Origin: Muribaculaceae bacterium
GTDB taxonomy: Bacteria; Bacteroidota; Bacteroidia; Bacteroidales; Muribaculaceae
Length of the DNA stretch: 64,000 bases
Direction: 5' to 3'
Assembly (NCBI GenBank): GCA_023667285.1
Contig: JAMPAK010000002.1
Location: 1-64,000, forward strand
Positions 1-64,000 of the stretch are shown here, in pieces (position 1 is the first letter of the stretch; the number at the start of each line of letters is the position of its first letter). The notes beneath the pieces were generated by a model. The model saw only the letters and a program-made list of their open reading frames with translations. It was not told the origin of the DNA and searched no databases. The translations under genes and the position numbers were made by a program.

Positions 1-24
1 GCTCTTCCTTGACAAAATATCAGT

Positions 25-390
25 TCAAGCCAGTCTGAGATTGGGGAGTACTATAATCTTTGCCGACTTCTCCCTGCGCTCACGCTTCTTGCGCTGCTCA
101 GCCGTCTCCGGCTGCTCCATCTGGTCAAGGAAGTCCTGCAAGGTCTTAATCTTGCGGTCAGAGCCGGACGTGTCAGCACCTCCACCGTCTGTTGTGGTAG
201 TGGTGGCAACCGGTGGCTTGTCGGTGTCGGTCGATGTCGTGGGACCGTCAGACGATGCCGGAGCGGTTGGTGCAGCTGTCGGTGTGGTTGGAGTCTGATT
301 CTGCACTCCATTAGGCTTAGGAGCAATAGTAGTATTGCCCTCCGGCTGTTGTGGATTGTCAAACCCTTTATTTTCTATTTCCTCTGCCAT
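25..390 (-). CDS. mobile-element protein, Pro/Thr-rich, unknown function
   Basis: A 121-residue protein lying 12 nt downstream of the interrupted phage-type gene and read in the same direction. Residues about 15-75 are low complexity (Pro, Thr, Ala, Asp, Gly), followed by a charged, probably helical segment (KIKTLQDFLDQMEQPETAEQ, then KKRERREKSAKII). Charged segments like this occur in small structural or scaffold-like proteins of Bacteroidetes phages and microviruses, but that comparison is from memory. The reading ends soon after KSAKII at a TGA at 25-27, which may be an early end compared with relatives. The rest of the element lies to the left of the window. Confidence 0.5.
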   Translation of the reverse strand: MAEEIENKGFDNPQQPEGNTTIAPKPNGVQNQTPTTPTAAPTAPASSDGPTTSTDTDKPPVATTTTTDGGGADTSGSDRKIKTLQDFLDQMEQPETAEQRKKRERREKSAKIIVLPNLRLA

Positions 391-402
391 ATCAATATCG
401 GT

Positions 403-900
403 TTAGAAAGCACCTGCAATACCTCCGGCGGCTTGCGCCACGCCCTGCACGGCTTGGCTGACGGCTTGTGCCTTACCCATTTCTACTTGGTTCAGAGCCT
501 CGGTCAACTGCGCGTCCCTCTGTTGATACTGCTGCTCAATGGCATCCTTACGCGCATCGGCATTGACGGCAATATTTGTGGTCGCTTGGGCGAGTGCCTC
601 ATTGTTCGCGGCCTTGGCAGCTGCGACACTCTCCTCCGTTCCGCCCATCACGGCTTGCGCCCCGGCGGCCTGTCGGTTGCGGTTCTTGATAGACTCCTCC
701 GTCCGCGTCAGTATCGCCTGTGCATCGGCTCGCTGTGTCGCGTCCTCGTTATATCTGCGGTCATACCAGTCTTAGTTTTTCCGTTGCTGTTCCTGAATGT
801 TATTCTTTACTTTCTTCATTGCCTTGGATGCGCTGATACCACCGAAGATGCTGCCCGAAGCTCCGAGTGCGCCACCCACTATGCCTCCGAATAAACCCAT
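403..900 (-). pseudogene. phage/microvirus pilot-like structural protein, interrupted by TAA
   Basis: Read on the minus strand from ATG at 898-900, the frame gives MGLFGGIVGGALGASGSIFG and a basic stretch ending QEQQRKN, then an in-frame TAA (772-774, codon 43). The same frame continues without another stop as DWYDRRYNEDATQRADAQ and GGTEESVAAAKAANNEALAQ to the TAA at 403, for 165 residues in total. The Gly-rich N-terminus, the conserved-looking DWYDRRYNED segment and the Gln/Ala-rich helical tail resemble small internal virion or DNA-pilot proteins of Bacteroidetes-infecting phages. CAA to TAA is the simplest explanation of the stop. Translation might restart near 651, but a decayed gene is more likely. 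The exact phage family is not certain. Confidence 0.6.
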
Positions 901-919
901 ATTGTTGTGTTGTTTGAGT

Positions 920-985
920 TACAAAACTTAAAAATCGTGCGCTAATTTAAGGACGTATCTTTGCATCGGACTTTTAAGTTTTGTA
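920..985. repeat. 14-bp inverted repeat flanking the divergent promoter region
   Basis: TACAAAACTTAAAA (920-933) and its exact reverse complement (972-985) flank 38 bp that contain the TATCTTTG box of the rightward gene. The arrangement lies between two divergent element genes and suits an operator. The core CAAAACTTAAAA occurs again at 1946-1957 in front of the next promoter. Confidence 0.7.
956..963 (+). promoter_or_regulatory. Bacteroidetes -7 box (TATCTTTG) of the 990 gene
   Basis: TATCTTTG followed by CA matches the TAnnTTTG box of the primary Bacteroidetes sigma factor. It lies 26 nt before the ATG at 990. The 14-bp repeat half CAAAACTTAAAA ends 22 nt upstream, covering the -33 region. 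Confidence 0.6.
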
Positions 986-989
986 GCAC

Positions 990-1322
990 ATGGCAAAAGG
1001 TAAGAAAACAGGTGGCCGACAGAAAGGCACACCCAACAAGGACAACCCCCTTAAAGATTATCTTCGCGCTCATAGCATCAAATTCTTTGAGCCGAAAGAG
1101 CAAGTTGATGAGGAGACCGGACAAAAGTTCATCGCTTCCGACTTTGATATAGCGATGGCGGCTCTTGCTCCCGATGACCTCGTGGCAGCCGAATTGAAGC
1201 TGCTCGAATTCCACACGCCCAAGATGAAAGCCGTTGAAGTTGACATGGACGTGCATGGAACAGTCCACACCATCGAGGACACCCTCAAGGAACTCTGTGG
1301 CGAGACTGACGAGGACGATTAG
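990..1322 (+). CDS. small phage-type protein with GGRQKGTPNK N-terminus
   Basis: A 110-residue acidic protein starting MAKGKKTGGRQKGTPNK. This basic, glycine-containing N-terminus is typical of small DNA-associated proteins in Bacteroidetes phages and mobile elements, sometimes annotated as small terminase-like. The body (residues about 40-95) is predicted helical, and the tail ETDEDD is strongly acidic. It is transcribed divergently from the structural-type genes on its own promoter (956-963) and is followed by two hairpins, the second with a T-run. The function is not established; a packaging or DNA-binding role is inference only. Confidence 0.65.
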   Translation: MAKGKKTGGRQKGTPNKDNPLKDYLRAHSIKFFEPKEQVDEETGQKFIASDFDIAMAALAPDDLVAAELKLLEFHTPKMKAVEVDMDVHGTVHTIEDTLKELCGETDEDD

Positions 1323-1428
1323 CCCTGCGCGTCTATTTATCTACTTTTAGACGCTGCAATCCCAACCAAGCAATTCTGAACTACTTTTCATAGACGAATT
1401 TATTAGTGAATAGTGTAGAGCGACTTGT

Positions 1429-1450
1429 CTGCGAAGATAGGTCGCTTTTT
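1429..1450 (+). terminator. T-tailed hairpin after the 990 gene
   Basis: AGCGAC (1429-1434) pairs with GTCGCT (1441-1446) and is followed by a T-run to 1450. An earlier hairpin, GCGTCTA/TAGACGC at 1329-1354, directly follows the stop codon and may act with it. Confidence 0.5.
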
Positions 1451-1465
1451 CAATGCTTTAGCACC

Positions 1466-1641
1466 TGCCGAACCTTAACCGAGATAAAACCAAAAGCGAA
1501 CCGAAACGTAACCAAACAATAACCAAAACCTAAACAAACCTTAACCAATGGTTTTTTATTTACGCGCTTTTCAGTAACCGAACCTTAACCAAAGCCTAAC
1601 CGAGATAAAACCAAAAGCGAACCGAAACGTAACCTTCACGC
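1466..1641. repeat. 11-bp phased AACC repeat (iteron-like) array
   Basis: AACC starts at 1477, 1488, 1499, 1510, 1521, 1543, 1576, 1587, 1598, 1609, 1620 and 1631, all in one 11-nt register; the unit at 1532 reads AAAC and the one at 1466 TGCC. Two units (1554 and 1565) are replaced by T-rich sequence. The consensus is roughly AACCRAAANNN. Within the array, 35 bp at 1479-1513 are repeated exactly at 1600-1634 (offset 121 = 11 x 11). An 11-nt period is not a coding period, so this is a DNA-level signal with a protein-binding face near helical phase. Confidence 0.85.
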
Positions 1642-1651
1642 GCGCGCGGTC

Positions 1652-1740
1652 GGATATATCCTTTTTATGGATAAAGGAAGAATATATTAAGTCGAATATA
1701 TTCTATGGATAAAGGAAGAAAAATATAATCAATATTTTTC
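1652..1740. repeat. AT-rich block with palindromes beside the phased array
   Basis: It contains GGATATATCC (1652-1661), TATGGATAAAGGAAGAA twice (1666-1682 and 1704-1720), GAATATATT twice with the second inside the palindrome GAATATATTC (1694-1703), and a perfect 9-bp stem GAAAAATAT/ATATTTTTC (1718-1740). The composition and position suit a DNA unwinding element next to iterons, but this is inference. Confidence 0.6.
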
Positions 1741-1945
1741 TATGGAGTCGGAGTCGTTACGCGCATACACGCGCGAGGTTTTCCGACGACGCCGACGATT
1801 AAAAAAATAATTTTTGAAATTTTTCTTTTTTTGGCTGACGCGATGGAGGCATTAGTCGCGGATGAAGAGAAAAAGAAAAAGTTGCGCGAAAAAGAAAAAG
1901 AGAACGCCCGGCTCTGAAAAAATCAAAGTCGGGCGAAACGGTTTT

Positions 1946-2002
1946 CAAAACTTAAAAGATGGGGCCGGGCCGCGCGGTTTACCTTTGCAGGTGAATATTC
2001 AC
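1946..2002 (+). promoter_or_regulatory. promoter and palindromic operator before the 2019 gene
   Basis: The TACCTTTG -7 box (1980-1987) is followed by GCA. CAAAACTTAAAA (1946-1957) ends 22 nt upstream, the same placement as at the 990 promoter. The palindrome GTGAATATTCAC (1991-2002) covers the expected start of transcription and is a natural operator candidate. Confidence 0.6.
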
Positions 2003-2018
2003 CAAAATCATTTCTGAA

Positions 2019-2258
2019 ATGGACAAAACAAAAATCGAGACTCGACTTTCGGAAGGGAGCGAGTCAACTGTTCTCTCAACGTCTTTCAACAGACGATTGC
2101 TGTGCAGTCTTGCAAAGGCCGCTTATGACGGTAATACGAAACTCACAATCATCGTGGGTGACAACCTATCGGATTGGGATGTTGATGTCATCAGAGCAGA
2201 AGCACCACACAATGTCGCTTTCGATTATTCACGCTGTGATTTTCCAAAACATGAATGA
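2019..2258 (+). CDS. small mobile-element protein, unknown
   Basis: A 79-residue protein (MDKTKIETRLSEGSES...) with no family I can name. The centre (KLTIIVGDNLSDWDVDVI) reads like a beta-strand, turn and helix. It has its own promoter with a palindrome at the predicted transcription start. Its stop overlaps the next start (ATGA at 2255-2258), so the two genes should be translated together. Position between a repeat array and the recombinase suggests an accessory or control role, which is inference. Confidence 0.55.
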   Translation: MDKTKIETRLSEGSESTVLSTSFNRRLLCSLAKAAYDGNTKLTIIVGDNLSDWDVDVIRAEAPHNVAFDYSRCDFPKHE

Positions 2259-2467
2259 ACATGAAGCAGATAATCGCAAATGCCCGCGCCAAGTACTTTG
2301 ACAAGTTCGTTGGCGACATAGTGACGAACAAGGGTTATTCGCCCGAGACAGAAGCCCTCCATCCCAACGGATGGTGTGGCATGACTCCCGATGAAGCGAT
2401 GGAGTTAGCCGACAAGATTGTCGATTGGCTCTACTCACCACACGAACAGACAAAGCAGGAGGATTAA
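2255..2467 (+). CDS. small mobile-element protein, unknown
   Basis: A 70-residue protein (MNMKQIIANARAKYFDKFVG...) coupled to the preceding gene by a 4-nt ATGA overlap. The middle contains a PDEAMELADKIVDWL helix. It ends on a TAA (2465-2467) that overlaps the TAA of the convergent recombinase gene, so the two transcription units meet head-on with no spacer. No function can be assigned. Confidence 0.5.
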   Translation: MNMKQIIANARAKYFDKFVGDIVTNKGYSPETEALHPNGWCGMTPDEAMELADKIVDWLYSPHEQTKQED

Positions 2468-3957
2468 AACCCCTTGCCCTTTGTGCGCTCATACACCACC
2501 TCGCGGTCGGTGTCAAGATTTTTGATTCGGAACTGCACGGCACATTTCTCCGGGATAGTGTCGGGCAGTTTCTTCGCAAGTAGGGCTATGACCTCCTCAA
2601 CCGTGTGGAAGCCTATGTCGCTGACCTCTGCCAACACCTCGCCACGGAAGTATGCCCTTGCATACACCATCATCTTGGGCGAAAGCCGGAACAGAGTGTC
2701 TTTCGGCTCGTCAACATCGTGGGCGTTACCCTGCTTGCTCTTGGCCGTTGAGAAGAAGATAAAGTCAATGACCTTGGCATTCAACTCCCACGCCGGACTG
2801 AAGTCCAGTTTGATGTAGCCTCGTGTGATTGTGTGGCCGTGGCTGTGGTTCATGCCGAATGCCACGTCAGCAATGCTTGCTCCGCAGTCGTTCTGCGCGG
2901 TCGTACCCCAAGTATGCCGGAACGTGTAGGCGCAATACCTGTCCTCCTTGGGAATGCCCATGCTCTTGCACACCTGCTTGATGCCTGTGTTCACGTTGGC
3001 GTTGAAACTGTCTGCCGATGAGAAACGCTTGTGAAACGTGAACATGAAGGGGTCATCGTCCGCAGCTCTGTATTTCTCAACCAACGGCTGAATGATAGGC
3101 TCAACCCTCATCTCGATGTACGCATCATCAGTCCTCGCCTTGCGAGTCTTAGCCCTGCGGTAGCCGATTACCCCATCGTGGTAGTCGGTTTTCTTCATCT
3201 CGTAGAGGTCAATAGTGTTGATACCTGCAAGGCAGAGAATCATCTTCGCCACATCTCGAGCCAGTTCGGGCAGAGGGTCAATCATGCGAGTTTGGGGGAG
3301 TGGGGCAGAGAAGAATGCCCGGCACTGCTCCGCGCTGATGGCTTTCTTCTCGGCTCGATCCGCTTGCGGAATCTTCACCTTGCCCCACGGATTGGTCTTG
3401 ATGCGGATGATGCCGTTGTCGTAGTCGTTGTATTCGGCAACAGCAGCTCTGAACACCTGCCTCATGTTCACCGGGTACATCTCCTTTGCCCGGCGAGTAG
3501 CCTCCAACGACTTTATCCAGCGGTTCACCTGCACGGAGGTCAGTTGTGAGAACATGATTTGGTTCGTGCCAAAGAAACGCTCCATGTGTTGCAGGGCGAG
3601 TTTGTAGTTCTTCGCGTTGCGCATCTGCCCGTTGTCAATCATGCGGTCGATGTGCAGACGCGCATAATCGCTGAAGCAGATGTCATCGTTGCCCTTCATC
3701 AGATAGTCTACCACTTCCGCGACCGTCCATTTGCTGATGTCCTTGCGGTTCAGTCTGTCGTTGTAGTCCATGATGAGGGCTGAGCAGTAGTTCTGCACAT
3801 AGGGGTCTTTAATCTCGTTGGTCTTGGTCAGCTCCTTTCGTGTGACCATCTTGTCGGTCTTGATGTATCCGTGGCACCGGTTGTGGGTAACGCGGATATA
3901 GACCTGCAAGAATCCGTCCTTGCGCTCACCGCGCACAGTGGGTTTGAATGTTGCCAT
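2464..3957 (-). CDS. tyrosine recombinase/integrase with C-terminal extension
   Basis: A 497-residue phage-integrase-fold protein. The N-terminal arm-binding part (about 1-90) begins MATFKPTVRGERKDG, the SAM-like core-binding part spans about 90-190, and the catalytic domain about 205-385. In the catalytic domain Lys270 (RRAKTRK), Arg347 and His348 (YTFRHTW), His371 and the presumed nucleophile Tyr381 (RGYIK) can be seen. The first catalytic Arg is replaced in GINTIDL (245-251; Asn247), as in a large Bacteroidetes subfamily, and the box-II His is Tyr344. After Tyr381 another 116 residues follow, longer than the roughly 400-residue relatives I know. Four TGTACAC sites lie upstream. It most likely integrates and excises the element at 1-4150. 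Confidence 0.88.
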   Translation of the reverse strand: MATFKPTVRGERKDGFLQVYIRVTHNRCHGYIKTDKMVTRKELTKTNEIKDPYVQNYCSALIMDYNDRLNRKDISKWTVAEVVDYLMKGNDDICFSDYARLHIDRMIDNGQMRNAKNYKLALQHMERFFGTNQIMFSQLTSVQVNRWIKSLEATRRAKEMYPVNMRQVFRAAVAEYNDYDNGIIRIKTNPWGKVKIPQADRAEKKAISAEQCRAFFSAPLPQTRMIDPLPELARDVAKMILCLAGINTIDLYEMKKTDYHDGVIGYRRAKTRKARTDDAYIEMRVEPIIQPLVEKYRAADDDPFMFTFHKRFSSADSFNANVNTGIKQVCKSMGIPKEDRYCAYTFRHTWGTTAQNDCGASIADVAFGMNHSHGHTITRGYIKLDFSPAWELNAKVIDFIFFSTAKSKQGNAHDVDEPKDTLFRLSPKMMVYARAYFRGEVLAEVSDIGFHTVEEVIALLAKKLPDTIPEKCAVQFRIKNLDTDREVVYERTKGKGF

Positions 3958-4036
3958 GTCTTCTGTGTTCCTATTGTTTGTTAATATTCTTGTTTGAAAA
4001 ATTCTATATCAATCGTTGCCACTGAACATTACGGCT

Positions 4037-4098
4037 TGTACACGCATCTGTACACGGCTGTACACAGACCTCAAAAAAGTGTGTCACATTCTGTACAC
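4037..4098. repeat. four TGTACAC sites upstream of the recombinase gene
   Basis: TGTACAC occurs at 4037, 4049, 4059 and 4092. The core TGTACA is itself a palindrome. The cluster starts 80 nt upstream of the recombinase start, at the element edge. It could hold recombinase arm sites, excisionase sites or an autorepressor operator. Confidence 0.6.
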
Positions 4099-4157
4099 TT
4101 TTCCGCGCATTTGGACTCACAAAGTGATGCCAAATGAACGAACCCCCTAAGAATACA

Positions 4158-4198
4158 TTAGGCTGTAACCGCCTTTTTATTGGCGAGTTACAGCCTAA
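4158..4198 (-). terminator. long stem-loop after ppdK
   Basis: TTAGGCTGTAACCGCC pairs with GGCG, a bulged A and GTTACAGCCTAA around an 8-nt loop. It starts 26 nt after the ppdK stop. It lacks a clear U-run on the minus strand, so it may be a 3'-end stabiliser rather than a classical terminator. It also marks the chromosome side of the mobile element. Confidence 0.6.
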
Positions 4199-4223
4199 CT
4201 GTCTGTTATAGAGCGTTAACCGC

Positions 4224-6938
4224 TTAATCTTCGATGGCAGCCTGGGCCGCTGCGACGCGGGCGATAGGCACACGGAAGGGTGAGCATGAGACGTAGTTCA
4301 TGCCAAGCTTGGCGCAGAACTTCACTGACGAGGGTTCACCTCCATGTTCCCCACAGATGCCGACCTTGAGATCGGGGTTGGTGGAGCGGCCTTTCTTGAC
4401 ACCCATCTCTACGAGCTGGCCTACGCCCTCCTGGTCGAGGACCTCGAAGGGATCAGTTTTGATGATGCCATGTTCCTTGTAGAACTTAAGGAACTTGGGT
4501 GCGTCATCGCGCGAGAATCCGAATGTCATCTGGGTGAGGTCATTGGTGCCAAATGAGAAGAACTCGGCTACCTCTGCAATCTGGTTGGCTACGAGGGCTG
4601 CACGGGGAACCTCAATCATGGTACCAACCTTGTAGGTCACGGTGTGGCCAACTTCCTCAAACACCTTGGCTGCAGTGAGGTGGATCACCTCAGCCTGGTT
4701 CTGAATCTCCTTGAGTGAGCCTACGAGAGGAATCATAATCTCAGGATGGACGTCGATGCCACGGGCCTTCACTGCGAGAGCCGCCTCGATGATGGCACGG
4801 GTCTGCATCTCGGTGATCTCGGGATATGTGATGCCAAGACGGCAGCCACGGTGACCGAGCATTGGGTTAAACTCTTCGAGAGAGTCTACCTTAGCCTTTA
4901 CTTCCTCAAGTGTGAGACCCATTTCCTCAGCGAGTTCCTTCTGTGTGGCTGTCTGATGAGGCACAAACTCGTGCAACGGGGGATCAAGGAGGCGGATTGT
5001 GACTCCATAGCCATCCATTGCCTCAAAGATACCTTCGAAGTCTCCACGCTGCATGGGGAGGAGCTTGGCTAGTGCACGGCGACGTCCCTCTACATCAGAT
5101 GAAAGAATCATCTCGCGGACAGCCTTGATGCGGTCACCCTCGAAGAACATGTGCTCTGTACGGCAGAGACCGATGCCCTGGGCGCCGAATTCGCGAGCCT
5201 TCTTAGCATCGCGAGGTGAGTCAGCGTTAGTGCGGACAAGTGTCTTTGTATATTTGGCTGCAAGGTTCATGATTGCGCCGAAGTCGCCTCCAAGTTCGGG
5301 ATCGGTTGTGGGGACTTGTCCGTCGTAAACATCGCCTGTTGAACCGTTGAGTGAGATCCAATCACCCTCCTTATATGTCTTACCGCCCATCTCGACGGTC
5401 TTAGCCTTGTAATCGACACGGATTTCGCCAGCGCCAGATACGCAGCACTTGCCCATGCCGCGGGCTACGACAGCAGCGTGAGATGTCATACCGCCACGCA
5501 TTGTCAGGATGCCCTGAGAAACTGCCATGCCACGGAGATCCTCAGGAGAGGTCTCGATGCGGACAAGGACAACTTTACGCTTCTTCTCAGCCCAAGACTC
5601 GGCCTCGTCAGCAGAGAAGACAATCTGACCGCAGGCTGCACCGGGAGATGCGGGGAGACCCTTGGCCACAACCTTTGCACGCTTGAGGGCGTTTTTGTCG
5701 AACACCGGGTGGAGGAGTTCGTCGAGTTTCTGGGGCTCCATTCGGAGGAGTACAGTCTTCTCATCAATCTCGCCTGCGCGGAGAAGATCCATGGCAATCT
5801 TGACCATGGCAGCGCCGGTGCGCTTGCCGTTGCGGGTCTGGAGCATCCAGAGTTTGCCGTCCTGAATGGTGAACTCCATATCCTGCATGTCCTTATAGTA
5901 GTCCTCGAGTTTGCCTGCGATGGAGATGAGTTCGGCAGCACATATGGGCATTGACTCTTCGAGTGAGGGATATTTTGCCACGCGCTCGGCCTCTGATATG
6001 CCCTGGAGTGCAGCCCAGCGGCGTGAACCCTCAACGGTGATCTGCTGAGGTGTGCGGATACCGGCCACCACATCCTCGCCCTGAGCGTTGATGAGGTATT
6101 CGCCGTTAAAGATGTTCTCACCGGTGGCGGCGTCACGGCTGAAGGCTACACCTGTCGCTGAGTTGTCGCCCATATTGCCATAAACCATCGCCTGGACATT
6201 GACAGCAGTCCCCCACTCTTCTGGAATCTGGTTCATGCGGCGATAGAGGATGGCACGCTCGTTCATCCATGAGTCGAAGACAGCACAGATGCCGCCCCAC
6301 AACTGTTCCCAAGCGTCGTCAGGGAAATCCTTCTTTGTATATTCCTTCACAGCAGCCTTGAAGAGTTTGACAAGCTGCTTAAGGTCGTCGACGTTCAGGT
6401 CTGTGTCGAGTTTGACACCCTTCTCCTCCTTAACCTTGTCCATGATCTCCTCGAAGGGATCGATGTCGGTCTTCGACTTGGGCTTCATGCCGAGCACAAC
6501 GTCGCCATACATCTGTACGAAGCGACGGTAGCTGTCCCATGCGAAACGAGGGTTGCCGCTCTTCTCAGCCAGCGACTCCACAGTGGCATCGTTCATACCG
6601 AGGTTTAGCACAGTGTCCATCATGCCGGGCATAGATGCGCGGGCACCTGAACGGACAGAAACGAGAAGAGGATTGGAGGGGTCATTGAACTTCTTGCCGG
6701 TGAGTTTCTCTACATGCTCGATGGCAGCGTGTACATCTTTGTCAAGACGCTTCACAACTTCATCGCGGCCATACTGAGTATACTCGGTGCAGACCTCTGT
6801 GGTGATGGTGAAACCGGGAGGCACCGGCATACCGAGCAGATTCATCTCGGCAAGGTTCGCACCTTTGCCGCCAAGGAGATTGCGCATTGAGGCATTACCC
6901 TCAGCCTTGCCGTCTCCAAACGTATAGACTCTTTTCAT
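4224..6938 (-). CDS. ppdK: pyruvate, phosphate dikinase
   Basis: A 904-residue protein of normal length for the family. It interconverts pyruvate + ATP + Pi and phosphoenolpyruvate + AMP + PPi in the cytoplasm. The N-terminal ATP-grasp part starts MKRVYTFGDGKAEGN and carries the glycine loop RNLLGGKGANLAEM. The phosphohistidine site is GGMTSHAAVVARGMGKCC. The C-terminal PEP-utilising barrel includes GLCRTEHMFF and the catalytic-Cys motif GICGEHGGEP. The open frame extends to 7040, but MKRVYTF at 6938 is the conserved start and the longer reading would run through the promoter. It is transcribed alone. In anaerobic Bacteroidales it serves glycolysis or gluconeogenesis with PPi. Confidence 0.97.
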   Translation of the reverse strand: MKRVYTFGDGKAEGNASMRNLLGGKGANLAEMNLLGMPVPPGFTITTEVCTEYTQYGRDEVVKRLDKDVHAAIEHVEKLTGKKFNDPSNPLLVSVRSGARASMPGMMDTVLNLGMNDATVESLAEKSGNPRFAWDSYRRFVQMYGDVVLGMKPKSKTDIDPFEEIMDKVKEEKGVKLDTDLNVDDLKQLVKLFKAAVKEYTKKDFPDDAWEQLWGGICAVFDSWMNERAILYRRMNQIPEEWGTAVNVQAMVYGNMGDNSATGVAFSRDAATGENIFNGEYLINAQGEDVVAGIRTPQQITVEGSRRWAALQGISEAERVAKYPSLEESMPICAAELISIAGKLEDYYKDMQDMEFTIQDGKLWMLQTRNGKRTGAAMVKIAMDLLRAGEIDEKTVLLRMEPQKLDELLHPVFDKNALKRAKVVAKGLPASPGAACGQIVFSADEAESWAEKKRKVVLVRIETSPEDLRGMAVSQGILTMRGGMTSHAAVVARGMGKCCVSGAGEIRVDYKAKTVEMGGKTYKEGDWISLNGSTGDVYDGQVPTTDPELGGDFGAIMNLAAKYTKTLVRTNADSPRDAKKAREFGAQGIGLCRTEHMFFEGDRIKAVREMILSSDVEGRRRALAKLLPMQRGDFEGIFEAMDGYGVTIRLLDPPLHEFVPHQTATQKELAEEMGLTLEEVKAKVDSLEEFNPMLGHRGCRLGITYPEITEMQTRAIIEAALAVKARGIDVHPEIMIPLVGSLKEIQNQAEVIHLTAAKVFEEVGHTVTYKVGTMIEVPRAALVANQIAEVAEFFSFGTNDLTQMTFGFSRDDAPKFLKFYKEHGIIKTDPFEVLDQEGVGQLVEMGVKKGRSTNPDLKVGICGEHGGEPSSVKFCAKLGMNYVSCSPFRVPIARVAAAQAAIED

Positions 6939-6980
6939 TTTAATAATTAGTATTGATAATTTTTGTAATTGTTCCGAGTA

Positions 6981-7003
6981 ACAACAAGGGGTTGCCTTGT
7001 TGT
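6981..7003 (-). other. 5'-UTR hairpin of ppdK mRNA
   Basis: ACAACAAGG (6981-6989) pairs perfectly with CCTTGTTGT (6995-7003) around a 5-nt loop. The predicted transcription start from the -7 box at 7010-7017 is at about 7003, so the mRNA would begin with this stem. A 5'-terminal stem of this kind usually protects mRNA, but a regulatory role is possible. Confidence 0.6.
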
Positions 7004-7009
7004 GATTTG

Positions 7010-7041
7010 CAAAGATAGTTATTTTTCGCTCTTTTGTCAAT
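7010..7041 (-). promoter_or_regulatory. ppdK promoter
   Basis: On the minus strand TATCTTTG (7017-7010) is followed by CA, and TTGAC lies about 18 nt further upstream (7041-7036). This fits the Bacteroidetes -33/-7 pattern. Confidence 0.65.
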
Positions 7042-7076
7042 CTTTTTGGCCAACTTTACCAAAATTTCATACTCTT

Positions 7077-8312
7077 TCACTCATAATTTATGGCTCTCGA
7101 GGGCGAGATTGTGGCAATAATGCCTGAGGGAAGGAGCAGAATAAGGAATGAGAAGACAAAAATGGCAATGTTAAGTTGCAGTATCACACCCCATTCGAGT
7201 GCCATGGGTACGTGGTCGAGATAATAAGCCTCCGGATTGAGCGGAATCATTCGGGTAGATCTCTGCAGGAGGATGATGCTGAGGGATACTGCGTCGCCGA
7301 TGAGAAGCCCTATTGTGAGGATGCGGAGGGCCATGAGAATAAAAGTCTGTCTAACGAGCCTGTTTGAGGCGCCGATGGCCTTCAGGATGCCTATCATGTT
7401 GACTCGGCGGAGTGTAAGGATGAAGAGTGCCGAGATGAGCGTGAGGGCCGAGAGAAGAGCCATCAGCGACAGGATGATTGCCACATTTGTGTCGAGAAGC
7501 GCCAGCCAGTTGAAATAGAGTGCGGCAGAATGATGTATGTTGCTGACTCCAAGCGGAAGTCCCGTTGGATCGGAGTAATAATCCTGAAGGAGACGGTCAG
7601 AGAGATTGGAGGCCACAGGGTCTATCTGTTCGTCACTCAGGCCGTTTATCTCCACTAGCATCCCGGCTGAGTCAGGCATCGAGACCAGATTTCTCAACAT
7701 CGGCATCGAGGCATACACAATATGTCGGTCATAGTCAGAGAAATGAGTATCATAGATTCCTGCAATCTTCAGTCTCCTGGCTCTATACACATCTCCTCCC
7801 ATGAAATATGTGTCTATACGGTCGCCGAGGTCCAGCCCCAGGCTTGAGGCTGTTATGGATGAGACCAGTATTTGATAGAGTGTTGAGTCGGCACTATAGT
7901 CAGGAATGACACCTTTGACCATATTATCCTTGAGGAAGTCCTTATCGTGCGCCCCAGCCCCCTTTACAACAACGCCGGAGAAATCGTCGGTAGATTTCAT
8001 TATAGCGGGCTGCCTCATGGTCAAATCAGCGGAGATCCCTTCGGGGAGGAGTTCGGTGATTGCTGACATCTTTGAGGCTGATATCCATGGTGATACACTC
8101 TTAGGCACACCACGAGGAAGGACTGTCAGCTGGGAGTCGAAGCCTGTTATCTTATGGCGAATCTCGTCTCTAAACCCCGACATGATAGAGACCGACAAAA
8201 CCATCACAATCACCGAGAGGGCTATGCCGGTCACAGCCACCCCTATCCCCCCACTTTTACTACGACGGATGGAAAGGGGAATTTTTTTTGCGAGATATAG
8301 TGGGAGCGACAT
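7077..8312 (-). CDS. FtsX-family ABC permease (lipoprotein-release type)
   Basis: A 411-residue inner-membrane protein of the LolC/LolE-MacB permease type. One transmembrane helix lies near the N-terminus (residues about 22-45, GGIGVAVTGIALSVIVMVLS), then a large periplasmic domain of about 220 residues, then the three-helix FtsX core near the C-terminus (starting at TNVAIILSLMALLSALTLI). The N-terminus MSLPLYLAKKIPLSIRRSKS is typical of Bacteroidetes members. No ATPase is encoded next to it. Its ATG shares one nucleotide with the stop of the MATE gene (TAATG), so the two are co-translated. Lipoprotein release or another envelope export role is inferred from family only. Confidence 0.88.
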   Translation of the reverse strand: MSLPLYLAKKIPLSIRRSKSGGIGVAVTGIALSVIVMVLSVSIMSGFRDEIRHKITGFDSQLTVLPRGVPKSVSPWISASKMSAITELLPEGISADLTMRQPAIMKSTDDFSGVVVKGAGAHDKDFLKDNMVKGVIPDYSADSTLYQILVSSITASSLGLDLGDRIDTYFMGGDVYRARRLKIAGIYDTHFSDYDRHIVYASMPMLRNLVSMPDSAGMLVEINGLSDEQIDPVASNLSDRLLQDYYSDPTGLPLGVSNIHHSAALYFNWLALLDTNVAIILSLMALLSALTLISALFILTLRRVNMIGILKAIGASNRLVRQTFILMALRILTIGLLIGDAVSLSIILLQRSTRMIPLNPEAYYLDHVPMALEWGVILQLNIAIFVFSFLILLLPSGIIATISPSRAINYE

Positions 8313-9703
8313 TATTTTTCAGACATTACAAGGGTGCCTTGGGTTGTTGTGGCGCGATTGATTTTCATAAGCAGATGTGCCACCATCACTACCGTCACAA
8401 TCGTGGCCAGGAGGTCAGAAATGGGGAATGAAGCCCACACGCCGTCGAGTCCGTAGCGGTCAGGGAGCAGCAAAAGAAGAGGGATAAGGAACAGGACCTG
8501 GCGCGTGAGCGAGAGGAACACTGAAGCGCCAGCCTTGCCAAGCGACTGAAACAGTGTCGTGGAAACCACCTGAAATCCCACCACACAGAAACAGGTCATG
8601 GCTATGGAGAGGCATCTTACGGTCTCGGCTATCAAGTGCTCATCCGTCGTGAACGCCCTGGCTATATAGCCGGGAATTGTCAGACCGAAAACCTGGCCTG
8701 TTGTCACGACAATAGTGGCAGCCCCGATGGCTAACCAGTATGTACGTCGAAGCCTGTGGAGGAGCCTTGCACCATAATTATATCCAAGGATTGGCTGCAT
8801 TCCCTGGCAGAGGCCAACTACAACCATGGTCATGAGCGAGGTGTAGGAGGTAAAGATTCCGGCAGCTCCTACAGCAATATCTCCACCATATAAATAAAGA
8901 GACTTATTGATTATGACATTGATGAAACAGGCTGCGGCATTGACGAGGCTTGGGGCAGCTCCGATGGCTATGATGGGGAAGATTATCTTTAACGAGGGGA
9001 TATACATGCTCCTATCGTTCAAAAATTTGAGATTGCTCCGGGTGTTGAAGAAATGAGCCATCACGAAAATGGCTGACACAAGCATGGAGATATCTGTTGC
9101 GATAGCGGCCCCCTTTATGCCCATGTCAAACTTGAAGATGAATAGCGGGGCCAGACATGCGTTGAGTCCGGCACCGATAAACATAGTCACCATGGCCTTG
9201 ACAGGATAGCCTGACACCCTCATGAAATTATTGAATGTGAAGGCGAAGTTAGTCATCAACATGCCCGGGAGGATATATAGCATGAAATCGCGGGCGTATG
9301 GGAGAGTCACGTCACTTGCGCCAAAGGCCGTGAGAATCTCATCGATGAATATGGCGAAGATGCTCAGATAGACAACGATGATGCAAGCGAGCGTGACTAG
9401 AGCATTTCCGAGTGTGCGCGAGGCTCCGGCATAGTCCTTGGCGCCAAGTAGGATAGAGATCCTGGCCGAGCCGCCTGCGCCAATCAGTACGCCCAGGGCG
9501 GCAGACAGGTTCATGACAGGAAATGTTATGGCTAGCCCGGCAATGGCCTCAGGACCGACCCCCTGCCCGATAAAGATGCGGTCCACCACATTATATAATG
9601 CGGTCACCATCATACCTACGATGGCAGGCAAGCTATATTTCCATAAAAGGCGCCCCACGGGCATCGAGCTGAGTTCTGTGAGCTTTTCCCTATCGTTGTG
9701 CAT
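8312..9703 (-). CDS. MATE-family multidrug/cation exporter
   Basis: A 463-residue polytopic membrane protein. The start RLLWKYSLPAIVGMMVTALY and the motif NVVDRIFIGQGVG are hallmarks of the MATE family, and two repeated six-helix halves can be followed through the sequence, as in NorM and MepA. Members export drugs or metabolites in exchange for Na+ or H+; the substrate cannot be told from sequence. It is the first gene of a two-gene unit with the FtsX-type permease (1-nt overlap). Confidence 0.93.
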   Translation of the reverse strand: MHNDREKLTELSSMPVGRLLWKYSLPAIVGMMVTALYNVVDRIFIGQGVGPEAIAGLAITFPVMNLSAALGVLIGAGGSARISILLGAKDYAGASRTLGNALVTLACIIVVYLSIFAIFIDEILTAFGASDVTLPYARDFMLYILPGMLMTNFAFTFNNFMRVSGYPVKAMVTMFIGAGLNACLAPLFIFKFDMGIKGAAIATDISMLVSAIFVMAHFFNTRSNLKFLNDRSMYIPSLKIIFPIIAIGAAPSLVNAAACFINVIINKSLYLYGGDIAVGAAGIFTSYTSLMTMVVVGLCQGMQPILGYNYGARLLHRLRRTYWLAIGAATIVVTTGQVFGLTIPGYIARAFTTDEHLIAETVRCLSIAMTCFCVVGFQVVSTTLFQSLGKAGASVFLSLTRQVLFLIPLLLLLPDRYGLDGVWASFPISDLLATIVTVVMVAHLLMKINRATTTQGTLVMSEK

Positions 9704-9725
9704 TATTGTTCGCAGTTTTCAAGTG

Positions 9726-9733
9726 CAAAGTAA
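9726..9733 (-). promoter_or_regulatory. possible -7 box of the MATE unit
   Basis: The minus strand reads TTACTTTG followed by CA, one mismatch from TAnnTTTG, 23 nt before the MATE start. Confidence 0.35.
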
Positions 9734-9807
9734 CCAAAAAAACATGAAATAACCGCAGGATGACAAAATTTTTAACGTAAATTCTTGTATGTGTGGATTA
9801 AAAACAC

Positions 9808-9815
9808 TAATTTTG
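9808..9815 (+). promoter_or_regulatory. rplU-rpmA promoter -7 box
   Basis: TAATTTTG followed by CA. It lies 100 nt before the rplU start and leaves a leader of about 90 nt. Confidence 0.65.
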
Positions 9816-9833
9816 CATCCGATTTAGCCACAA

Positions 9834-9884
9834 CGGGCTCGTTAAGCAGCGCAACCGCCCCCACCGGGGAGGGAGCCTCGCCCG
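9834..9884 (+). promoter_or_regulatory. structured leader before rplU (candidate r-protein leader)
   Basis: In the untranslated leader CGGGC (9834-9838) can pair with GCCCG (9880-9884), enclosing a CCCC/GGGG hairpin (9859-9869). GC-rich structure in an otherwise AT-rich leader directly before a ribosomal protein gene suggests autogenous control by L21 or protection of the mRNA. This is inference; no known leader family was matched. Confidence 0.45.
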
Positions 9885-9915
9885 ATGGAATAACCTGTAA
9901 TACAATCATTAACAG

Positions 9916-10236
9916 ATGTACGCAATTGTAGAAATCCAGGGACAGCAGTTCAAGGCAGAGCCTGAGAAGTTCCTGTATGTTCACTATCTCGGCGATGCAA
10001 CTAAAGAAGGAGACACTGTAGAATTCGACCGCGTCCTCCTCGCTCAGTCCGATGACACCGTAAAGGTAGGCGCCCCCGTGCTCGAAGGAGCAAAGGTGGT
10101 TTGCCAGGTTCTCACCCCCCTCGTGAAGGGCGACAAGGTGATCGTCTTCAAGAAGAAACGCCGCAAGGGCTATCGCCGCAAGAATGGTCATCGCCAGTTC
10201 TTCACCAAAGTCTTAATTAAAGAAGTAGTTGCTTAA
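9916..10236 (+). CDS. rplU: 50S ribosomal protein L21
   Basis: A 106-residue protein starting [20 protein letters not shown], the standard L21 N-terminus, with the C-terminal basic [17 protein letters not shown] segment that binds 23S rRNA. Length is normal. It is followed 21 nt later by rpmA, the near-universal pairing. A structured leader of about 90 nt precedes it. Confidence 0.98.
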
Positions 10237-10257
10237 TCCCCAAAATCAGAAAAAGAA

Positions 10258-10518
10258 ATGGCACATAAAAAAGGTGTCGGCAGTTCTAAGAACGGCCGTG
10301 AGTCAGAAAGCAAACGACTCGGTATCAAGATTTTCGGTGGACAGGTTTGCAAGGCCGGCAACATCATCAAGCGTCAGCGCGGCACAGTGCACCACCCCGG
10401 CCTCAACGTAGGCATGGGCAAGGACCACACACTTTTCGCCCTCATCGACGGAGTTGTCGTGTTCACCGTAGGCAAGGAAGGACGTAAGTTCATCAATGTG
10501 AAGCCCGCAGAGGCATAA
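10258..10518 (+). CDS. rpmA: 50S ribosomal protein L27
   Basis: An 86-residue protein starting [20 protein letters not shown], matching L27, whose N-terminal tail reaches the peptidyl transferase centre. It begins directly at MAHKKG, so it has none of the cleavable N-terminal extension found in Firmicutes. It is second in the rplU-rpmA operon and is followed by a clear terminator. Confidence 0.98.
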
Positions 10519-10543
10519 ACCACACATTTGCCTGAAAGAGAAC

Positions 10544-10580
10544 AAGCCCGGAAGGAAAGCAATTTCCCACCGGGCTTTAT
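10544..10580 (+). terminator. terminator of rplU-rpmA
   Basis: AAGCCCGG (10544-10551) pairs with CCGGGCTT (10570-10577) and is followed by a short T-rich stretch. Confidence 0.75.
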
Positions 10581-10618
10581 TCATATACAATGCATTTCAT
10601 CCACATCTTAGCAATCCT

Positions 10619-11149
10619 ATGGAAAAGAAAACCATCTGGGACCTTGGCCGCGTCAGCATAGAGGAATACAAGCTTCAGAAAAAGATTCCCCTCGTCATTG
10701 TGCTCGACAACATTCGCAGCCTCAACAACATCGGCGCCATCTTCCGCACCTGTGACGCCTTTGCAGTCGAGGGGATAGCCCTCTGTGGCATCACGGCATG
10801 CCCGCCTTCGACGGAGATTCACAAGACTGCGCTAGGCGCTGAGGATTCCGTGGCATGGAGGTATTATGAGTCGACTCTGGGCTGTGTCAATGATCTCATT
10901 GCCTCAGGCCATGAGGTTTGTTGCCTTGAGCAGGTGAAGGGGAGCGTGCAGCTCCAGGACTTTGTCCCGGAGACGGGAAAGAGATATGCCCTTGTCCTGG
11001 GGCATGAGGTGAACGGGGTAGCACAGGAGGTTGTGGACCGCTGTGGAGTGTGCATCGAGATTCCCCAGCAGGGAGTGAAACATTCACTGAATGTCAGTGT
11101 CTCCGGAGGAATAGCCATCTGGCATTTCTTCTCACATTTGACCGAATGA
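10619..11149 (+). CDS. TrmH/SpoU-family RNA 2'-O-methyltransferase
   Basis: A 176-residue SPOUT methyltransferase. The three family motifs are present: NIRSLNNIGAIFRTCDAF (motif 1, with the catalytic Asn-Ile-Gly-x-x-x-Arg), LVLGHEVNGV (motif 2) and IPQQGVKHSLNVSVSGGIA (motif 3, the knotted SAM site). The protein is short, being the bare SPOUT domain without an RNA-binding extension. Substrate (tRNA or rRNA position) cannot be told. It stands between rpmA and clpP, where many Bacteroidetes have tig before clpP. Confidence 0.92.
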   Translation: MEKKTIWDLGRVSIEEYKLQKKIPLVIVLDNIRSLNNIGAIFRTCDAFAVEGIALCGITACPPSTEIHKTALGAEDSVAWRYYESTLGCVNDLIASGHEVCCLEQVKGSVQLQDFVPETGKRYALVLGHEVNGVAQEVVDRCGVCIEIPQQGVKHSLNVSVSGGIAIWHFFSHLTE

Positions 11150-11176
11150 TAAAGACAGCACAAAAAAATTCACAGA

Positions 11177-11221
11177 CATATTTGCATTTCACACGGAAAA
11201 TTTGTAATTTTACATTACAAA
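11177..11221 (+). promoter_or_regulatory. clpP upstream region: weak -7 box and hairpin
   Basis: CATATTTG followed by CA (11177-11184) is one mismatch from the TAnnTTTG box. TTTGTAAT (11201-11208) and ATTACAAA (11214-11221) form an 8-bp stem eight nucleotides before the clpP ATG, where it could affect translation start. Confidence 0.4.
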
Positions 11222-11228
11222 ACAAGAA

Positions 11229-11987
11229 ATGCGAACTATGAACAATGACTTCAGAAACTATGCTGTCCATCATCTTGGGATGAACGGGCTTGCACTCGAC
11301 CAATACACCGCAGCCTCAAGAGCCGCAATCACATCCTCATATATTTCACCCACCATCATCGAGGAGCGTCAGCTCAACGTGGCACAGATGGATGTGTTCT
11401 CACGTCTCATGATGGACCGTATCATCTTCCTCAGCACAGATGTAAACGATTACACTGCCACTGTGGTGCAGGGCCAGCTCCTCTATCTAGACTCAGTGGA
11501 CCCGGGGAAGGATATCAATATCTATCTCAATTCACCCGGTGGATCAGTCATAGCCGGCCTTGGCCTCTATGACACCATGCAGCACATCAAGAGCGATGTA
11601 TCAACCATCTGCATCGGCATGGCAGCCTCAATGGCCGCAGTCCTCCTTGTGGCCGGAGCCCAGGGAAAGCGCATGGCACTCCCCCACTCCCGTGTGATGA
11701 TCCATCAGCCCCTCGGTGGAGTCCAGGGACAGGCTTCTGACATCGAGATCACAGCCCGAGAGATTCTCAAGTATAAGGCTGAGCTCTACAAGATTATAGC
11801 AGACCATTCTGGGATGTCGCTCGAGAAAATCGAGGCAGACGCTGACCGCGACTACTGGATGACAGCGCAGGAGGCCAAGGACTACGGCATGGTCGACACC
11901 ATTCTCTATCCCCGGAAAGACGAGGAAAATAACAGTGACCCCGCGATTGAGAACGGGGAGAAACCCAGCGAATCCATAAATGGCTAA
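11229..11987 (+). CDS. clpP: ATP-dependent Clp protease proteolytic subunit
   Basis: A 252-residue serine protease subunit that forms the 14-mer ClpP barrel and degrades unfolded proteins fed by ClpX. The triad is visible: Ser134 (GMAASMA), His159 (RVMIHQP) and Asp208 (ADRDYW), with family-typical spacing. The oxyanion segment LNSPGGSV lies at 100-107. There is an N-terminal extension of about 40 residues relative to E. coli ClpP and an acidic C-terminal tail. An ATG at 11238 is an alternative start. It overlaps clpX by 8 nt. The tig gene usually found upstream in this phylum is not here. Confidence 0.97.
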
Positions 11988-13242
11988 GAAATCTAACAAT
12001 GGTCATGGTGTGAAGTGTTCCTTCTGCGGGAAGGAACCCTCATACACAGACATACTAGTGCCCTCGCCACTGGGTGAGACCTATATCTGCAGCGACTGTG
12101 TCCAGCAGATTGAGGGTCTCCTTAAGGACTACTTTGCTGACACAGATCCCGCTGCGGCGTCCAAGAAGGCGGCGAAGGGGGGCAAGGAGAGCGCCAAAAC
12201 AAAGAAACTGCCCACTCCTCAGGAGATATGCAACTTCCTGGACCAATATGTCATAGGTCAGGATGATGCTAAGAAATATCTTTCTGTGGCTGTGTACAAC
12301 CACTACAAACGTCTGTCTCAGGCGGACGATGAGGTGGACATTGAGAAGAGCAACATCATCATGGTGGGACCCACCGGCACCGGCAAGACACTTATAGCCA
12401 AGACTATAGCCCGACTGCTTGATGTGCCTTTCGCCATTGTCGACGCAACTGTTCTCACAGAGGCAGGATATGTTGGCGAGGATATCGAGAGCCTGCTGGT
12501 GCGTCTGCTTCAGGCGTCGGACTATGATGTGCCCAAGGCAGAACGCGGCATTGTCTTTATTGATGAGATAGATAAGATAGCCCGCAAGGGTGACAATCCC
12601 TCCATCACTCGCGATGTGTCAGGCGAAGGTGTGCAACAGGGGCTGTTGAAACTGCTTGAGGGCTCGGTGGTCAACGTCCCACCGAACGGCGGACGCAAGC
12701 ATCCGGAACAGAAGATGATTGCTGTCGATACCAAGAACATCCTGTTCATCTGTGGAGGTGCCTTTGACGGCATCGAGCGCAAGATTGCCCACAGGCTGAA
12801 CACACACGTAGTGGGCTTCACAGGTCAGAACACACGCTCGAAGGTCAACAGCGACAATTACCTGCAGTATGTAGCGCCTCAGGACCTCAAGTCGTTCGGA
12901 CTCATCCCGGAAATCATCGGTCGTCTGCCGGTACTGGTTCATCTCGACCCATTGGACCGTGCAGCCCTGCTGAAAGTGCTCACCGAGCCTAAGAATGCCA
13001 TTATACGCCAGTATGAGAAACTTTTCTCCATGGATGGCGTCAAACTGACATTCACTCCTGAGACACTGGAATTTATCGTTGACAAGGCCATCGAATACAA
13101 ACTCGGAGCCCGTGGTCTGCGCACCATTGTGGAGACCATTATGGTAGACCCGATGTTTGAGACACCCTCAAAGAAAATCAAGGAACTCACCATCACCCGC
13201 GAATTTGCGGAAGAGAAGGTCAACAAAGCCTACATAGGCTGA
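11980..13242 (+). CDS. clpX: Clp protease ATP-binding subunit ClpX
   Basis: A 420-residue AAA+ unfoldase. The N-terminal zinc-binding domain has Cys13, Cys16, Cys37 and Cys40. Walker A is GPTGTGKT (130-137), the pore loop GYVG is at 163-166, Walker B is VFIDEIDKI (192-200) and the RKGD loop is at 203-206. It passes tagged or damaged proteins to ClpP. The start ATG at 11980 lies inside the end of clpP (8-nt overlap), which secures matched synthesis of the two subunits. Confidence 0.98.
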
Positions 13243-13314
13243 CGCTGGCTGCTCCTGATGATTTTCACAGATACATAACTCCCCTCATTTTTTTCACCGA
13301 TATCCTCAATCACC

Positions 13315-15489
13315 ATGACCCACACCCTTCAGAATGCACTCAAGGAGCATTTCGGATTTGACTCGTTCAAAGGCCATCAGGAAGCCATCATCAGCAACCT
13401 CATGGACGGTCGCGATGTCTTTGTCCTGATGCCCACCGGCGGCGGTAAGTCTCTTTGCTACCAACTGCCGGCACTGCTATTGGAGGGAACGGCCATAGTG
13501 ATTTCACCCCTCATCGCCCTGATGAAGAATCAGGTCGATGCCATCCGCCATTACAGCGAGACAGACCATGTGGCCCACTTCCTCAACTCTTCGCTCTCCA
13601 AGGCATCAATCGACCTTGTGAAGACCGACATCAAGGAGGGGCGAACAAAACTCCTCTATGTCGCACCTGAGCAGCTCACCAAGGAAGAGAACATTGATTT
13701 TCTGCGGAGCGTCCCCATCTCGTTCTATGCCGTGGACGAGGCCCACTGTATCTCCGAGTGGGGCCACGACTTCAGGCCGGAATATCGTAACATCCGCCCC
13801 ATAATCAATGTAATAAACGTGAGGCCTGTCATAGCGCTCACAGCAACAGCCACTCCAAAGGTGCAACACGACATCCAGAAAAACCTCGGGATGACCGATG
13901 CTGTGGTCTTCAAGTCGTCGTTCAACCGCGAGAACCTCTATTATGAGATCCGTCCGAAGACATCCTCGATTGATAAGGACATCATACGGTTCATACGCTC
14001 AAACCCGGGCAAGTCAGGAATCATCTACTGCCTGAGCCGCAAAAGCGTAGAGGAACTGTCAGAACTTCTCAAGGTCAACGGCATCAAGGCTCTCCCCTAT
14101 CATGCCGGAATGGACCCGGCCACACGAAGCGCCAATCAGGATGCATTTCTGATGGAGCAGGTCGACGTGATCGTAGCCACAATAGCATTCGGCATGGGCA
14201 TTGACAAGCCGGACGTGAGGTTTGTGATCCACTATGATATCCCCAAGTCGCTTGAGGGATACTATCAGGAGACGGGCCGAGCAGGCAGAGACGGTGGCGA
14301 AGGAAAATGTATAACGTTCTATTCCCTCAAGGACCTCCAGAAGATGGAGAAGTTCATGCAGGGGAAACCTGTGGCGGAACAGGAGATAGGCCGCCAATTA
14401 TTGCTTGAGACGCAAGGCTACGCCGAGTCAAGCTCGTGTCGTCGCCGTTCACTCCTCTTCTATTTTGGTGAACAGTATCATGTGGAAAACTGTCAGAATT
14501 GTGACAACTGTCTAAATCCAAAGAAAAAAGTGGAAGCTAAAGATGATTTGTGTGCGGTACTGGAGACAGTTATCGCTCTGAAAGAAAAGTTCAAAGCGGA
14601 CCATGTGACGGACGTCCTCCTGGGACGCACCACCGCCAATGTCCGCTCCTACGGCCATGAGGACCTCGAAGTGTTTGGCTGCGAGAGCGGCGCCGACGAG
14701 CGTCTTATCTCGGCTGTCATACGCCAAGCCGTGCAGTCGGGCTACCTTGACCGCGACATAGAGAACTACGGTCTGCTCAAGGTGACTGCAAAGGGAAAGA
14801 AATTCCTTGCCAAACCGGAGTCATTTAAGGTTGTTGAGGACTCAGAGTTCTCAGATGAGCCTGAACCTGACCTGGCCAAGAACAGCGCCTCAGGAGCTGC
14901 TGACACCGAACTGTTCAGCATACTCAAGGACTTGCGCAAGAAGGTGGCCCGTAAGCTTGACCTCCCTCCCTATGTGATTTTTCAGGATCCATCGCTCGAG
15001 GCTATGGCCACGACATATCCCATCACCCTCGAGGAACTTCAAAGCATCCCCGGTGTGGGTCAGGGAAAGGCCAAGAGGTATGGTGAGGAGTTTGTCAACT
15101 TAATCCGCCGATATGTAGACGAGAACGAGATTGACCGCCCGGAGGACATGAAGGTGCGCACTATTCCTGATGAGAAGTCCACCAAGCAGTTCATCATAAA
15201 ACTCATAGACCGCAAGATTCCTCTCCCGGAGATAGCCAAGGCTAAGGGATTAGAGTTTTCCGAACTTCTGGACGACATTGAGGGAATCGTATACTCAGGT
15301 TTCAAAATCAACATAGATTACTATATCAACGAAATTATCGACGAGGACTCACAGGAGGAATTCTTTGACTTCTTCCGCGAGAACGAGACCGACGACCTCA
15401 ACCCGGCATATAGGGAGTTTGGAAGCGATTTCACCGAAGATGAGATTCGCCTGGCCCACATCAAGTTCATGTCTGAGATGGGCAACTGA
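13315..15489 (+). CDS. recQ: ATP-dependent DNA helicase RecQ
   Basis: A 724-residue superfamily 2 helicase. Walker A is TGGGKS (41-46) and the DEAH box is at 141-144, followed by the RecQ aromatic-rich loop (SEWGHDFRPEY). The zinc-binding cysteines appear in SSCRRRSLLFYF and ENCQNCDNC, then come the winged-helix domain and an HRDC domain at about 535-600. A C-terminal extension of about 120 residues is normal for Bacteroidetes RecQ. It unwinds 3'-5' in recombination and fork repair. It follows clpX by 72 nt, the gene order conserved in this phylum. Confidence 0.96.
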   Translation: MTHTLQNALKEHFGFDSFKGHQEAIISNLMDGRDVFVLMPTGGGKSLCYQLPALLLEGTAIVISPLIALMKNQVDAIRHYSETDHVAHFLNSSLSKASIDLVKTDIKEGRTKLLYVAPEQLTKEENIDFLRSVPISFYAVDEAHCISEWGHDFRPEYRNIRPIINVINVRPVIALTATATPKVQHDIQKNLGMTDAVVFKSSFNRENLYYEIRPKTSSIDKDIIRFIRSNPGKSGIIYCLSRKSVEELSELLKVNGIKALPYHAGMDPATRSANQDAFLMEQVDVIVATIAFGMGIDKPDVRFVIHYDIPKSLEGYYQETGRAGRDGGEGKCITFYSLKDLQKMEKFMQGKPVAEQEIGRQLLLETQGYAESSSCRRRSLLFYFGEQYHVENCQNCDNCLNPKKKVEAKDDLCAVLETVIALKEKFKADHVTDVLLGRTTANVRSYGHEDLEVFGCESGADERLISAVIRQAVQSGYLDRDIENYGLLKVTAKGKKFLAKPESFKVVEDSEFSDEPEPDLAKNSASGAADTELFSILKDLRKKVARKLDLPPYVIFQDPSLEAMATTYPITLEELQSIPGVGQGKAKRYGEEFVNLIRRYVDENEIDRPEDMKVRTIPDEKSTKQFIIKLIDRKIPLPEIAKAKGLEFSELLDDIEGIVYSGFKINIDYYINEIIDEDSQEEFFDFFRENETDDLNPAYREFGSDFTEDEIRLAHIKFMSEMGN

Positions 15490-15545
15490 CCCCTCTTCTG
15501 TCATCAGCACAAATACTCAAACGATTTCAACTTATTTTTCAACTT

Positions 15546-16211
15546 ATGGAGCCGGTCATCGACTATCGCAACGTACAGATAAACCGCGACTCGCTCATAG
15601 CGCTAAAGGGTGCAACCCTGCGTGTTGAGCCGGGAGAGTTTCTGTATCTCATAGGCAAGGTTGGCAGCGGTAAGTCAAGCCTGCTCAAGTCATTTTATGC
15701 GGATATACCGGTGGCCTCAGGCGAGGCGCGGGTGCTCGACTATGACCTTCGCTCCATCCGCCGCTCTCAGATTCCATATTTGAGGCGCAAGATAGGGATA
15801 GTCTTCCAGGATTTCCGGCTGCTCTCAGACCGCTCTGCGCGCGAGAACCTCAACTTCGTGCTTCGCTCAACCGGATGGAAGGACAAGGCTGCAATTAAGG
15901 AGCGTGTAGATGAGGTGTTGTCGAGTGTAGGGATGCTCAACAAACATTATAAGTATCCCCACGAACTTTCAGGTGGAGAGCAGCAGCGTCTGGTGATAGC
16001 CCGTGCGCTGCTCAACAATCCGCCGCTGGTCCTGGCCGATGAGCCTACGGGCAATCTTGATCCGGCCACCGGAGAGTCAATAGTTAGCCGTCTGCATGAA
16101 ATTGCCCGCACCGGGACGGCAGTAGTCATGGCTACTCACAACATGAATCTCGTAGAGCAGTTTCCGGCTCGTGTGGTCACATGCTCAGGGCACACTCTCC
16201 ACACAGACTGA
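15546..16211 (+). CDS. ftsE: cell-division ABC ATPase FtsE
   Basis: A 221-residue ABC ATPase with Walker A GKVGSGKS (37-44), the Q-loop in VFQDFRLL, the signature LSGGEQQR and Walker [13 protein letters not shown]. The pattern [14 protein letters not shown] and the overall length match the Bacteroidetes FtsE branch. FtsE works with the membrane protein FtsX at the septum to control peptidoglycan hydrolases. No ftsX lies next to it; the permease at 7077 is of the lipoprotein-release type and far away. A general LolD-like ATPase is the alternative reading. Confidence 0.85.
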
Positions 16212-16324
16212 CATCTCATAGCGCTACAGCATTTTTTCATTGAGGAATCAACAATCCCGGCGGCCCGATTGTCTTAATTATATAATCACTCCGTCAAACA
16301 ATGAAATAAACCTGACTGACGCTT

Positions 16325-17620
16325 ATGTCTAAAGAAAGAATAGTTGTGCTCGGTGGAGGTTTCGCCGGGCTTAACTTTATAAAGAAAATCGATTCCTCAC
16401 GCTATGAGATTGTTCTTGTCGACCGCAACAATTTCCATGGCTTTCCTCCTTTGCTCTATCAGGTGGCATCCTCAGGACTCGACCCGACAGATATCTCATT
16501 CCCGTTCAGGCGCGAGATGCGCCATTCGACCGACGACGGCTCACGGTTTCATCTCGGATGCGTGAAGAGTGTGGATGTGTCACGCAAGGTCGTCAGCACA
16601 GACACCGGCGACATCAGTTATGACAAACTTGTAGTGTCGCTAGGGAGCACAAACAATTTCTTCTCCTCACCTGAACTGATAGATGAGGTCTATACCCTCA
16701 AGTCAATGGACGAGGCCATCCGTCTGCGCAATGAGATTCTCTACAGGTGTGAGATGGCAGCTACGGAGAAAGACCGGGAGCGACAACGGCAAATGTTGAG
16801 TTTCGCTGTCATTGGCGGAGGCCCGGCCGGAGTGGAGATTGCAGGTGCTATAGGTGAGGTGAAGCGCTATGTCATCCCCAAGGAGTTCCCAGAGATTAAT
16901 CCTGAGGATATGACCATACATCTCTTTGAGGGAGCAGACCGTCTGCTCAGGGCTATGAGTGAGAAATCCTCAGACACCGCTTTGCGCGATCTCACTCATC
17001 TCATGGTCGAGGTGCGCCTTGGAAGAACCATGAAGAGTTACAAAGGCAATATCATAACTCTCGACGATGGACAAGAGCTCCCTGTGGGAATGGTGATATG
17101 GACAGCAGGTGTCAAAGGTGTTCCTTTTGAGATAACCGGAGTGGCCGAGGGTGTCTCACTCCGAGGTCCCGGCGGCCGGCTCTCGACTGATGAATGTTGT
17201 CGTGTCAAAGGGTGTGAGGATGTGTTTGCCATCGGCGACATCGGATATTTTTCCAGCGAAAAATATCCACGCGGACTCCCTCAACTAGCTCAGGTGGCCA
17301 TCCAGCAGGGTCGCTATCTGGCCGATCGTCTCAACACCGGGTGCGACAACGGACCGTTCAAGTATCATGACAAAGGCTCTATGGCCACAATTGGCCGCAA
17401 TCGTGCCGTAGCTGAACTCGGTGGCGGAACTGTGCTGAGAGGGTGGCTCGCGTGGATGGCATGGATGTTCATACATCTTATCTCACTGCTTGGTATGCGC
17501 AACAAGCTAAATGTGCTTACCAACTGGGTATGGGCATATTTCACCCACAACACCGCACTGCGTCTGCTGCTCAAAGGGTCACCCTATCCGCGCCGTGGCG
17601 ACATGAATGACCGGGGATAA
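16325..17620 (+). CDS. ndh: type II NADH:quinone oxidoreductase
   Basis: A 431-residue flavoprotein with the FAD-binding motif VVLGGGFAGLNFIKKI at the N-terminus and the NADH-binding motif FAVIGGGPAGVEIAGAI in the middle. The conserved DVFAIGDIGYF segment closes the FAD site. The C-terminal part (WLAWMAWMFIHLISLLGM) is hydrophobic and amphipathic and should anchor the enzyme to the inner membrane. It moves electrons from NADH to quinone without pumping ions. It appears to stand alone between ftsE and argS. Confidence 0.92.
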   Translation: MSKERIVVLGGGFAGLNFIKKIDSSRYEIVLVDRNNFHGFPPLLYQVASSGLDPTDISFPFRREMRHSTDDGSRFHLGCVKSVDVSRKVVSTDTGDISYDKLVVSLGSTNNFFSSPELIDEVYTLKSMDEAIRLRNEILYRCEMAATEKDRERQRQMLSFAVIGGGPAGVEIAGAIGEVKRYVIPKEFPEINPEDMTIHLFEGADRLLRAMSEKSSDTALRDLTHLMVEVRLGRTMKSYKGNIITLDDGQELPVGMVIWTAGVKGVPFEITGVAEGVSLRGPGGRLSTDECCRVKGCEDVFAIGDIGYFSSEKYPRGLPQLAQVAIQQGRYLADRLNTGCDNGPFKYHDKGSMATIGRNRAVAELGGGTVLRGWLAWMAWMFIHLISLLGMRNKLNVLTNWVWAYFTHNTALRLLLKGSPYPRRGDMNDRG

Positions 17621-17698
17621 ATCCACATAATTTACCCAACAATGACGCTAAATCACGCTAAATCACACTCAGATGATAGCCCATTCGACATTTTTTTG

Positions 17699-17706
17699 TA
17701 ACTTTG
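17699..17706 (+). promoter_or_regulatory. argS promoter -7 box
   Basis: TAACTTTG followed by CA, 34 nt before the argS ATG. Just upstream ACGCTAAATC occurs twice in tandem (17645-17664). Confidence 0.7.
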
Positions 17707-17740
17707 CAAGATATAGCAGAAATCAATCATCAATAGAGAA

Positions 17741-19528
17741 ATGTCGATAGATAGCATTATCGCTCAGGCCGTGTCTCGCGCCGTCAAAGAACTCTACGGC
17801 GTAGAGACGACTCCTGAGTCAATCGTACCCCAGGACACCCCCAAAGAGTTTGAGGGCAATCTTACCGTCGTGGTCTTTCCGTGGGTCAAAGCCGCTCGAA
17901 AAGCGCCTGAGACTGTAGCCACAGCCATTGGTGAATGGCTTGTTGCAAATGAGCCTGCCATTGAGAAATTCAATGCAGTCAAAGGATTCCTCAACCTCAC
18001 CGTATCCCCCCGTTTCTGGAACGGTGTCCTCTCTCATATATCCTCCACACCCGACTATGGTTTGACACCTGCAGGGGCAGACTCCCCACTGATAATGGTG
18101 GAGTACTCGTCGCCCAATACCAACAAACCCCTTCATCTCGGGCATGTCAGAAACAATCTTCTGGGATTCTCCCTCTCTGAGATTCTGAAAGCCTGTGGCA
18201 ACCGTGTGATAAAGACAAATATCGTCAACGACCGCGGCATCCACATCTGCAAGTCAATGCTGGCATGGCAGAAGTGGGGCAACGGTGCCACTCCTGAGTT
18301 GACAGGCAAGAAGGGCGACCATCTCATAGGCGACTTCTATGTACTCTTTGACAAACACTTCAAGGAAGAGGTTAAGGAGTTGATGGCCAAAGGCATGACA
18401 GAGGAGGAGGCTAAGGCCGCATCCCCTCTCATGAAAGAGGCCCGCGAGATGCTCGTGAAGTGGGAAGCCAAAGATCCTGAAGTCCGCGGACTCTGGGAGA
18501 TGATGAACAAGTGGGTTTATGACGGCTTTGACGTCACATACAAGAGGATGGGTGTCTATTTCGACAAGATTTACTATGAGAGCGACACTTATCTCGAAGG
18601 CAAGGAGAAGGTGCTTGAGGGACTGGCTGCCGGCAAGATGTACCGCAAAGAGGACGGTTCTGTCTGGGCTGACCTCACCGATGAGGGTCTTGACCATAAG
18701 CTCCTGCTGCGCAGTGACGGCACCTCGGTCTATATGACCCAGGATATAGGCACCGCCAAGCTTCGTTTCCGCGACTATCCCATCGACAAGATGATATATG
18801 TTGTGGGAAATGAGCAGAACTATCACTTCCAAGTGCTCTCAATACTCCTTGACCGCCTCGGATTCAGTTGGGGCAAAGGCCTTGTCCATTTCTCATATGG
18901 CATGGTCGAGCTCCCTGAAGGCAAGATGAAGTCGCGTGAGGGAACTGTAGTGGATGCCGATGATCTCATGGACGATATGGTCTCAACGGCGCGTACAGTG
19001 TCAGAGGAACTGGGCAAACTCGACGGTCTTACACCAGGCGAGATAGAAGATATCTCAGAAATGGTGGGTCTTGGAGCGCTCAAATACTTCCTCTTGAAGG
19101 TTGATCCCCGCAAGAACATCACCTTCAACCCCAAAGAGAGCATCGACTTCAACGGTAACACCGGACCGTTCATCCAATACACCTATGCCCGTATCCGCTC
19201 TGTCCTCCGCAAGGCTGAGGCTGAGAAACTCCCTGAGGCTCCCTATGACAATGTTATCCCCGGCGAACGTGAGATCACTCTGATACAGGCGCTTTCAGAC
19301 TTCCCCAACGTGGTTCAGGCTGCCGGACGCACTTACTCGCCCGCCGAGATAGCAAAATACATCTACGACCTTGTAAAGACATACAACCAGTTCTATCACG
19401 ATTGCTCCATCCTCAAGGAAGAGGATGTGGCAGTGCGCACAATGCGTCTTGAACTGAGCCGACAGACCGCCCGTGTCATTAAGACCGGAATGTCGCTGCT
19501 TGGAATCAACGTTCCTGAACGTATGTGA
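17741..19528 (+). CDS. argS: arginyl-tRNA synthetase
   Basis: A 595-residue class I aminoacyl-tRNA synthetase. The HIGH-type motif is HLGHVRNN in SSPNTNKPLHLGHVRNN, and the KMSKS-type loop is MKSREGTVV. The additional N-terminal domain (residues about 1-110) and the C-terminal DALR anticodon-binding helix bundle are both present. Length is normal. It charges tRNA-Arg. It is transcribed from its own strong -7 box. Confidence 0.98.
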   Translation: MSIDSIIAQAVSRAVKELYGVETTPESIVPQDTPKEFEGNLTVVVFPWVKAARKAPETVATAIGEWLVANEPAIEKFNAVKGFLNLTVSPRFWNGVLSHISSTPDYGLTPAGADSPLIMVEYSSPNTNKPLHLGHVRNNLLGFSLSEILKACGNRVIKTNIVNDRGIHICKSMLAWQKWGNGATPELTGKKGDHLIGDFYVLFDKHFKEEVKELMAKGMTEEEAKAASPLMKEAREMLVKWEAKDPEVRGLWEMMNKWVYDGFDVTYKRMGVYFDKIYYESDTYLEGKEKVLEGLAAGKMYRKEDGSVWADLTDEGLDHKLLLRSDGTSVYMTQDIGTAKLRFRDYPIDKMIYVVGNEQNYHFQVLSILLDRLGFSWGKGLVHFSYGMVELPEGKMKSREGTVVDADDLMDDMVSTARTVSEELGKLDGLTPGEIEDISEMVGLGALKYFLLKVDPRKNITFNPKESIDFNGNTGPFIQYTYARIRSVLRKAEAEKLPEAPYDNVIPGEREITLIQALSDFPNVVQAAGRTYSPAEIAKYIYDLVKTYNQFYHDCSILKEEDVAVRTMRLELSRQTARVIKTGMSLLGINVPERM

Positions 19529-19590
19529 TCAGATTAAACTTTATGTTCTTTAGAATGTCTAAATAAAAACAACACTTTTACTGAAAAACA

Positions 19591-20322
19591 ATGTACGAAC
19601 CAAGCAAAACTCCACCCCCCTACTACGGGACATCAAATAGCGGCAACCAAGCCGGACAGATAGCGAAGACCACCTCATCTGTGATGAGGCTCGTATATCT
19701 CAAGATGACACTGGGGCTTCTTGTGACAGCCTTCATCTCTCTCTTCTGCTCAACATCCGTCTCTTACATGCAGTTCATGGCATCCAATTCATGGTTCTAC
19801 TGGGGACTGTTTATCGCAGAGATTGTGATTGTTGTGATGCTCTCTGCCCGCATCACCAAGATGAGTTCGCTGACAGCGACGCTGCTCTTCTATGTCTTTG
19901 CCGCAGTCAACGGAATGGCTCTGGCGCCAATATTCCTTGTCTACACCGCCACCTCCATAGCCAAGACCTTCTTCATCTGTGCCGGGACATTCGGTGCAAT
20001 GAGCGTATATGGCTATTTCACCACACAGGATCTCACTAAATGGGGCAACTTCCTGTTCTATGCACTCATAGGACTCATCATCGCTTCATTGGTAAACATC
20101 TTCACCCACTCATCGACCCTCGACTGGATCATCTCGATAGCAGGTGTGTTGATTTTCGTGGGCCTGACTGCATGGGACACTCAGAAGATCAAACAGATGG
20201 CACAGTATGCACCCTCATCTATGGTAGGACATCTGGCCACAATCGGAGCCCTCTCGCTCTACCTTGACTTCATCAACCTGTTCCTCTATCTTCTCCGTTT
20301 TTTTGGCAACCAAAGAGACTAA
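19591..20322 (+). CDS. Bax inhibitor-1/YccA family membrane protein
   Basis: A 243-residue protein with a short Pro-rich cytoplasmic N-terminus (PSKTPPPYYG) and seven hydrophobic segments. The pattern MRLVYLKMTLGLLVTAFISL at the start and the C-terminal GLTAWDTQKIK segment, which holds the Asp of the BI-1 di-aspartyl pH sensor, match the YbhL/YccA group. These proteins act as pH-dependent ion leak channels or FtsH regulators; the role in this organism is unknown. Confidence 0.92.
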   Translation: MYEPSKTPPPYYGTSNSGNQAGQIAKTTSSVMRLVYLKMTLGLLVTAFISLFCSTSVSYMQFMASNSWFYWGLFIAEIVIVVMLSARITKMSSLTATLLFYVFAAVNGMALAPIFLVYTATSIAKTFFICAGTFGAMSVYGYFTTQDLTKWGNFLFYALIGLIIASLVNIFTHSSTLDWIISIAGVLIFVGLTAWDTQKIKQMAQYAPSSMVGHLATIGALSLYLDFINLFLYLLRFFGNQRD

Positions 20323-20339
20323 CCCTTCTTACCTGAGAT

Positions 20340-21536
<1,197 letters not shown>

Positions 21537-21559
21537 CATTAGATTCACATGACAACAGC

Positions 21560-21600
21560 GGCCTGAGGCTATACTCATCAACAGCCTCAGGCCTTTTTTT
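21560..21600 (+). terminator. terminator after the carboxyspermidine dehydrogenase gene
   Basis: GGCCTGAGGCT (21560-21570) pairs perfectly with AGCCTCAGGCC (21583-21593), followed by seven T. Confidence 0.92.
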
Positions 21601-21622
21601 CTTAACACCTTCGACAAAAACC

Positions 21623-24070
21623 ATGAAAACAGCCTTTATCGCCACTCTCCTCGTGGCATCCTCACTCGCCTCTTCGGCTGAGACTGTCTCCTTCTCCGGC
21701 CGTCACTATGACCTGGGGGAGAACACGCTCCTGCTCACGGATAGGAATTCAACTTCTCCCTATGTGTTCAATGATGCTCTCAAAGCCCTGGAGGCCATAA
21801 CAGCATCTGACGCCAAGTCCATCACTCTTCTCGTCGAGCCTTCTGTATACTGGCTTGATGATCCGGACGACCCTGCCATAAGAAGAAATTCCTCTAACTC
21901 CAACTCCGCACCATTCGCGGTGGAGGTGGCCTGCGATACGCTCAGCATTATCGGTCTTGCTGACAACCCTGAGGATGTAGTCTTCGCCGTGAACCGCGGT
22001 CAGACTCAGGGTGCACTTGGGAATTATACCATGATTCATTTCCTGGGCAAATCGCTGCAGACAGAGAACATGACCTTCGGCAACTACTGCAATGTCGACC
22101 TTGTCTATCCCAAAGACCCGTCAAAGAACCGCGCGAAGCGCCGTGATGCCATAGTCCAGGCGCAACTTGGAATATGTCAGGACACAGACCGCATGTTTGC
22201 AAAAAACTGTCGATTTATCAGCCGCCTGAATCTCTGTCCATTTGTCGGAGCAAGGCGTTCGCTCTATAAAGACTGCTACTTTGAGAGCACCGATGATGCA
22301 TTGTCTGGTTCTGGTGTATATCTCGACTGCAGGTTCACATTTCATAGCGGCAAACCATTTTACTCGACAGCCTCAACGGGAGCCATATTTCTCAACTGTG
22401 ACATCCACTCGCTCACAGACGGGACACAGTATCTAACCAAAATGCCGGGTGCGTTCACCATGATAGATACCCGTTTCACCTCAGACGACCCCAATTTAAA
22501 GTTGCGGTGGACACGCGATGCCTCACCCATCCGCTGCTATCAGAGCAATGTCTCTCTCAATGGACGTAAGGTCACCGTAGACGTGGACAGGCCCGAACTC
22601 TGGAAAGATGTCACCAATCTGCCCATTCTTGATGCGTTCAAGATAACAACAGAGAACGCCATAATCTACAACACCCTTAATCTACTTGCCGGTGACGACG
22701 GATGGGATCCGCTGGGACAAGCCTCCACTATTAAGGAAATAGAAAACAGTACCGGGAGGAAATACACATCGCTCCCCGTCAGCCTAAGGGTGATGACCTC
22801 CTCCGGGAATCTTGATGCACTGGGTGACTCTGTGTTGCTGACAGCCTCCGCACGTCTGTGGGGGGATTATCCTGTTGAGGCTCCTTCAAGCGATATGACT
22901 TGGAATGCACCCTCCACCATTTCGCTCATCAGGGAGGATGGCAAGGTTAAAGGCGTTAGCACCAACAGATTCCCGACACAGAGTGATGCAGTCATATCAG
23001 CATCCTCACCATACGGACTCTCAGGTGCCACTATGCTAAAGATAGCCCCTTATCTTCTTCCGGCGCCAAAATTTGAATCAACCCCGGAGATTAAGAGGAC
23101 TAAGAATTCGCTCGAGGTGGAATATGCCCTCGACAGAAAAGATGAGTTGGACAACAGTTACATCATCTGGTATCGCTCGACTCTTGAAGACCTGTCAGAT
23201 TCAGTGGCAGTCTATCATGGATGCGGAGTTGCTGCGCGTCAATACAACTTGACCAAGGGTGATTCCGGCCACTATCTCTCTGCGTCAGTCTTCCCAAGAT
23301 ACAACGACACAGCCACCGGGACAGGAGCGACTGCATCCATCGGCAAGATAAACAAAGCACCCACATCACCTGAGGCTGCTCTCTACACCTCATTTGCCGA
23401 AATTCCAATCCGCACCAACGAAGCAGGCCGCAAAGGATTCTGGCACTTCGACATCTATAAGCCCGCTGACACATCCCTACACGACTGGAAGGCTCAGGAG
23501 GGAACCGGATGGTATTATGGACATGGCGATGACGCTGCTACCGGGATAGGACTTGTGCAGGCCACAAAGGGAGCACGGCTCTCCTATACACCGGCGCGCG
23601 AGTCGAGCCGCGAGATGCATCTTAGGATTGTAGCCGAGCCTGCCAAAGGACCGGGTCAAGGGTTCGGAAGTGCCACAGGACAATACATGGATATATGTGT
23701 GAAATTCGACCCCGTGACTCTGACCGGCTACGCACTGCGAATCGAGCGCAGGCCTGACTACGACAAGGCCGTCACATTCACCCTTGTCCGCTATGAAGAT
23801 GGGGAAGTCACCCCTGTGAGCGAATCAGTGCCCTCTAGCTGCTACCGCACGCCATGCCACATCAATATCGGTCTCAAGGGGTCGCTTCTGACAGCCTCGG
23901 CCACCACAGATGCCCCCGAAGTGACTGCCGGGAATCCAGAGATTCTTCCTTCGGTCAGTCTGTCCGCCAATGTATTGCCCACTGCAGGGTCATCATTTGC
24001 CGTGCAGCATACAGGCTCTGCAGGCTCCTCAGCCACACTGCTGCGCGACTTGGAAGTGAAATGGAAATGA
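21623..24070 (+). CDS. secreted beta-helix protein, pectinesterase-like
   Basis: An 815-residue exported protein with signal peptide MKTAFIATLLVASSLASSA. Residues about 20-330 show right-handed parallel beta-helix features (NMTFGNYCNVD, KNCRFISRLNLCPF, YKDCYFESTDDALSG, FLNCDIHSL). The layout recalls pectinesterase-fold proteins, but the QDT...VDFxFG...GRxW catalytic set of pectin methylesterases was not found. The second half looks like beta-sandwich modules, the last (about 590-815) resembling a laminin-G/concanavalin-like jelly roll. Likely a periplasmic or surface polysaccharide-handling protein; the substrate is unknown. It stands alone, between two terminator-bounded units. Confidence 0.75.
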   Translation: MKTAFIATLLVASSLASSAETVSFSGRHYDLGENTLLLTDRNSTSPYVFNDALKALEAITASDAKSITLLVEPSVYWLDDPDDPAIRRNSSNSNSAPFAVEVACDTLSIIGLADNPEDVVFAVNRGQTQGALGNYTMIHFLGKSLQTENMTFGNYCNVDLVYPKDPSKNRAKRRDAIVQAQLGICQDTDRMFAKNCRFISRLNLCPFVGARRSLYKDCYFESTDDALSGSGVYLDCRFTFHSGKPFYSTASTGAIFLNCDIHSLTDGTQYLTKMPGAFTMIDTRFTSDDPNLKLRWTRDASPIRCYQSNVSLNGRKVTVDVDRPELWKDVTNLPILDAFKITTENAIIYNTLNLLAGDDGWDPLGQASTIKEIENSTGRKYTSLPVSLRVMTSSGNLDALGDSVLLTASARLWGDYPVEAPSSDMTWNAPSTISLIREDGKVKGVSTNRFPTQSDAVISASSPYGLSGATMLKIAPYLLPAPKFESTPEIKRTKNSLEVEYALDRKDELDNSYIIWYRSTLEDLSDSVAVYHGCGVAARQYNLTKGDSGHYLSASVFPRYNDTATGTGATASIGKINKAPTSPEAALYTSFAEIPIRTNEAGRKGFWHFDIYKPADTSLHDWKAQEGTGWYYGHGDDAATGIGLVQATKGARLSYTPARESSREMHLRIVAEPAKGPGQGFGSATGQYMDICVKFDPVTLTGYALRIERRPDYDKAVTFTLVRYEDGEVTPVSESVPSSCYRTPCHINIGLKGSLLTASATTDAPEVTAGNPEILPSVSLSANVLPTAGSSFAVQHTGSAGSSATLLRDLEVKWK

Positions 24071-24181
24071 GAATTTGACAGAAGATTTTTGCACAAATTA
24101 TTTTTGGATTGAAAAAAAGTTATTACTTTCGCAGCAGATAACACCTATCTACTTACCCCAAAATAAATCACGCAAAAATAT

Positions 24182-24739
24182 ATGGTTTATAATTTTCGTA
24201 TAGTCTCTGATGAAGTTGACAACTTCAAGCGCGAGATTCAGATTGATGCGGACGCCACATTCCTTGATCTCCGCAATGCCATCTGTGACAGCGTGGGCTA
24301 TGACAAGACCCAGTTCAGTTCTTTCTTCATCTGTGATGAGGGCTGGGAACGAGAGCAGGAGATATCTCTTGAGGATATGGGTTCAGACTCCTCAGAAGAT
24401 GTCTATCTCATGGAGGACACTCCCCTCATTGACTTTATTGAAGATGAGGGGCAAAGACTTGTGTGGGTGTTCGACTATATGACAGACCGCTCATTTTTCA
24501 TCGAGATGAAGCGCTCTGTACCTGGCAAGCATCTTATAGAGCCACTGTGCTCTGTGGCCATGGGCGAGGCTCCTGACCAGACAATAGACCTTGATGACTT
24601 CGATGCGAAGATTGACGCCAAGGCTGCAGCGCAGGCTGCCACAACTGATCTTGACGACGATTTCTATGGCTCAACGGAGTTCAATGAGGATGAGTTTGAC
24701 AGTGCCGGTTTTGATGAGATGACTTTCGACGAGCCTTGA
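24182..24739 (+). CDS. plasmid pRiA4b ORF-3-like protein
   Basis: A 185-residue, very acidic protein. Its N-terminal part (YNFRIVSDEVDNFKREIQID, then FLDLRNAICDSVGYD) has the ubiquitin-like fold pattern of the pRiA4b ORF3 family, followed by FFICDEGWEREQEI. The C-terminal 45 residues are almost all Asp, Glu, Ala and Phe. Relatives are common in Bacteroidetes as single chromosomal genes of unknown function. It lies directly ahead of a TerD gene with a terminator between them. Role unknown. Confidence 0.8.
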   Translation: MVYNFRIVSDEVDNFKREIQIDADATFLDLRNAICDSVGYDKTQFSSFFICDEGWEREQEISLEDMGSDSSEDVYLMEDTPLIDFIEDEGQRLVWVFDYMTDRSFFIEMKRSVPGKHLIEPLCSVAMGEAPDQTIDLDDFDAKIDAKAAAQAATTDLDDDFYGSTEFNEDEFDSAGFDEMTFDEP

Positions 24740-24766
24740 AAACAATCAGACATACCTGATTGTTTT
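24739..24766 (+). terminator. terminator after the pRiA4b-like gene
   Basis: AAAACAATCAG (24739-24749) pairs perfectly with CTGATTGTTTT (24756-24766); the T-run is part of the stem. Confidence 0.75.
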
Positions 24767-24792
24767 AAAGGCGTATCTAATAAATTTCCATC

Positions 24793-25455
24793 ATGTCAAG
24801 CAGTCTTGAAAAAGGACAGAAAATAAAACTCGTTAAGGACAACGGCACCCCGCTCACCGAATTTTGTGTGGGGTGCAACTGGGGTGCGGTTGTCAAGAAC
24901 GAAGGCTTCCTTGGTCTCGGGCGAAGAGTCGAGGAGATTGACCTCGACCTGAGTGTTGTCATGTTTGACAAGGATGGCAAAATGATTGACCACATATACT
25001 CGCCGCTCTATCGCCCGGATTTCCTAAGGCGATACAATCTCCCTGTTGGTAAGCATCACTCATTCGACAAAGCGTTCAGCCATAGCGGTGATGACAGAAA
25101 AGGTGCAGAAAACACAGAGAGTATGGACAATGAGGTCATCTCAGTTCGGCTCACGCTTGCTTCGCCTGTCATCAAGAGCGCTTGGTTTTTCCTAAACAAT
25201 TGCGGCAAGGAGGATTTCTCGCAGATACCCCATACCAGACTTCGCATCTTTGAAGGCACACCCTCCGAGGCAGGAAAGGTGTTCTCTACATTTGTGGTGT
25301 CATCCAATCCCACAAACAAGGGGGCCACAGCGCTTGTGATGGGAAAACTCAGCCGTTGTGATGACGGATGGGAATTCACAGCCATCGGAGACGCATACCC
25401 TGACCGAAATATCTGTGAGACAATCGGCAGAATCTCCTCAGATTACGCAAAATAG
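24793..25455 (+). CDS. TerD-family protein
   Basis: A 220-residue protein of the TerD/TerE/CapA family (tellurium-resistance, calcium-binding beta-sandwich). The N-terminal SLEKGQKIKLVKDNGTPLTE and the paired aspartates in EEIDLDLSVVMFDKDGKM are family-typical; those acidic residues bind Ca2+ in structurally studied members. The usual terB, terC and ter kinase genes are absent. It is followed 15 nt later by a calcium-type P-ATPase in the same direction, which supports a link with Ca2+ rather than tellurite. Confidence 0.85.
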   Translation: MSSSLEKGQKIKLVKDNGTPLTEFCVGCNWGAVVKNEGFLGLGRRVEEIDLDLSVVMFDKDGKMIDHIYSPLYRPDFLRRYNLPVGKHHSFDKAFSHSGDDRKGAENTESMDNEVISVRLTLASPVIKSAWFFLNNCGKEDFSQIPHTRLRIFEGTPSEAGKVFSTFVVSSNPTNKGATALVMGKLSRCDDGWEFTAIGDAYPDRNICETIGRISSDYAK

Positions 25456-25470
25456 CATCTCACCCCAAGA

Positions 25471-28161
25471 ATGGATCCACTACATAAACTCAAAGGCTTG
25501 ACAGACACCCAGGTGTCAGAAAGCCGTGAGAAATTTGGTGTGAACATACTGACTCCTCCTGAGAAGGTGTCGACATGGCGACTGTTCCTCCAAAAATTCT
25601 CTGACCCTCTCATCATAATTCTGCTAATAGCCGGAGTTCTCTCCATAGGCATCTCGTTCTACGAATATTTTGGACTTGATGAGGGGCCGACTGTGTTCTT
25701 TGAACCAATCGGAATCTTTGTAGCCATACTTCTAGCGACAGGGCTCTCATTTTACTTTGAGCTGAAGGCTGATAGAGAATTCTCCATCCTCAACAAGGTC
25801 AATGACGACGAGCCTGTCCAGTTGATAAGAAACGGCATCCACGTCGAGAAACCAAAACGCGAGGTCGTAGTCGGCGATATCGTGATACTCAACACTGGAG
25901 AGGAGATTCCGGCCGATGGCGAGCTCCTTGAGGCTGTCTCGCTCAATGTCGACGAATCCACTCTCACCGGCGAACCGGTCACACATAAGACCACCAATCC
26001 TTCTGAGTTTGATTCTGAAGCAACGTTCCAATCCAATCATGTTCTAAGAGGCACGAAGGTCATGGAGGGACACGGCATCATGAAAGTGACCGCCGTGGGA
26101 GACCGAACAGAGAACGGCAAGGTCTATGAAGCTGCCCAGATCGATGACTCTGTCAAGACTCCTCTCAACGAGCAACTCGATGGCCTCGGAAAACTCATTA
26201 CACAGATAAGTTATGGCGTGGCAGCCCTGGTGGTCGTAGGAAGGGTGATAATGTATCTCTTATCATCATCGGCCGACTTTGAATGGATGCGCTTCATGGC
26301 ATATCTGCTCCAGACCATCATGCTCGCTGTCACTCTTGTAGTAGTGGCATGTCCCGAGGGGCTGCCGATGGCTGTGACTCTATCCCTAGCCTACTCGATG
26401 AGACGCATGCTCAAATCCAACAACCTTGTGAGGAAGATGCATGCATGTGAAACGATGGGCGCCACCACCGTCATCTGCACCGACAAGACCGGGACGCTGA
26501 CCCAAAACCAGATGCAGGTCTATAAAGCCGATTTCTATGGCCTTCCCGACGGGAAACTTGGATCAGACATCCTCAGCGACACTGTTGCGGAAGGGATTGC
26601 AGTAAACTCTACAGCCCAACTGGATCTGTCCAATCCCGAGCGTCCCGGGGTGTTGGGCAACCCTACGGAGGGTGCCCTACTGCTTTGGCTCAAATCGTGT
26701 GGGATTGATTACAGAACCCTCAAACTAAATACAACCTTGGTTGAGGAACTCCCATTTGCCACCGAGCGCAAGTATATGGCCTCAGTAGTGAAAGGACCTG
26801 ACGGACGAGAAACTCTTTATGTGAAAGGCGCGCCTGAGATTGTTCTCAGCATGTGCAGGACGCTGCCTGAAGGTGTTACAAAGGTGATGATTGACCGTCA
26901 GCTGCTTGAGTATCAAAACCAGGCTATGCGCACACTTGGGTTTGCATGGCAGGAAGTGAAACCCGGGGATGAGACCATCAGGGACGGGCGTGTTGTGGCC
27001 GAGAATCTATCGTTTCTAGGAATAGTGGCCATAGCAGACCCTGTGCGTCCGGACGTTCCCGAGGCCGTCGAAGAGGTGCTTAATGCCGGAATCCAAATCA
27101 AGATTGTTACCGGCGACACTCCCGGCACAGCCAAAGAGATTGGCCGCCAGATTGGACTGTGGACATCTCAGGACACCGATGAAAACATCATCACCGGAAG
27201 GGAGTTTGAAGCACTCAGCGACGATGAGGTCAAAGAGCGCGTTGAGAAACTTAAAATCATTGCTCGCGCTCGCCCTCTCGACAAGAAACGGCTGGTGGAG
27301 GCGCTCCAAGCAAACAACGAAGTAGTGGCAGTGACCGGCGACGGCACAAACGATGCCCCGGCCCTTAAGAGCGCCCATGTGGGACTCTCTATGGGAGATG
27401 GCACATCTGTGGCAAAGGAGGCTTCTGACATCACCATCATTGACAACTCATTTGCCTCGATAGGGCGGTCGGTGATGTGGGGACGCTCACTCTACCAGAA
27501 CATCCAGCGTTTCATACTCTTCCAGATGACCGTCAATGTAGCAGCATGCCTCATAGTTCTGGCAGGCGCATTCATGGGGACAGAATCACCACTCACGGTC
27601 ACTCAGATGCTATGGGTCAACCTCATCATGGACACGTTTGCCGCCATGGCTCTCTCATCGCTGCCACCCTCCAAGGATGTGATGACCGACCTCCCACGTT
27701 CGCGCACGGCATTCATAATAGACCCTCCCATGTGGAGATTCATAGTTGGCGTCGGGGGAATCTTCTTCATAATATTGCTCGGGCTGTTATGGTATCTCGA
27801 GCATACTGAGACAACCTCTCTCACCCAAATAGGACAAGTGGCGGTCTCCTCGGCCAACACCGGTCTCTCCCCCTATGAACTCTCGCTCTTTTTCACCATA
27901 TTCGTGTTCATGCAGTTCTGGAACATGTTCAATGCCCGTGCATTTGCCACCGGACGCTCCGCGCTCCACTTCAAGAACTGTGGTGAGTTCCTGACTATCG
28001 CCGTCATCATCGTGGTGGGACAGATTCTCATAGTAGAGTTTGGAGGGCCGCTGTTCAACGTCACACCAATCAAATTTTCTGACTGGGTCATTATCATCGC
28101 CGTCACCTCTATAGTATTGTGGATTGGAGAGGCCCTGAGGCTGCTCAATCCCAGAAAGTAA
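25471..28161 (+). CDS. calcium-translocating P-type ATPase (PMCA type)
   Basis: An 896-residue P-type ATPase. The phosphorylation motif is DKTGTLT with Asp338, the actuator loop is TGEP (LTGEPVTHKT), the ion-site helix contains PEGLP (Pro295) as in PMCA/SERCA pumps, and the hinge is VTGDGTNDAPALK. Ten transmembrane helices can be placed, with an N-terminal cation-ATPase domain (LKGLTDTQVSESREKFGVN). It pumps Ca2+ out of the cytoplasm. It is probably co-transcribed with terD. Substrate assignment is from the family pattern. Confidence 0.93.
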   Translation: MDPLHKLKGLTDTQVSESREKFGVNILTPPEKVSTWRLFLQKFSDPLIIILLIAGVLSIGISFYEYFGLDEGPTVFFEPIGIFVAILLATGLSFYFELKADREFSILNKVNDDEPVQLIRNGIHVEKPKREVVVGDIVILNTGEEIPADGELLEAVSLNVDESTLTGEPVTHKTTNPSEFDSEATFQSNHVLRGTKVMEGHGIMKVTAVGDRTENGKVYEAAQIDDSVKTPLNEQLDGLGKLITQISYGVAALVVVGRVIMYLLSSSADFEWMRFMAYLLQTIMLAVTLVVVACPEGLPMAVTLSLAYSMRRMLKSNNLVRKMHACETMGATTVICTDKTGTLTQNQMQVYKADFYGLPDGKLGSDILSDTVAEGIAVNSTAQLDLSNPERPGVLGNPTEGALLLWLKSCGIDYRTLKLNTTLVEELPFATERKYMASVVKGPDGRETLYVKGAPEIVLSMCRTLPEGVTKVMIDRQLLEYQNQAMRTLGFAWQEVKPGDETIRDGRVVAENLSFLGIVAIADPVRPDVPEAVEEVLNAGIQIKIVTGDTPGTAKEIGRQIGLWTSQDTDENIITGREFEALSDDEVKERVEKLKIIARARPLDKKRLVEALQANNEVVAVTGDGTNDAPALKSAHVGLSMGDGTSVAKEASDITIIDNSFASIGRSVMWGRSLYQNIQRFILFQMTVNVAACLIVLAGAFMGTESPLTVTQMLWVNLIMDTFAAMALSSLPPSKDVMTDLPRSRTAFIIDPPMWRFIVGVGGIFFIILLGLLWYLEHTETTSLTQIGQVAVSSANTGLSPYELSLFFTIFVFMQFWNMFNARAFATGRSALHFKNCGEFLTIAVIIVVGQILIVEFGGPLFNVTPIKFSDWVIIIAVTSIVLWIGEALRLLNPRK

Positions 28162-28184
28162 TCTGAAGATATCATAACTTTTTG

Positions 28185-28216
28185 TTCCGCGACACGATGT
28201 GTTGCGGAATTTTTTT
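28185..28216 (+). terminator. terminator after the P-type ATPase gene
   Basis: TTCCGCGACAC (28185-28195) pairs with GTGTTGCGGAA (28199-28209), with one G-T pair, and is followed by seven T. Confidence 0.9.
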
Positions 28217-28217
28217 G

Positions 28218-28225
28218 TACCTTTG
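28218..28225 (+). promoter_or_regulatory. nusB-yajC-ybbR-coaE promoter -7 box
   Basis: TACCTTTG followed by CA starts one base after the T-run of the preceding terminator and lies 30 nt before the nusB ATG. Confidence 0.75.
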
Positions 28226-28254
28226 CACCCGTAACAGAAGTCCTTTTAGAAAGT

Positions 28255-29691
28255 ATGATAAATCGTGTATTGATACGCATCAAGGTTGTGCAGTTACTTT
28301 ATTCCTATCTGCTCACTCAAAACGAGTTTAAGATCGAGCCTCCGGTTGAGAACCCGTCAAGGGACAAGAAGTATGGCTACAGCCTCTATATGGATCTTCT
28401 CCTCCTGGTGCTTGAACTCTCAGGCATAGACACCACCGCCGGGCGCGGCACCAGTCTGATAAGTGGGCTTACACTCAATAAGCACCTCAACCGCAACCAA
28501 TTGGCCAAGGCTCTCAACAGCATCGACACCATCCGCGAGGCTATACTGCTTCAGAAGGGTGACGCCGCCCAGTTTCGTGAGGTTGCTGCTGACATCTATC
28601 AGGCCATTCCTGACCTACCCGCCTTCAAGAACTACATTAAAATTAAGCAGCCTACGCTCAAAGACGACGTAGACCTCTGGCTCTCCATCATCTCAAATCT
28701 CATTGAGAAGAATCCGGCGTTCATGGAGGCTGCCCGTAAGAATCCCGAATATACACTGGCGGGATTCCATAGAGGAGTGCAGTCACTCATCCATACCCTC
28801 AGTGAGTATGGCGACAACCGCTCCCTCCTCATCCATGCCCGTAACTCTCTTGACTATGCCCTCGACAAGGCATATGACCTCTATAACGGGCTGCTCCTCC
28901 TCGCTGTCGAGATCACACGCACACGTCAGGAACAGATTGAGCGCGCCAAGGAGAAATTCATCCCCACGGATGAGGACCTTCATCCCAATCTCCGCTTCAT
29001 CGAAAACAAATTCATCCGTGTGCTCGAGGAGAATCTGTCGTTCCGCGAGTTTGTTGAGTCCGGCCGTCTTTCCTGGGAGACCGAGGTGTCGCTCATCGAC
29101 CGTCTACTAGAACTGATAACCTCCAGCGAGATATATAAGGAGTACATGTCACTCCCCGGCGAGACTACACTGGAGCAGGATGCCGACCTCTGGAGAAATC
29201 TCTTTAAGGACATCATCCTTCCCTCCGACGAACTGGCTGAGGCACTCGAGTCTAGGTCAATCTACTGGAATGACGACATCAATGTCATGGGGACATTTGT
29301 GCTCAAGACCATACGCCGGTTTGCCCGCAGCCACAACGATGGCGCCGATATAGACCTCCTGCCCAAATTCAAGGATGAGGAGGACCGTCGGTTTGGCCCT
29401 GACCTCTTCATCAGTGCAGTGAACCACTATGAGGAGTATAAGACCCTGATAGAGAAATTTGTCAACACCACCCGTTGGGATGCCGACCGCCTTGCCTTCA
29501 TGGACATTGTCATAATGGTCGCAGCCATTACAGAGATAATGGATTATCCAGCCATCCCTCTGGCCGTCTCGCTCAACGAGTATATCGAGATAGCCAATGC
29601 CTACTCCACCCCTAGGAGCGGCGCCTTCATCAACGGAATACTCTACTCGGTCATCAATCACCTCAAGGATGAGGGCCGATTGACCAAGTGA
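28255..29691 (+). CDS. nusB: transcription antitermination factor NusB (long form)
   Basis: A 478-residue protein. The start MINRVLIRIKVVQLLYSYLL and the end ITEIMDYPAIPLAVSLNEYI, then GAFINGILYSVINHLKDEG, are the two halves of the NusB fold, which binds boxA RNA with NusE (S10) for rRNA transcription. Between them lie about 300 extra residues, mainly helical. NusB is about 140 residues in most bacteria and about 310 in Bacteroides, so this is an unusually long version. It heads the conserved nusB-yajC-ybbR-coaE unit. Confidence 0.9.
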   Translation: MINRVLIRIKVVQLLYSYLLTQNEFKIEPPVENPSRDKKYGYSLYMDLLLLVLELSGIDTTAGRGTSLISGLTLNKHLNRNQLAKALNSIDTIREAILLQKGDAAQFREVAADIYQAIPDLPAFKNYIKIKQPTLKDDVDLWLSIISNLIEKNPAFMEAARKNPEYTLAGFHRGVQSLIHTLSEYGDNRSLLIHARNSLDYALDKAYDLYNGLLLLAVEITRTRQEQIERAKEKFIPTDEDLHPNLRFIENKFIRVLEENLSFREFVESGRLSWETEVSLIDRLLELITSSEIYKEYMSLPGETTLEQDADLWRNLFKDIILPSDELAEALESRSIYWNDDINVMGTFVLKTIRRFARSHNDGADIDLLPKFKDEEDRRFGPDLFISAVNHYEEYKTLIEKFVNTTRWDADRLAFMDIVIMVAAITEIMDYPAIPLAVSLNEYIEIANAYSTPRSGAFINGILYSVINHLKDEGRLTK

Positions 29692-29736
29692 TAACCCCTT
29701 CAACCCAAATCTCACAACTAAATCCCCCACTCTATT

Positions 29737-30045
29737 ATGCTCAACACCATCCTTCTTCAGGCTGACGGCGGCAGTGCCGGCCTCATGAACATCATCATGA
29801 TCGTTCTTCTCATCGCCATCTTCTATTTCTTCATGATCCGTCCTCAGCAAAAGAAGCAAAATGAGATAAAGAAGTTCCGCGAAGGAATCAAGGCCGGCGA
29901 CGAGATTGTCACCGCAGGTGGCATCTATGGCAAGGTGCGCTCCATCAACGAGACCTCATTTGTCGTTGAGATCGCCAAAGATGTCAAGATTACCATCGAC
30001 AAGGGTTCAGTCTTCCCTGCAGGCCAGGTTCCCCAGGAAAAATAA
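29737..30045 (+). CDS. yajC: preprotein translocase accessory subunit YajC
   Basis: A 102-residue protein with one N-terminal transmembrane helix (IIMIVLLIAIFYFFMIRPQQ) ending in the RPQQKKQ family motif, followed by the SH3-like soluble domain (IKAGDEIVTAGGIYGKV). YajC associates with SecDF at the Sec translocon. It is second in the nusB operon. Confidence 0.96.
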   Translation: MLNTILLQADGGSAGLMNIIMIVLLIAIFYFFMIRPQQKKQNEIKKFREGIKAGDEIVTAGGIYGKVRSINETSFVVEIAKDVKITIDKGSVFPAGQVPQEK

Positions 30046-30066
30046 CAGGCTCATCCTCTCCCTCAG

Positions 30067-31035
30067 ATGAAACAGCAGGTGACACATCTTGCCGCCCGCA
30101 TAGGGGCAGCACTCCGTTCCAGTCGTGGAAGGGATGTGCTGCTCTATCTCATGTTCTGTGCCGTGGCATTTGTATTCTGGATATTCATGTCGCTCGACAC
30201 AGAGCGCCAGCGCGACTTTGAAGTCCCGTTTGAACTCCAGGACATACCGGACAGCGTCACTATCATAGGCCAATTGCCCCCGGCTCTCTCCGTCAGCGTC
30301 AAAGGCAAAGACTCTCAGTTGTTGAAATTCTCTTGGGGCAAGCAATCAACCGTGAAATTCAAGTGGAATGAACTGGCCGATGATGACATTCTACTCATCT
30401 CCCATACAAAGCTTGACACCAAACTCAGGGACTACTTCGGAGGGAATGTGCAGATAGTCTCATTCCGTCCTGACTCCCTAAAACTCAATTACACCTCTCA
30501 GCCAGGTGTGAAAGTGCTTCTTAACATCCAGGCTGACATTCATCCTCATCTTCAGTATATAGTCTCAGGGCCTATTACAGCCAATGTGGACTCAGTGACG
30601 CTCTATTCAGCCACCGGAATCCCCCATTCGCTCCGCATGGTCTCCACAGAGCCGCTTGTCAAAGCCGGACTGAAAGACACCGCCCGATATGAGGTGAAGG
30701 TCAAGCCGATTGAAGGTGTGCGTATCATCCCAGACAAGGTGACGGTCACAGTCCCTGTCGAGCCTCTGATTTCGCGCAAGCGCTCGGTGCGCATCGAGAC
30801 TCTTAATGTCCCTGAAGGCACATCGCTGGTCACATTCCCTTCAGTTGTGGAAATCTCTTATCTTGTCCCCATGAGCGCCTATAATGACGATTATCCCATC
30901 AAGGCGTTTGTGGACTATAATGACACAAAACTTCCGGGCAATAAGATTCCGGTGAGCCTTTCAGTGATTCCATCGCTTTACCGAAACGTTTCCAAGAGTC
31001 TTGACAACGTTGAGTATATCATTGAGAATGAGTAA
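30067..31035 (+). CDS. YbbR-like domain protein
   Basis: A 322-residue protein with an N-terminal transmembrane helix (VLLYLMFCAVAFVFWIFMS) and YbbR-type beta-domains, visible as repeated VTIIGQLPPALSVSVKGKDS and VTLYSATG-type strands. YbbR proteins in Firmicutes support CdaA (diadenylate cyclase); in Bacteroidetes the gene sits with yajC and coaE instead, with unknown function. It overlaps coaE by 8 nt. Confidence 0.88.
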   Translation: MKQQVTHLAARIGAALRSSRGRDVLLYLMFCAVAFVFWIFMSLDTERQRDFEVPFELQDIPDSVTIIGQLPPALSVSVKGKDSQLLKFSWGKQSTVKFKWNELADDDILLISHTKLDTKLRDYFGGNVQIVSFRPDSLKLNYTSQPGVKVLLNIQADIHPHLQYIVSGPITANVDSVTLYSATGIPHSLRMVSTEPLVKAGLKDTARYEVKVKPIEGVRIIPDKVTVTVPVEPLISRKRSVRIETLNVPEGTSLVTFPSVVEISYLVPMSAYNDDYPIKAFVDYNDTKLPGNKIPVSLSVIPSLYRNVSKSLDNVEYIIENE

Positions 31036-31618
31036 GGTCATTGCAGTCTGCGGCGGCATAGGAAGCGGCAAGAGCGTCGTGTGCGAGGTGTTGAGAGTGA
31101 TGGGCCATCCCGTCTACGACTGCGACAGCGAGGCCAGGGCTATCATGGACTCTGACATCTCAATCAAGTTAGAAATATTTGAAAGGATAGACTCATCTTG
31201 TATAATCGACGGCGATATCGACCGCCCGCGCCTGTCTGAAATCGTCTTCTCTGATCCAGAGAAACTCAACACACTCAACAGCATTGTCCACTCAGCCGTA
31301 AAGCGTCATCTCTCCTCGTGGATAGACTCACAGAAATCCTCATTGATATTTGTAGAGACGGCGATTCTCTATCAGAGCGGTCTCGACAGGATGGTAGATG
31401 AGGTGTGGGAAGTGACCGCGCCGGTCAGTGTCAGAGTAAGCCGCGTGATGAGACGCAATTCACTCTCAGAGCATCAGGTGCTGGCCAGGATTGAGTCACA
31501 GGATACCTTTGAGCCTGAAAGCCTGCATCCTGAGGTCCATGTGATAGTCAATGACGGGGTCTGTTCTCTTCTACTCCAGATTGAGAATCTTCTTGCCAAC
31601 GAGAACTGTGCCATATGA
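31028..31618 (+). CDS. coaE: dephospho-CoA kinase
   Basis: A 196-residue P-loop kinase catalysing the last step of coenzyme A synthesis. The P-loop is GGIGSGKS near the N-terminus, followed by the DCDSEAR motif of the substrate site and the lid region. I chose ATG at 31028 (MSKVIAVCGG) over 31001 because homologues begin there; it overlaps the ybbR stop by 8 nt (ATGAGTAA). Its last 48 nt also encode, on the other strand, the C-terminus of the CLC channel. Confidence 0.95.
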   Translation: MSKVIAVCGGIGSGKSVVCEVLRVMGHPVYDCDSEARAIMDSDISIKLEIFERIDSSCIIDGDIDRPRLSEIVFSDPEKLNTLNSIVHSAVKRHLSSWIDSQKSSLIFVETAILYQSGLDRMVDEVWEVTAPVSVRVSRVMRRNSLSEHQVLARIESQDTFEPESLHPEVHVIVNDGVCSLLLQIENLLANENCAI

Positions 31619-32920
31619 AAAGCCGGCGGCAAGCATGACAGGAAAAGTCATGCCATAATATCCGGTCATCTCTATCACAATGAATATGGCCATCAGCGGG
31701 GCATGGATAACGCCGGCCATCACTCCTGCCATGGCGCTCACCGCAAAATTATTAATGGGGAGCCCGAGACCGCTGATGTCATTGATGCCCCCGGCAAAAA
31801 ACATTCCCACCATACATCCCGCAAAGAGCGTCGGGGCAAAGTCACCTGCCACACCGCCACCACTGTTTGAAGCGATACATGCTATGGGTTTGGCAGCCGC
31901 AACCCCGAAGCACACCAGCACAAGCAGACTTAAGTCAGGGGCGACTCCCCCATGGTTAAAGATTCCATATCTTATCAGGGCGTCAGTGTCGCCATCAATT
32001 ATGCTGGCCATAGTCGAATAGCCTTCGCCATAGAGTGCAGGGAAGATGAAAAGCAGCACAGCCAGAATGGCCCCTGAGCATAACGCCGTCAGCCAGATAT
32101 TGCCTGTATGGTTGAACAGTGAGCGCAGCATCTTGCCGATGAAAGTATAATATATGGAGTAGACACCACATACAATCCCAAGGACCATTATCCATCCGGT
32201 TGTGTGAGGATCAAACATCTGCACATGTGTCAAGGGGACATCAAGCGTGAATCCGGAAAGTGCATAGCATGACATCCCACTTATCAGGCACGCTATAACA
32301 AGTGCGATGAGTGGGACAGTGGCCAGTTCCATCCCCATCACCTCGACGGTGAACATGACTCCTCCTATGGGTGCTTTGAAAATACCGGCAATGCCTGCTC
32401 CCGCGCCACATCCTATCATTATTCTCATGAGCCGAGGTGGCAGCCCGAGTTTCTGAGAGAGAAAACTTCCAAACGTGCCGCCCGATGTGGCAATGGGTCC
32501 CTCTGCACCAGCCGACCCACCGAAGCCAAGAGTGAACACTGCAGCGATCAATGGCCCCCAACTGAAGACCGAGGGAATCCTATAGTCACCTGCCTTGAGC
32601 ATCTCTTCTATCCGGTCAGTACCATGGTCCAGTCTACGGCGAGCGATGAATTTCTGGAAAGCCACCGATATCAAGATGCCGACTATAGGAATAATCAATA
32701 AAGCCCAGTTTGGATGATCAGGCCTGAAATGCCCTACAAGAAACATAGACACCCATTTAATGGCCTGTTTCAGCACAAAAGCGGTAACACCCAGCACCAA
32801 TCCCATGCCTCCGGCTATGGCAAACAGGGAGATTGTGGGTGGCAACATCCCGAGGCGCCAGTCGTCTGGCGTCTTGGGAAGGGTAGTGTGATGAGATGAT
32901 GTGGGATCTAGTTTTGCCAT
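31571..32920 (-). CDS. CLC-family chloride channel/antiporter
   Basis: A 449-residue polytopic membrane protein. The selectivity-filter motif GSAGAEGPIA (with the gating Glu), the second-half motif GDFAPTLFAG and the duplicated half structure identify the CLC family. It lacks C-terminal CBS domains. Bacterial members exchange Cl- for H+ (acid resistance) or export fluoride; the CLC-F signature was not recognised, so chloride is more likely. It converges on coaE and shares 48 bp with it. Confidence 0.93.
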   Translation of the reverse strand: MAKLDPTSSHHTTLPKTPDDWRLGMLPPTISLFAIAGGMGLVLGVTAFVLKQAIKWVSMFLVGHFRPDHPNWALLIIPIVGILISVAFQKFIARRRLDHGTDRIEEMLKAGDYRIPSVFSWGPLIAAVFTLGFGGSAGAEGPIATSGGTFGSFLSQKLGLPPRLMRIMIGCGAGAGIAGIFKAPIGGVMFTVEVMGMELATVPLIALVIACLISGMSCYALSGFTLDVPLTHVQMFDPHTTGWIMVLGIVCGVYSIYYTFIGKMLRSLFNHTGNIWLTALCSGAILAVLLFIFPALYGEGYSTMASIIDGDTDALIRYGIFNHGGVAPDLSLLVLVCFGVAAAKPIACIASNSGGGVAGDFAPTLFAGCMVGMFFAGGINDISGLGLPINNFAVSAMAGVMAGVIHAPLMAIFIVIEMTGYYGMTFPVMLAAGFSYGTVLVGKKILNLE

Positions 32921-33037
32921 ACCTTAACAACAAATATTGACCGGAGCATAGAGACCAGAAGCGTGTTAATATTGGTTAAATTGGTAATTTGTTTTATAAT
33001 TTTCAGTTTGTGGAGCCATGCCTTAATAAAAATTTCA

Positions 33038-33045
33038 TAACTTTG
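33038..33045 (+). promoter_or_regulatory. promoter -7 box of the 33124 gene
   Basis: TAACTTTG followed by CA, leaving a 5'-UTR of about 70 nt that is A/C-rich and unstructured. Confidence 0.75.
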
Positions 33046-33123
33046 CATATGGTTTTCGGACCGTTATCTAATCACCCCATTACACAAATCAACTAACAAA
33101 TCTCTAACCCTAAATCAACCCGT

Positions 33124-33915
33124 ATGAAGAAAATTTTTACTCTTCTTGCTGTTGCTGCAATGGCTGTTTCTGCCAGTGCAGAAGTTCAGACAGTCGACGT
33201 GACTGTCACATGGCCCATGGCCAAAGGTGTAGACTCCGGTGAGCTAACTGAAACAGGCGAGCCTAAAATCACCTATGTAAACGACCTTACCCCCGTTGTG
33301 ACAGAAGGCCTCGCTGCCTACGTTACCGTTGGTGAGCCCGTACTCGGTGCAAACATGAAGTGGGGTACTCCCCGCAAGACCTCTGACATGATAGAGGCTC
33401 TCGTTCAGCCCCTTGAGAAGGTCAACGCACCCACAGAGGGCCACTCTCTCTCATTCAAGGTTGCTCCTGCCGCAGGATGCACATTCCAGCCTACAGAATT
33501 TGCATATCTCGCCAATGTAATCGGCACAGATGGCGGCAACTATGACCTCTCATACACTTTCGGTGGTGATCCCGTTGTTCTTGCAGAGAACTTCCACCCC
33601 AACAGAAACAAGGAGGAAAGCGACTGGTACAGCATAGAGAATTATGCACTCACCACTGTTGCATCAACTAATACACTTGAGGTAACATTCATGATCTACA
33701 ACCTTGGTGACAACAAGCAGATTGGCTACTCAAACGTTGTTGTAAAGGGCAAACTCACAGGCGACATCAACCTCTCTGGCATCGCCGACGTTGTAGCCGC
33801 TGATAATGCTCCCGTTGAGTACTTCAATCTCCAGGGTGTTCGCGTAGAGAATCCCGCCAACGGTCTCTACATCCGTCGCCAGGGCACAAACGTAACAAAG
33901 GTTCTCGTTAAGTAA
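33124..33915 (+). CDS. secreted protein with C-terminal sorting-type domain
   Basis: A 263-residue exported protein with signal peptide MKKIFTLLAVAAMAVSASA. The middle is a beta-rich domain of unknown family. The last 35 residues (YFNLQGVRVENPANGLYIRR and a KVLVK end) form a small beta-domain found at the end of many secreted proteins of Bacteroidales and resembling type IX secretion C-terminal domains. The following pectin methylesterase ends similarly. Strong promoter, monocistronic, with terminator. Probable abundant surface or secreted protein; function unknown. Confidence 0.75.
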   Translation: MKKIFTLLAVAAMAVSASAEVQTVDVTVTWPMAKGVDSGELTETGEPKITYVNDLTPVVTEGLAAYVTVGEPVLGANMKWGTPRKTSDMIEALVQPLEKVNAPTEGHSLSFKVAPAAGCTFQPTEFAYLANVIGTDGGNYDLSYTFGGDPVVLAENFHPNRNKEESDWYSIENYALTTVASTNTLEVTFMIYNLGDNKQIGYSNVVVKGKLTGDINLSGIADVVAADNAPVEYFNLQGVRVENPANGLYIRRQGTNVTKVLVK

Positions 33916-33941
33916 TCCAACTTAAGGAATCTCACTCACAC

Positions 33942-33971
33942 CTCCGGGTCCGACACGGCTCGGAGTTTTTT
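33942..33971 (+). terminator. terminator after the 33124 gene
   Basis: CTCCG (33942-33946) pairs with CGGAG (33961-33965), with an inner CCG/CGG pairing, followed by six T. Confidence 0.75.
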
Positions 33972-34015
33972 ATATCCGCAATTCACTTGATTCATTTAAA
34001 CCTATTGTATATCTC

Positions 34016-34035
34016 AAAAATAAGTCTTATTTTTG
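34016..34035 (+). promoter_or_regulatory. promoter with overlapping palindrome before the pectin methylesterase
   Basis: TATTTTTG (34028-34035), followed by CA, is the -7 box. AAAAATAAG (34016-34024) and CTTATTTTT (34026-34034) form a perfect 9-bp inverted repeat around one base that covers the box, as expected for an operator of a dimeric regulator. Transcription would give a 5'-UTR of about 75 nt. Confidence 0.6.
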
Positions 34036-34116
34036 CAGAGAAACCATGCTTATCTCTCTTCACCATCATAGCCTTAGAATAATTAACTTTAATACCATTT
34101 TAATACCATCAAAATC

Positions 34117-36918
34117 ATGAGAGATCTATTCAAGATGTCGCTCTCGCTTTTGGTTGTGCTGTTCGCATGCTCCTATGCATGGGCGGCTGACACTGAGTGG
34201 GAACACGTCACCACACCCCGCAACTGGGAATTCACCAAGGGGTCGAAACACGCAGAGGAAGTGAAGAACTGTGAATACTGGTCAGCAGGCAGCAAGGGCC
34301 GCTATTCCCTGGCCAAGGCTCTTGACAACCAGGAACTCCCCTCCAACACCGGAGCAGCACTCACAGACCTTGACGGTGTGTATTTCACCGTTGCCTCAGG
34401 TGCCGTCTATGGCATCTCGGCCAACTATTGCTTCCAAAACGGCAAGATAACAGTCAGAATCCCCGGCTGCGGAAGAAACGATGAGATTATCGTTGACTTC
34501 TCCGGCGCAGGTGGTGAGGCTACTGTAACCTCAGACAACATCACTCAAAGCCTCACAATGCCCGCCAATATTTCTGCCCAAAGCGCCGACTCAAAAGCAT
34601 CCACAAAGGTTAAGGAGAATGGCGATGTGATACTTGAGATGAGTTGTGGCAAGGGATTCCGTCTCTATGGAATATCCGTCACTCCTTATATCCCCAAGGA
34701 GCGCCATTTCACAGATTTCAAGATTGACTTCACCACCGATCCCTATACCGTTGTGCTTCCCACAACAGGCCAGCTTCCAGAGGGTGTAACCGTCAGCGGA
34801 ACATGGCACGATTCACAGCACGGCTACAACCAGTCGACCGTGACTGTGCCTGTAGACGGCGCTGTCAAAATCACAATAGGCAATTGCACATATAACGGAC
34901 AGGGCGCCACAATCAAGAAGGGTGACACTGTGCTCGCCACTCTCCCCTGCAATGACAACTGTGACGGTGTGACCACATGGACCTACAACAGCGATGATGA
35001 TGCTGTCCTCACAATTGTCACCCCCTCTTATTGCCCCTCACTCGCCGTAGAGGCTTGCGACCTCATTCCTGATGTCAACGTGTCATACTACAACACAGAT
35101 GGCTCACTCATGAGCAAGGAAGTTATCCCTGGTGGGTCTGCCCTGGTCTACAAATATGGCGCTTCAGATGTGATAATCCCGGATGGACAGGCATTCAGGG
35201 GATGGTTTGCCTCAACAAAATCTACAGCCCTCAAGGTAGCTGAAGGCACCACACTTCAGACAGACACCGAGCTCTATGCCCGCGCCACGGCAATTGAGGA
35301 ACCCACTTCAACCTCACGTTATGTCTATGACCTCACCAAGGCTTACTTCTATGTTGAGGATCATGAGGCAATCGAAATAGACGGTAGCTACTACAACAAC
35401 CACGGCTGGCTTCTTGGCAATAATGGCACCATTAAAGTGAAGGTTGCAGGAAAATGCTATGTCAGCGTAGGCTGCTGCCAGTACTCTACAGAGTCGACAG
35501 CAGTCGTCAAGAACGAGGCCGGTGAGACCGTGGCCGAGTTCCCTGTAAAGGCTGAGAAGGATGGCGACGAGCAGACTTTCCAATATGACGGAGCAGCCGG
35601 TTGGCTCACAATTACATTCCCCACCGGAGCATACATACACAGCGTTTCTGTCTCCAATGTTGTTGACTTCATTGCATACAACGAGGCTTCAGGATTCTAT
35701 GAGATTCCTGCCGGAGATGTCTCCAGTTTCCTCCTTGCACTGAAAGCTGCCGCTTCGAAGGACGGTGCTAAAATATATCTCCCAAATGGCACATATGACC
35801 TAGGGACAACAACTCTGACAGCCATCACAGGCAAGAACATCTCAATCATCGGTGAGTCAATGAAGGGGACCGTTATCCTCAACTATCCGCCACTCGATGC
35901 AGAGGGCATCAGCGTCACCGCTACCCTGCTCAACCGCTCGGAAAATCTCTACCTGCAGGATCTCACTCTGCGCAACGCGATGCCTTTCGACGGCAAGGCT
36001 GCTGCAGGCCGCGCAGTGACACTCCAGGATAAAGGTAAGAATACCATCTGCAAGAACGTGAGTCTCGAGTCTTACCAGGACACATATTACAGCAATAACA
36101 CCTCTGCTTACTTCTACTTTGAAGATGGCGAGATTCATGGTGTCGTAGACTATGTCTGTGGTGGTGGCGACGTTTACTACAACCGTGTGAAGTTTGTCAA
36201 TGAGGCTGTAAAGAACACCACAATCGCCGCTCCCAACGGTGCTAAGAAGTTTGGCTATGTCATGAACAACTGCACCATCGAGACCCTCTGCTCTCAGTTT
36301 AATTTCGGCCGTTCATGGGGTACATATTCCGGTCTGGCTTGGCTCAACACCACTATCAACCAGCCCTCAAAACTAGCTTCAAGCCGCTTCACAACAGGCG
36401 GTATGAACTGCGCTGCAGACAAGTTTGTGGAATATAACTCAATGGACAACACCGGCAAGCGCATCTCCCCCTCTTCAAATGTCCTTGAGTTCACACACTC
36501 ATCAGGCAATAAGAAGTATGAGACCATCCTCACAGATGAGGAGGCTAAGGAATATGCCATAGACAAGGTGTTCCCTGACTGGCGCCCCGAGGAGATTGCT
36601 GCTCAGGAGACTTACAAGGAGGGCGAGGATGTGTCATCAAACGTATATCTCGTGGATGGCAAGATCTATGCAGGCCAAATTCCCAACGGTACAGGCCTGA
36701 AGGTGCGCAAGGCCAATGCCCGCGGAGGTTTCGGCCCGGAGGTTGTGATCAACTACTCTTCCCTTGGCGAGATCAGCATCGACGCTGCCAAGGTTGTCGA
36801 CACCAAGTATTACAACATGATGGGAGTCCGGGTTGACAACTCATTCAAGGGCCTTGTAATCAAGGTTGAGACCCTTGACAATGGCAAGAACGTTGTCGCA
36901 AAGGTGATTAAAGACTGA
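34117..36918 (+). CDS. secreted multidomain pectin methylesterase (CE8-like)
   Basis: A 933-residue exported protein with a signal peptide (LLVVLFACSYAWA). Up to three beta-sandwich modules of related pattern lie at about 30-190, 225-310 and 395-500, with an InlB/Listeria-Bacteroides-type repeat at about 315-385 (DGQAFRGWFAS). The pectinesterase beta-helix spans about 510-830. Catalytic residues in place are Asp655 (YQDTYYSN), Asp678 (GVVDYVCGGG) and Arg732 (FGRSWG). The end (YYNMMGVRVDNSFKGLVI) is a C-terminal sorting-type domain. It should remove methyl groups from homogalacturonan outside the cell. No pectate lyase or SusCD pair is nearby. The palindrome over its promoter suggests control. 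Confidence 0.87.
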   Translation: MRDLFKMSLSLLVVLFACSYAWAADTEWEHVTTPRNWEFTKGSKHAEEVKNCEYWSAGSKGRYSLAKALDNQELPSNTGAALTDLDGVYFTVASGAVYGISANYCFQNGKITVRIPGCGRNDEIIVDFSGAGGEATVTSDNITQSLTMPANISAQSADSKASTKVKENGDVILEMSCGKGFRLYGISVTPYIPKERHFTDFKIDFTTDPYTVVLPTTGQLPEGVTVSGTWHDSQHGYNQSTVTVPVDGAVKITIGNCTYNGQGATIKKGDTVLATLPCNDNCDGVTTWTYNSDDDAVLTIVTPSYCPSLAVEACDLIPDVNVSYYNTDGSLMSKEVIPGGSALVYKYGASDVIIPDGQAFRGWFASTKSTALKVAEGTTLQTDTELYARATAIEEPTSTSRYVYDLTKAYFYVEDHEAIEIDGSYYNNHGWLLGNNGTIKVKVAGKCYVSVGCCQYSTESTAVVKNEAGETVAEFPVKAEKDGDEQTFQYDGAAGWLTITFPTGAYIHSVSVSNVVDFIAYNEASGFYEIPAGDVSSFLLALKAAASKDGAKIYLPNGTYDLGTTTLTAITGKNISIIGESMKGTVILNYPPLDAEGISVTATLLNRSENLYLQDLTLRNAMPFDGKAAAGRAVTLQDKGKNTICKNVSLESYQDTYYSNNTSAYFYFEDGEIHGVVDYVCGGGDVYYNRVKFVNEAVKNTTIAAPNGAKKFGYVMNNCTIETLCSQFNFGRSWGTYSGLAWLNTTINQPSKLASSRFTTGGMNCAADKFVEYNSMDNTGKRISPSSNVLEFTHSSGNKKYETILTDEEAKEYAIDKVFPDWRPEEIAAQETYKEGEDVSSNVYLVDGKIYAGQIPNGTGLKVRKANARGGFGPEVVINYSSLGEISIDAAKVVDTKYYNMMGVRVDNSFKGLVIKVETLDNGKNVVAKVIKD

Positions 36919-36961
36919 CCCTAAACCAGACTTGACCCTATAGTATTAGCACAATTATGAA

Positions 36962-36998
36962 ATGAGGGTGTGTCACGAACCGCGACACACCCTCATTC
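36962..36998. terminator. bidirectional terminator between convergent genes
   Basis: AATGAGGGTGTGTC (36962-36975) pairs perfectly with GACACACCCTCATT (36985-36998). It separates the pectin methylesterase gene from the convergent phosphoesterase gene. Confidence 0.85.
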
Positions 36999-37016
36999 TA
37001 TATCCTGCATTTTCTG

Positions 37017-38135
37017 TTATCTTCTGAGTGTAATCTCTACCACCTCCGGCCACGCGCCGAAACGGAAGGGGAGATTGCTCCCCACACCTGTACTGACATA
37101 AAGCACACGGCCATTATGGGAGTACTCACCTCCCCACTCCCGGCTGACAAAGCGTGAGGGTGACAAACGCCCTATGCGGAACTGCATCCCATGTGTATGT
37201 CCTGAGAGCGTCAACTGGATGTCTGTGTCCTTCAGCACCTCCTTACGCCAATGTGATGGGTCGTGGCTGAGAAGGATTTTGAAAATACCTTCGGGAAGTC
37301 CCTTCATAGCCCTCTCCAGGTCAGCGCGGGCCGGGAATGGTGGCTTGCCTTCATTCTCCACACCCACAATGGCAATCTTAGAGTCGCCTCTCCTTATCAC
37401 AGCATTCTCGTTGAGGAGCAGGCGCCATCCCAGGTTCCGCTCATGACGGCACAATTGACAGCAAGCCTCTGAGGCACCGCGCGGATTGCCATACTTGAGA
37501 TAGAGACAGTAATCGTGATTGCCGAGTATGGAATAGATCCCATCCTTGGCTGAGAGCCGGCGCAATGTAGGCATAAACTCCTCAATCTCAGAAGGGCGGA
37601 GATTGACCATGTCGCCGGTGAAGACAATGATGTCAGGGCGGAGGCGGTTTGCAGTCCAGACAATCTTACGCACAGTGTCGGGGGAGCGGTGATATGTCCC
37701 AATGTGGAAATCGGTCAACTGCACCACGCGATAGCCATCAAATTCGGCTGGTAGCGACGGGAATTTCAACTCAATGCGTTTGACGATCACAATCCTCCAC
37801 CCGAACACAAGTCCGAAAAAGGAGAATGACATGACAAGCAGCGCTATCCCCAGACCTCCGTAATAGCCTAAAGGCTCCGCATCTCCGAGCCATGAGACCA
37901 GTGAGAATATGGCCTTGGGGAGGGCTACACCAAGGAGGAGCGACATGAAAATGTTCATCACCCCTGAGTTGAACCGCTTCCATATCAAGGCGCATACGGT
38001 GAGTATGGCAAAGAGGAGCGAGGGAATCCAATAGATTATGCTCCAGATGGCGGGCCCTGACTTAACGTAGGTATTCCATATGTAATAGTCGGGCACAAGT
38101 ATGCCTGCGGCTATGAGGAGAATTGCATAAACCAT
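37017..38135 (-). CDS. membrane-anchored metallophosphoesterase
   Basis: A 372-residue protein with about four N-terminal transmembrane helices (residues about 1-125) and a calcineurin-like catalytic domain. Metal ligands are in QLTDFHIG, FTGDMVN, LGNHDYC, LLSHDPSHW and LSGHTHGMQ. This matches the YkuE/YaeI type, some of which hydrolyse lipid-linked or UDP-diacylglucosamine substrates, but substrate cannot be told here. It starts 40 nt after the luxR-type gene and may be the last gene of that unit. Confidence 0.9.
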   Translation of the reverse strand: MVYAILLIAAGILVPDYYIWNTYVKSGPAIWSIIYWIPSLLFAILTVCALIWKRFNSGVMNIFMSLLLGVALPKAIFSLVSWLGDAEPLGYYGGLGIALLVMSFSFFGLVFGWRIVIVKRIELKFPSLPAEFDGYRVVQLTDFHIGTYHRSPDTVRKIVWTANRLRPDIIVFTGDMVNLRPSEIEEFMPTLRRLSAKDGIYSILGNHDYCLYLKYGNPRGASEACCQLCRHERNLGWRLLLNENAVIRRGDSKIAIVGVENEGKPPFPARADLERAMKGLPEGIFKILLSHDPSHWRKEVLKDTDIQLTLSGHTHGMQFRIGRLSPSRFVSREWGGEYSHNGRVLYVSTGVGSNLPFRFGAWPEVVEITLRR

Positions 38136-38175
38136 GAAAATGTGATACCGAGAAGGTATAGTAGATGTGTTTCTC

Positions 38176-38709
38176 TCAGTCGGTTATATCCTCCATCTTG
38201 ACAAGCCCGGTGGCTATGGCAAAGATGGTGAGACCGGCTGGTGAGTGGATTTTAAGTTTTGATGCTATGTTGCGTCTGTGAGTCATCACAGTGTTTACTG
38301 AGACATTCATCTGTGAGGCGATTTCTTTATTAGAAAATCCCTTCACAACCAGGAGTATGACCTCCTTCTCTCGCGGGCTGAGCTCGTTGCCGCGCGTCTC
38401 CTCGGTTTCAGAGGCGAGAAGCGATGTCACTTTACCGCAGATGTCGGCCGGCTCATCATAGATGGTGAGAGTGTCATCAAACTTTGAGGCAAGATCCTTG
38501 GGGACTGCTCCTCCAAGAATGCCCAATTTCTTTGAACCTTCCGGACATTCAGAGAGCCGGAACGGGTCTGTCACTATAACCTCGGGCTGCTGATCATCTT
38601 CCCACGGGCCGCATGTCACTTGCCCTCCCTCGATTTTCTTGAGAATGGATGTGAGCCCCTCAGTGATTATGGGCGATGAAGACAATATGCCGATCTGCCT
38701 GGTGCGCAT
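38176..38709 (-). CDS. LuxR-type regulator with degenerate receiver
   Basis: A 177-residue protein. The C-terminal LuxR helix-turn-helix is clear (LSPREKEVILLVVKGFSNKE, then NVSVNTVMTHRRNIASKL). The N-terminal 110 residues are in receiver position but are short and lack the acidic pocket: MRTRQIGILSSSPIITEG has serines where receivers have Asp-Asp. So phosphorylation control is doubtful. It starts 5 nt after the hemerythrin gene, so the two proteins probably act together in a redox or NO response. Confidence 0.85.
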   Translation of the reverse strand: MRTRQIGILSSSPIITEGLTSILKKIEGGQVTCGPWEDDQQPEVIVTDPFRLSECPEGSKKLGILGGAVPKDLASKFDDTLTIYDEPADICGKVTSLLASETEETRGNELSPREKEVILLVVKGFSNKEIASQMNVSVNTVMTHRRNIASKLKIHSPAGLTIFAIATGLVKMEDITD

Positions 38710-38714
38710 TCCTG

Positions 38715-39413
38715 TCAGCCTTTGGGTTCAAGACGTTTTATTAGAGGGACAAGAATTCTATTCTCTACATCGGAGTGTTCCTTCAGATCCTCCTCACAGT
38801 TATATATATCCACCAGGACATCATACATCTTGAATGGGACTGAAGTGGTGTAGTATCTAAGTATAATATTTTTCAGTTCCCCTATCTTGTCCTCCACATC
38901 GTGGTCATGGTGATGGGCAAAAGTATCTGCAGAATATTCCATGCCCTTATCCCCTCTGACAAGTCTCTCCACATATGGAAACAGGACTTTCTCCTCATAT
39001 TCAAAATGTGCCTTGACAGATTCCACATAGTCATCAAAATACTTCACTATGATGGGATTGATGTCCTTATGGACAGGGTCGAGCGAAGAGAGAAGATTGC
39101 TGCGTATGTGGGGCAGCTTATAGTTGAGATAATAATCGTGGGATTTGTGCAGGAAACGAGCCACCTCGAGCGGACTCACACGTCTCATCCTCTCAACGTC
39201 AATCTCGCCATTTAGTATGAAATTGACAATGAGAAGAAACACATCCGGATGGATGCCGGAAGCCGCGCACAGCCGCGCTATGGTCTCACCCCCAAACCCT
39301 AAGGGGAGTGAGAACCGGCTCAGCAGCGGCAATATGTCGTAGTCAGCCTCAATGAGGGAGACCACACTGTCATTCTCTGAGAAACGTCTGTTTATGAGAT
39401 GTGTCAAATGCAC
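38715..39413 (-). CDS. hemerythrin-domain protein (RIC/YtfE-like)
   Basis: A 232-residue protein. The N-terminal helix-rich region (about 1-75) resembles the ScdA/DUF542 domain but lacks its Cys-Cys motif. The hemerythrin domain (about 80-225) has the His/Glu set of a di-iron site: LHKSHDYYLNYKLPHI, VKAHFEYEEKVLFPY, HHHDHDVEDKI and LKEHSDVENRILVPLI. Relatives repair Fe-S clusters after NO or oxygen damage. It lies between a DUF5606 gene and a LuxR-type regulator with gaps of 6 and 5 nt. Confidence 0.88.
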   Translation of the reverse strand: MHLTHLINRRFSENDSVVSLIEADYDILPLLSRFSLPLGFGGETIARLCAASGIHPDVFLLIVNFILNGEIDVERMRRVSPLEVARFLHKSHDYYLNYKLPHIRSNLLSSLDPVHKDINPIIVKYFDDYVESVKAHFEYEEKVLFPYVERLVRGDKGMEYSADTFAHHHDHDVEDKIGELKNIILRYYTTSVPFKMYDVLVDIYNCEEDLKEHSDVENRILVPLIKRLEPKG

Positions 39414-39419
39414 TTCGGA

Positions 39420-39860
39420 TTATTCTGTTTTAGCCTCGGGTTCGGTCTTCTCCTCGGTATCCTCCTGAGCGGGAACAAAATCTGTGATTCCGGCTGCAAT
39501 CAGGAGGTTATACCATGAGAGAAGTTTCTTGATGTCTGTGGTGTAGACCCTCTCGCGGTCAAACTCCGGGAGAATCTCACCGAAATACTCGCGGATATTC
39601 GCATCAGAGCCAAGAGCCTTAACATCGACAGGTTTCCCCTCAGCCTTAACTTTTACAGCCTCAAGGACATTCCCAAGAAGGGTGTCTTCACCGTCCTCGG
39701 TGTAGATTGAGATGTCGGCAAGTGAGATAACCTTGTCGTGAGCATAGGCAGGTGTGCGCTTGCCTGTGGCTATCGCCTCAACAATCAGCATATTCTTGCC
39801 TCGATTGACAAGACGGAAGAGACCGGGACGTCCGGCGATGGAAAGTATATTCTTAAGCAT
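39420..39860 (-). CDS. DUF5606 family protein
   Basis: A 146-residue protein starting MLKNILSIAGRPGLFRLVNR, the pattern of the Bacteroidetes-only DUF5606 family (beta-rich N-terminal part, then a helical part with YTTDIKKLLSWYNLL), ending in a Glu/Thr-rich tail. Function is unknown. It heads the unit with the hemerythrin and LuxR-type genes and has its own -7 box. Confidence 0.88.
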   Translation of the reverse strand: MLKNILSIAGRPGLFRLVNRGKNMLIVEAIATGKRTPAYAHDKVISLADISIYTEDGEDTLLGNVLEAVKVKAEGKPVDVKALGSDANIREYFGEILPEFDRERVYTTDIKKLLSWYNLLIAAGITDFVPAQEDTEEKTEPEAKTE

Positions 39861-39892
39861 AGTCGCAATAATTTTTTATAGATTCTGTAATG

Positions 39893-39900
39893 CAAAATTA
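39893..39900 (-). promoter_or_regulatory. DUF5606 unit promoter -7 box
   Basis: The minus strand reads TAATTTTG followed by CA, 33 nt before the ATG. Confidence 0.65.
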
Positions 39901-39924
39901 ACCAATATCATCCAAATCCACAAA

Positions 39925-40167
39925 CTATAACGTGAAATTTACCTCTTCATCCTCTAAGGAGGTGTCGAGGGTGTCAAAACTGTTCTCATTTCTGCGGGCA
40001 GTCTCGCGGATGGCATCATCGTGTCCGTTCAGAGCCGCAAACGGTGCAAATTGAGCGGCTCTACGCTCCATAGGCATGGGTTTATGGCGTGTAGATTTGT
40101 GATGAGGGAGGTTTATGATGTCCTCGTATGGGAACTTCTCCTCACTATTATTCACCTCACTATTCAT
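39925..40167 (-). CDS. YolD-like protein, partner of the Y-family polymerase
   Basis: An 80-residue protein with the pattern PYEDIINLPHHKSTRHKPM and MERRAAQFAPFAALNGHDDA, which is the core of the YolD-like/UvrX-associated family. In Firmicutes these small proteins are encoded beside UmuC-type polymerases. Here it starts inside the end of the polymerase gene (8-nt overlap, ATGAATAG), so the two are translated together. Confidence 0.82.
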   Translation of the reverse strand: MNSEVNNSEEKFPYEDIINLPHHKSTRHKPMPMERRAAQFAPFAALNGHDDAIRETARRNENSFDTLDTSLEDEEVNFTL

Positions 40168-41569
40168 GGTGTCCTCCTATCTGTCTGTTGCGGTCGCGCT
40201 GCGTTGCGCCCTCTGCAAAATTCAATCCCGTAAGGATGGCATTCTTGCCAAATCTCTTTTTGATTTTCAGCACGGCTTCCCTGCGGCGACGCTCACGGGC
40301 TGCCTCAACCTCTTTCTCCTTTCGCTCCTGCTCCAATTGTTCGTAGTCAGTGAATAAATCTAGCTGCTGAGGCTTCTCGACAGGTTTTACCAGACTCTCA
40401 TGCTCTAGCAGACATGCTGAGAGAGTCAGACGCCTTATAAGGAGCCGCGGGTCTATGGCCTTATCGTAAAGATGCACAAAACTGTCCATTATGGTACGGG
40501 CCGACATGGTGGGGACATCAAAGGAATGTGAGGCATGACCATGAAATGGCACCTCACGGCCATAATGATCTGTGGTTATTCGTCCTGTATATACTGATCT
40601 TATCTCAGGTCTTGTCAGGGATTCAGAATCATAGCCGACTTCCAGGACAACCTGTCGCGTGAGGAGCCGTTTATCCAACAGATCTAACGACAATGCGTCA
40701 GCCATTTCCATAACTACAATCCGCGCCTTATCATAGGTATATGGCGACTGTAGCACCTGACCCGACGATATGGAGTGAGTGGATGGCCTGTATGACTTGA
40801 TTTCCGACATCGACACCGGCTCACATCCCCACGCATGGTCAATGAGCAGTTCAGCATTCACACCAAGGAGTTGGTATAGGAGATCCTCATATCTCAAGGA
40901 GCAACGCGCTATGTCGCCCATGGTGTAGATCCCGTATCGCGACAGGCGTGCAGCAATCCCATTGCCTACGCGCCAGAAGTCTGTCAGTGGGCGGTGGGCC
41001 CACAAATTCCTCCGATAGGTCATCTCATCGAGTTCTGCTATGCGGACTCCATCCTTGTCAGGAGGCATCTTCTTTGCCACAATATCCATGGCAATCTTGC
41101 ATAGGTACAAGTTGGTGCCAATTCCGGCAGTAGCGGTGATTCCTGTCTTGGCCAACACATCCCTTATCATCTTCATAGCAAGTTCGTGAGCCGTCATCTT
41201 GTAAGTGGAGAGATATGGGGTGGCATCAATGAAGACCTCATCAATTGAATATACATGAATATCCTCAGGCGCAATGTAGCGGAGATATACTTGGTATATG
41301 CGTGTGGAATACTCTATATACAGAGCCATCCTGGGAGGGGCAATGATGAAATCACACCCACGCGCCCGCTGCCTCACCTCAAAGAGGCGTGGCCGACCAC
41401 CTATGCCTAGCAGTGACTTGAGAGCCGGAGAGACGGCAAGACAGATGGTTTTGTCTGTGCGTGTGGGGTCAGCGACAACGAGACGCGCTGTCAACGGGTC
41501 GAGTCCACGCTCCATACACTCCACCGAGGCATAGAACGACTTAAGGTCTATGGCTATATATTGTCTCAT
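40160..41569 (-). CDS. Y-family DNA polymerase (UmuC/DinB type)
   Basis: A 469-residue translesion polymerase. The catalytic acidic residues are in AIDLKSFYASVEC and VYSIDEVFID; the little-finger domain follows at about 240-380. A beta-clamp peptide, QQLDLF, lies near the C-terminus, then a basic helix and the tail GKNAILTGLNFAEGATQRDR, typical of Firmicutes UvrX-type polymerases. It is coupled to a YolD-like gene downstream and overlaps pdxB upstream by 4 nt. It should copy past DNA damage. No LexA box was recognised near it. Confidence 0.93.
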   Translation of the reverse strand: MRQYIAIDLKSFYASVECMERGLDPLTARLVVADPTRTDKTICLAVSPALKSLLGIGGRPRLFEVRQRARGCDFIIAPPRMALYIEYSTRIYQVYLRYIAPEDIHVYSIDEVFIDATPYLSTYKMTAHELAMKMIRDVLAKTGITATAGIGTNLYLCKIAMDIVAKKMPPDKDGVRIAELDEMTYRRNLWAHRPLTDFWRVGNGIAARLSRYGIYTMGDIARCSLRYEDLLYQLLGVNAELLIDHAWGCEPVSMSEIKSYRPSTHSISSGQVLQSPYTYDKARIVVMEMADALSLDLLDKRLLTRQVVLEVGYDSESLTRPEIRSVYTGRITTDHYGREVPFHGHASHSFDVPTMSARTIMDSFVHLYDKAIDPRLLIRRLTLSACLLEHESLVKPVEKPQQLDLFTDYEQLEQERKEKEVEAARERRRREAVLKIKKRFGKNAILTGLNFAEGATQRDRNRQIGGHHE

Positions 41570-42564
41570 AGAGACTGTCCCGGTTCGTGGCGGAGATTGT
41601 AGTGATTGCGCTGATCCTCAAATGTGGTGGGTGAGGTTTTAAGTCCAATGGTGTCGGCAAGTATATCATACGCGATATCTCCAGGCTCAACAATCTCAGG
41701 CACGGAGTGAATCTCCGGCGCATCAGCCCTCAAAGGTGTCTCAAGCCCAAGATGAGATGAGAGGGCATCAAGCACCATCTGAGTTGCACGAATTTTACCC
41801 TCGATTGAATACCCGGCTATATGAGGCGTGGCAAACCTAGACTTCTCAAGAAGCGTCAAGTCAATATCCGGCTCACCCTCCCAGCAGTCGATGCCGAGAG
41901 CGGAAATCTTGCCTGATTCCAAGCCCCTGATTAGAGCACTCGTATCAGCCATCGGGCCGCGCGAGGCATTGAGAACCAATGGACAACGCCGGAATGTATC
42001 TATCAATGAATCATTCAGCAGATGATAGGTTGGCCACGCTCCGGACTGTGAGAGTGGGACATGGACCGTTACTATATCTGCCTTTTCAGCAATCTCATCG
42101 AGCAATGAATAGACATGGCGTTCCGGGGCGGTATCTTGCAGTGGAGGATCGTTGACAAGCACCTTCATGCTGAGCGAACGAGCCCAGCGAATTAGAATGT
42201 CTCCTACATTTCCAGCCCCTATCACACCCAATGTGCGACCTTTGAATCCACCCGTCTCACGGATGGCCGATAATACCCACTGGGCCACAGCCGGAGCGTT
42301 GCATCCCGGTGCATTGGCAACTGTGATTCCCCGTGACTGACAATAAGGGATGTCAATATGGTCAGTGCCTATCGTTGCGGTTGCTACGAACCTGCATCTG
42401 CTCCCTTCGAGTAAGGAAGCATCACAGCGAGTACGTGTCCGCACTATAAGTGCATCCGAATCACGGACACCATCTTTCGTCAAATCATTTGAAATCTCAA
42501 CGCCTTGAATAGTGAGGAGCGGTTTTGTTATGAAAGGGATATTAGGGTCAACTGTAACTTTCAT
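41566..42564 (-). CDS. pdxB: 4-phosphoerythronate dehydrogenase
   Basis: A 332-residue D-2-hydroxyacid dehydrogenase of the PdxB branch, second step of DXP-dependent pyridoxal phosphate synthesis. NAD binding is by GVIGAGNVGDILIRWA; catalytic Arg (NASRGPMADTSALI), Glu and His (ATPHIAGYSIEGK) are in place, and a C-terminal PdxB dimerisation tail is present. Start chosen at 42564 (MKVTVDPNIPF) rather than 42582, because the ATG shares its first base with the upstream stop (TGATG). It also overlaps the polymerase start by 4 nt. Confidence 0.94.
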   Translation of the reverse strand: MKVTVDPNIPFITKPLLTIQGVEISNDLTKDGVRDSDALIVRTRTRCDASLLEGSRCRFVATATIGTDHIDIPYCQSRGITVANAPGCNAPAVAQWVLSAIRETGGFKGRTLGVIGAGNVGDILIRWARSLSMKVLVNDPPLQDTAPERHVYSLLDEIAEKADIVTVHVPLSQSGAWPTYHLLNDSLIDTFRRCPLVLNASRGPMADTSALIRGLESGKISALGIDCWEGEPDIDLTLLEKSRFATPHIAGYSIEGKIRATQMVLDALSSHLGLETPLRADAPEIHSVPEIVEPGDIAYDILADTIGLKTSPTTFEDQRNHYNLRHEPGQSL

Positions 42565-43553
42565 CAGGAGAGAATTTGCCAAAAATAGAGGCCAACGTAA
42601 GAGAAGAGCAATATTAGAATGGTGATATAGCCTCTACGCAGGGCTGAGTATTTGAAGAACATTCCCACCTGAAAAGCAACAGTGGCATTAAGAAGGGTTA
42701 CGTAGAGGTCAAGATGAGTGAAATTCACTATTGCAAAGATTCCGGTGGAAATGGTGATGGTTGATAGTAAGCCGTTGAACGCTCTCGACCGTGCATTGAA
42801 GCCTATGATCTTAATCAGGTTTAGTAGACCGAAGAAAAATCCCAACAGCAGAGTAAAGGCGACTGTTACGACGAAAGGAAGACCTCCAGGTAGCGTGAGT
42901 GCCATCTCCGGTCTGGTCCAAAAGAACACCGGCATCTCAGGCCACGGAGCCAATCCAAGACCGTAGACTATCCACGGAGGGGTGATCAGACCCATCAGCA
43001 CAGCCAATATTTTCTTGAATCTGAACAGTTTCATCTGTCCGAGAGCCAGCAGAAAGACCGGAATATAAAGAAGGAAACCATAGTCAACCATGGCTCCGGC
43101 TGATATCAAGGTGAATACAAGGAAAATTGTCCTTGATGAGACACGTTGGTCATAGATACTGAACATCAACCACATACAGCCCATCACAACAATGGCCAGC
43201 AGAACAGACGAACTGAAACATGCGGCTACATCAGGCATTGAGCATGTGGCGAGCAGGAAAAAAGCCGCAAAGAAGATTGACATCGTCCTCAACAGGTTGA
43301 ATTTCCTATTGATGGCTATCATCATAGCAGCAACCCCTATCAGGCAGACAGCATTTACGATAAAGGAAAGTTCATCAAATTCAGAAAACCATGTGGACGG
43401 CGACGGGAAGACAACAGTGTTTCCTCCGGGCCAGAATTTGACTTGTCCGGAGATCAGAGCCCTCCATGCCATCCACAGGGAGGAGATGGCGATAATGACC
43501 GCCACCCCCTTTGACCGCAGGAAGTTAGTGAATCTTTGTTCTTTCCGAGTCAC
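42564..43553 (-). CDS. polytopic membrane protein, unknown
   Basis: A 329-residue protein with about nine transmembrane helices and a short basic N-terminus (MTRKEQRFTNFLRSKG). I recognise no enzyme motif; it may belong to the DUF6427-type Bacteroidetes membrane proteins. It overlaps purD by 4 nt and pdxB by 1 nt, so it is co-translated with two metabolic genes, a placement common for lineage-specific housekeeping membrane proteins. No function assigned. Confidence 0.72.
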   Translation of the reverse strand: MTRKEQRFTNFLRSKGVAVIIAISSLWMAWRALISGQVKFWPGGNTVVFPSPSTWFSEFDELSFIVNAVCLIGVAAMMIAINRKFNLLRTMSIFFAAFFLLATCSMPDVAACFSSSVLLAIVVMGCMWLMFSIYDQRVSSRTIFLVFTLISAGAMVDYGFLLYIPVFLLALGQMKLFRFKKILAVLMGLITPPWIVYGLGLAPWPEMPVFFWTRPEMALTLPGGLPFVVTVAFTLLLGFFFGLLNLIKIIGFNARSRAFNGLLSTITISTGIFAIVNFTHLDLYVTLLNATVAFQVGMFFKYSALRRGYITILILLFSYVGLYFWQILS

Positions 43554-44842
43554 CTTTGATTCTCTATGCGCTGAAGGTCTGCGCCGATGTCGCGGCGATA
43601 ATACTTGCCTTCAAAATCGATGGCCTCAGCAGCCTTGAAACTTTCATTCAGAGCCTCAGCAAGGTCTTTGCCATATGCGCTGCAGGCTATGACACGTCCG
43701 CCTGAGGTTACCAGCCTCCCTTCAGCATCCTTCTTGGTGCCTGCATGGAAGCAGACAGCGTCAGTGTTCTCTGGTGTAATCCCGGTGATTGCTTTCCCCT
43801 TAGGATAGGACCCCGGATAACCACCGGAGACCACCATGACGGTTGTCACATAGCGTGGATCTATATCCAAAGGCATTTCGCCGAGATCACCCTCAGCGGC
43901 GGCATTTAGCAGAGGGAGAAGGTCACAAGCGATACGAGGCATGACCACCTCGGTCTCCGGATCCCCCATGCGTACATTATACTCAATTACCATAGGCTCG
44001 CCATCAACATTAATGAGCCCCAGGAAGATGAAACCGCGATAGATGATTCCCTCTTCCTTCAGACCTTCTACTGTAGGTTTGACTATGCGTTCCTCAACCT
44101 TCTTCATGAACTCATCGTCAGCAAACACCACAGGACTTACGGCCCCCATTCCACCCGTATTGAGACCGGTGTCACCCTCACCGATGCGTTTGTAGTCCTT
44201 TGCCACAGGAAGTATTCGATAACCTCCATTGCCATCTGTGAGCACGAACACAGAACATTCAATGCCTGAGAGGAATTCCTCAATCACTACCGTTGCCGAT
44301 GATGCACCAAACATTCCACCGAGCATCTCGCGCAGAGACTTCTGAGCCTCCTCAAGCGAATCGATTATCAGCACACCCTTGCCGGCCGCAAGGCCATCTG
44401 CCTTGAGGACGTAGGGCGGACGGAGTGTGGCAAGAAATTTCTCCCCTTCCTCGATACTATCTGCTGTGAAACTACGATAAGCAGCCGTCGGGATTGAATG
44501 TCTTGCCATGAAGCGTTTTGCAAAATCCTTGCTCCCCTCGAGAGCGGCGCCCTCCTTTGATGGTCCAACAATCAGCGGAGCACCAGGCTTGGACACAAAA
44601 TAGTCATAGATTCCCGCCACGAGTGGATCCTCATTGCCCACCACAATCATGTCTATACCTTTATCCTTAACAAACGACTCGATTTTCTCGAAATCGAGGG
44701 GTGAAATCGCCACATTCTCGCCATAGGCGTCAGTACCGCCGTTTCCTGGTGCGATATAGAGTTTTGTGAGGAGCGGACTTTTTGAGAGTTTCCAAGCGAT
44801 GGCACACTCACGGCCTCCTGAGCCAAGGAGAAGGATATTCAT
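43550..44842 (-). CDS. purD: phosphoribosylamine-glycine ligase
   Basis: A 430-residue ATP-grasp enzyme for step 2 of purine synthesis. The N-terminus MNILLLGSGGRECAIAWKLS and the substrate motif APGNGGTDAYGENV are family-typical. The ATP-grasp core (VLKADGLAAGKGVLI) and the metal-binding MVIEYNVRMGDPETE segment are present. It starts a run of coupled genes (purD, membrane protein, pdxB, polymerase, YolD-like). Confidence 0.97.
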   Translation of the reverse strand: MNILLLGSGGRECAIAWKLSKSPLLTKLYIAPGNGGTDAYGENVAISPLDFEKIESFVKDKGIDMIVVGNEDPLVAGIYDYFVSKPGAPLIVGPSKEGAALEGSKDFAKRFMARHSIPTAAYRSFTADSIEEGEKFLATLRPPYVLKADGLAAGKGVLIIDSLEEAQKSLREMLGGMFGASSATVVIEEFLSGIECSVFVLTDGNGGYRILPVAKDYKRIGEGDTGLNTGGMGAVSPVVFADDEFMKKVEERIVKPTVEGLKEEGIIYRGFIFLGLINVDGEPMVIEYNVRMGDPETEVVMPRIACDLLPLLNAAAEGDLGEMPLDIDPRYVTTVMVVSGGYPGSYPKGKAITGITPENTDAVCFHAGTKKDAEGRLVTSGGRVIACSAYGKDLAEALNESFKAAEAIDFEGKYYRRDIGADLQRIENQR

Positions 44843-44888
44843 AATCGGTTGGGGTTAATGAATGGTTATGGGTGAGATATGATGGTTA

Positions 44889-46493
44889 TTAATTATTTTC
44901 TGATTCATTTGTGTTATTGGAATCGCTTGAGTCAGGGCGCTTCCAACGGCGACGTGTGCGCATGAAAGTGCCACCCGCCGATGGGATAGACGGCATCGTG
45001 GGAGTATCCCCTATCCCCTTGAGAGCATTTTCATTACGGCGACGGCAGAGTATCTCCTCAGCCTCACTCATGCGCGCTGTCTCCTCCTTATATCGGCGGC
45101 GTGTCTCTTCATTTCTGGCAAAGCCCCCTTTCTTAGGGCGATATAACTCGCTTAGAGCCGATCGTTTCTCAGGGCCTTTGTGCTGACGGTCGCGCGGCGA
45201 GGACTCACGTTTGCGGTCAGAGGAACGGCGCCCTCCCATTCCCTTCTCTCCTGCCTCTCGGCGCCACTGAGCATCGGTCTTGCGCGCAAGGCGCGTAGTC
45301 TTGTCGCCAGCCTCGTGCTTCACCACGCCACCTTCACGGCGGAAATCCTGCTTCTTGCCCTCAAATGTGATATACTCACGCAACTCGCAGTCAATGCCGC
45401 CATTCTGCATCTCCTCCTTAAGTGAAGGAGTGAGGCCTATCCTGTCCAGGCATGCGAGATTTGAAGAGATGACCCAGGAGTTCCAGCCACAGAATACATG
45501 CTTGAGTTTACTGCCCAAGAGCGCATAGAGATTGCCAAGGTCCTCTGGGTTAAGACGCTCTCCATAGGGAGGATTTGTCACAAGGACACCGGGTGTCCCC
45601 TCGACAGGAGCTCTGTCCCACTGCTGCAGGGAGCGGACACGGAGGCTAACGATGTCATCGACACCGGCCGAGAGTATATTCTGCTCCGCAATTGCCACAG
45701 CTTTGGGTGAAATATCAGCGCCATAAATCTTGAATGGTATGTCGAGACGTCGCTCACCCTCGGACAGCACTTGCTCGAGGAGTTCGCCGTCAAAGTCGCG
45801 CCAATTCTCAAAAGCCCAGCCCTTGCGGAAACTTCCGGGGGCGATTCCCGCGGCTATAAGGGCTGCCTCAACCAGGAAAGTGCCGGAACCACACATGGGG
45901 TCGAGCAGCGGCGAGGATCCGTCCCAGCCAGACTTGAGAATAATGCCTGCGGCGAGCACCTCGCTGATAGGAGCATCTGTCTGCCCCACACGCCAACCAC
46001 GTTTGTGAAGTGACTCTCCTGATGAGTTGAGCGAGATTGTGACTCTCTCCTCATCAATGTGGACGTTGATTTTTACATCAGGCTCGCCGTTCACACAGAC
46101 ATTAGGTCTTTTATTCTCTCCATAACGGTCCTTGAACCAATCGACAATCGCATCCTTGACACGATAGACCACAAAATGAGAATTGGTGAACACACTCGAG
46201 TGGACAGTTGAGTCGATTGAGAATGTCTTCCCGAGGCTAAGGACACTACCCCAGTCATATTCCTTGACAAGTTCGTAGAGAGAGTCCGTGTCTGAAGCCG
46301 TAAACTTATATATGGGCTTCAGAATACTCAGGGCAGTCCTGCACCACACGTTGGCTCTATACATCATTGCGAGGTCTCCCTCAAAGGAGACCATTCTGCA
46401 ACCGACCTCAACGTTTGAGGCGCCGAGAGCCTTGAGTTCATTGGCCAGTACTTCTTCGAGTCCTTTGAGTGTCTTTGCGACTAATTCAAACAT
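44889..46493 (-). CDS. THUMP-domain 23S rRNA methyltransferase (RlmL type)
   Basis: A 534-residue class I SAM methyltransferase. The THUMP domain spans about 1-160 (start MFELVAKTLKGLEEVLANEL), the methyltransferase domain has the SAM motif LLDPMCGSGTFLVEAALIAA and the N6/N2-methylase motif TNPPYGERL. It matches the N-terminal (m2G2445) half of E. coli RlmKL. After about residue 385 there is a tail of nearly 150 residues, very rich in Arg, Lys and Ser, probably RNA-binding. Start set at 46493; the open frame runs to 46610 but homologues begin at MFELVAKT. Confidence 0.9.
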   Translation of the reverse strand: MFELVAKTLKGLEEVLANELKALGASNVEVGCRMVSFEGDLAMMYRANVWCRTALSILKPIYKFTASDTDSLYELVKEYDWGSVLSLGKTFSIDSTVHSSVFTNSHFVVYRVKDAIVDWFKDRYGENKRPNVCVNGEPDVKINVHIDEERVTISLNSSGESLHKRGWRVGQTDAPISEVLAAGIILKSGWDGSSPLLDPMCGSGTFLVEAALIAAGIAPGSFRKGWAFENWRDFDGELLEQVLSEGERRLDIPFKIYGADISPKAVAIAEQNILSAGVDDIVSLRVRSLQQWDRAPVEGTPGVLVTNPPYGERLNPEDLGNLYALLGSKLKHVFCGWNSWVISSNLACLDRIGLTPSLKEEMQNGGIDCELREYITFEGKKQDFRREGGVVKHEAGDKTTRLARKTDAQWRREAGEKGMGGRRSSDRKRESSPRDRQHKGPEKRSALSELYRPKKGGFARNEETRRRYKEETARMSEAEEILCRRRNENALKGIGDTPTMPSIPSAGGTFMRTRRRWKRPDSSDSNNTNESENN

Positions 46494-46542
46494 TATCTTA
46501 TAACGTTTAAAGGTTGGGGTTGTTATCTTGGATTTATGACAT

Positions 46543-47487
46543 TCACTTGTTTGGAGACGAGGGCTGCATCTTCCTGAAATTCTCAGGGACTGCCTGGATG
46601 AGACGCTCACCCGCAGCCACGGGAGAAGTCACCCAAAGGTTGCCGCCGATGACGGCCCCATCGCCCACAGTGATACGCCCAAGGATGGTGGAGTTGGAGT
46701 AGATGATGACGTCATCACCTATAATCGGGTGTCTGGCTATCCCCTTGACCGGATTGTTGTTCTCATCCTTGACAAAACTGCGCGCGCCGAGCGTGACGCC
46801 TTGATAGATCTTCACATTATTGCCTATTATGGCTGTAGCTCCAATCACCACACCGGTGCCATGGTCTATCACAAAGGAATGGCCGATTGTAGCGCCGGGA
46901 TGGATATCTATGCCGGTGTCCGAGTGAGCCTGTTCGGCTATCATGCGCGGAAGTATGGGGACTCCAATGTCGAGAAGTGTATGGGCTATCCGGTGGCTCA
47001 TCGTAGCTCGGATGCCTGGATAACAGACTATGACTTCGTGAGTCGAGGTGGCGGCAGGATCACCTAGAAATGTAGCATCAATGTCAGTGTCGAGGACAGC
47101 GCGTAGATCCGGGAGTTTGTCGATGAACGCTTCAGCACAACGTCTCGCCTCAGAGTTGACTCCATCGAGGGTCCTAAGGCAATCTGTGTCAGCAAAACAT
47201 AGGGCTGCTGAAATCTGGTGGCTCAGCAAGCGCTGAAGGCGGTAGCAATCTGATGTCATCCTTGAGCGCAGTTCTGAGTCTGACACTGAGGCATCGTCAT
47301 AGAACCCGGGGAACATAAGTCCACATGACAGCCGCACAATGGTGCGTACAGCATCGTTTGAGAGAAGTGGTTCACCCTCGCCCCGCCTTCCGGGACACAC
47401 ATGGTGCATGGTGCCGAAGTCGCAGAGAGAGTCAATCACCCTGTTGACTTTGTCGTATCCCGTCGTGTTTGCGTTGGCTGTTTCCAT
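46543..47487 (-). CDS. cysE: serine O-acetyltransferase (EpsC type)
   Basis: A 314-residue enzyme making O-acetylserine for cysteine synthesis. The N-terminal helical part is followed by the left-handed beta-helix hexapeptide repeats (HPGATIGHSFVIDHGTGVVI, IIGNNVKIYQGVTLGARS). The active-site His/Asp are in SDTGIDIHPGA and VIDHGTG. The length and long N-terminus match the EpsC form of Bacteroidetes. It has its own -7 box with a very short leader and may drive the downstream methylase and purD genes. Confidence 0.94.
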   Translation of the reverse strand: METANANTTGYDKVNRVIDSLCDFGTMHHVCPGRRGEGEPLLSNDAVRTIVRLSCGLMFPGFYDDASVSDSELRSRMTSDCYRLQRLLSHQISAALCFADTDCLRTLDGVNSEARRCAEAFIDKLPDLRAVLDTDIDATFLGDPAATSTHEVIVCYPGIRATMSHRIAHTLLDIGVPILPRMIAEQAHSDTGIDIHPGATIGHSFVIDHGTGVVIGATAIIGNNVKIYQGVTLGARSFVKDENNNPVKGIARHPIIGDDVIIYSNSTILGRITVGDGAVIGGNLWVTSPVAAGERLIQAVPENFRKMQPSSPNK

Positions 47488-47505
47488 ATCCAGAATTTTT
47501 CAGCA

Positions 47506-47513
47506 CAAAGTTA
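47506..47513 (-). promoter_or_regulatory. cysE promoter -7 box
   Basis: The minus strand reads TAACTTTG, 18 nt before the cysE ATG, leaving a leader of roughly 12 nt, so the message is nearly leaderless. Confidence 0.7.
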
Positions 47514-47538
47514 CAAAATCCTGCGCAAACAACAAAAA

Positions 47539-48024
47539 TTATCCGAGCAGCAACTGCAGGTCAACGACGTCAAGCCAACGGTCTTTCTTATATCCCACCT
47601 GACGGAAGTGGGACGCCTTGACAAAGCCGAGACTTTCGTGGAAACGGATGCTCCGGGTGTTTTCAGATGTGATGCAGGCCACAAGCACATGGAAGCCTCT
47701 TTCGCGGCAGTCATCAATGAGGCGACGCATCAAGGCCACCCCTATTCCTCTGCCATAGGCATCAGGGTGAAGGTAGACTGTCGTCTCAAGTGTATGGCAG
47801 TATGCAGTTCGTTCCTTCCAGGGATGTGCATATGCATAGCCCAGTATTGCCCCATCTTGTTCCCATACAATATATGGGCCATGAGAGGAAATCTCAGCGA
47901 TGCGACGAGCCATTTCCTCAGCTGACGGCGCTTCTGTCTCGAACGATATGACCGTCTCCTCGACATAAGGGGCATAAATGTCAGCTATGGATGATGCATC
48001 TGCCACTGTGGCGGGTCTAATCAT
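47539..48024 (-). CDS. GNAT N-acetyltransferase (phosphinothricin-acetyltransferase-like)
   Basis: A 161-residue GNAT enzyme starting MIRPATVADASSIADIYAPY, with the acetyl-CoA loop DAYGRGIGVALM and the C-terminal GFVKASHFRQVGYKKDRW segment typical of the Pat/YncA (methionine sulfone/phosphinothricin acetyltransferase) group. The start at 48024 follows the lepA stop by 4 nt; an ATG at 48051 would lie inside lepA. The natural substrate is unknown. Confidence 0.88.
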   Translation of the reverse strand: MIRPATVADASSIADIYAPYVEETVISFETEAPSAEEMARRIAEISSHGPYIVWEQDGAILGYAYAHPWKERTAYCHTLETTVYLHPDAYGRGIGVALMRRLIDDCRERGFHVLVACITSENTRSIRFHESLGFVKASHFRQVGYKKDRWLDVVDLQLLLG

Positions 48025-48028
48025 CGCT

Positions 48029-49816
48029 TCAATCAAGTTTAAGGACAGCAAGGAAAGCCTTCTGTGGCACCTCTACAGAGCCAATCTGCTTCATGCGCTT
48101 CTTGCCCTTCTTCTGCTTCTCAAGGAGTTTGCGCTTACGCGAGATGTCGCCTCCATAACACTTGGCAGTCACATCCTTGCGCACAGCCTTGATGGTCTCT
48201 CGGGCGATAATCTTGGCTCCTATAGCGGCTTGGATGGCAATGTCAAATTGCTGGCGAGGTATGAGTTCCTTAAGCTTCTCACACATGCGGCGTCCGAATG
48301 TGACGGCATTGTCGGCATGAGTGAGCGTAGAGAGTGCGTCGACACTCTCGCCATTAAGCAGAATGTCGAGTTTGACAAGCCTTGATGGACGGAAATCATG
48401 CAGATGATAGTCAAAAGAGGCATATCCCTTGGAGATGCTCTTAAGTTTGTCGTAGAAGTCAATGACAATCTCGCCAAGAGGCATGTCGAAAATCATCTCC
48501 ATACGGTTTCCCGAGATATATTCTTGCTTGACAAGCTCCCCTCGCTTGCCCAGACACAGGGTCATGATGGGTCCGATGAAATCAGCAGCCGTTATTATCG
48601 AGGCTCTGATATAAGGCTCTTCTATGCGCTCTATTAATGTCGGATCAGGAAGTCCTGAGGGATTGTGGACCTCTGTCATCACCCCGTGCTTGTCGAAGAC
48701 CCTGTAACTTACGTTGGGAACCGTGGTGATAACATCCATATCGAACTCACGACCAAGACGCTCCTGGACAATCTCCATATGCAGCAGACCCAGGAAGCCA
48801 CATCTGAATCCAAATCCGAGTGCCATGGATGACTCAGGCTGGAATGTGAGCGAGGCATCGTTGAGCTGCAGTTTCTCAAGAGATGCACGGAGATTCTCAA
48901 AGTCCTCAGTCTCGATGGGGTAAACACCCGCAAACACCATGGGCTTCACCTCCTCGAAACCGTCAATAGCCTCAGGACATGGGCGTTTCACATGGGTAAT
49001 GGTGTCTCCCACCTTCACCTCCTTAGATGTCTTGATGCCGGAAATTATATAGCCTACATTTCCGGCCGAGAGTTCGGGGCGTGGCTGCATATCGAGCTTC
49101 AGCACACCGATTTCATCGGCGTTATATTCCTTGCCGGTTGCCACAAACTTTACGAAATCATCCTTCCGGATAGTGCCGTTGACAATCTTGAAATATGCGA
49201 TAATGCCGCGGAATGGATTGAAGACAGAGTCGAAAATGAGAGCCTGAAGAGGCGCCTCAGGATCACCCTCCGGGGCTGGGATACGCTCCACAATTGCACG
49301 GAGTATCTCAGGGACACCCACGCCCGTCTTGCCCGATGCTCGGATAATCTCTGAAGGGTCACATCCCAGCAGGTCGACTATCTGATCTTCTACCTCATCG
49401 GGCTTGGCCGATTCGAGGTCAACCTTGTTTATCACCGGGATAATCTCAAGGTTATTGTCGATAGCCATATATAGATTGGAGATGGTCTGTGCCTGAATGC
49501 CCTGCGAGGCATCCACAATAAGGAGCGCGCCCTCACAAGCGGCAATCGACCGCGACACCTCATAAGAGAAGTCGACGTGTCCCGGAGTATCAATCAGATT
49601 GAGGATATAATCTGTGCCGTCCAGTGAGTAGTTCATCTGAATGGCATGGCTCTTGATTGTGATTCCTCTCTCACGCTCAAGGTCCATGTCGTCAAGAACC
49701 TGAGCCTGCATCTCCTTGCCAGCCACAGTGTCTGTATATTCGAGCAGACGGTCGGCCAGGGTGCTCTTGCCATGGTCAATATGGGCTATTATGCAGAAGT
49801 TTCTTATTCTTTTCAT
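48029..49816 (-). CDS. lepA: elongation factor 4 (LepA)
   Basis: A 595-residue translational GTPase of normal length. The G1 motif [19 protein letters not shown]3 [12 protein letters not shown] and G4 NKVDL are present, and the C-terminal LepA-specific domain ends [13 protein letters not shown]. It acts on stalled or mistranslocated ribosomes. Start at 49816 ([13 protein letters not shown]) overlaps the stop of the purF paralog by 4 nt (ATGA). Confidence 0.98.
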
Positions 49817-51249
49817 TCGTGGTCCTCCTTCCATGCCTGAGAGGGGCAGATTCCGGTTCCGTCAAAACAGTGAGTGCAAACCCTGCACTTTGGCAGCCCA
49901 ATGCTCTTGATGAGATGTTCAATCTTGCTGAAACTCAGCGTCGAGAGACCAAGCCTACGGGCTATCTCGTCCACCATGCGCTCATATTCAGGAGTGCCTG
50001 TGGTGGCATACTTGTCGAGATTTATGTCGTCTTTGCCCTCAAAGTCACGTATGATGCGGCGTGTGATGAGTTCAAGGTCGCTCTTGGATGACGTAAAGCC
50101 TATAAAGGGGCATCCATAAACCAACGGCGGACATGAGATACGTGCATGAACCTCACGACATCCACAGTCGAAGAATGTCTTGACATTGTCTCTCAACTGG
50201 GTTCCGCGGACGATGGAGTCATCGCAGAACACCACGCTGTTTCCTTCGAGAATGGCCCGGTTGGGGATAAGTTTCATCTTTGCAACGAGCTGACGGCGTT
50301 CCTGCGAGCCCGGCGTGAAACTTCGAGGCCATGTAGGGGTATATTTCAGCACAGCCCTGCGGTAAGGGATGCCACGCCCTTCGGCATATCCCAATGCGAA
50401 CCCTACACCTGAGTCAGGGATTCCGCAGACACAGTCAGCCACCGTCGGGTCTTCGGCCCCCATGGCTCTTCCGGCATCTTCGCGGACATCCTCCACGTTG
50501 ATTCCCTCATAGTCTGAGGCCGGGAAACCATAATATACCCAAAGGAATGAGCATATTTGCTCACGATGAGCAGGATTCTGTAGCACCTCAATGCCATCAG
50601 CCCTCAAACGGACAATCTCGCCCGGGCCTACATCCCTGAGCCTCTCATAGTCAAGGTTGGGGAACACGGCAGTCTCCGAGGCGGCACAATATCCATCCTC
50701 CTTCTTTCCTATAACTATAGGCGTCCTACCCAGATAGTCGCGAGCAGCAATAATCCCGTCCTCTGTGAGAATCAGCATAGAGCATGAGCCCTTCACCTTC
50801 TTGTACACAAGGTTTATTCCCTCAATAAAGGAACTGCCCATATTGATGAGAAGAGCCACGAGCTCAGTCTGGTTGATATTATTGGCCGAGAGTTCGCTGA
50901 AGTGCATTCTCTCTTTGAGAAGTTCGTCGGCTATCTCGCGGATATTGTTGATCTTGGCGACTGTCACTACGGCATATCGACCGAGATGTGAGTTCACTAT
51001 AATGGGCTGAGGGTCTGTATCGCTGATCACACCCAGGCCCTCGCGGCCTTTGAAACGGTCAAGCTCATCCTCAAAGCGAGAACGGAAGTAGTCCCTTTCC
51101 AGACTGTGGATTGAGCGGTTGAAGCCTGCCACAGGGTCGAAAGTCACCAGACCGGCTCTCTTGGTCCCAAGATGGGAATGATAGTCGGTGCCATAAAAAA
51201 GATCGTTCACGCAAGGGCCTTTACTTACAGCCCCGAAAAAACCACCCAT
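49813..51249 (-). CDS. amidophosphoribosyltransferase paralog lacking the glutaminase cysteine
   Basis: A 478-residue PurF-family protein. The PRPP loop [14 protein letters not shown] and the C-terminal Cys-rich segment ([10 protein letters not shown]) are intact. The N-terminus is [13 protein letters not shown]; true PurF enzymes begin with a catalytic Cys directly after Met (or a short propeptide), which is Gly here. The glutamine-site NG motif also seems changed (VAKINNI). A similar MGGFFG paralog is known to me from Bacteroides. It may use ammonia, be a regulatory partner of a true PurF elsewhere, or have another role. It is coupled to lepA (ATGA). Confidence 0.88.
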
Positions 51250-51305
51250 ATTTCGTGTCTCTTTCTGAAGTTATGTAATATAGTGTCGTCTTGGAAATGA
51301 AAGCG

Positions 51306-51313
51306 CAAAATTA
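51306..51313 (-). promoter_or_regulatory. promoter -7 box of the purF-paralog/lepA/GNAT unit
   Basis: The minus strand reads TAATTTTG followed by CG, 56 nt before the ATG at 51249. Confidence 0.6.
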
Positions 51314-51393
51314 GTCATTTTCCCTGAGATTTTATCCATATGGAAGAAATTATTTTCACTCCCTACCCTTTCATCACACATATAAAAACAATG

Positions 51394-51424
51394 TTGGTCG
51401 TATTGGTATTTTTTCGTAACTTTG
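51394..51424 (+). promoter_or_regulatory. promoter of the Wzi-like gene and downstream train
   Basis: TTGG (51394-51397) and TAACTTTG (51417-51424), followed by CA, are separated by 19 nt, the classical Bacteroides -33/-7 spacing. The ATG is at 51453. No terminator was seen between this gene and 62136. Confidence 0.75.
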
Positions 51425-51452
51425 CATAATTATAACGAAAACAGAAGAGAGA

Positions 51453-52967
51453 ATGATGCCTGAGACATTGAGAAAGGCAGCCTTGGCAGTAGCGGCAGTT
51501 CTGCCTGCGGCTCTGTGGGCTGAAGTTCCGATTGAATACAGCGCCGAGGTCACGGCTATGGCCGGTTCGGGGGAATTTGCGCCTCATTATCAGGCAGCAT
51601 TGACCCACGGGAAAGTGCTGACATCCAAGGGTGCATGGGTTGAGGCGAGCATAGCCAAACCACTCGAGTCAGAGGGTCGATGGTCGTGGGGGGCCGGAGG
51701 CTCTGTAGTGGCGGGTGGCAGCAATGCCATTCACTATGACCGCTATCAGTCTGTCTCATCCTTCTGGGAAACCCATTCAGTCAGGCCTAAGGCGGCATGG
51801 ATCCAGCAGTTGTGGGGCGAGGCCCGGTGGAGAAGCATATTCCTCGAGGCGGGAATGAAGGAGAGAGGCTCTGCCCTGCTCAATCAACGCCTCACAAGCG
51901 GCGACCTCATAGAAAGCGGAAACACCAGGCCAATACCGCAAGTCAGGATAGGCTTCGCAGGTTTTCAGCCAATCCCCCTTACTCATGGATGGATAGAGAT
52001 TCAAGGAGAAGTCGCTTTTGGCAAACTGCTTGACGACGGCTGGCGCAAGGAGCAATACAATTATTGGGACTATCATCTTGTCACTCATGAACTCTACAAT
52101 TATAAACGTCTGTATCTGCGCACACGTCAGGACATGCCTTTTGCTGTAACCGTGGGCATGCAGGCAGCCGCTTTCTTCGGCGGAACCAGAAAGGAATATT
52201 CCCATGGACAAGAGCTTAGCGTAGTCAAATATCCCACAAATTTGAAGGCTTACTGGAACGTGTTATTCCCTCATGAGGATGGTGGGGAAGCGTTCTATAC
52301 AGGAAACCATGTGGGATCATGGGATCTCCGGGCACGCTATCAACTCAGGAACGGGGGTGAGATATGGGCATATTTCTCATGGCCTTGGGAGGATGGTTCA
52401 GGCATCGGGAAAATGAATGGATGGGACGGCCTCTGGGGTATTGAATGGAAGGCATCGCAGACTGGACCGGTGAGCGGAGCAGTTGTAGAGTATCTGGATT
52501 TCACAAACCAGAGCGGTCCGATGCACTATGCCCCATCTGACTATGCAGGCACAACCATATCAGATGACCATGCCTCTGGTGCTGATGACTACTACAACAA
52601 CAACGCCCACTCATCGTTCTGCTACTTTGGACGCTCGCTGGGCACCCCGGCACTAATGGCACCGGCCTATAACATTTCAGGTTATCCCGGCTATCTCGCC
52701 ACGGCTCTAAGAGGCTTTCATATTGGTCTTGAAGGGCAGATTTCACCGGGAATCACATATAGGGCGCTTGGCGGCTATCGCAAAGCCTGGGGCAACGGTA
52801 AGTTCATCCTCCCAAATCCGGTGGAACTCGGCTCTATCATAATCGAGGCCACATGGGAGCCTCAACGACTGAATGGTCTCTCATTTAAAGGGAGTCTGGA
52901 AATAGACCGTGGCTCCATGCCAGGAAATGCGTTCGGAGCGCTCTTGAGTGTTAAATACAGACGATAA
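51453..52967 (+). CDS. Wzi-family capsule-assembly outer-membrane protein
   Basis: A 504-residue exported protein with a signal peptide (AALAVAAVLPAALWA). The rest is a run of amphipathic strands ending in VKYRR, as in an 18-strand beta-barrel of the Wzi/capsule-assembly family. Motifs such as WIEIQGEVAFGKLLDDGW and the aromatic-rich ends of strands support this. Wzi holds or helps assemble surface polysaccharide at the outer membrane. It heads a train that includes sialic-acid-like sugar genes, which fits a surface glycan role. The family call is from overall pattern. Confidence 0.82.
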   Translation: MMPETLRKAALAVAAVLPAALWAEVPIEYSAEVTAMAGSGEFAPHYQAALTHGKVLTSKGAWVEASIAKPLESEGRWSWGAGGSVVAGGSNAIHYDRYQSVSSFWETHSVRPKAAWIQQLWGEARWRSIFLEAGMKERGSALLNQRLTSGDLIESGNTRPIPQVRIGFAGFQPIPLTHGWIEIQGEVAFGKLLDDGWRKEQYNYWDYHLVTHELYNYKRLYLRTRQDMPFAVTVGMQAAAFFGGTRKEYSHGQELSVVKYPTNLKAYWNVLFPHEDGGEAFYTGNHVGSWDLRARYQLRNGGEIWAYFSWPWEDGSGIGKMNGWDGLWGIEWKASQTGPVSGAVVEYLDFTNQSGPMHYAPSDYAGTTISDDHASGADDYYNNNAHSSFCYFGRSLGTPALMAPAYNISGYPGYLATALRGFHIGLEGQISPGITYRALGGYRKAWGNGKFILPNPVELGSIIIEATWEPQRLNGLSFKGSLEIDRGSMPGNAFGALLSVKYRR

Positions 52968-53006
52968 CAGACACCTGTGGATATATCGAAGATAAAAATC
53001 AGGATT

Positions 53007-53459
53007 ATGATCAGGAATTTCTTCTTAATACTCATCACGCTCATCTCCGTGTGGAGCTGTACACGCAATGATGGCGATATAGGGCCTCTATTCGGAGCAT
53101 GGAAAGTCGAGGAGGTAGCGGCCGACGGAGTCCCCGTGAATCTGTATGGGCAAGACGACGGAGTAATCGTATACGACTGGCGTTTCCAGAGCCACCTCAT
53201 ACAGATACAGACCGTCTATGAGCATTATTCCTATGCTAATGTCATGGGGACATGGAGCCTCAGCGACGGCATCCTCACACTGGAATTCACCGGAAGCGAT
53301 GTCGACGGTGAGGGCTTCTACACTCCCCCCGCCCCGATGCACATAGGCCGGGGAGTGACCCCACTTGAGATTCTCGAACTAAAAGGATCGCATCTGAGGC
53401 TGAGATACACAGCCGAAGATGGCATAACATATACTTACAGACTCAAAAAAGCATATTGA
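53007..53459 (+). CDS. lipoprotein, lipocalin-like
   Basis: A 150-residue lipoprotein. The signal MIRNFFLILITLISVWSC ends in a lipobox with the acylated Cys18 followed by TRNDGD. The mature part reads as a small beta-barrel: GPLFGAWKVEEV at the start, MGTWSLSDGILTLEF in the middle and YTYRLKKAY at the end, like the lipocalin-type proteins of Bacteroidales. Start taken at 53007, because the upstream ATG at 52977 would put charged residues before the signal. It lies 39 nt after the Wzi-like gene and 3 nt before legB. Confidence 0.72.
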   Translation: MIRNFFLILITLISVWSCTRNDGDIGPLFGAWKVEEVAADGVPVNLYGQDDGVIVYDWRFQSHLIQIQTVYEHYSYANVMGTWSLSDGILTLEFTGSDVDGEGFYTPPAPMHIGRGVTPLEILELKGSHLRLRYTAEDGITYTYRLKKAY

Positions 53460-53462
53460 GCC

Positions 53463-54446
53463 ATGGATAAATATAAAGTTTTAGTGACAGGAGCCGACGG
53501 ATTCATAGGCTCTCATCTTACAGAGGCACTGCTTGAGCGCGGTTATGCCGTGAGAGCGCTTGCCCAATACAATTCGTTCAATTCATGGGGATGGCTCGAG
53601 GGGATAGAGCATCCTGCCCTTGAGGTGGTGACGGGTGATGTCCGCGACCCGGGGCTATGTGAGTCAATAGCAAAGGGATGCTCCACAGTCTATCATCTTG
53701 CAGCACTGATAGCCATCCCATACAGTTATCAGGCTCCTGACAGTTATGTAGACACCAATATCCACGGCACCCTCAATATGCTAAAGGCCGCCCAACACAA
53801 CGGAGTCTCGAGAATAGTGATCACTTCGACAAGCGAAGTCTACGGGACAGCGCGATATGTCCCCATTGACGAAGCCCATCCGCGTCAACCCCAGTCCCCT
53901 TACAGCGCTACAAAAATCGGAGCAGACGCCATGGCTCTGAGTTTCTGGCATGCATTCGGACTCCCGGTAGTAGTGGCCCGACCCTTCAACACCTATGGCC
54001 CAAGGCAGAGCGCAAGAGCAATCATCCCCTCGATAATCTCGCAGATTGCCGCCGGAAAGAGGGAAATAAACGTCGGGGACCTGACGCCCACCCGCGACTT
54101 CAACTTTGTCACTGACACTGCGGCCGGGTTCATAGCCCTCGGCGAGACCCCAGGAATAGAGGGACGTGAAATAAACATTGCCACCGGCACAGAAGTGTCT
54201 ATGGCCGACACACTCGACATGATTGCCAAGGTGATGGGCGCAGACGTCACATTCAAGACTGACCCCGCACGCCTCCGTCCCGCCGGGAGCGAGGTGTTCA
54301 GGCTATGTGGCGACAATACGCTTATCACATCCCTCACATCATGGCGTCCGCAGATTGACCTTGAGACCGGACTGCGAAGAACGGCCGAATGGTTTACACA
54401 GCCAGACAATCTCTCACGTTATAAAACTGGAATCTATAATGTCTGA
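53463..54446 (+). CDS. legB: NAD-dependent sugar 4,6-dehydratase (LegB type)
   Basis: A 327-residue extended SDR enzyme. NAD binding is by VTGADGFIGSHLTEALLERG; the catalytic set is Ser-Thr-Ser (ITSTSEVYGT) with YSATK. The segments YNSFNSWGWL and the end SRYKTGIYNV are close to the LegB proteins that make the first intermediate of legionaminic acid from an NDP-GlcNAc. It is coupled to an ATP-grasp gene and a NeuB/LegI-type gene; LegC (aminotransferase), LegG (epimerase) and LegF (CMP transferase) are not in the window. LegB is my best reading; other 4,6-dehydratases are possible. Confidence 0.87.
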   Translation: MDKYKVLVTGADGFIGSHLTEALLERGYAVRALAQYNSFNSWGWLEGIEHPALEVVTGDVRDPGLCESIAKGCSTVYHLAALIAIPYSYQAPDSYVDTNIHGTLNMLKAAQHNGVSRIVITSTSEVYGTARYVPIDEAHPRQPQSPYSATKIGADAMALSFWHAFGLPVVVARPFNTYGPRQSARAIIPSIISQIAAGKREINVGDLTPTRDFNFVTDTAAGFIALGETPGIEGREINIATGTEVSMADTLDMIAKVMGADVTFKTDPARLRPAGSEVFRLCGDNTLITSLTSWRPQIDLETGLRRTAEWFTQPDNLSRYKTGIYNV

Positions 54447-55419
54447 TCAAATATCCCATATGCACAAAACAAAAAAGCCGTGGGAGGTAAATATACTCTT
54501 CCTCGGAGGCGCCAAGCGCGTTTCTGTGGGAAGGAAAATCATAGAGGCCGGCCGAGAACTTGGTCTGAAGGTCAACATCTTCAGTTACGAACTCTCTCGG
54601 GAAGTCCCTATCGCAGCAATAGGGACTGTGATTGTGGGCATGAAATGGAAAGACCGGGACCTCCTCTCCAATATCCATGCTTGTGTCCTGAAGCATGATA
54701 TCGACATCATCCTCCCCTTCGTCGATCCGGCAATCGAGGTAGCAGGAATGTATGCCGACCGCTACACCGATGCATGGGCGCCGGTCGTCGCCCCATCCCT
54801 GGCAGCGACTCTCTTCGACAAGGATGCATCCGCAAAGTTCTACGAGTCACACCTCCTTCCCATCCCGGCCACTTACCGCGGCGGACGGCCCACATTCCCC
54901 CTCATAGCCAAGCCTCGTCATGGCTCTGCCTCCAAGGGTATAATGATTGTGCGTGATGTCGCAGATTTCCGGCGTGTGCTACGCATGCCAGACTATATGA
55001 TGGAGCGGTTCGTGGAACACCATAAGGAATACACTGTTGACGCTTACATCTCTCAATCCGGCGAAATCCTCTGTGTGAGTCCTCGTCTGCGTGTCGAGGT
55101 TCTTGGAGGTGAAGTGACCCGCAGTGTGACTATTGACTATCCTGAATTGCACGACCTCGCCACACGGGTGATAAGCGAGACCTCCCTCCGTGGGCCTGTG
55201 ACCCTGCAATTCATACTTGACACCGACACTAATGAACTCATGCTAATGGAGATCAATCCAAGGCTTGGAGGAGGTGTAGTCTGCTCTATACATGCAGGCG
55301 CTGATATCCCCATGCTCATTTTAAAAGATTTCCTCGGGCTGCCTATTGAGAAGATTACTGAAGTAAAACCGGGCGTCCTGATATGCCGATATTTCGATGA
55401 AACTGTTTTCAATGTCTGA
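54439..55419 (+). CDS. ATP-grasp enzyme of the LegB/LegI cluster
   Basis: A 326-residue ATP-grasp protein. The N-terminal pre-ATP-grasp part (VNILFLGGAKRVSVGRKIIE) resembles carbamoyl-phosphate synthase/PylC-type ligases; the ATP site has PLIAKPRHGSASKGI and the metal site MLMEINPRLGGG. It should ligate a carboxylate to an amine or similar group, with an unknown substrate. Start at 54439 overlaps the legB stop by 8 nt (ATGTCTGA); the same 8-nt junction recurs at its own end. Position between LegB and LegI points to a step on a nonulosonate or its precursor, which is inference. Confidence 0.82.
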   Translation: MSDQISHMHKTKKPWEVNILFLGGAKRVSVGRKIIEAGRELGLKVNIFSYELSREVPIAAIGTVIVGMKWKDRDLLSNIHACVLKHDIDIILPFVDPAIEVAGMYADRYTDAWAPVVAPSLAATLFDKDASAKFYESHLLPIPATYRGGRPTFPLIAKPRHGSASKGIMIVRDVADFRRVLRMPDYMMERFVEHHKEYTVDAYISQSGEILCVSPRLRVEVLGGEVTRSVTIDYPELHDLATRVISETSLRGPVTLQFILDTDTNELMLMEINPRLGGGVVCSIHAGADIPMLILKDFLGLPIEKITEVKPGVLICRYFDETVFNV

Positions 55420-56425
55420 AGATAAACATATTATAATAATAGCCGAGGCCGGAGTAAACCACAACGCCTCGATGGAGATGGCGCGACAGATGGTCAGGGA
55501 AGCTGCCCGTGCAGGTGCTGACTTTGTAAAATTTCAGACAGCGGTGCCTGAACTTGTCATCTCGTCCATTGCCCCCAAGGCCGAATACCAAAAGGAGACA
55601 ACCGGAAACGAAGAGTCACAGCTTGACATGTGCAGGGCTATTCATCTTCCCCTCTCAGCCTACGCCGAACTGGCAGAACTCTGTCGGCAGGAGGGGATAG
55701 GATTCATGAGCACACCCTTCGACCTTGTCAGCATCGACACTCTCGCCCCTCTTGGGATGGAATACTGGAAAATCCCCTCAGGCGAAATCACCAACCTCCC
55801 CTATCTCCGCAAAATCGCTCAGAAGGGAGGACGTGTGATTCTCTCAACCGGCATGTCGACACTCGATGAAGTGGAGGATGCAGTGAGAGTCCTGGAGACA
55901 AACGGCATCCCTCGACGTGACATCACACTGCTTCACTGCACCACACAATATCCAACTCCGATGTACGATGTCAATCTCCGTGCCATGGACACACTGCGTT
56001 CCCTCAACCCCGGAGCCGTGGGCTACAGCGACCATACACTGGGAATCGAGGTGCCTATAGCCGCAGCTGCCCGGGGCGCAAGGGTGATAGAGAAACATTT
56101 CACCCTCGACAAGAGCCTGCCCGGCCCAGACCACAGGGCATCCCTCGACCCGACTGAACTCAGGGCTATGGTCAAGGCCATCCGCAATATAGAAGAGGCT
56201 CTCGGTTCTGGCATCAAGGATGTCGCACCATCTGAGCGCCCCAACATCGCCGTGGCGCGCAAAAGCATTGTGGCTGCACGAAGCATCAAGAAAGGAGAAA
56301 TCTTCACCGATGAGAATATAACGGTCAAACGTCCCGGTGGAGGAATCAACCCTATGTGCTGGGACGGCGTTATAGGTAAAACGGCTCAGCGCGATTTTGA
56401 ATATGACACCCTTATAGAACTCTGA
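55412..56425 (+). CDS. NeuB-family nonulosonate synthase (LegI-like)
   Basis: A 337-residue enzyme condensing phosphoenolpyruvate with a hexosamine to give a nine-carbon sialic-acid-like sugar. The barrel start IIAEAGVNHNASMEMARQMV, the PEP/metal site GYSDHTLGIEVPIAAAARGA and EKHFTLDKSLPGPDH are diagnostic. The C-terminal antifreeze-like SAF domain (RSIVAARSIKKGEIFTDEN type) is present. Start at 55412 overlaps the ATP-grasp stop by 8 nt. With a LegB-type partner, N,N'-diacetyllegionaminate synthase is the likely activity; NeuB for Neu5Ac is the alternative. It ends in a 1-nt overlap with rpoN. Confidence 0.88.
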   Translation: MSEDKHIIIIAEAGVNHNASMEMARQMVREAARAGADFVKFQTAVPELVISSIAPKAEYQKETTGNEESQLDMCRAIHLPLSAYAELAELCRQEGIGFMSTPFDLVSIDTLAPLGMEYWKIPSGEITNLPYLRKIAQKGGRVILSTGMSTLDEVEDAVRVLETNGIPRRDITLLHCTTQYPTPMYDVNLRAMDTLRSLNPGAVGYSDHTLGIEVPIAAAARGARVIEKHFTLDKSLPGPDHRASLDPTELRAMVKAIRNIEEALGSGIKDVAPSERPNIAVARKSIVAARSIKKGEIFTDENITVKRPGGGINPMCWDGVIGKTAQRDFEYDTLIEL

Positions 56426-57810
56426 TGAAAGAGAATCTCGTCCAAACCCTCTCACAACAGTTGCAGCAACGGCTATCGCCGCTGCAGATGCGTCTTGTCA
56501 GGATGCTTGAGATGACCGAACCTGAGATTGAGGACGAGGTGAGACGTGAACTCGATGAGAATCCGGCTCTCGACTCTGAGGAAACGACTGTGACACCGGC
56601 CGATGACATCCCCTATTACCGGCTCTCTATTTCTAACCGCAGCGCCGATGACCCTGTCTATGAATCAGTAGCCATAGATGAAGGCGAGTCAATGATTGAC
56701 AGCTTGATGAGCCAATTGGCCGAGACAGATATCCCTCGGGAAGAACTGCCAATCGCTGCATATATCATAGGCAGCCTAGATTCCAACGGATATATGACCC
56801 GCACGCTCCCCCAAGTGGAGGAGGATCTTGCATTCAATGACGGAATCAGTGTCACGCCTGAGAGAATCCGCTCTGTGTTTGAGAGAGTAAGGAGCCTCGA
56901 CCCCGCCGGTGTAGGCGCCATGGATCTGAGGGACTGCCTGTTGCTGCAGTTAAAACGACTCCGACCGACCCCAGACCGCAACCTAGCGCGCGAGATACTT
57001 AGCCATTACTTCGACCTCTTCTCGCTGCGTCACTACGACAGGCTTCGAACCATCCTTGGAGTTGACCGAGAGGCTCTTCAGAGAGCCGAGGAGGTGATCC
57101 GATCACTTGACCCCAAGCCAGCCTCAAGGCTTTCAGGCCAGGAGGATGACCGACTGCGTCACATCGTCCCGGACTTTATCGTGGAGACCACCCCTGATGG
57201 TGCCATCTCTGTGACAATGCCAAACAATATACCTGACCTTGTCATAGAGCGGACATTCCTGCCGGACAGTTCCCCCATACAGAAAGACCAAGACTCCTCT
57301 TCCCGCAAACGTGAGGCGCTGGCCTTCATCACACGTAAACGCGAGGAGGCGGCCAATTTCATAGAACTCATACGCATGAGGCGCGACACCCTCATGCGCG
57401 TCATGGAGGCTATTGTGAAAATCCAACACGACTTTTTCATCTCTGAGGACGAAGCCGACCTTCACCCTATGGTTCTTAAGGATGTGGGCGCCATGACCGG
57501 ATTTGATATCTCAGTTATCTCGAGAGCAACGGCCGGAAAATATGTCGCCACCCAGTCAGGGACCTATCCTCTCAAATACTTCTTCAACGAGCGCGTCAGG
57601 ACAGACGGCGAGGATGACAATACATCCTCACGCGCCATCCTTGCAGCAATCCGTTCACTCATCGACAACGAGGATCATTCCTCCCCCATGAGCGATGAGG
57701 CAATCCTTGCTTCGCTTAGGGAGAAAGGATTCAACATTGCACGGCGCACCGTTGCAAAATATCGCGACCGGCTTGGAATCCCTGTAGCCCGTCTGCGCAA
57801 ACAAATTTAA
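56425..57810 (+). CDS. rpoN: RNA polymerase sigma-54 factor
   Basis: A 461-residue sigma-54. The Gln-rich region I (LVQTLSQQLQQRLSPLQMRL) binds the activator, the core-binding domain includes SLDPAGVGAMDLRDCLLLQL, and the RpoN box is ARRTVAKYRD near the C-terminus (canonical ARRTVAKYRE). It directs transcription at -24/-12 promoters with an AAA+ activator; none is encoded in this window. The ATG shares one base with the synthase stop (TGATG), so its synthesis is tied to the sugar genes. Confidence 0.96.
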   Translation: MKENLVQTLSQQLQQRLSPLQMRLVRMLEMTEPEIEDEVRRELDENPALDSEETTVTPADDIPYYRLSISNRSADDPVYESVAIDEGESMIDSLMSQLAETDIPREELPIAAYIIGSLDSNGYMTRTLPQVEEDLAFNDGISVTPERIRSVFERVRSLDPAGVGAMDLRDCLLLQLKRLRPTPDRNLAREILSHYFDLFSLRHYDRLRTILGVDREALQRAEEVIRSLDPKPASRLSGQEDDRLRHIVPDFIVETTPDGAISVTMPNNIPDLVIERTFLPDSSPIQKDQDSSSRKREALAFITRKREEAANFIELIRMRRDTLMRVMEAIVKIQHDFFISEDEADLHPMVLKDVGAMTGFDISVISRATAGKYVATQSGTYPLKYFFNERVRTDGEDDNTSSRAILAAIRSLIDNEDHSSPMSDEAILASLREKGFNIARRTVAKYRDRLGIPVARLRKQI

Positions 57811-57824
57811 AATATCATCTCCTC

Positions 57825-58436
57825 ATGTATAAGATCTGCCGCATCATCTCCGCAATCCTCTCCCCGCTTCTTGTGCCTACCTATGCCATGGTCATGGCTT
57901 CCTATCTGACCATCCTGAGAATCCTCCCCTCTGCGACGCTTTGGACCACGACAGGCATAATCTTCCTCATCACAGCATTCCTGCCCGCAGTGGGAATCCT
58001 CATACTCCATAAGACCGGCATAGTGAGTGACACCGGTCTTAACAACCGCACCGAGCGCACCATCCCCTATGTGATAGTGCTGATATGCTATCTGGCCAGT
58101 GTGATATTCCTTCACAATGCCAAAGCACCTGACTGGCTTCCAATGTTCTTTGCCGGAGCCGCCGGAGCCACTGTTGTCAATATCATCGTGAACAGATGGT
58201 GGAAAATCTCGGCTCACTCGGCGGCAATGGGTGGAATGGTTGCGATGCTTTTCAGAATAGCTGCCATCCATCAGGCTATAGTCAACCTGAATGTGTGGAT
58301 CTCCGCCACAATCATAGCAACCGGCATCCTGATGACAGCCCGTGTGTATATGGAGCGTCACACTCTTATGCAGGTCCTCGCAGGCGCCGCAAACGGGTTC
58401 CTGTGGGTATGGTTTCTCTCAGGCATGAAAATTTAG
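57825..58436 (+). CDS. PAP2-like membrane phosphatase
   Basis: A 203-residue protein with five to six transmembrane helices. PAP2-type motifs can be picked out as NNRTERTIPY (motif 1), KISAHSAAMGG (motif 2, with His) and ARVYMERHTLMQVLAG (motif 3, Arg and His). The family removes phosphate from lipid phosphates such as undecaprenyl pyrophosphate. It lies 14 nt after rpoN in the same direction. Motifs deviate from the consensus, so activity is likely but not sure. Confidence 0.78.
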   Translation: MYKICRIISAILSPLLVPTYAMVMASYLTILRILPSATLWTTTGIIFLITAFLPAVGILILHKTGIVSDTGLNNRTERTIPYVIVLICYLASVIFLHNAKAPDWLPMFFAGAAGATVVNIIVNRWWKISAHSAAMGGMVAMLFRIAAIHQAIVNLNVWISATIIATGILMTARVYMERHTLMQVLAGAANGFLWVWFLSGMKI

Positions 58437-58478
58437 AATTAAAATACTAGCACAAAATATTTTATTTATCCTTATAAT

Positions 58479-58985
58479 ATGACCCCTATCGTCAGTATCA
58501 TCATGGGCAGTACAAGCGACCTGCCCATCCTGAAGAAAACAGCTGATTTCCTCAACGAAATGCAAGTGCCTTTTGAGATGAATGCTCTCTCTGCTCACCG
58601 CACTCCTCTGGAGGTGGAGACATTTGCCCGCGGCGCAAAGGAGAGAGGCATCAAAGTCATAATAGCAGCCGCAGGCATGGCCGCAGCACTTCCCGGTGTC
58701 ATTGCAGCCATGACGCCACTCCCAGTCATCGGCATCCCCGTCAACTCCACTCTCAGCGGCATGGATGCACTCTATTCAATTGTTCAGATGCCTCCGGGCA
58801 TATCTGTAGCCACTGTCGGCATCAACGCAGGCATGAATGCTGCTGTAACAGCCGTCCAGATTCTCGCACTCTCTGACGAAGCCCTCTCTGACAGATTTGA
58901 GACCTATAGGGCAACTCTTTCAAAGAAGATTGTCAAGGCCAACGAGGAGTTGAAGGATGTGAAATATGACTATAAGGTAGATTGA
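58479..58985 (+). CDS. purE: N5-carboxyaminoimidazole ribonucleotide mutase
   Basis: A 168-residue class I PurE. The N-terminus VSIIMGSTSDLPILKKTADF and the motif SAHRTPLEVETFARGAKERG are diagnostic; the catalytic His is in SAHRTP. It converts N5-CAIR to CAIR in purine synthesis. It shares one base with the start of ispG (TGATG). Confidence 0.97.
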   Translation: MTPIVSIIMGSTSDLPILKKTADFLNEMQVPFEMNALSAHRTPLEVETFARGAKERGIKVIIAAAGMAAALPGVIAAMTPLPVIGIPVNSTLSGMDALYSIVQMPPGISVATVGINAGMNAAVTAVQILALSDEALSDRFETYRATLSKKIVKANEELKDVKYDYKVD

Positions 58986-60628
58986 TGGCGAACTACAGTT
59001 ACAGACGTCGCCACTCGTGGCCGGTGAGGATTGGTTGTGTCACCATCGGGGGAGACAACCCCATTGCAATCCAGTCAATGACATCGACATCGACCATGGA
59101 CACTCCCGGCTCCGTAAAGCAGATCGAACGGATAGCCGATGCCGGGGGCAACATCGTCAGACTGACCGCACAAGGTGTCCGCGAGGCTGAGAACCTTGAG
59201 AACATCAGACGCAAGGTCAGAGCCGATGGCTATGAGGTTCCTATGGTGGCAGATATACATTTCAACCCCAAGGCTGCGTTTTCGGCAGCCTCGAGGGTGG
59301 AGAAAGTGCGCATCAACCCTGGAAATTTTGTTGACCCCGGCAGGGTGTTCAAGAAGATAGAATTTACACCTGAGGAGTATGAGGAGGAGATTAAAAAGAT
59401 TGACAAATCGCTCGTCCCCCTTCTTGACATCTGCAAAGAGAACAACACGACCCTGAGAATCGGAGTGAACCACGGCTCCCTTTCAGACAGGATAATGAGC
59501 CGCTATGGCGACACACCTGAGGGAATGGTGGAGAGCGCTATGGAATTTCTGAGAGTGTGTCTGAGAAACGACTTCAGAAATGTGGTCATCTCCATCAAGG
59601 CATCAAATGTCGTAGTCATGACAAAGACCGTCAGAATGCTGGCTGCGGCCATGGAAAAGGAAGATATGCACTTTCCTCTCCATCTCGGAGTGACCGAAGC
59701 CGGCGATGGCGAGGATGGACGCATCAAATCGGCCGTGGGGATAGGCTCACTCCTCCTGTCGGGCATAGGCGACACGATTCGCGTATCGCTCAGTGAGGAT
59801 CCTGAGCGCGAGATTGAGCCGGCCCGTATGATTCTCTCACACATCAACGAAATAGCCTCCTGCAATCTCCCCATACTCGACGCTCCCTCCGCCGCTGATG
59901 AACCAAGAGAAAGCCGTTGGAGCGACGTCGTAAGCCGTGTAGCCGGTCTGGATTTTGAATTCATCCCGGAGGAGACCATCAATGTCGACGCTTCTACAGA
60001 TAGTTATAATGATGTCAAGCAATCGCTCATGGAGTCTCCTCAAAAGACGGTCCGCCTAACCTCCTCAAAGCCAAACGGCATTCTCGCCATGAGATCAATG
60101 CTCGCCAATATTCGTGAAGATGGATTTAAGAATCCGGTTGTCGCTTCAGTAAACTATTCGGGTAAGAACGATGAGGAAACATCAATTGCAGCAGCCATAG
60201 ACCTTGGTTCGTTGCTCCTGGAGGGATACAGGGACGGTATAGAGATTCTGAACGACGCCATGAGCCAAGAATCTTTAAACTCATTGGCCCTCAACATACT
60301 CCAGGCTGCCCGTCTCCGCATCAGCAAAACGGAATATATAGCCTGTCCAAGTTGTGGCCGCACACTCTACGACCTCCAGTCGACCCTTAAGGAGATAAAG
60401 GCTGCCACATCACATCTTGTCGGCTTAAAGATAGGTGTGATGGGGTGTATTGTCAATGGCCCCGGCGAGATGGCCGACGCTGACTATGGCTATGTCGGCG
60501 CAGGCCCGGGACGTGTCAGTCTCTACAAAGGGAAGTCGTGTGTGGTGAAGAATATTCCTACAGAAGAGGCTCTCCACCGCTTAATCGAACTGATAAAGGA
60601 AAACGGAGACTGGAAAGAAAAAGAATGA
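58985..60628 (+). CDS. ispG: 4-hydroxy-3-methylbut-2-enyl-diphosphate synthase
   Basis: A 547-residue IspG (GcpE), penultimate enzyme of the non-mevalonate isoprenoid pathway. The TIM barrel begins RIGCVTIGGDNPIAIQSMTS; the 4Fe-4S ligands are in IACPSCGRTLYDL and GVMGCIVNGPGEMADADYGY. Bacteroidetes and plants have a long form with an insert between barrel and cluster domains, which fits here. Start set at ATG 58985; the open frame also reads back three bases to TTG. Overlaps the purE stop by one base. Confidence 0.96.
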   Translation: MANYSYRRRHSWPVRIGCVTIGGDNPIAIQSMTSTSTMDTPGSVKQIERIADAGGNIVRLTAQGVREAENLENIRRKVRADGYEVPMVADIHFNPKAAFSAASRVEKVRINPGNFVDPGRVFKKIEFTPEEYEEEIKKIDKSLVPLLDICKENNTTLRIGVNHGSLSDRIMSRYGDTPEGMVESAMEFLRVCLRNDFRNVVISIKASNVVVMTKTVRMLAAAMEKEDMHFPLHLGVTEAGDGEDGRIKSAVGIGSLLLSGIGDTIRVSLSEDPEREIEPARMILSHINEIASCNLPILDAPSAADEPRESRWSDVVSRVAGLDFEFIPEETINVDASTDSYNDVKQSLMESPQKTVRLTSSKPNGILAMRSMLANIREDGFKNPVVASVNYSGKNDEETSIAAAIDLGSLLLEGYRDGIEILNDAMSQESLNSLALNILQAARLRISKTEYIACPSCGRTLYDLQSTLKEIKAATSHLVGLKIGVMGCIVNGPGEMADADYGYVGAGPGRVSLYKGKSCVVKNIPTEEALHRLIELIKENGDWKEKE

Positions 60629-60631
60629 CCC

Positions 60632-61576
60632 ATGAAAATTGACTCTCTCTATATGTGGCGGGCACTTGAACTGGCCCGTCATGGATTGCTTGACGCATCG
60701 CCCAATCCTATGGTCGGTGCTGTCATTGTCAGTCATGATGGAAAAATTATAGGCGAGGGATGGCACCGCAGATGTGGTGAGGGTCACGCAGAGGTCAATG
60801 CTGTTGCATCCGTCAAGGATGAGAGAGAACTCAGGGACTCGACAATGTATGTGACCCTCGAGCCATGCGCCCACTATGGCAAGACCCCCCCTTGTGCCAA
60901 GCTCATCATCGACAAGGGGATTCCAAGTGTCGTGGTGGGATGTCATGATCCATTTGCAAAGGTATCAGGCCGGGGAATCGAAATGCTCCGGGAGGCCGGA
61001 GTTGAGGTAGTGGTCGGGGTGCTGGAGGAGGAGTGCCGTGCAATTAACATAAAATTCATGACAGCCCATACAGATAAGCGTCCCTTCATCACTCTGAAAT
61101 GGGCCGAGAGCGCTGACGGATACATGGACGGCAAGATCTCCACTCCGCTCAACTCCGTTGCCGTACACCGTCTTAGAGCCATGTATGACGCCATATTGGT
61201 GGGCAGCGGGACATGGCTCGCAGACTCCCCCACTCTATCCACGCGACTCTATGCCGGTAAATCACCCAGAAGGGTTGTCCTGGACCGAAGAGGGCGTCTG
61301 TTCACCCCGGATGATGTCATTGCCCTTAGGGATTACACATCCCTGCATGAAGCCGTCAACTTTCTCTACTCTGAGCATGGGATAACATCTCTTCTGATAG
61401 AGGGAGGACCGACTGTCCTTCAGGCATTTCTGGATGAGGGGCTATATGACCGGATAAGGATAGAACGGTCAGAGATAGAGACCCATGGGCGTGTAAAAGC
61501 CCCAAGCCTCCCTAAAGACATTAGAATTGAGAACATCGAAGAGTTGGACAATCATAAAATCATAAACCTGACATGA
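60632..61576 (+). CDS. ribD: bifunctional riboflavin deaminase/reductase RibD
   Basis: A 314-residue protein. The deaminase half (1-145) has the zinc motifs HAEVNAV and LEPCAHYGKTPPCAKL; the reductase half (146-314) starts RPFITLKWAESADGYMDGKI and contains LLIEGGPTVLQAFL. It performs the second and third steps of riboflavin synthesis. The reductase is a little shorter than usual (full length about 360). It starts 3 nt after ispG and overlaps the next gene by 4 nt (ATGA). Confidence 0.96.
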   Translation: MKIDSLYMWRALELARHGLLDASPNPMVGAVIVSHDGKIIGEGWHRRCGEGHAEVNAVASVKDERELRDSTMYVTLEPCAHYGKTPPCAKLIIDKGIPSVVVGCHDPFAKVSGRGIEMLREAGVEVVVGVLEEECRAINIKFMTAHTDKRPFITLKWAESADGYMDGKISTPLNSVAVHRLRAMYDAILVGSGTWLADSPTLSTRLYAGKSPRRVVLDRRGRLFTPDDVIALRDYTSLHEAVNFLYSEHGITSLLIEGGPTVLQAFLDEGLYDRIRIERSEIETHGRVKAPSLPKDIRIENIEELDNHKIINLT

Positions 61577-62136
61577 ATATAAGACCTGCAACCGAGGCTG
61601 ACGCGCGTTTCATTGCGCAAGGCATTGTCGCAGCCGTGGGTGATGAGATCACAAACTCCCTCGCGGCTCCCACACATACCCGTGAGGATGTGATTGAATT
61701 GTTCGCAACATTGGCCAGAATGGACAACACTCAGTACAGTTATCTCAACTCTCTCATAGTAGAGGATGACGCTGGAGAACCTGCAGGGGTTGCTGTGGCC
61801 TATGACGGCGCCAGGCTCCATGAACTGAGGCCACAGTTCTTCACTGCCCTCAAAGAGCAGATAGGTCACGACTACACAGCCATGGAAGATGAATGCACAC
61901 CGGATGAATTCTATCTCGACACCCTGGCTGTCATCCCATCAAGGAGAGGCAGGGGATATGCACAGGCTCTTATTGAGGCCACTGCCGTCAGAGCGCGTGA
62001 GGCTGGCAAACCCTTAGGGCTACTTGTTGAGAAGGAGAATCACAAGGCCCAAAGGCTTTATGAGAAGTGTGGTTTCCGTTTTTTTGAAGAGCGTCCATTT
62101 GCCTTCATCCTCATGGACCATCTAAGAATGAAATAA
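61573..62136 (+). CDS. GNAT-family N-acetyltransferase
   Basis: A 187-residue GNAT enzyme. The start MNIRPATEADARFIAQGIVA, the acetyl-CoA loop SRRGRGYAQALIEATAVRAR and the C-terminal NHKAQRLYEKCGFRFFEE are typical. Residues 40-110 form an insert that may hold the substrate site. It is translationally coupled to ribD and closes the plus-strand train. Substrate unknown. Confidence 0.88.
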   Translation: MNIRPATEADARFIAQGIVAAVGDEITNSLAAPTHTREDVIELFATLARMDNTQYSYLNSLIVEDDAGEPAGVAVAYDGARLHELRPQFFTALKEQIGHDYTAMEDECTPDEFYLDTLAVIPSRRGRGYAQALIEATAVRAREAGKPLGLLVEKENHKAQRLYEKCGFRFFEERPFAFILMDHLRMK

Positions 62137-62211
62137 TCAGGGCCTCCCCAAATATGGAAAGACCCTCATTCAATTTAAATGAATAAAACAATATAACCCT
62201 TATAATCTAAT

Positions 62212-62667
62212 TCAATAATCTAATTTGCCGGTGAAGACTCCGTTCTTATCAAAATGGAGTTCAAGTCCGTTTGTGAGTTCAATCTCATAACCGTTTGCAT
62301 ATCTGGTTATCTCATTGATGAGATAAGCCGGGAAATTGGTTGAGACATAGGTTCGGATAGGCTCCGGAACGATTGCTGAGGGAACAGCCTGCTGGTTGGG
62401 TGCATCGACGTCTATCCACAAACCTGCGGCATCAAACTCGATTTCGTGTCCGCTGGCAAGAACCACCTCATACGATGAGCCTGAGTGGTCACCCTCGCGC
62501 TCAATCTTGATGGTGCGATCACCGGGATAGTAAGTAGCGATAAATTCCTTGGCCTGAGCTGGGAGCATCTCATAAGACACGGGAACGTCCTTGTCGTCGT
62601 CATCCGAGCAGCTCCATGTAAGGACTGCCATAATGCCCAGAATGATAAACATGAATGTCTTTTTCAT
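62212..62667 (-). CDS. PepSY-like domain lipoprotein
   Basis: A 151-residue exported lipoprotein: signal MKKTFMFIILGIMAVLTWSC with a Cys lipobox, then SDDDDKDVP. Two related beta-alpha units follow, SYEVVLASGHEIEFDAAGLW and YEIELTNGLELHFDKNGVFT, as in PepSY-like (BLIP-fold) proteins of Bacteroidales. An in-frame ATG at 62676 is an alternative start. It stands alone, and the function is unknown; relatives are small periplasmic proteins. Confidence 0.85.
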   Translation of the reverse strand: MKKTFMFIILGIMAVLTWSCSDDDDKDVPVSYEMLPAQAKEFIATYYPGDRTIKIEREGDHSGSSYEVVLASGHEIEFDAAGLWIDVDAPNQQAVPSAIVPEPIRTYVSTNFPAYLINEITRYANGYEIELTNGLELHFDKNGVFTGKLDY

Positions 62668-62789
62668 AATCGTCAAATTATTTTTTCTTACTTAATAACA
62701 TTTTTGACTCACATCCGGTTCATTGGTTTAATCAAAAAAACGGCGATTTTTCTACATATTTCCGCTATACACCTGACTGTCAACAAAAA

Positions 62790-62830
62790 CACATGTGGAG
62801 ACTTCTAATAATAATTTGTCTCCACATGTG
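62790..62830 (-). terminator. terminator after the ABC-2 permease gene
   Basis: CACATGTGGAGAC (62790-62802) pairs perfectly with GTCTCCACATGTG (62818-62830). On the minus strand a TTTTTG run follows the stem. It lies 22 nt after the permease stop. Confidence 0.85.
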
Positions 62831-62852
62831 GTTTATAAATTATGGCACTGCA

Positions 62853-64000
62853 CTATTTATAACGTGTCCATTTGATGATTTCCTTCACAGAAGGTTTCTT
62901 GCCATACATGAAGATGCCGACACGATATATCTTTCCAGCCATCCAAACGAAAAACAGGAAACTGATGACAAGAAGCACTATTGAGAGCACAATCTCCCAG
63001 GAGGGTATTCCGAACGGTATGCGCGCTACCATCACCATCGGGGCAGTGAGCGGGAAGAGAGATGACCAGAATGCAATCGGGCCTGAGGGATCGGCAGCCG
63101 CCGTCATCGAGAAAATGAGGCCAAACACAATGGGGAAAACTGCAAACGATGAGAGTTGTGAGGCATCCTGGATATTGTCGACAGCCGAGCCGATTGCCAC
63201 AAATATGGATGAGTAGACCAGGAATCCCAGTATTAGGAAGACTGTCATCAGCGCGACCAGCGAGATGACATCGCCCACCTGTGTGAGCGAGGCCAACGCT
63301 TGGGTCATCTCGAGTGACTCCTGATTGCTCACGCTTGCCATATTGCCTGACTGAATCGCAGTTATATCGGCCATGGTCTCCGTCGGAAGAAGGGCGGGCA
63401 GGATGAATCCTGACATGACGGAAAGCAGAATTCCCCAAAGAAGAATCTGAGTCAGCGCCACGAGAGCCACTCCAATTATCTTACCCAGCATCAACTGCAT
63501 GGGTTTGACAGAGGTCACTACCACTTCGAGAACACGATTCCCCTTCTCCTCTATGATTGAGGTCATCACCATCTGTCCGTAAATAAGGATGAACATGTAT
63601 AGTATGAACGACATCCCAATGCCAATCCCATAACTAAGGCCCGAGGAGAGCGCCTCCTCGCTGTCTTTGTCAGTGCGGATTGTGCTGATGGAGACATTGC
63701 TCTCCACCTCATCAAGTATCTTGTCGAGGTTTTCGATTTCATAGTGTGACAGCCGCTCCTTCTCAACGATTTCATTGATCTGCCGTGTGATGGTCCCCTC
63801 TGTTATCATGGAGGCCGGCCCGTCGCTGAACACCTTGAGCGAGGAGTGCTTTGAGTCGATGATGTTTGACGGGATGACCAATACGGCATCATGCCCATCG
63901 GCCATCAATGCTGAATCCTGTGTGACATCAGGTGTGGCCACCTTGAACTTCACCTCATCTGTGTCAGTCAGTTTTGTAGCCACAACACCGCTGTTGTCGA
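62853..64000 (-). CDS. ABC-2 type transporter permease (NatB-like), partial
   Basis: At least 382 residues of a membrane protein whose reading frame stays open to the window end, so the N-terminus is missing. The visible part starts in a periplasmic domain (VVATKLTDTDEVKFKV), with transmembrane helices at YGIGIGMSFILYMFILIYGQ and four more towards the C-terminus, and the cytoplasmic SIIEEKGNRVLEVVVTSVKP motif typical of NatB-like ABC-2 permeases. Such permeases work with a NatA ATPase, expected upstream outside the window, to export Na+, drugs or lipids. An alternative GTG at 63983 is unlikely because coding continues above it. Confidence 0.88.
   Translation of the reverse strand, partial: DNSGVVATKLTDTDEVKFKVATPDVTQDSALMADGHDAVLVIPSNIIDSKHSSLKVFSDGPASMITEGTITRQINEIVEKERLSHYEIENLDKILDEVESNVSISTIRTDKDSEEALSSGLSYGIGIGMSFILYMFILIYGQMVMTSIIEEKGNRVLEVVVTSVKPMQLMLGKIIGVALVALTQILLWGILLSVMSGFILPALLPTETMADITAIQSGNMASVSNQESLEMTQALASLTQVGDVISLVALMTVFLILGFLVYSSIFVAIGSAVDNIQDASQLSSFAVFPIVFGLIFSMTAAADPSGPIAFWSSLFPLTAPMVMVARIPFGIPSWEIVLSIVLLVISFLFFVWMAGKIYRVGIFMYGKKPSVKEIIKWTRYK

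Follow-up and report, generated by a model that had tools for sequence, protein, structure and literature searches.

We propose that an array of AACC tetramers phased at 11 bp, carried by a prophage remnant of a Muribaculaceae bacterium, supplies the iterons of a phage replication origin located apart from its initiator gene, a reading to which we give a probability of roughly 0.84. The strongest evidence for such a detached origin is the either/or placement of another repeat, TTTCTTCSGAAG, in three related phage isolates, in which it occupies either the initiator gene or the integrase-side gap. At the level of sequence, the support shown for the proposal further comprises the phased array itself, its spacing from a GC-rich block, the unstable DNA beyond, covarying dyads, an association with DUF6291 and other initiator genes and a match to the origin of phage Tuc2009. 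The window (that is, the whole stretch of 64,000 nucleotides analysed) forms the first part of contig C15 in its genome (G000), and the prophage spans position 1 to about 4100, its left part missing. Inside this remnant, the array stands between a small DUF5681-like gene and the integrase gene, whose 3' end is about 0.8 kb away (Table 1).

Table 1. Features of the array and its surroundings in the window (positions count from the first nucleotide of the window).
Feature	Position	Strand	Remarks
Small gene with motif TGGRQKGTPNK	990..1322	+	DUF5681-like by the name of its BF1-TP2 counterpart; left neighbour of the array
Hairpin, then T-run	1420..1450	+	Read by eye; similar stretches in relatives
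Iteron block 1	1477..1553	+	Unit AACCRAAMNNW; ends in dyad AACCAATGGTT
T-rich interruption	1554..1575		Two 11-bp units, at 1554 and 1565
Iteron block 2	1576..1634	+	Final AACC at 1631, 8 bp ahead of the GC-block match
GC-rich block CACGCGCGCGCGG	1637-1649	+	Preceded by TT after the final AACC (1631)
Predicted DNA unwinding element	1655..1745		78% AT; two copies of TATGGATAAAGGAAG, each ahead of a perfect dyad
Dyad 1, AGAATATATT-AAGTCG-AATATATTCT	1679..1704	+	
Dyad 2, AGAAAAATAT-AATCA-ATATTTTTCT	1717..1741	+	
TACCTTTG	1980..1987	+	Fits TAnnTTTG, the Bacteroidota -7 motif; ahead of the small ORFs
Two small ORFs	2019-2258 and 2255-2467	+	Without a PHROGs match (E below 0.2) or a Pfam match (E up to 1)
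Tyrosine integrase	2464..3957	-	phrog_1 integrase, E 5e-18; Phage_int_SAM_5, E 4e-6

Between 1440 and 1660 there are 16 AACC tetramers, 12 of which share one register modulo 11 (starts at 1477, 1488, 1499, 1510, 1521, 1543, 1576, 1587, 1598, 1609, 1620 and 1631), and 5,000 dinucleotide-preserving shuffles of the same interval gave at most six in one register. The twelve-unit register that a first-pass annotation had claimed from the letters alone is thus borne out, as are its two T-rich interrupting units. Some of its other details needed correction: of the two near-copies that it named, the one at 1532 (AAAC) is a single base off and the one at 1466 (TGCC) is poor, and the duplication that it gave as 35 bp is in fact 38 bp long (1476-1513 and 1597-1634), its offset being exactly eleven units (121 bp), as stated. 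A strict five-unit pattern matched three times, overlapping and only in the array, across the 64-kb window, and not at all in 100 shuffles. A search of a phage collection at the DNA level with 1300-2020 returned short matches only (E 0.2 or worse), and Rfam had no match up to E 0.1 in 1300-2500.

As had been noted, a palindrome-bearing AT-rich block adjoins the array, and the least stable 80 bp of the entire window start within it, at 1663. In relatives, where stability was ranked over 36 to 68 kb each, the stretch after the array holds rank 1 in G051, 2 in G289, 3 in G281 and in the isolate BS-TP4, and 5 in G177, and only rank 13 in G205 and 14 in G128. The least stable stretch of G139 directly precedes the array, which is followed by one of rank 19; the G137 array is overlapped by a stretch of rank 15 and followed by one of rank 30. 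Near two in-gene iteron sites, no stretch was among the 40 least stable. A match to the GC-rich block was found in 16 of the 17 regions compared. The distance from the final AACC to this block is 8 bp in six of the 17 (the window, L002, G090, G031, G137 and G205) and 19 bp, that is, one unit more, in L005, L006, L008 and G051, in which the last unit is, by eye, one base short of AACC; the remaining regions have other spacings.

The dyads beyond the GC block show signs of having changed in a paired manner. In six sequences, four of the ten pairs of dyad 1 are changed on both sides (nine such cells, versus 2.3 in shuffles), and dyad 2 has up to five compensated positions relative to the window, although its full pairing is no evidence because the arms were chosen as perfect dyads. 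A dyad after the GC block goes beyond mononucleotide shuffles (P of 0.05 or less) in 19 of the 25 regions tested, the six without one being G289a, G195, G177, G186, G002 and G188. A bacterial oriC with DnaA boxes and a DnaA-trio was considered and rejected: 1300-2020 contains no exact copy of the DnaA box TTATNCACA and two sites with one mismatch. Two TTATCCATA words on the minus strand (1666-1674 and 1704-1712), one mismatch from the DnaA box, each stand ahead of a dyad; we claim no excess of such sites over chance.

The same place was then compared in other elements. A search with the small gene kept 80 IMG/VR loci, many of them alike only in the N-terminal motif, and matched 37 of the 297 genomes of the family, the window's own genome included. 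We read the stretch after the small gene in 45 hand-picked sources, not all of them relatives, and scored 42; three of the 45 lack the small gene by pattern (G281 and G272, both of which were read by eye, and G087, whose stretch has no array). In 15 of the 41 scored relatives the same place has, within 160 bp, five or more AACC sharing an 11-bp register. The 143 in-register units from 15 regions give the consensus AACCRAAMNNW, in which the invariance of AACC proves nothing because AACC was the selection criterion. Weaker AACC arrays are present in G128, G097 and L013, G283 has AAGC instead of AACC every 11 bp, and other relatives carry quite different repeats at this place. The first-pass annotation had asked whether register is conserved among related elements: phase is kept inside each block, but in several relatives it is lost across the interruption (block 2 is offset from the register of block 1 by 1 in L005, L006, L008 and G051, and by 3 in G031), and we therefore regard phase within a block as the conserved feature. 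It had also named relatives that keep the flanking genes and lack the periodicity as evidence against a functional array. Relatives that keep these genes without AACC every 11 bp (hereafter AACC-11) do exist. Many of them have other repeats there; in two isolates it is the initiator gene that carries iterons, and in G216, G235, G290, L016 and L017 no repeats are visible at the place.

The isolates in question are three temperate Bacteroides phages, BKO1-TP3, BS-TP4 and BF1-TP2, which were found with the portal protein of G289 as query (66%, 65% and 43% identity, respectively) and have a similar gene order. Each carries a small gene of the TGGRQKGTPNK type, with the GTPNK motif (gp58 of BKO1-TP3, gp62 of BS-TP4 and gp71 of BF1-TP2, the last named DUF5681), and each encodes a DUF4373 protein (Lin1244 type) annotated 'replication initiation protein'. 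In BKO1-TP3 and BF1-TP2, TTTCTTCSGAAG is found only inside the initiator gene, at 9907-9931 and 8887-8911, in both cases as two copies 21 bp apart. In BS-TP4 it is confined to the stretch from 63032 to 63429, within the gap that separates integrase and small gene. BKO1-TP3 keeps the integrase, and the gap of about 150 bp to its DUF5681-like gene is without an array. TTTCTTCSGAAG also occurs in the prophage loci G002, G188, G186, G135 and G064, by eye within their detached arrays. Beyond their in-gene repeats, BKO1-TP3 and BF1-TP2 have the word GTACACAAA, and GTACAYAAA follows the detached repeats of G177, G239, G165, G117, G054, G172 and L003; on its own this likeness is weak because the word is found elsewhere too (in BS-TP4 and BF1-TP2, and ahead of the G223:C14 array). 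Since iterons stand in one place or the other in phages of this kind, we read the array of the window as the probable detached form. The either/or placement concerns isolates with Lin1244-type initiators, and its application to AACC-11 is an extension, which is backed by the comparison of G139 with L161 (below); among the phages of this kind that we examined, no pair with AACC-11 and DUF6291 in both arrangements was found. A literature search, mostly without subscription papers, returned no paper naming BKO1-TP3, BS-TP4 or BF1-TP2.

As for the initiator that might recognize AACC-11, the fuller relatives point to the DUF6291 family. In G139, G205, G051 and G281, which have AACC or AACC/AAGC every 11 bp, the early end of the element, far from the array, has a DUF6291 gene together with genes for recombination, nuclease, helicase and HU-like proteins (named by eye); array and DUF6291 gene are about 49 kb apart in the prophage of G139. 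The DUF6291 domain of G139, whose array is detached, is 68% identical over 80 amino acids to that of L161, whose array is within the gene. Elements that have a Lin1244-type initiator on the contig (G177, G239, G135 and G223:C47) carry other repeats at the array place. In pairs taken from single contigs, AACC/AAGC-11 accompanies six of eight DUF6291 and none of four Lin1244 elements (Fisher P 0.061, not significant alone), and when genome-level pairs on different contigs are added, nine of 13 and none of eight (Fisher P 0.0046). We compiled these tables manually, judging the class of G281, G272 and G223:C47 by eye, and left out G283 (AAGC-11, with DUF6291) because that genome holds both initiator families. 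The near-identical pairs G051/L008 and G090/G081 do not count as independent, and the score of G189 covers only 140 bp. Exceptions are G307/L012 and G310/L015, which have DUF6291 on the same contig and other A-rich repeats; G195 and G290 have DUF6291 without a strong AACC-11 array. An in-gene array of the three kinds tested was absent from all 16 prophage initiator genes that could be resolved among 20 loci (four could not).

The gene after DUF6291 in G205, G051 and G281 encodes one family of ATPases (47 to 51% identical), with weak AAA hits below the Pfam cut-offs, which we read as a putative helicase loader. A blastp search of part of BS-TP4, the gene annotated as a DnaC-like helicase loader included, gave no match to this ATPase. 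The early end of G139 has a cytosine methyltransferase-like gene after DUF6291 and no loader-like ATPase that we could find, and the idea that a loader-like gene always follows DUF6291 was dropped. The DUF6291 profile had no match up to E 1 among PDB sequences. In a profile comparison of DUF6291 with the GWIKLHR initiators, the alignment (probability 29) takes in the linker coded by the repeats and some of the C-terminal half; because it covers just these parts, we do not claim common descent of the N-terminal domains. No paper containing DUF6291, or DUF4373 together with phage and replication, came up in the literature search, again mostly without subscription papers.

Phased AACC repeats are by no means confined to this prophage kind. 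IMG/VR contains at least 120 stretches in which five AACC follow one another at 11-bp steps; among 120 listed, 101 lie inside an ORF of at least 120 amino acids, 90 of these on the same strand, and 77 of the AACC-11 stretches listed have heterogeneous spacers. Family scans covered 95 of the 101 ORF proteins, six contig-edge ORFs being left out. Among these 95 listed proteins, DUF6291 was the most frequent Pfam family (29), followed by DUF1376 (9) and Phg_2220_C (3), and the overlapping PHROGs sets were phrog_16304 (no function named; 40), phrog_270 ('replication initiation protein'; 33), phrog_2514 ('DnaD-like helicase loader'; 32) and phrog_186 (DnaD-like helicase loader; 31). As 11 is not a multiple of three and the step is kept through all coding frames, a constraint on the DNA is indicated. 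In GTDB genomes searched with six units, 32 of the 118 stretches listed have heterogeneous spacers, and at least seven of the 32 lie in genes that are DUF6291-like in their N-terminal sequence by eye (Bacteroides and Clostridia-type hosts).

Scans for AACC every 10 bp (AACC-10) and ACAC every 11 bp (ACAC-11) failed as negative controls: their ORFs match initiator families too, and phased in-gene iterons therefore look general. Among 55 listed AACC-10 proteins (three of 58 being contig-edge ORFs and left out) there were 31 matches to phrog_16304, 12 to phrog_9474 and 11 to phrog_270, and among 49 for ACAC-11 (four of 53 left out likewise) 29 to phrog_2514 and 28 to phrog_186; for these patterns, as for AACC-11, the counts are among the matches listed and permit no comparison between patterns. 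The off-pitch pattern of AACC every 13 bp gave 56 stretches in the whole collection, 10 of them with heterogeneous spacers. Phased in-gene iterons with other words or steps (ACAC-11 and AACC-10) in phage initiator-family genes were seen in the loci L319-L558.

The first-pass annotation knew of no described system with this signature, a view that is contradicted by the many initiator-family genes above and by Lactococcus phage Tuc2009, whose rep gene (orf16) has AACC at offsets 342, 353, 364 and 375, that is, four units spaced by exactly 11 bp, with short GGATAG/TAGG-type repeats after them on that strand. The record of this gene notes that it 'contains origin of replication'. This origin, which is reported to have been demonstrated by experiment, differs from the array here in lying inside the initiator gene and in having four units rather than twelve; neither a GC block nor hairpins were noticed there, and the initiator is not DUF6291 but resembles that of L102 (65% identity over 155 amino acids), which matches Phg_2220_C and whose gene has a longer AACC-11 array. 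The rep gene of TP901-1 has no AACC-11, its strongest period being 15. In lambda, loader gene P adjoins O, and the iterons are four to six in number, with longer units than those of the array; nor is that origin detached. What ori-lambda has in common with the array is the combination of iterons with an AT-rich region, there in the middle of initiator gene O, according to PMC7466680. Bacillus phage SPP1 (gp38/gp39/gp40) likewise has direct repeats and an AT-rich unwinding element, bound by the phage initiator, and a phage helicase loader, its oriL lying in gene 38 and its oriR about 13 kb away, as PMC6316719 describes. The repeats and proteins of SPP1 are different, and one SPP1 genome has both places, whereas each isolate has one or the other. 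BKO1-TP3, BS-TP4 and BF1-TP2 are phages of the same kind and, in BS-TP4, have detached iterons, but their initiators are of the Lin1244 type and their iterons are TTTCTTCSGAAG, not AACC-11.

With these systems in view, other roles for the array can be weighed. Its position inside the element, close to the integrase, would suit arm-type sites for the integrase or a directionality factor, and yet BKO1-TP3 keeps its integrase beside a gap that has no array, the iteron type on the integrase side in BS-TP4 is found only in the initiator gene of the two other isolates, and AACC-11 arrays belong to phage initiator genes in general; we consider such sites very unlikely. Much the same holds for a packaging (pac) site read by an adjacent small terminase. 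The neighbouring gene has a basic GGR-KGTPNK motif, which is seen in some terminase small subunits, but BKO1-TP3 and BF1-TP2 keep this gene with no iterons next to it and another small gene stands directly beside the terminase, so that a pac site is highly improbable.

The parC centromere of plasmid R1 consists of 11-bp direct repeats in two sets, a likeness that could suggest a partition-type, ParR-bound centromere maintaining an excised or plasmid-like form. We noticed no ParM/ParR-like pair among the ORFs listed for relatives or in the annotations of the isolates, however, and partition gives no reason for an either/or placement with initiator genes, which leaves a centromere with little to recommend it. 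Intrinsically curved DNA, in which phased A-tracts would aid transcription or packaging with no dedicated protein, would account for A-rich stretches every 11 bp, but AACC and the 11-bp step persist in L141 and other phages whose spacers lack this A-richness, and we hold curvature as the purpose of the array to be most improbable. Decay of a coding sequence was also considered, given that the array resembles the linker-coding part of DUF6291, and was rejected because no flanking coding homology was seen by eye.

We thus return to a detached origin. The array has the phased direct repeats of an iteron origin and adjoins the AT-rich block that ranks first in the window; a cognate initiator in the same phage is found in relatives, and none was found in the part of the contig in the window or in the genome. 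The array lies neither within nor beside an initiator gene, and the oriR of SPP1 shows that such nearness is not obligatory. The suggestion of the first-pass annotation that these are iterons beside an unwinding region is supported by the arrays of relatives, the arrays in initiator genes, the adjoining least stable 80 bp and the isolates. We suggest that a DUF6291-type initiator, an early gene product in the fuller relatives, would bind the AACC units, which recur once per helical turn, to form an ordered array on one face of the DNA. It may then melt the AT-rich block beyond the GC-rich block, upon which the host replicative helicase would be brought in, in some relatives possibly by the loader-like ATPase that the following gene encodes, as lambda O/P and SPP1 gp38/gp39 suggest by analogy. 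We lean slightly towards a broader scenario, in which DUF6291 proteins are initiators that read an AACC-every-11-bp code and the origin is a movable cassette, housed either in the linker-coding part of the initiator gene or, detached, in the integrase-side gap; when a different initiator family takes over, the cassette would be exchanged together with the initiator gene lying far from it.

Iteron origins are a known kind; what looks new is the detachment, the joint exchange with the initiator family and the link to DUF6291. DUF6291, a 'family of unknown function' in Pfam, would gain a testable function, and phage origins outside initiator genes could be located by a DNA signature. Matched exchange of an initiator and its distant repeats would amount to a natural experiment on iteron recognition, and the isolates offer origins in or out of coding sequence among closely similar phages. 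If the code and cassette scenario is true, helically phased in-gene iterons (AACC-11, AACC-10, ACAC-11 and others) would form a recognition code that is widespread and readable from sequence.

Replication of the integrated element, which the first-pass annotation had raised, does not follow, as this copy is truncated or broken. Homology of the first prophage gene ends near position 50 (window 1-50) and a small gene at 403-900 has an in-frame stop; the start of the window holds a truncated, probably cryptic prophage or a contig-end artefact, and given the truncation and the in-frame stop we regard the window's own copy as probably a cryptic remnant. The genome has no match to PF19808 (DUF6291), to PF14297 (Lin1244) or to the loader-like protein of G205, which is not proof of absence because the genome is 93.8% complete and its contig ends inside the element. 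The hairpin and T-run at 1420..1450, read by eye as the end of the preceding transcript, were not among the results of a terminator scan.

Several minor observations concern the same elements. Two more terminase relatives are present in G000, at C11:352608-354377 (73% identity), apparently alone among host genes, and at C18:324-1910 (44%). Beyond the integrase end, the window has a pyruvate phosphate dikinase gene (4224-7040, named by eye), which adjoins the integrase in G057, G051 and L010 too and perhaps reflects a shared integration site. A giant protein of about 5000 to 7000 amino acids recurs in these phages (L242/L243 7951-28932, joined coordinates), its BKO1-TP3 counterpart being annotated as DarB-like antirestriction. 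BKO1-TP3 and BS-TP4 each have an annotated reverse transcriptase (L623 23818-25308 and L625 35987-37477), perhaps part of a diversity-generating element.
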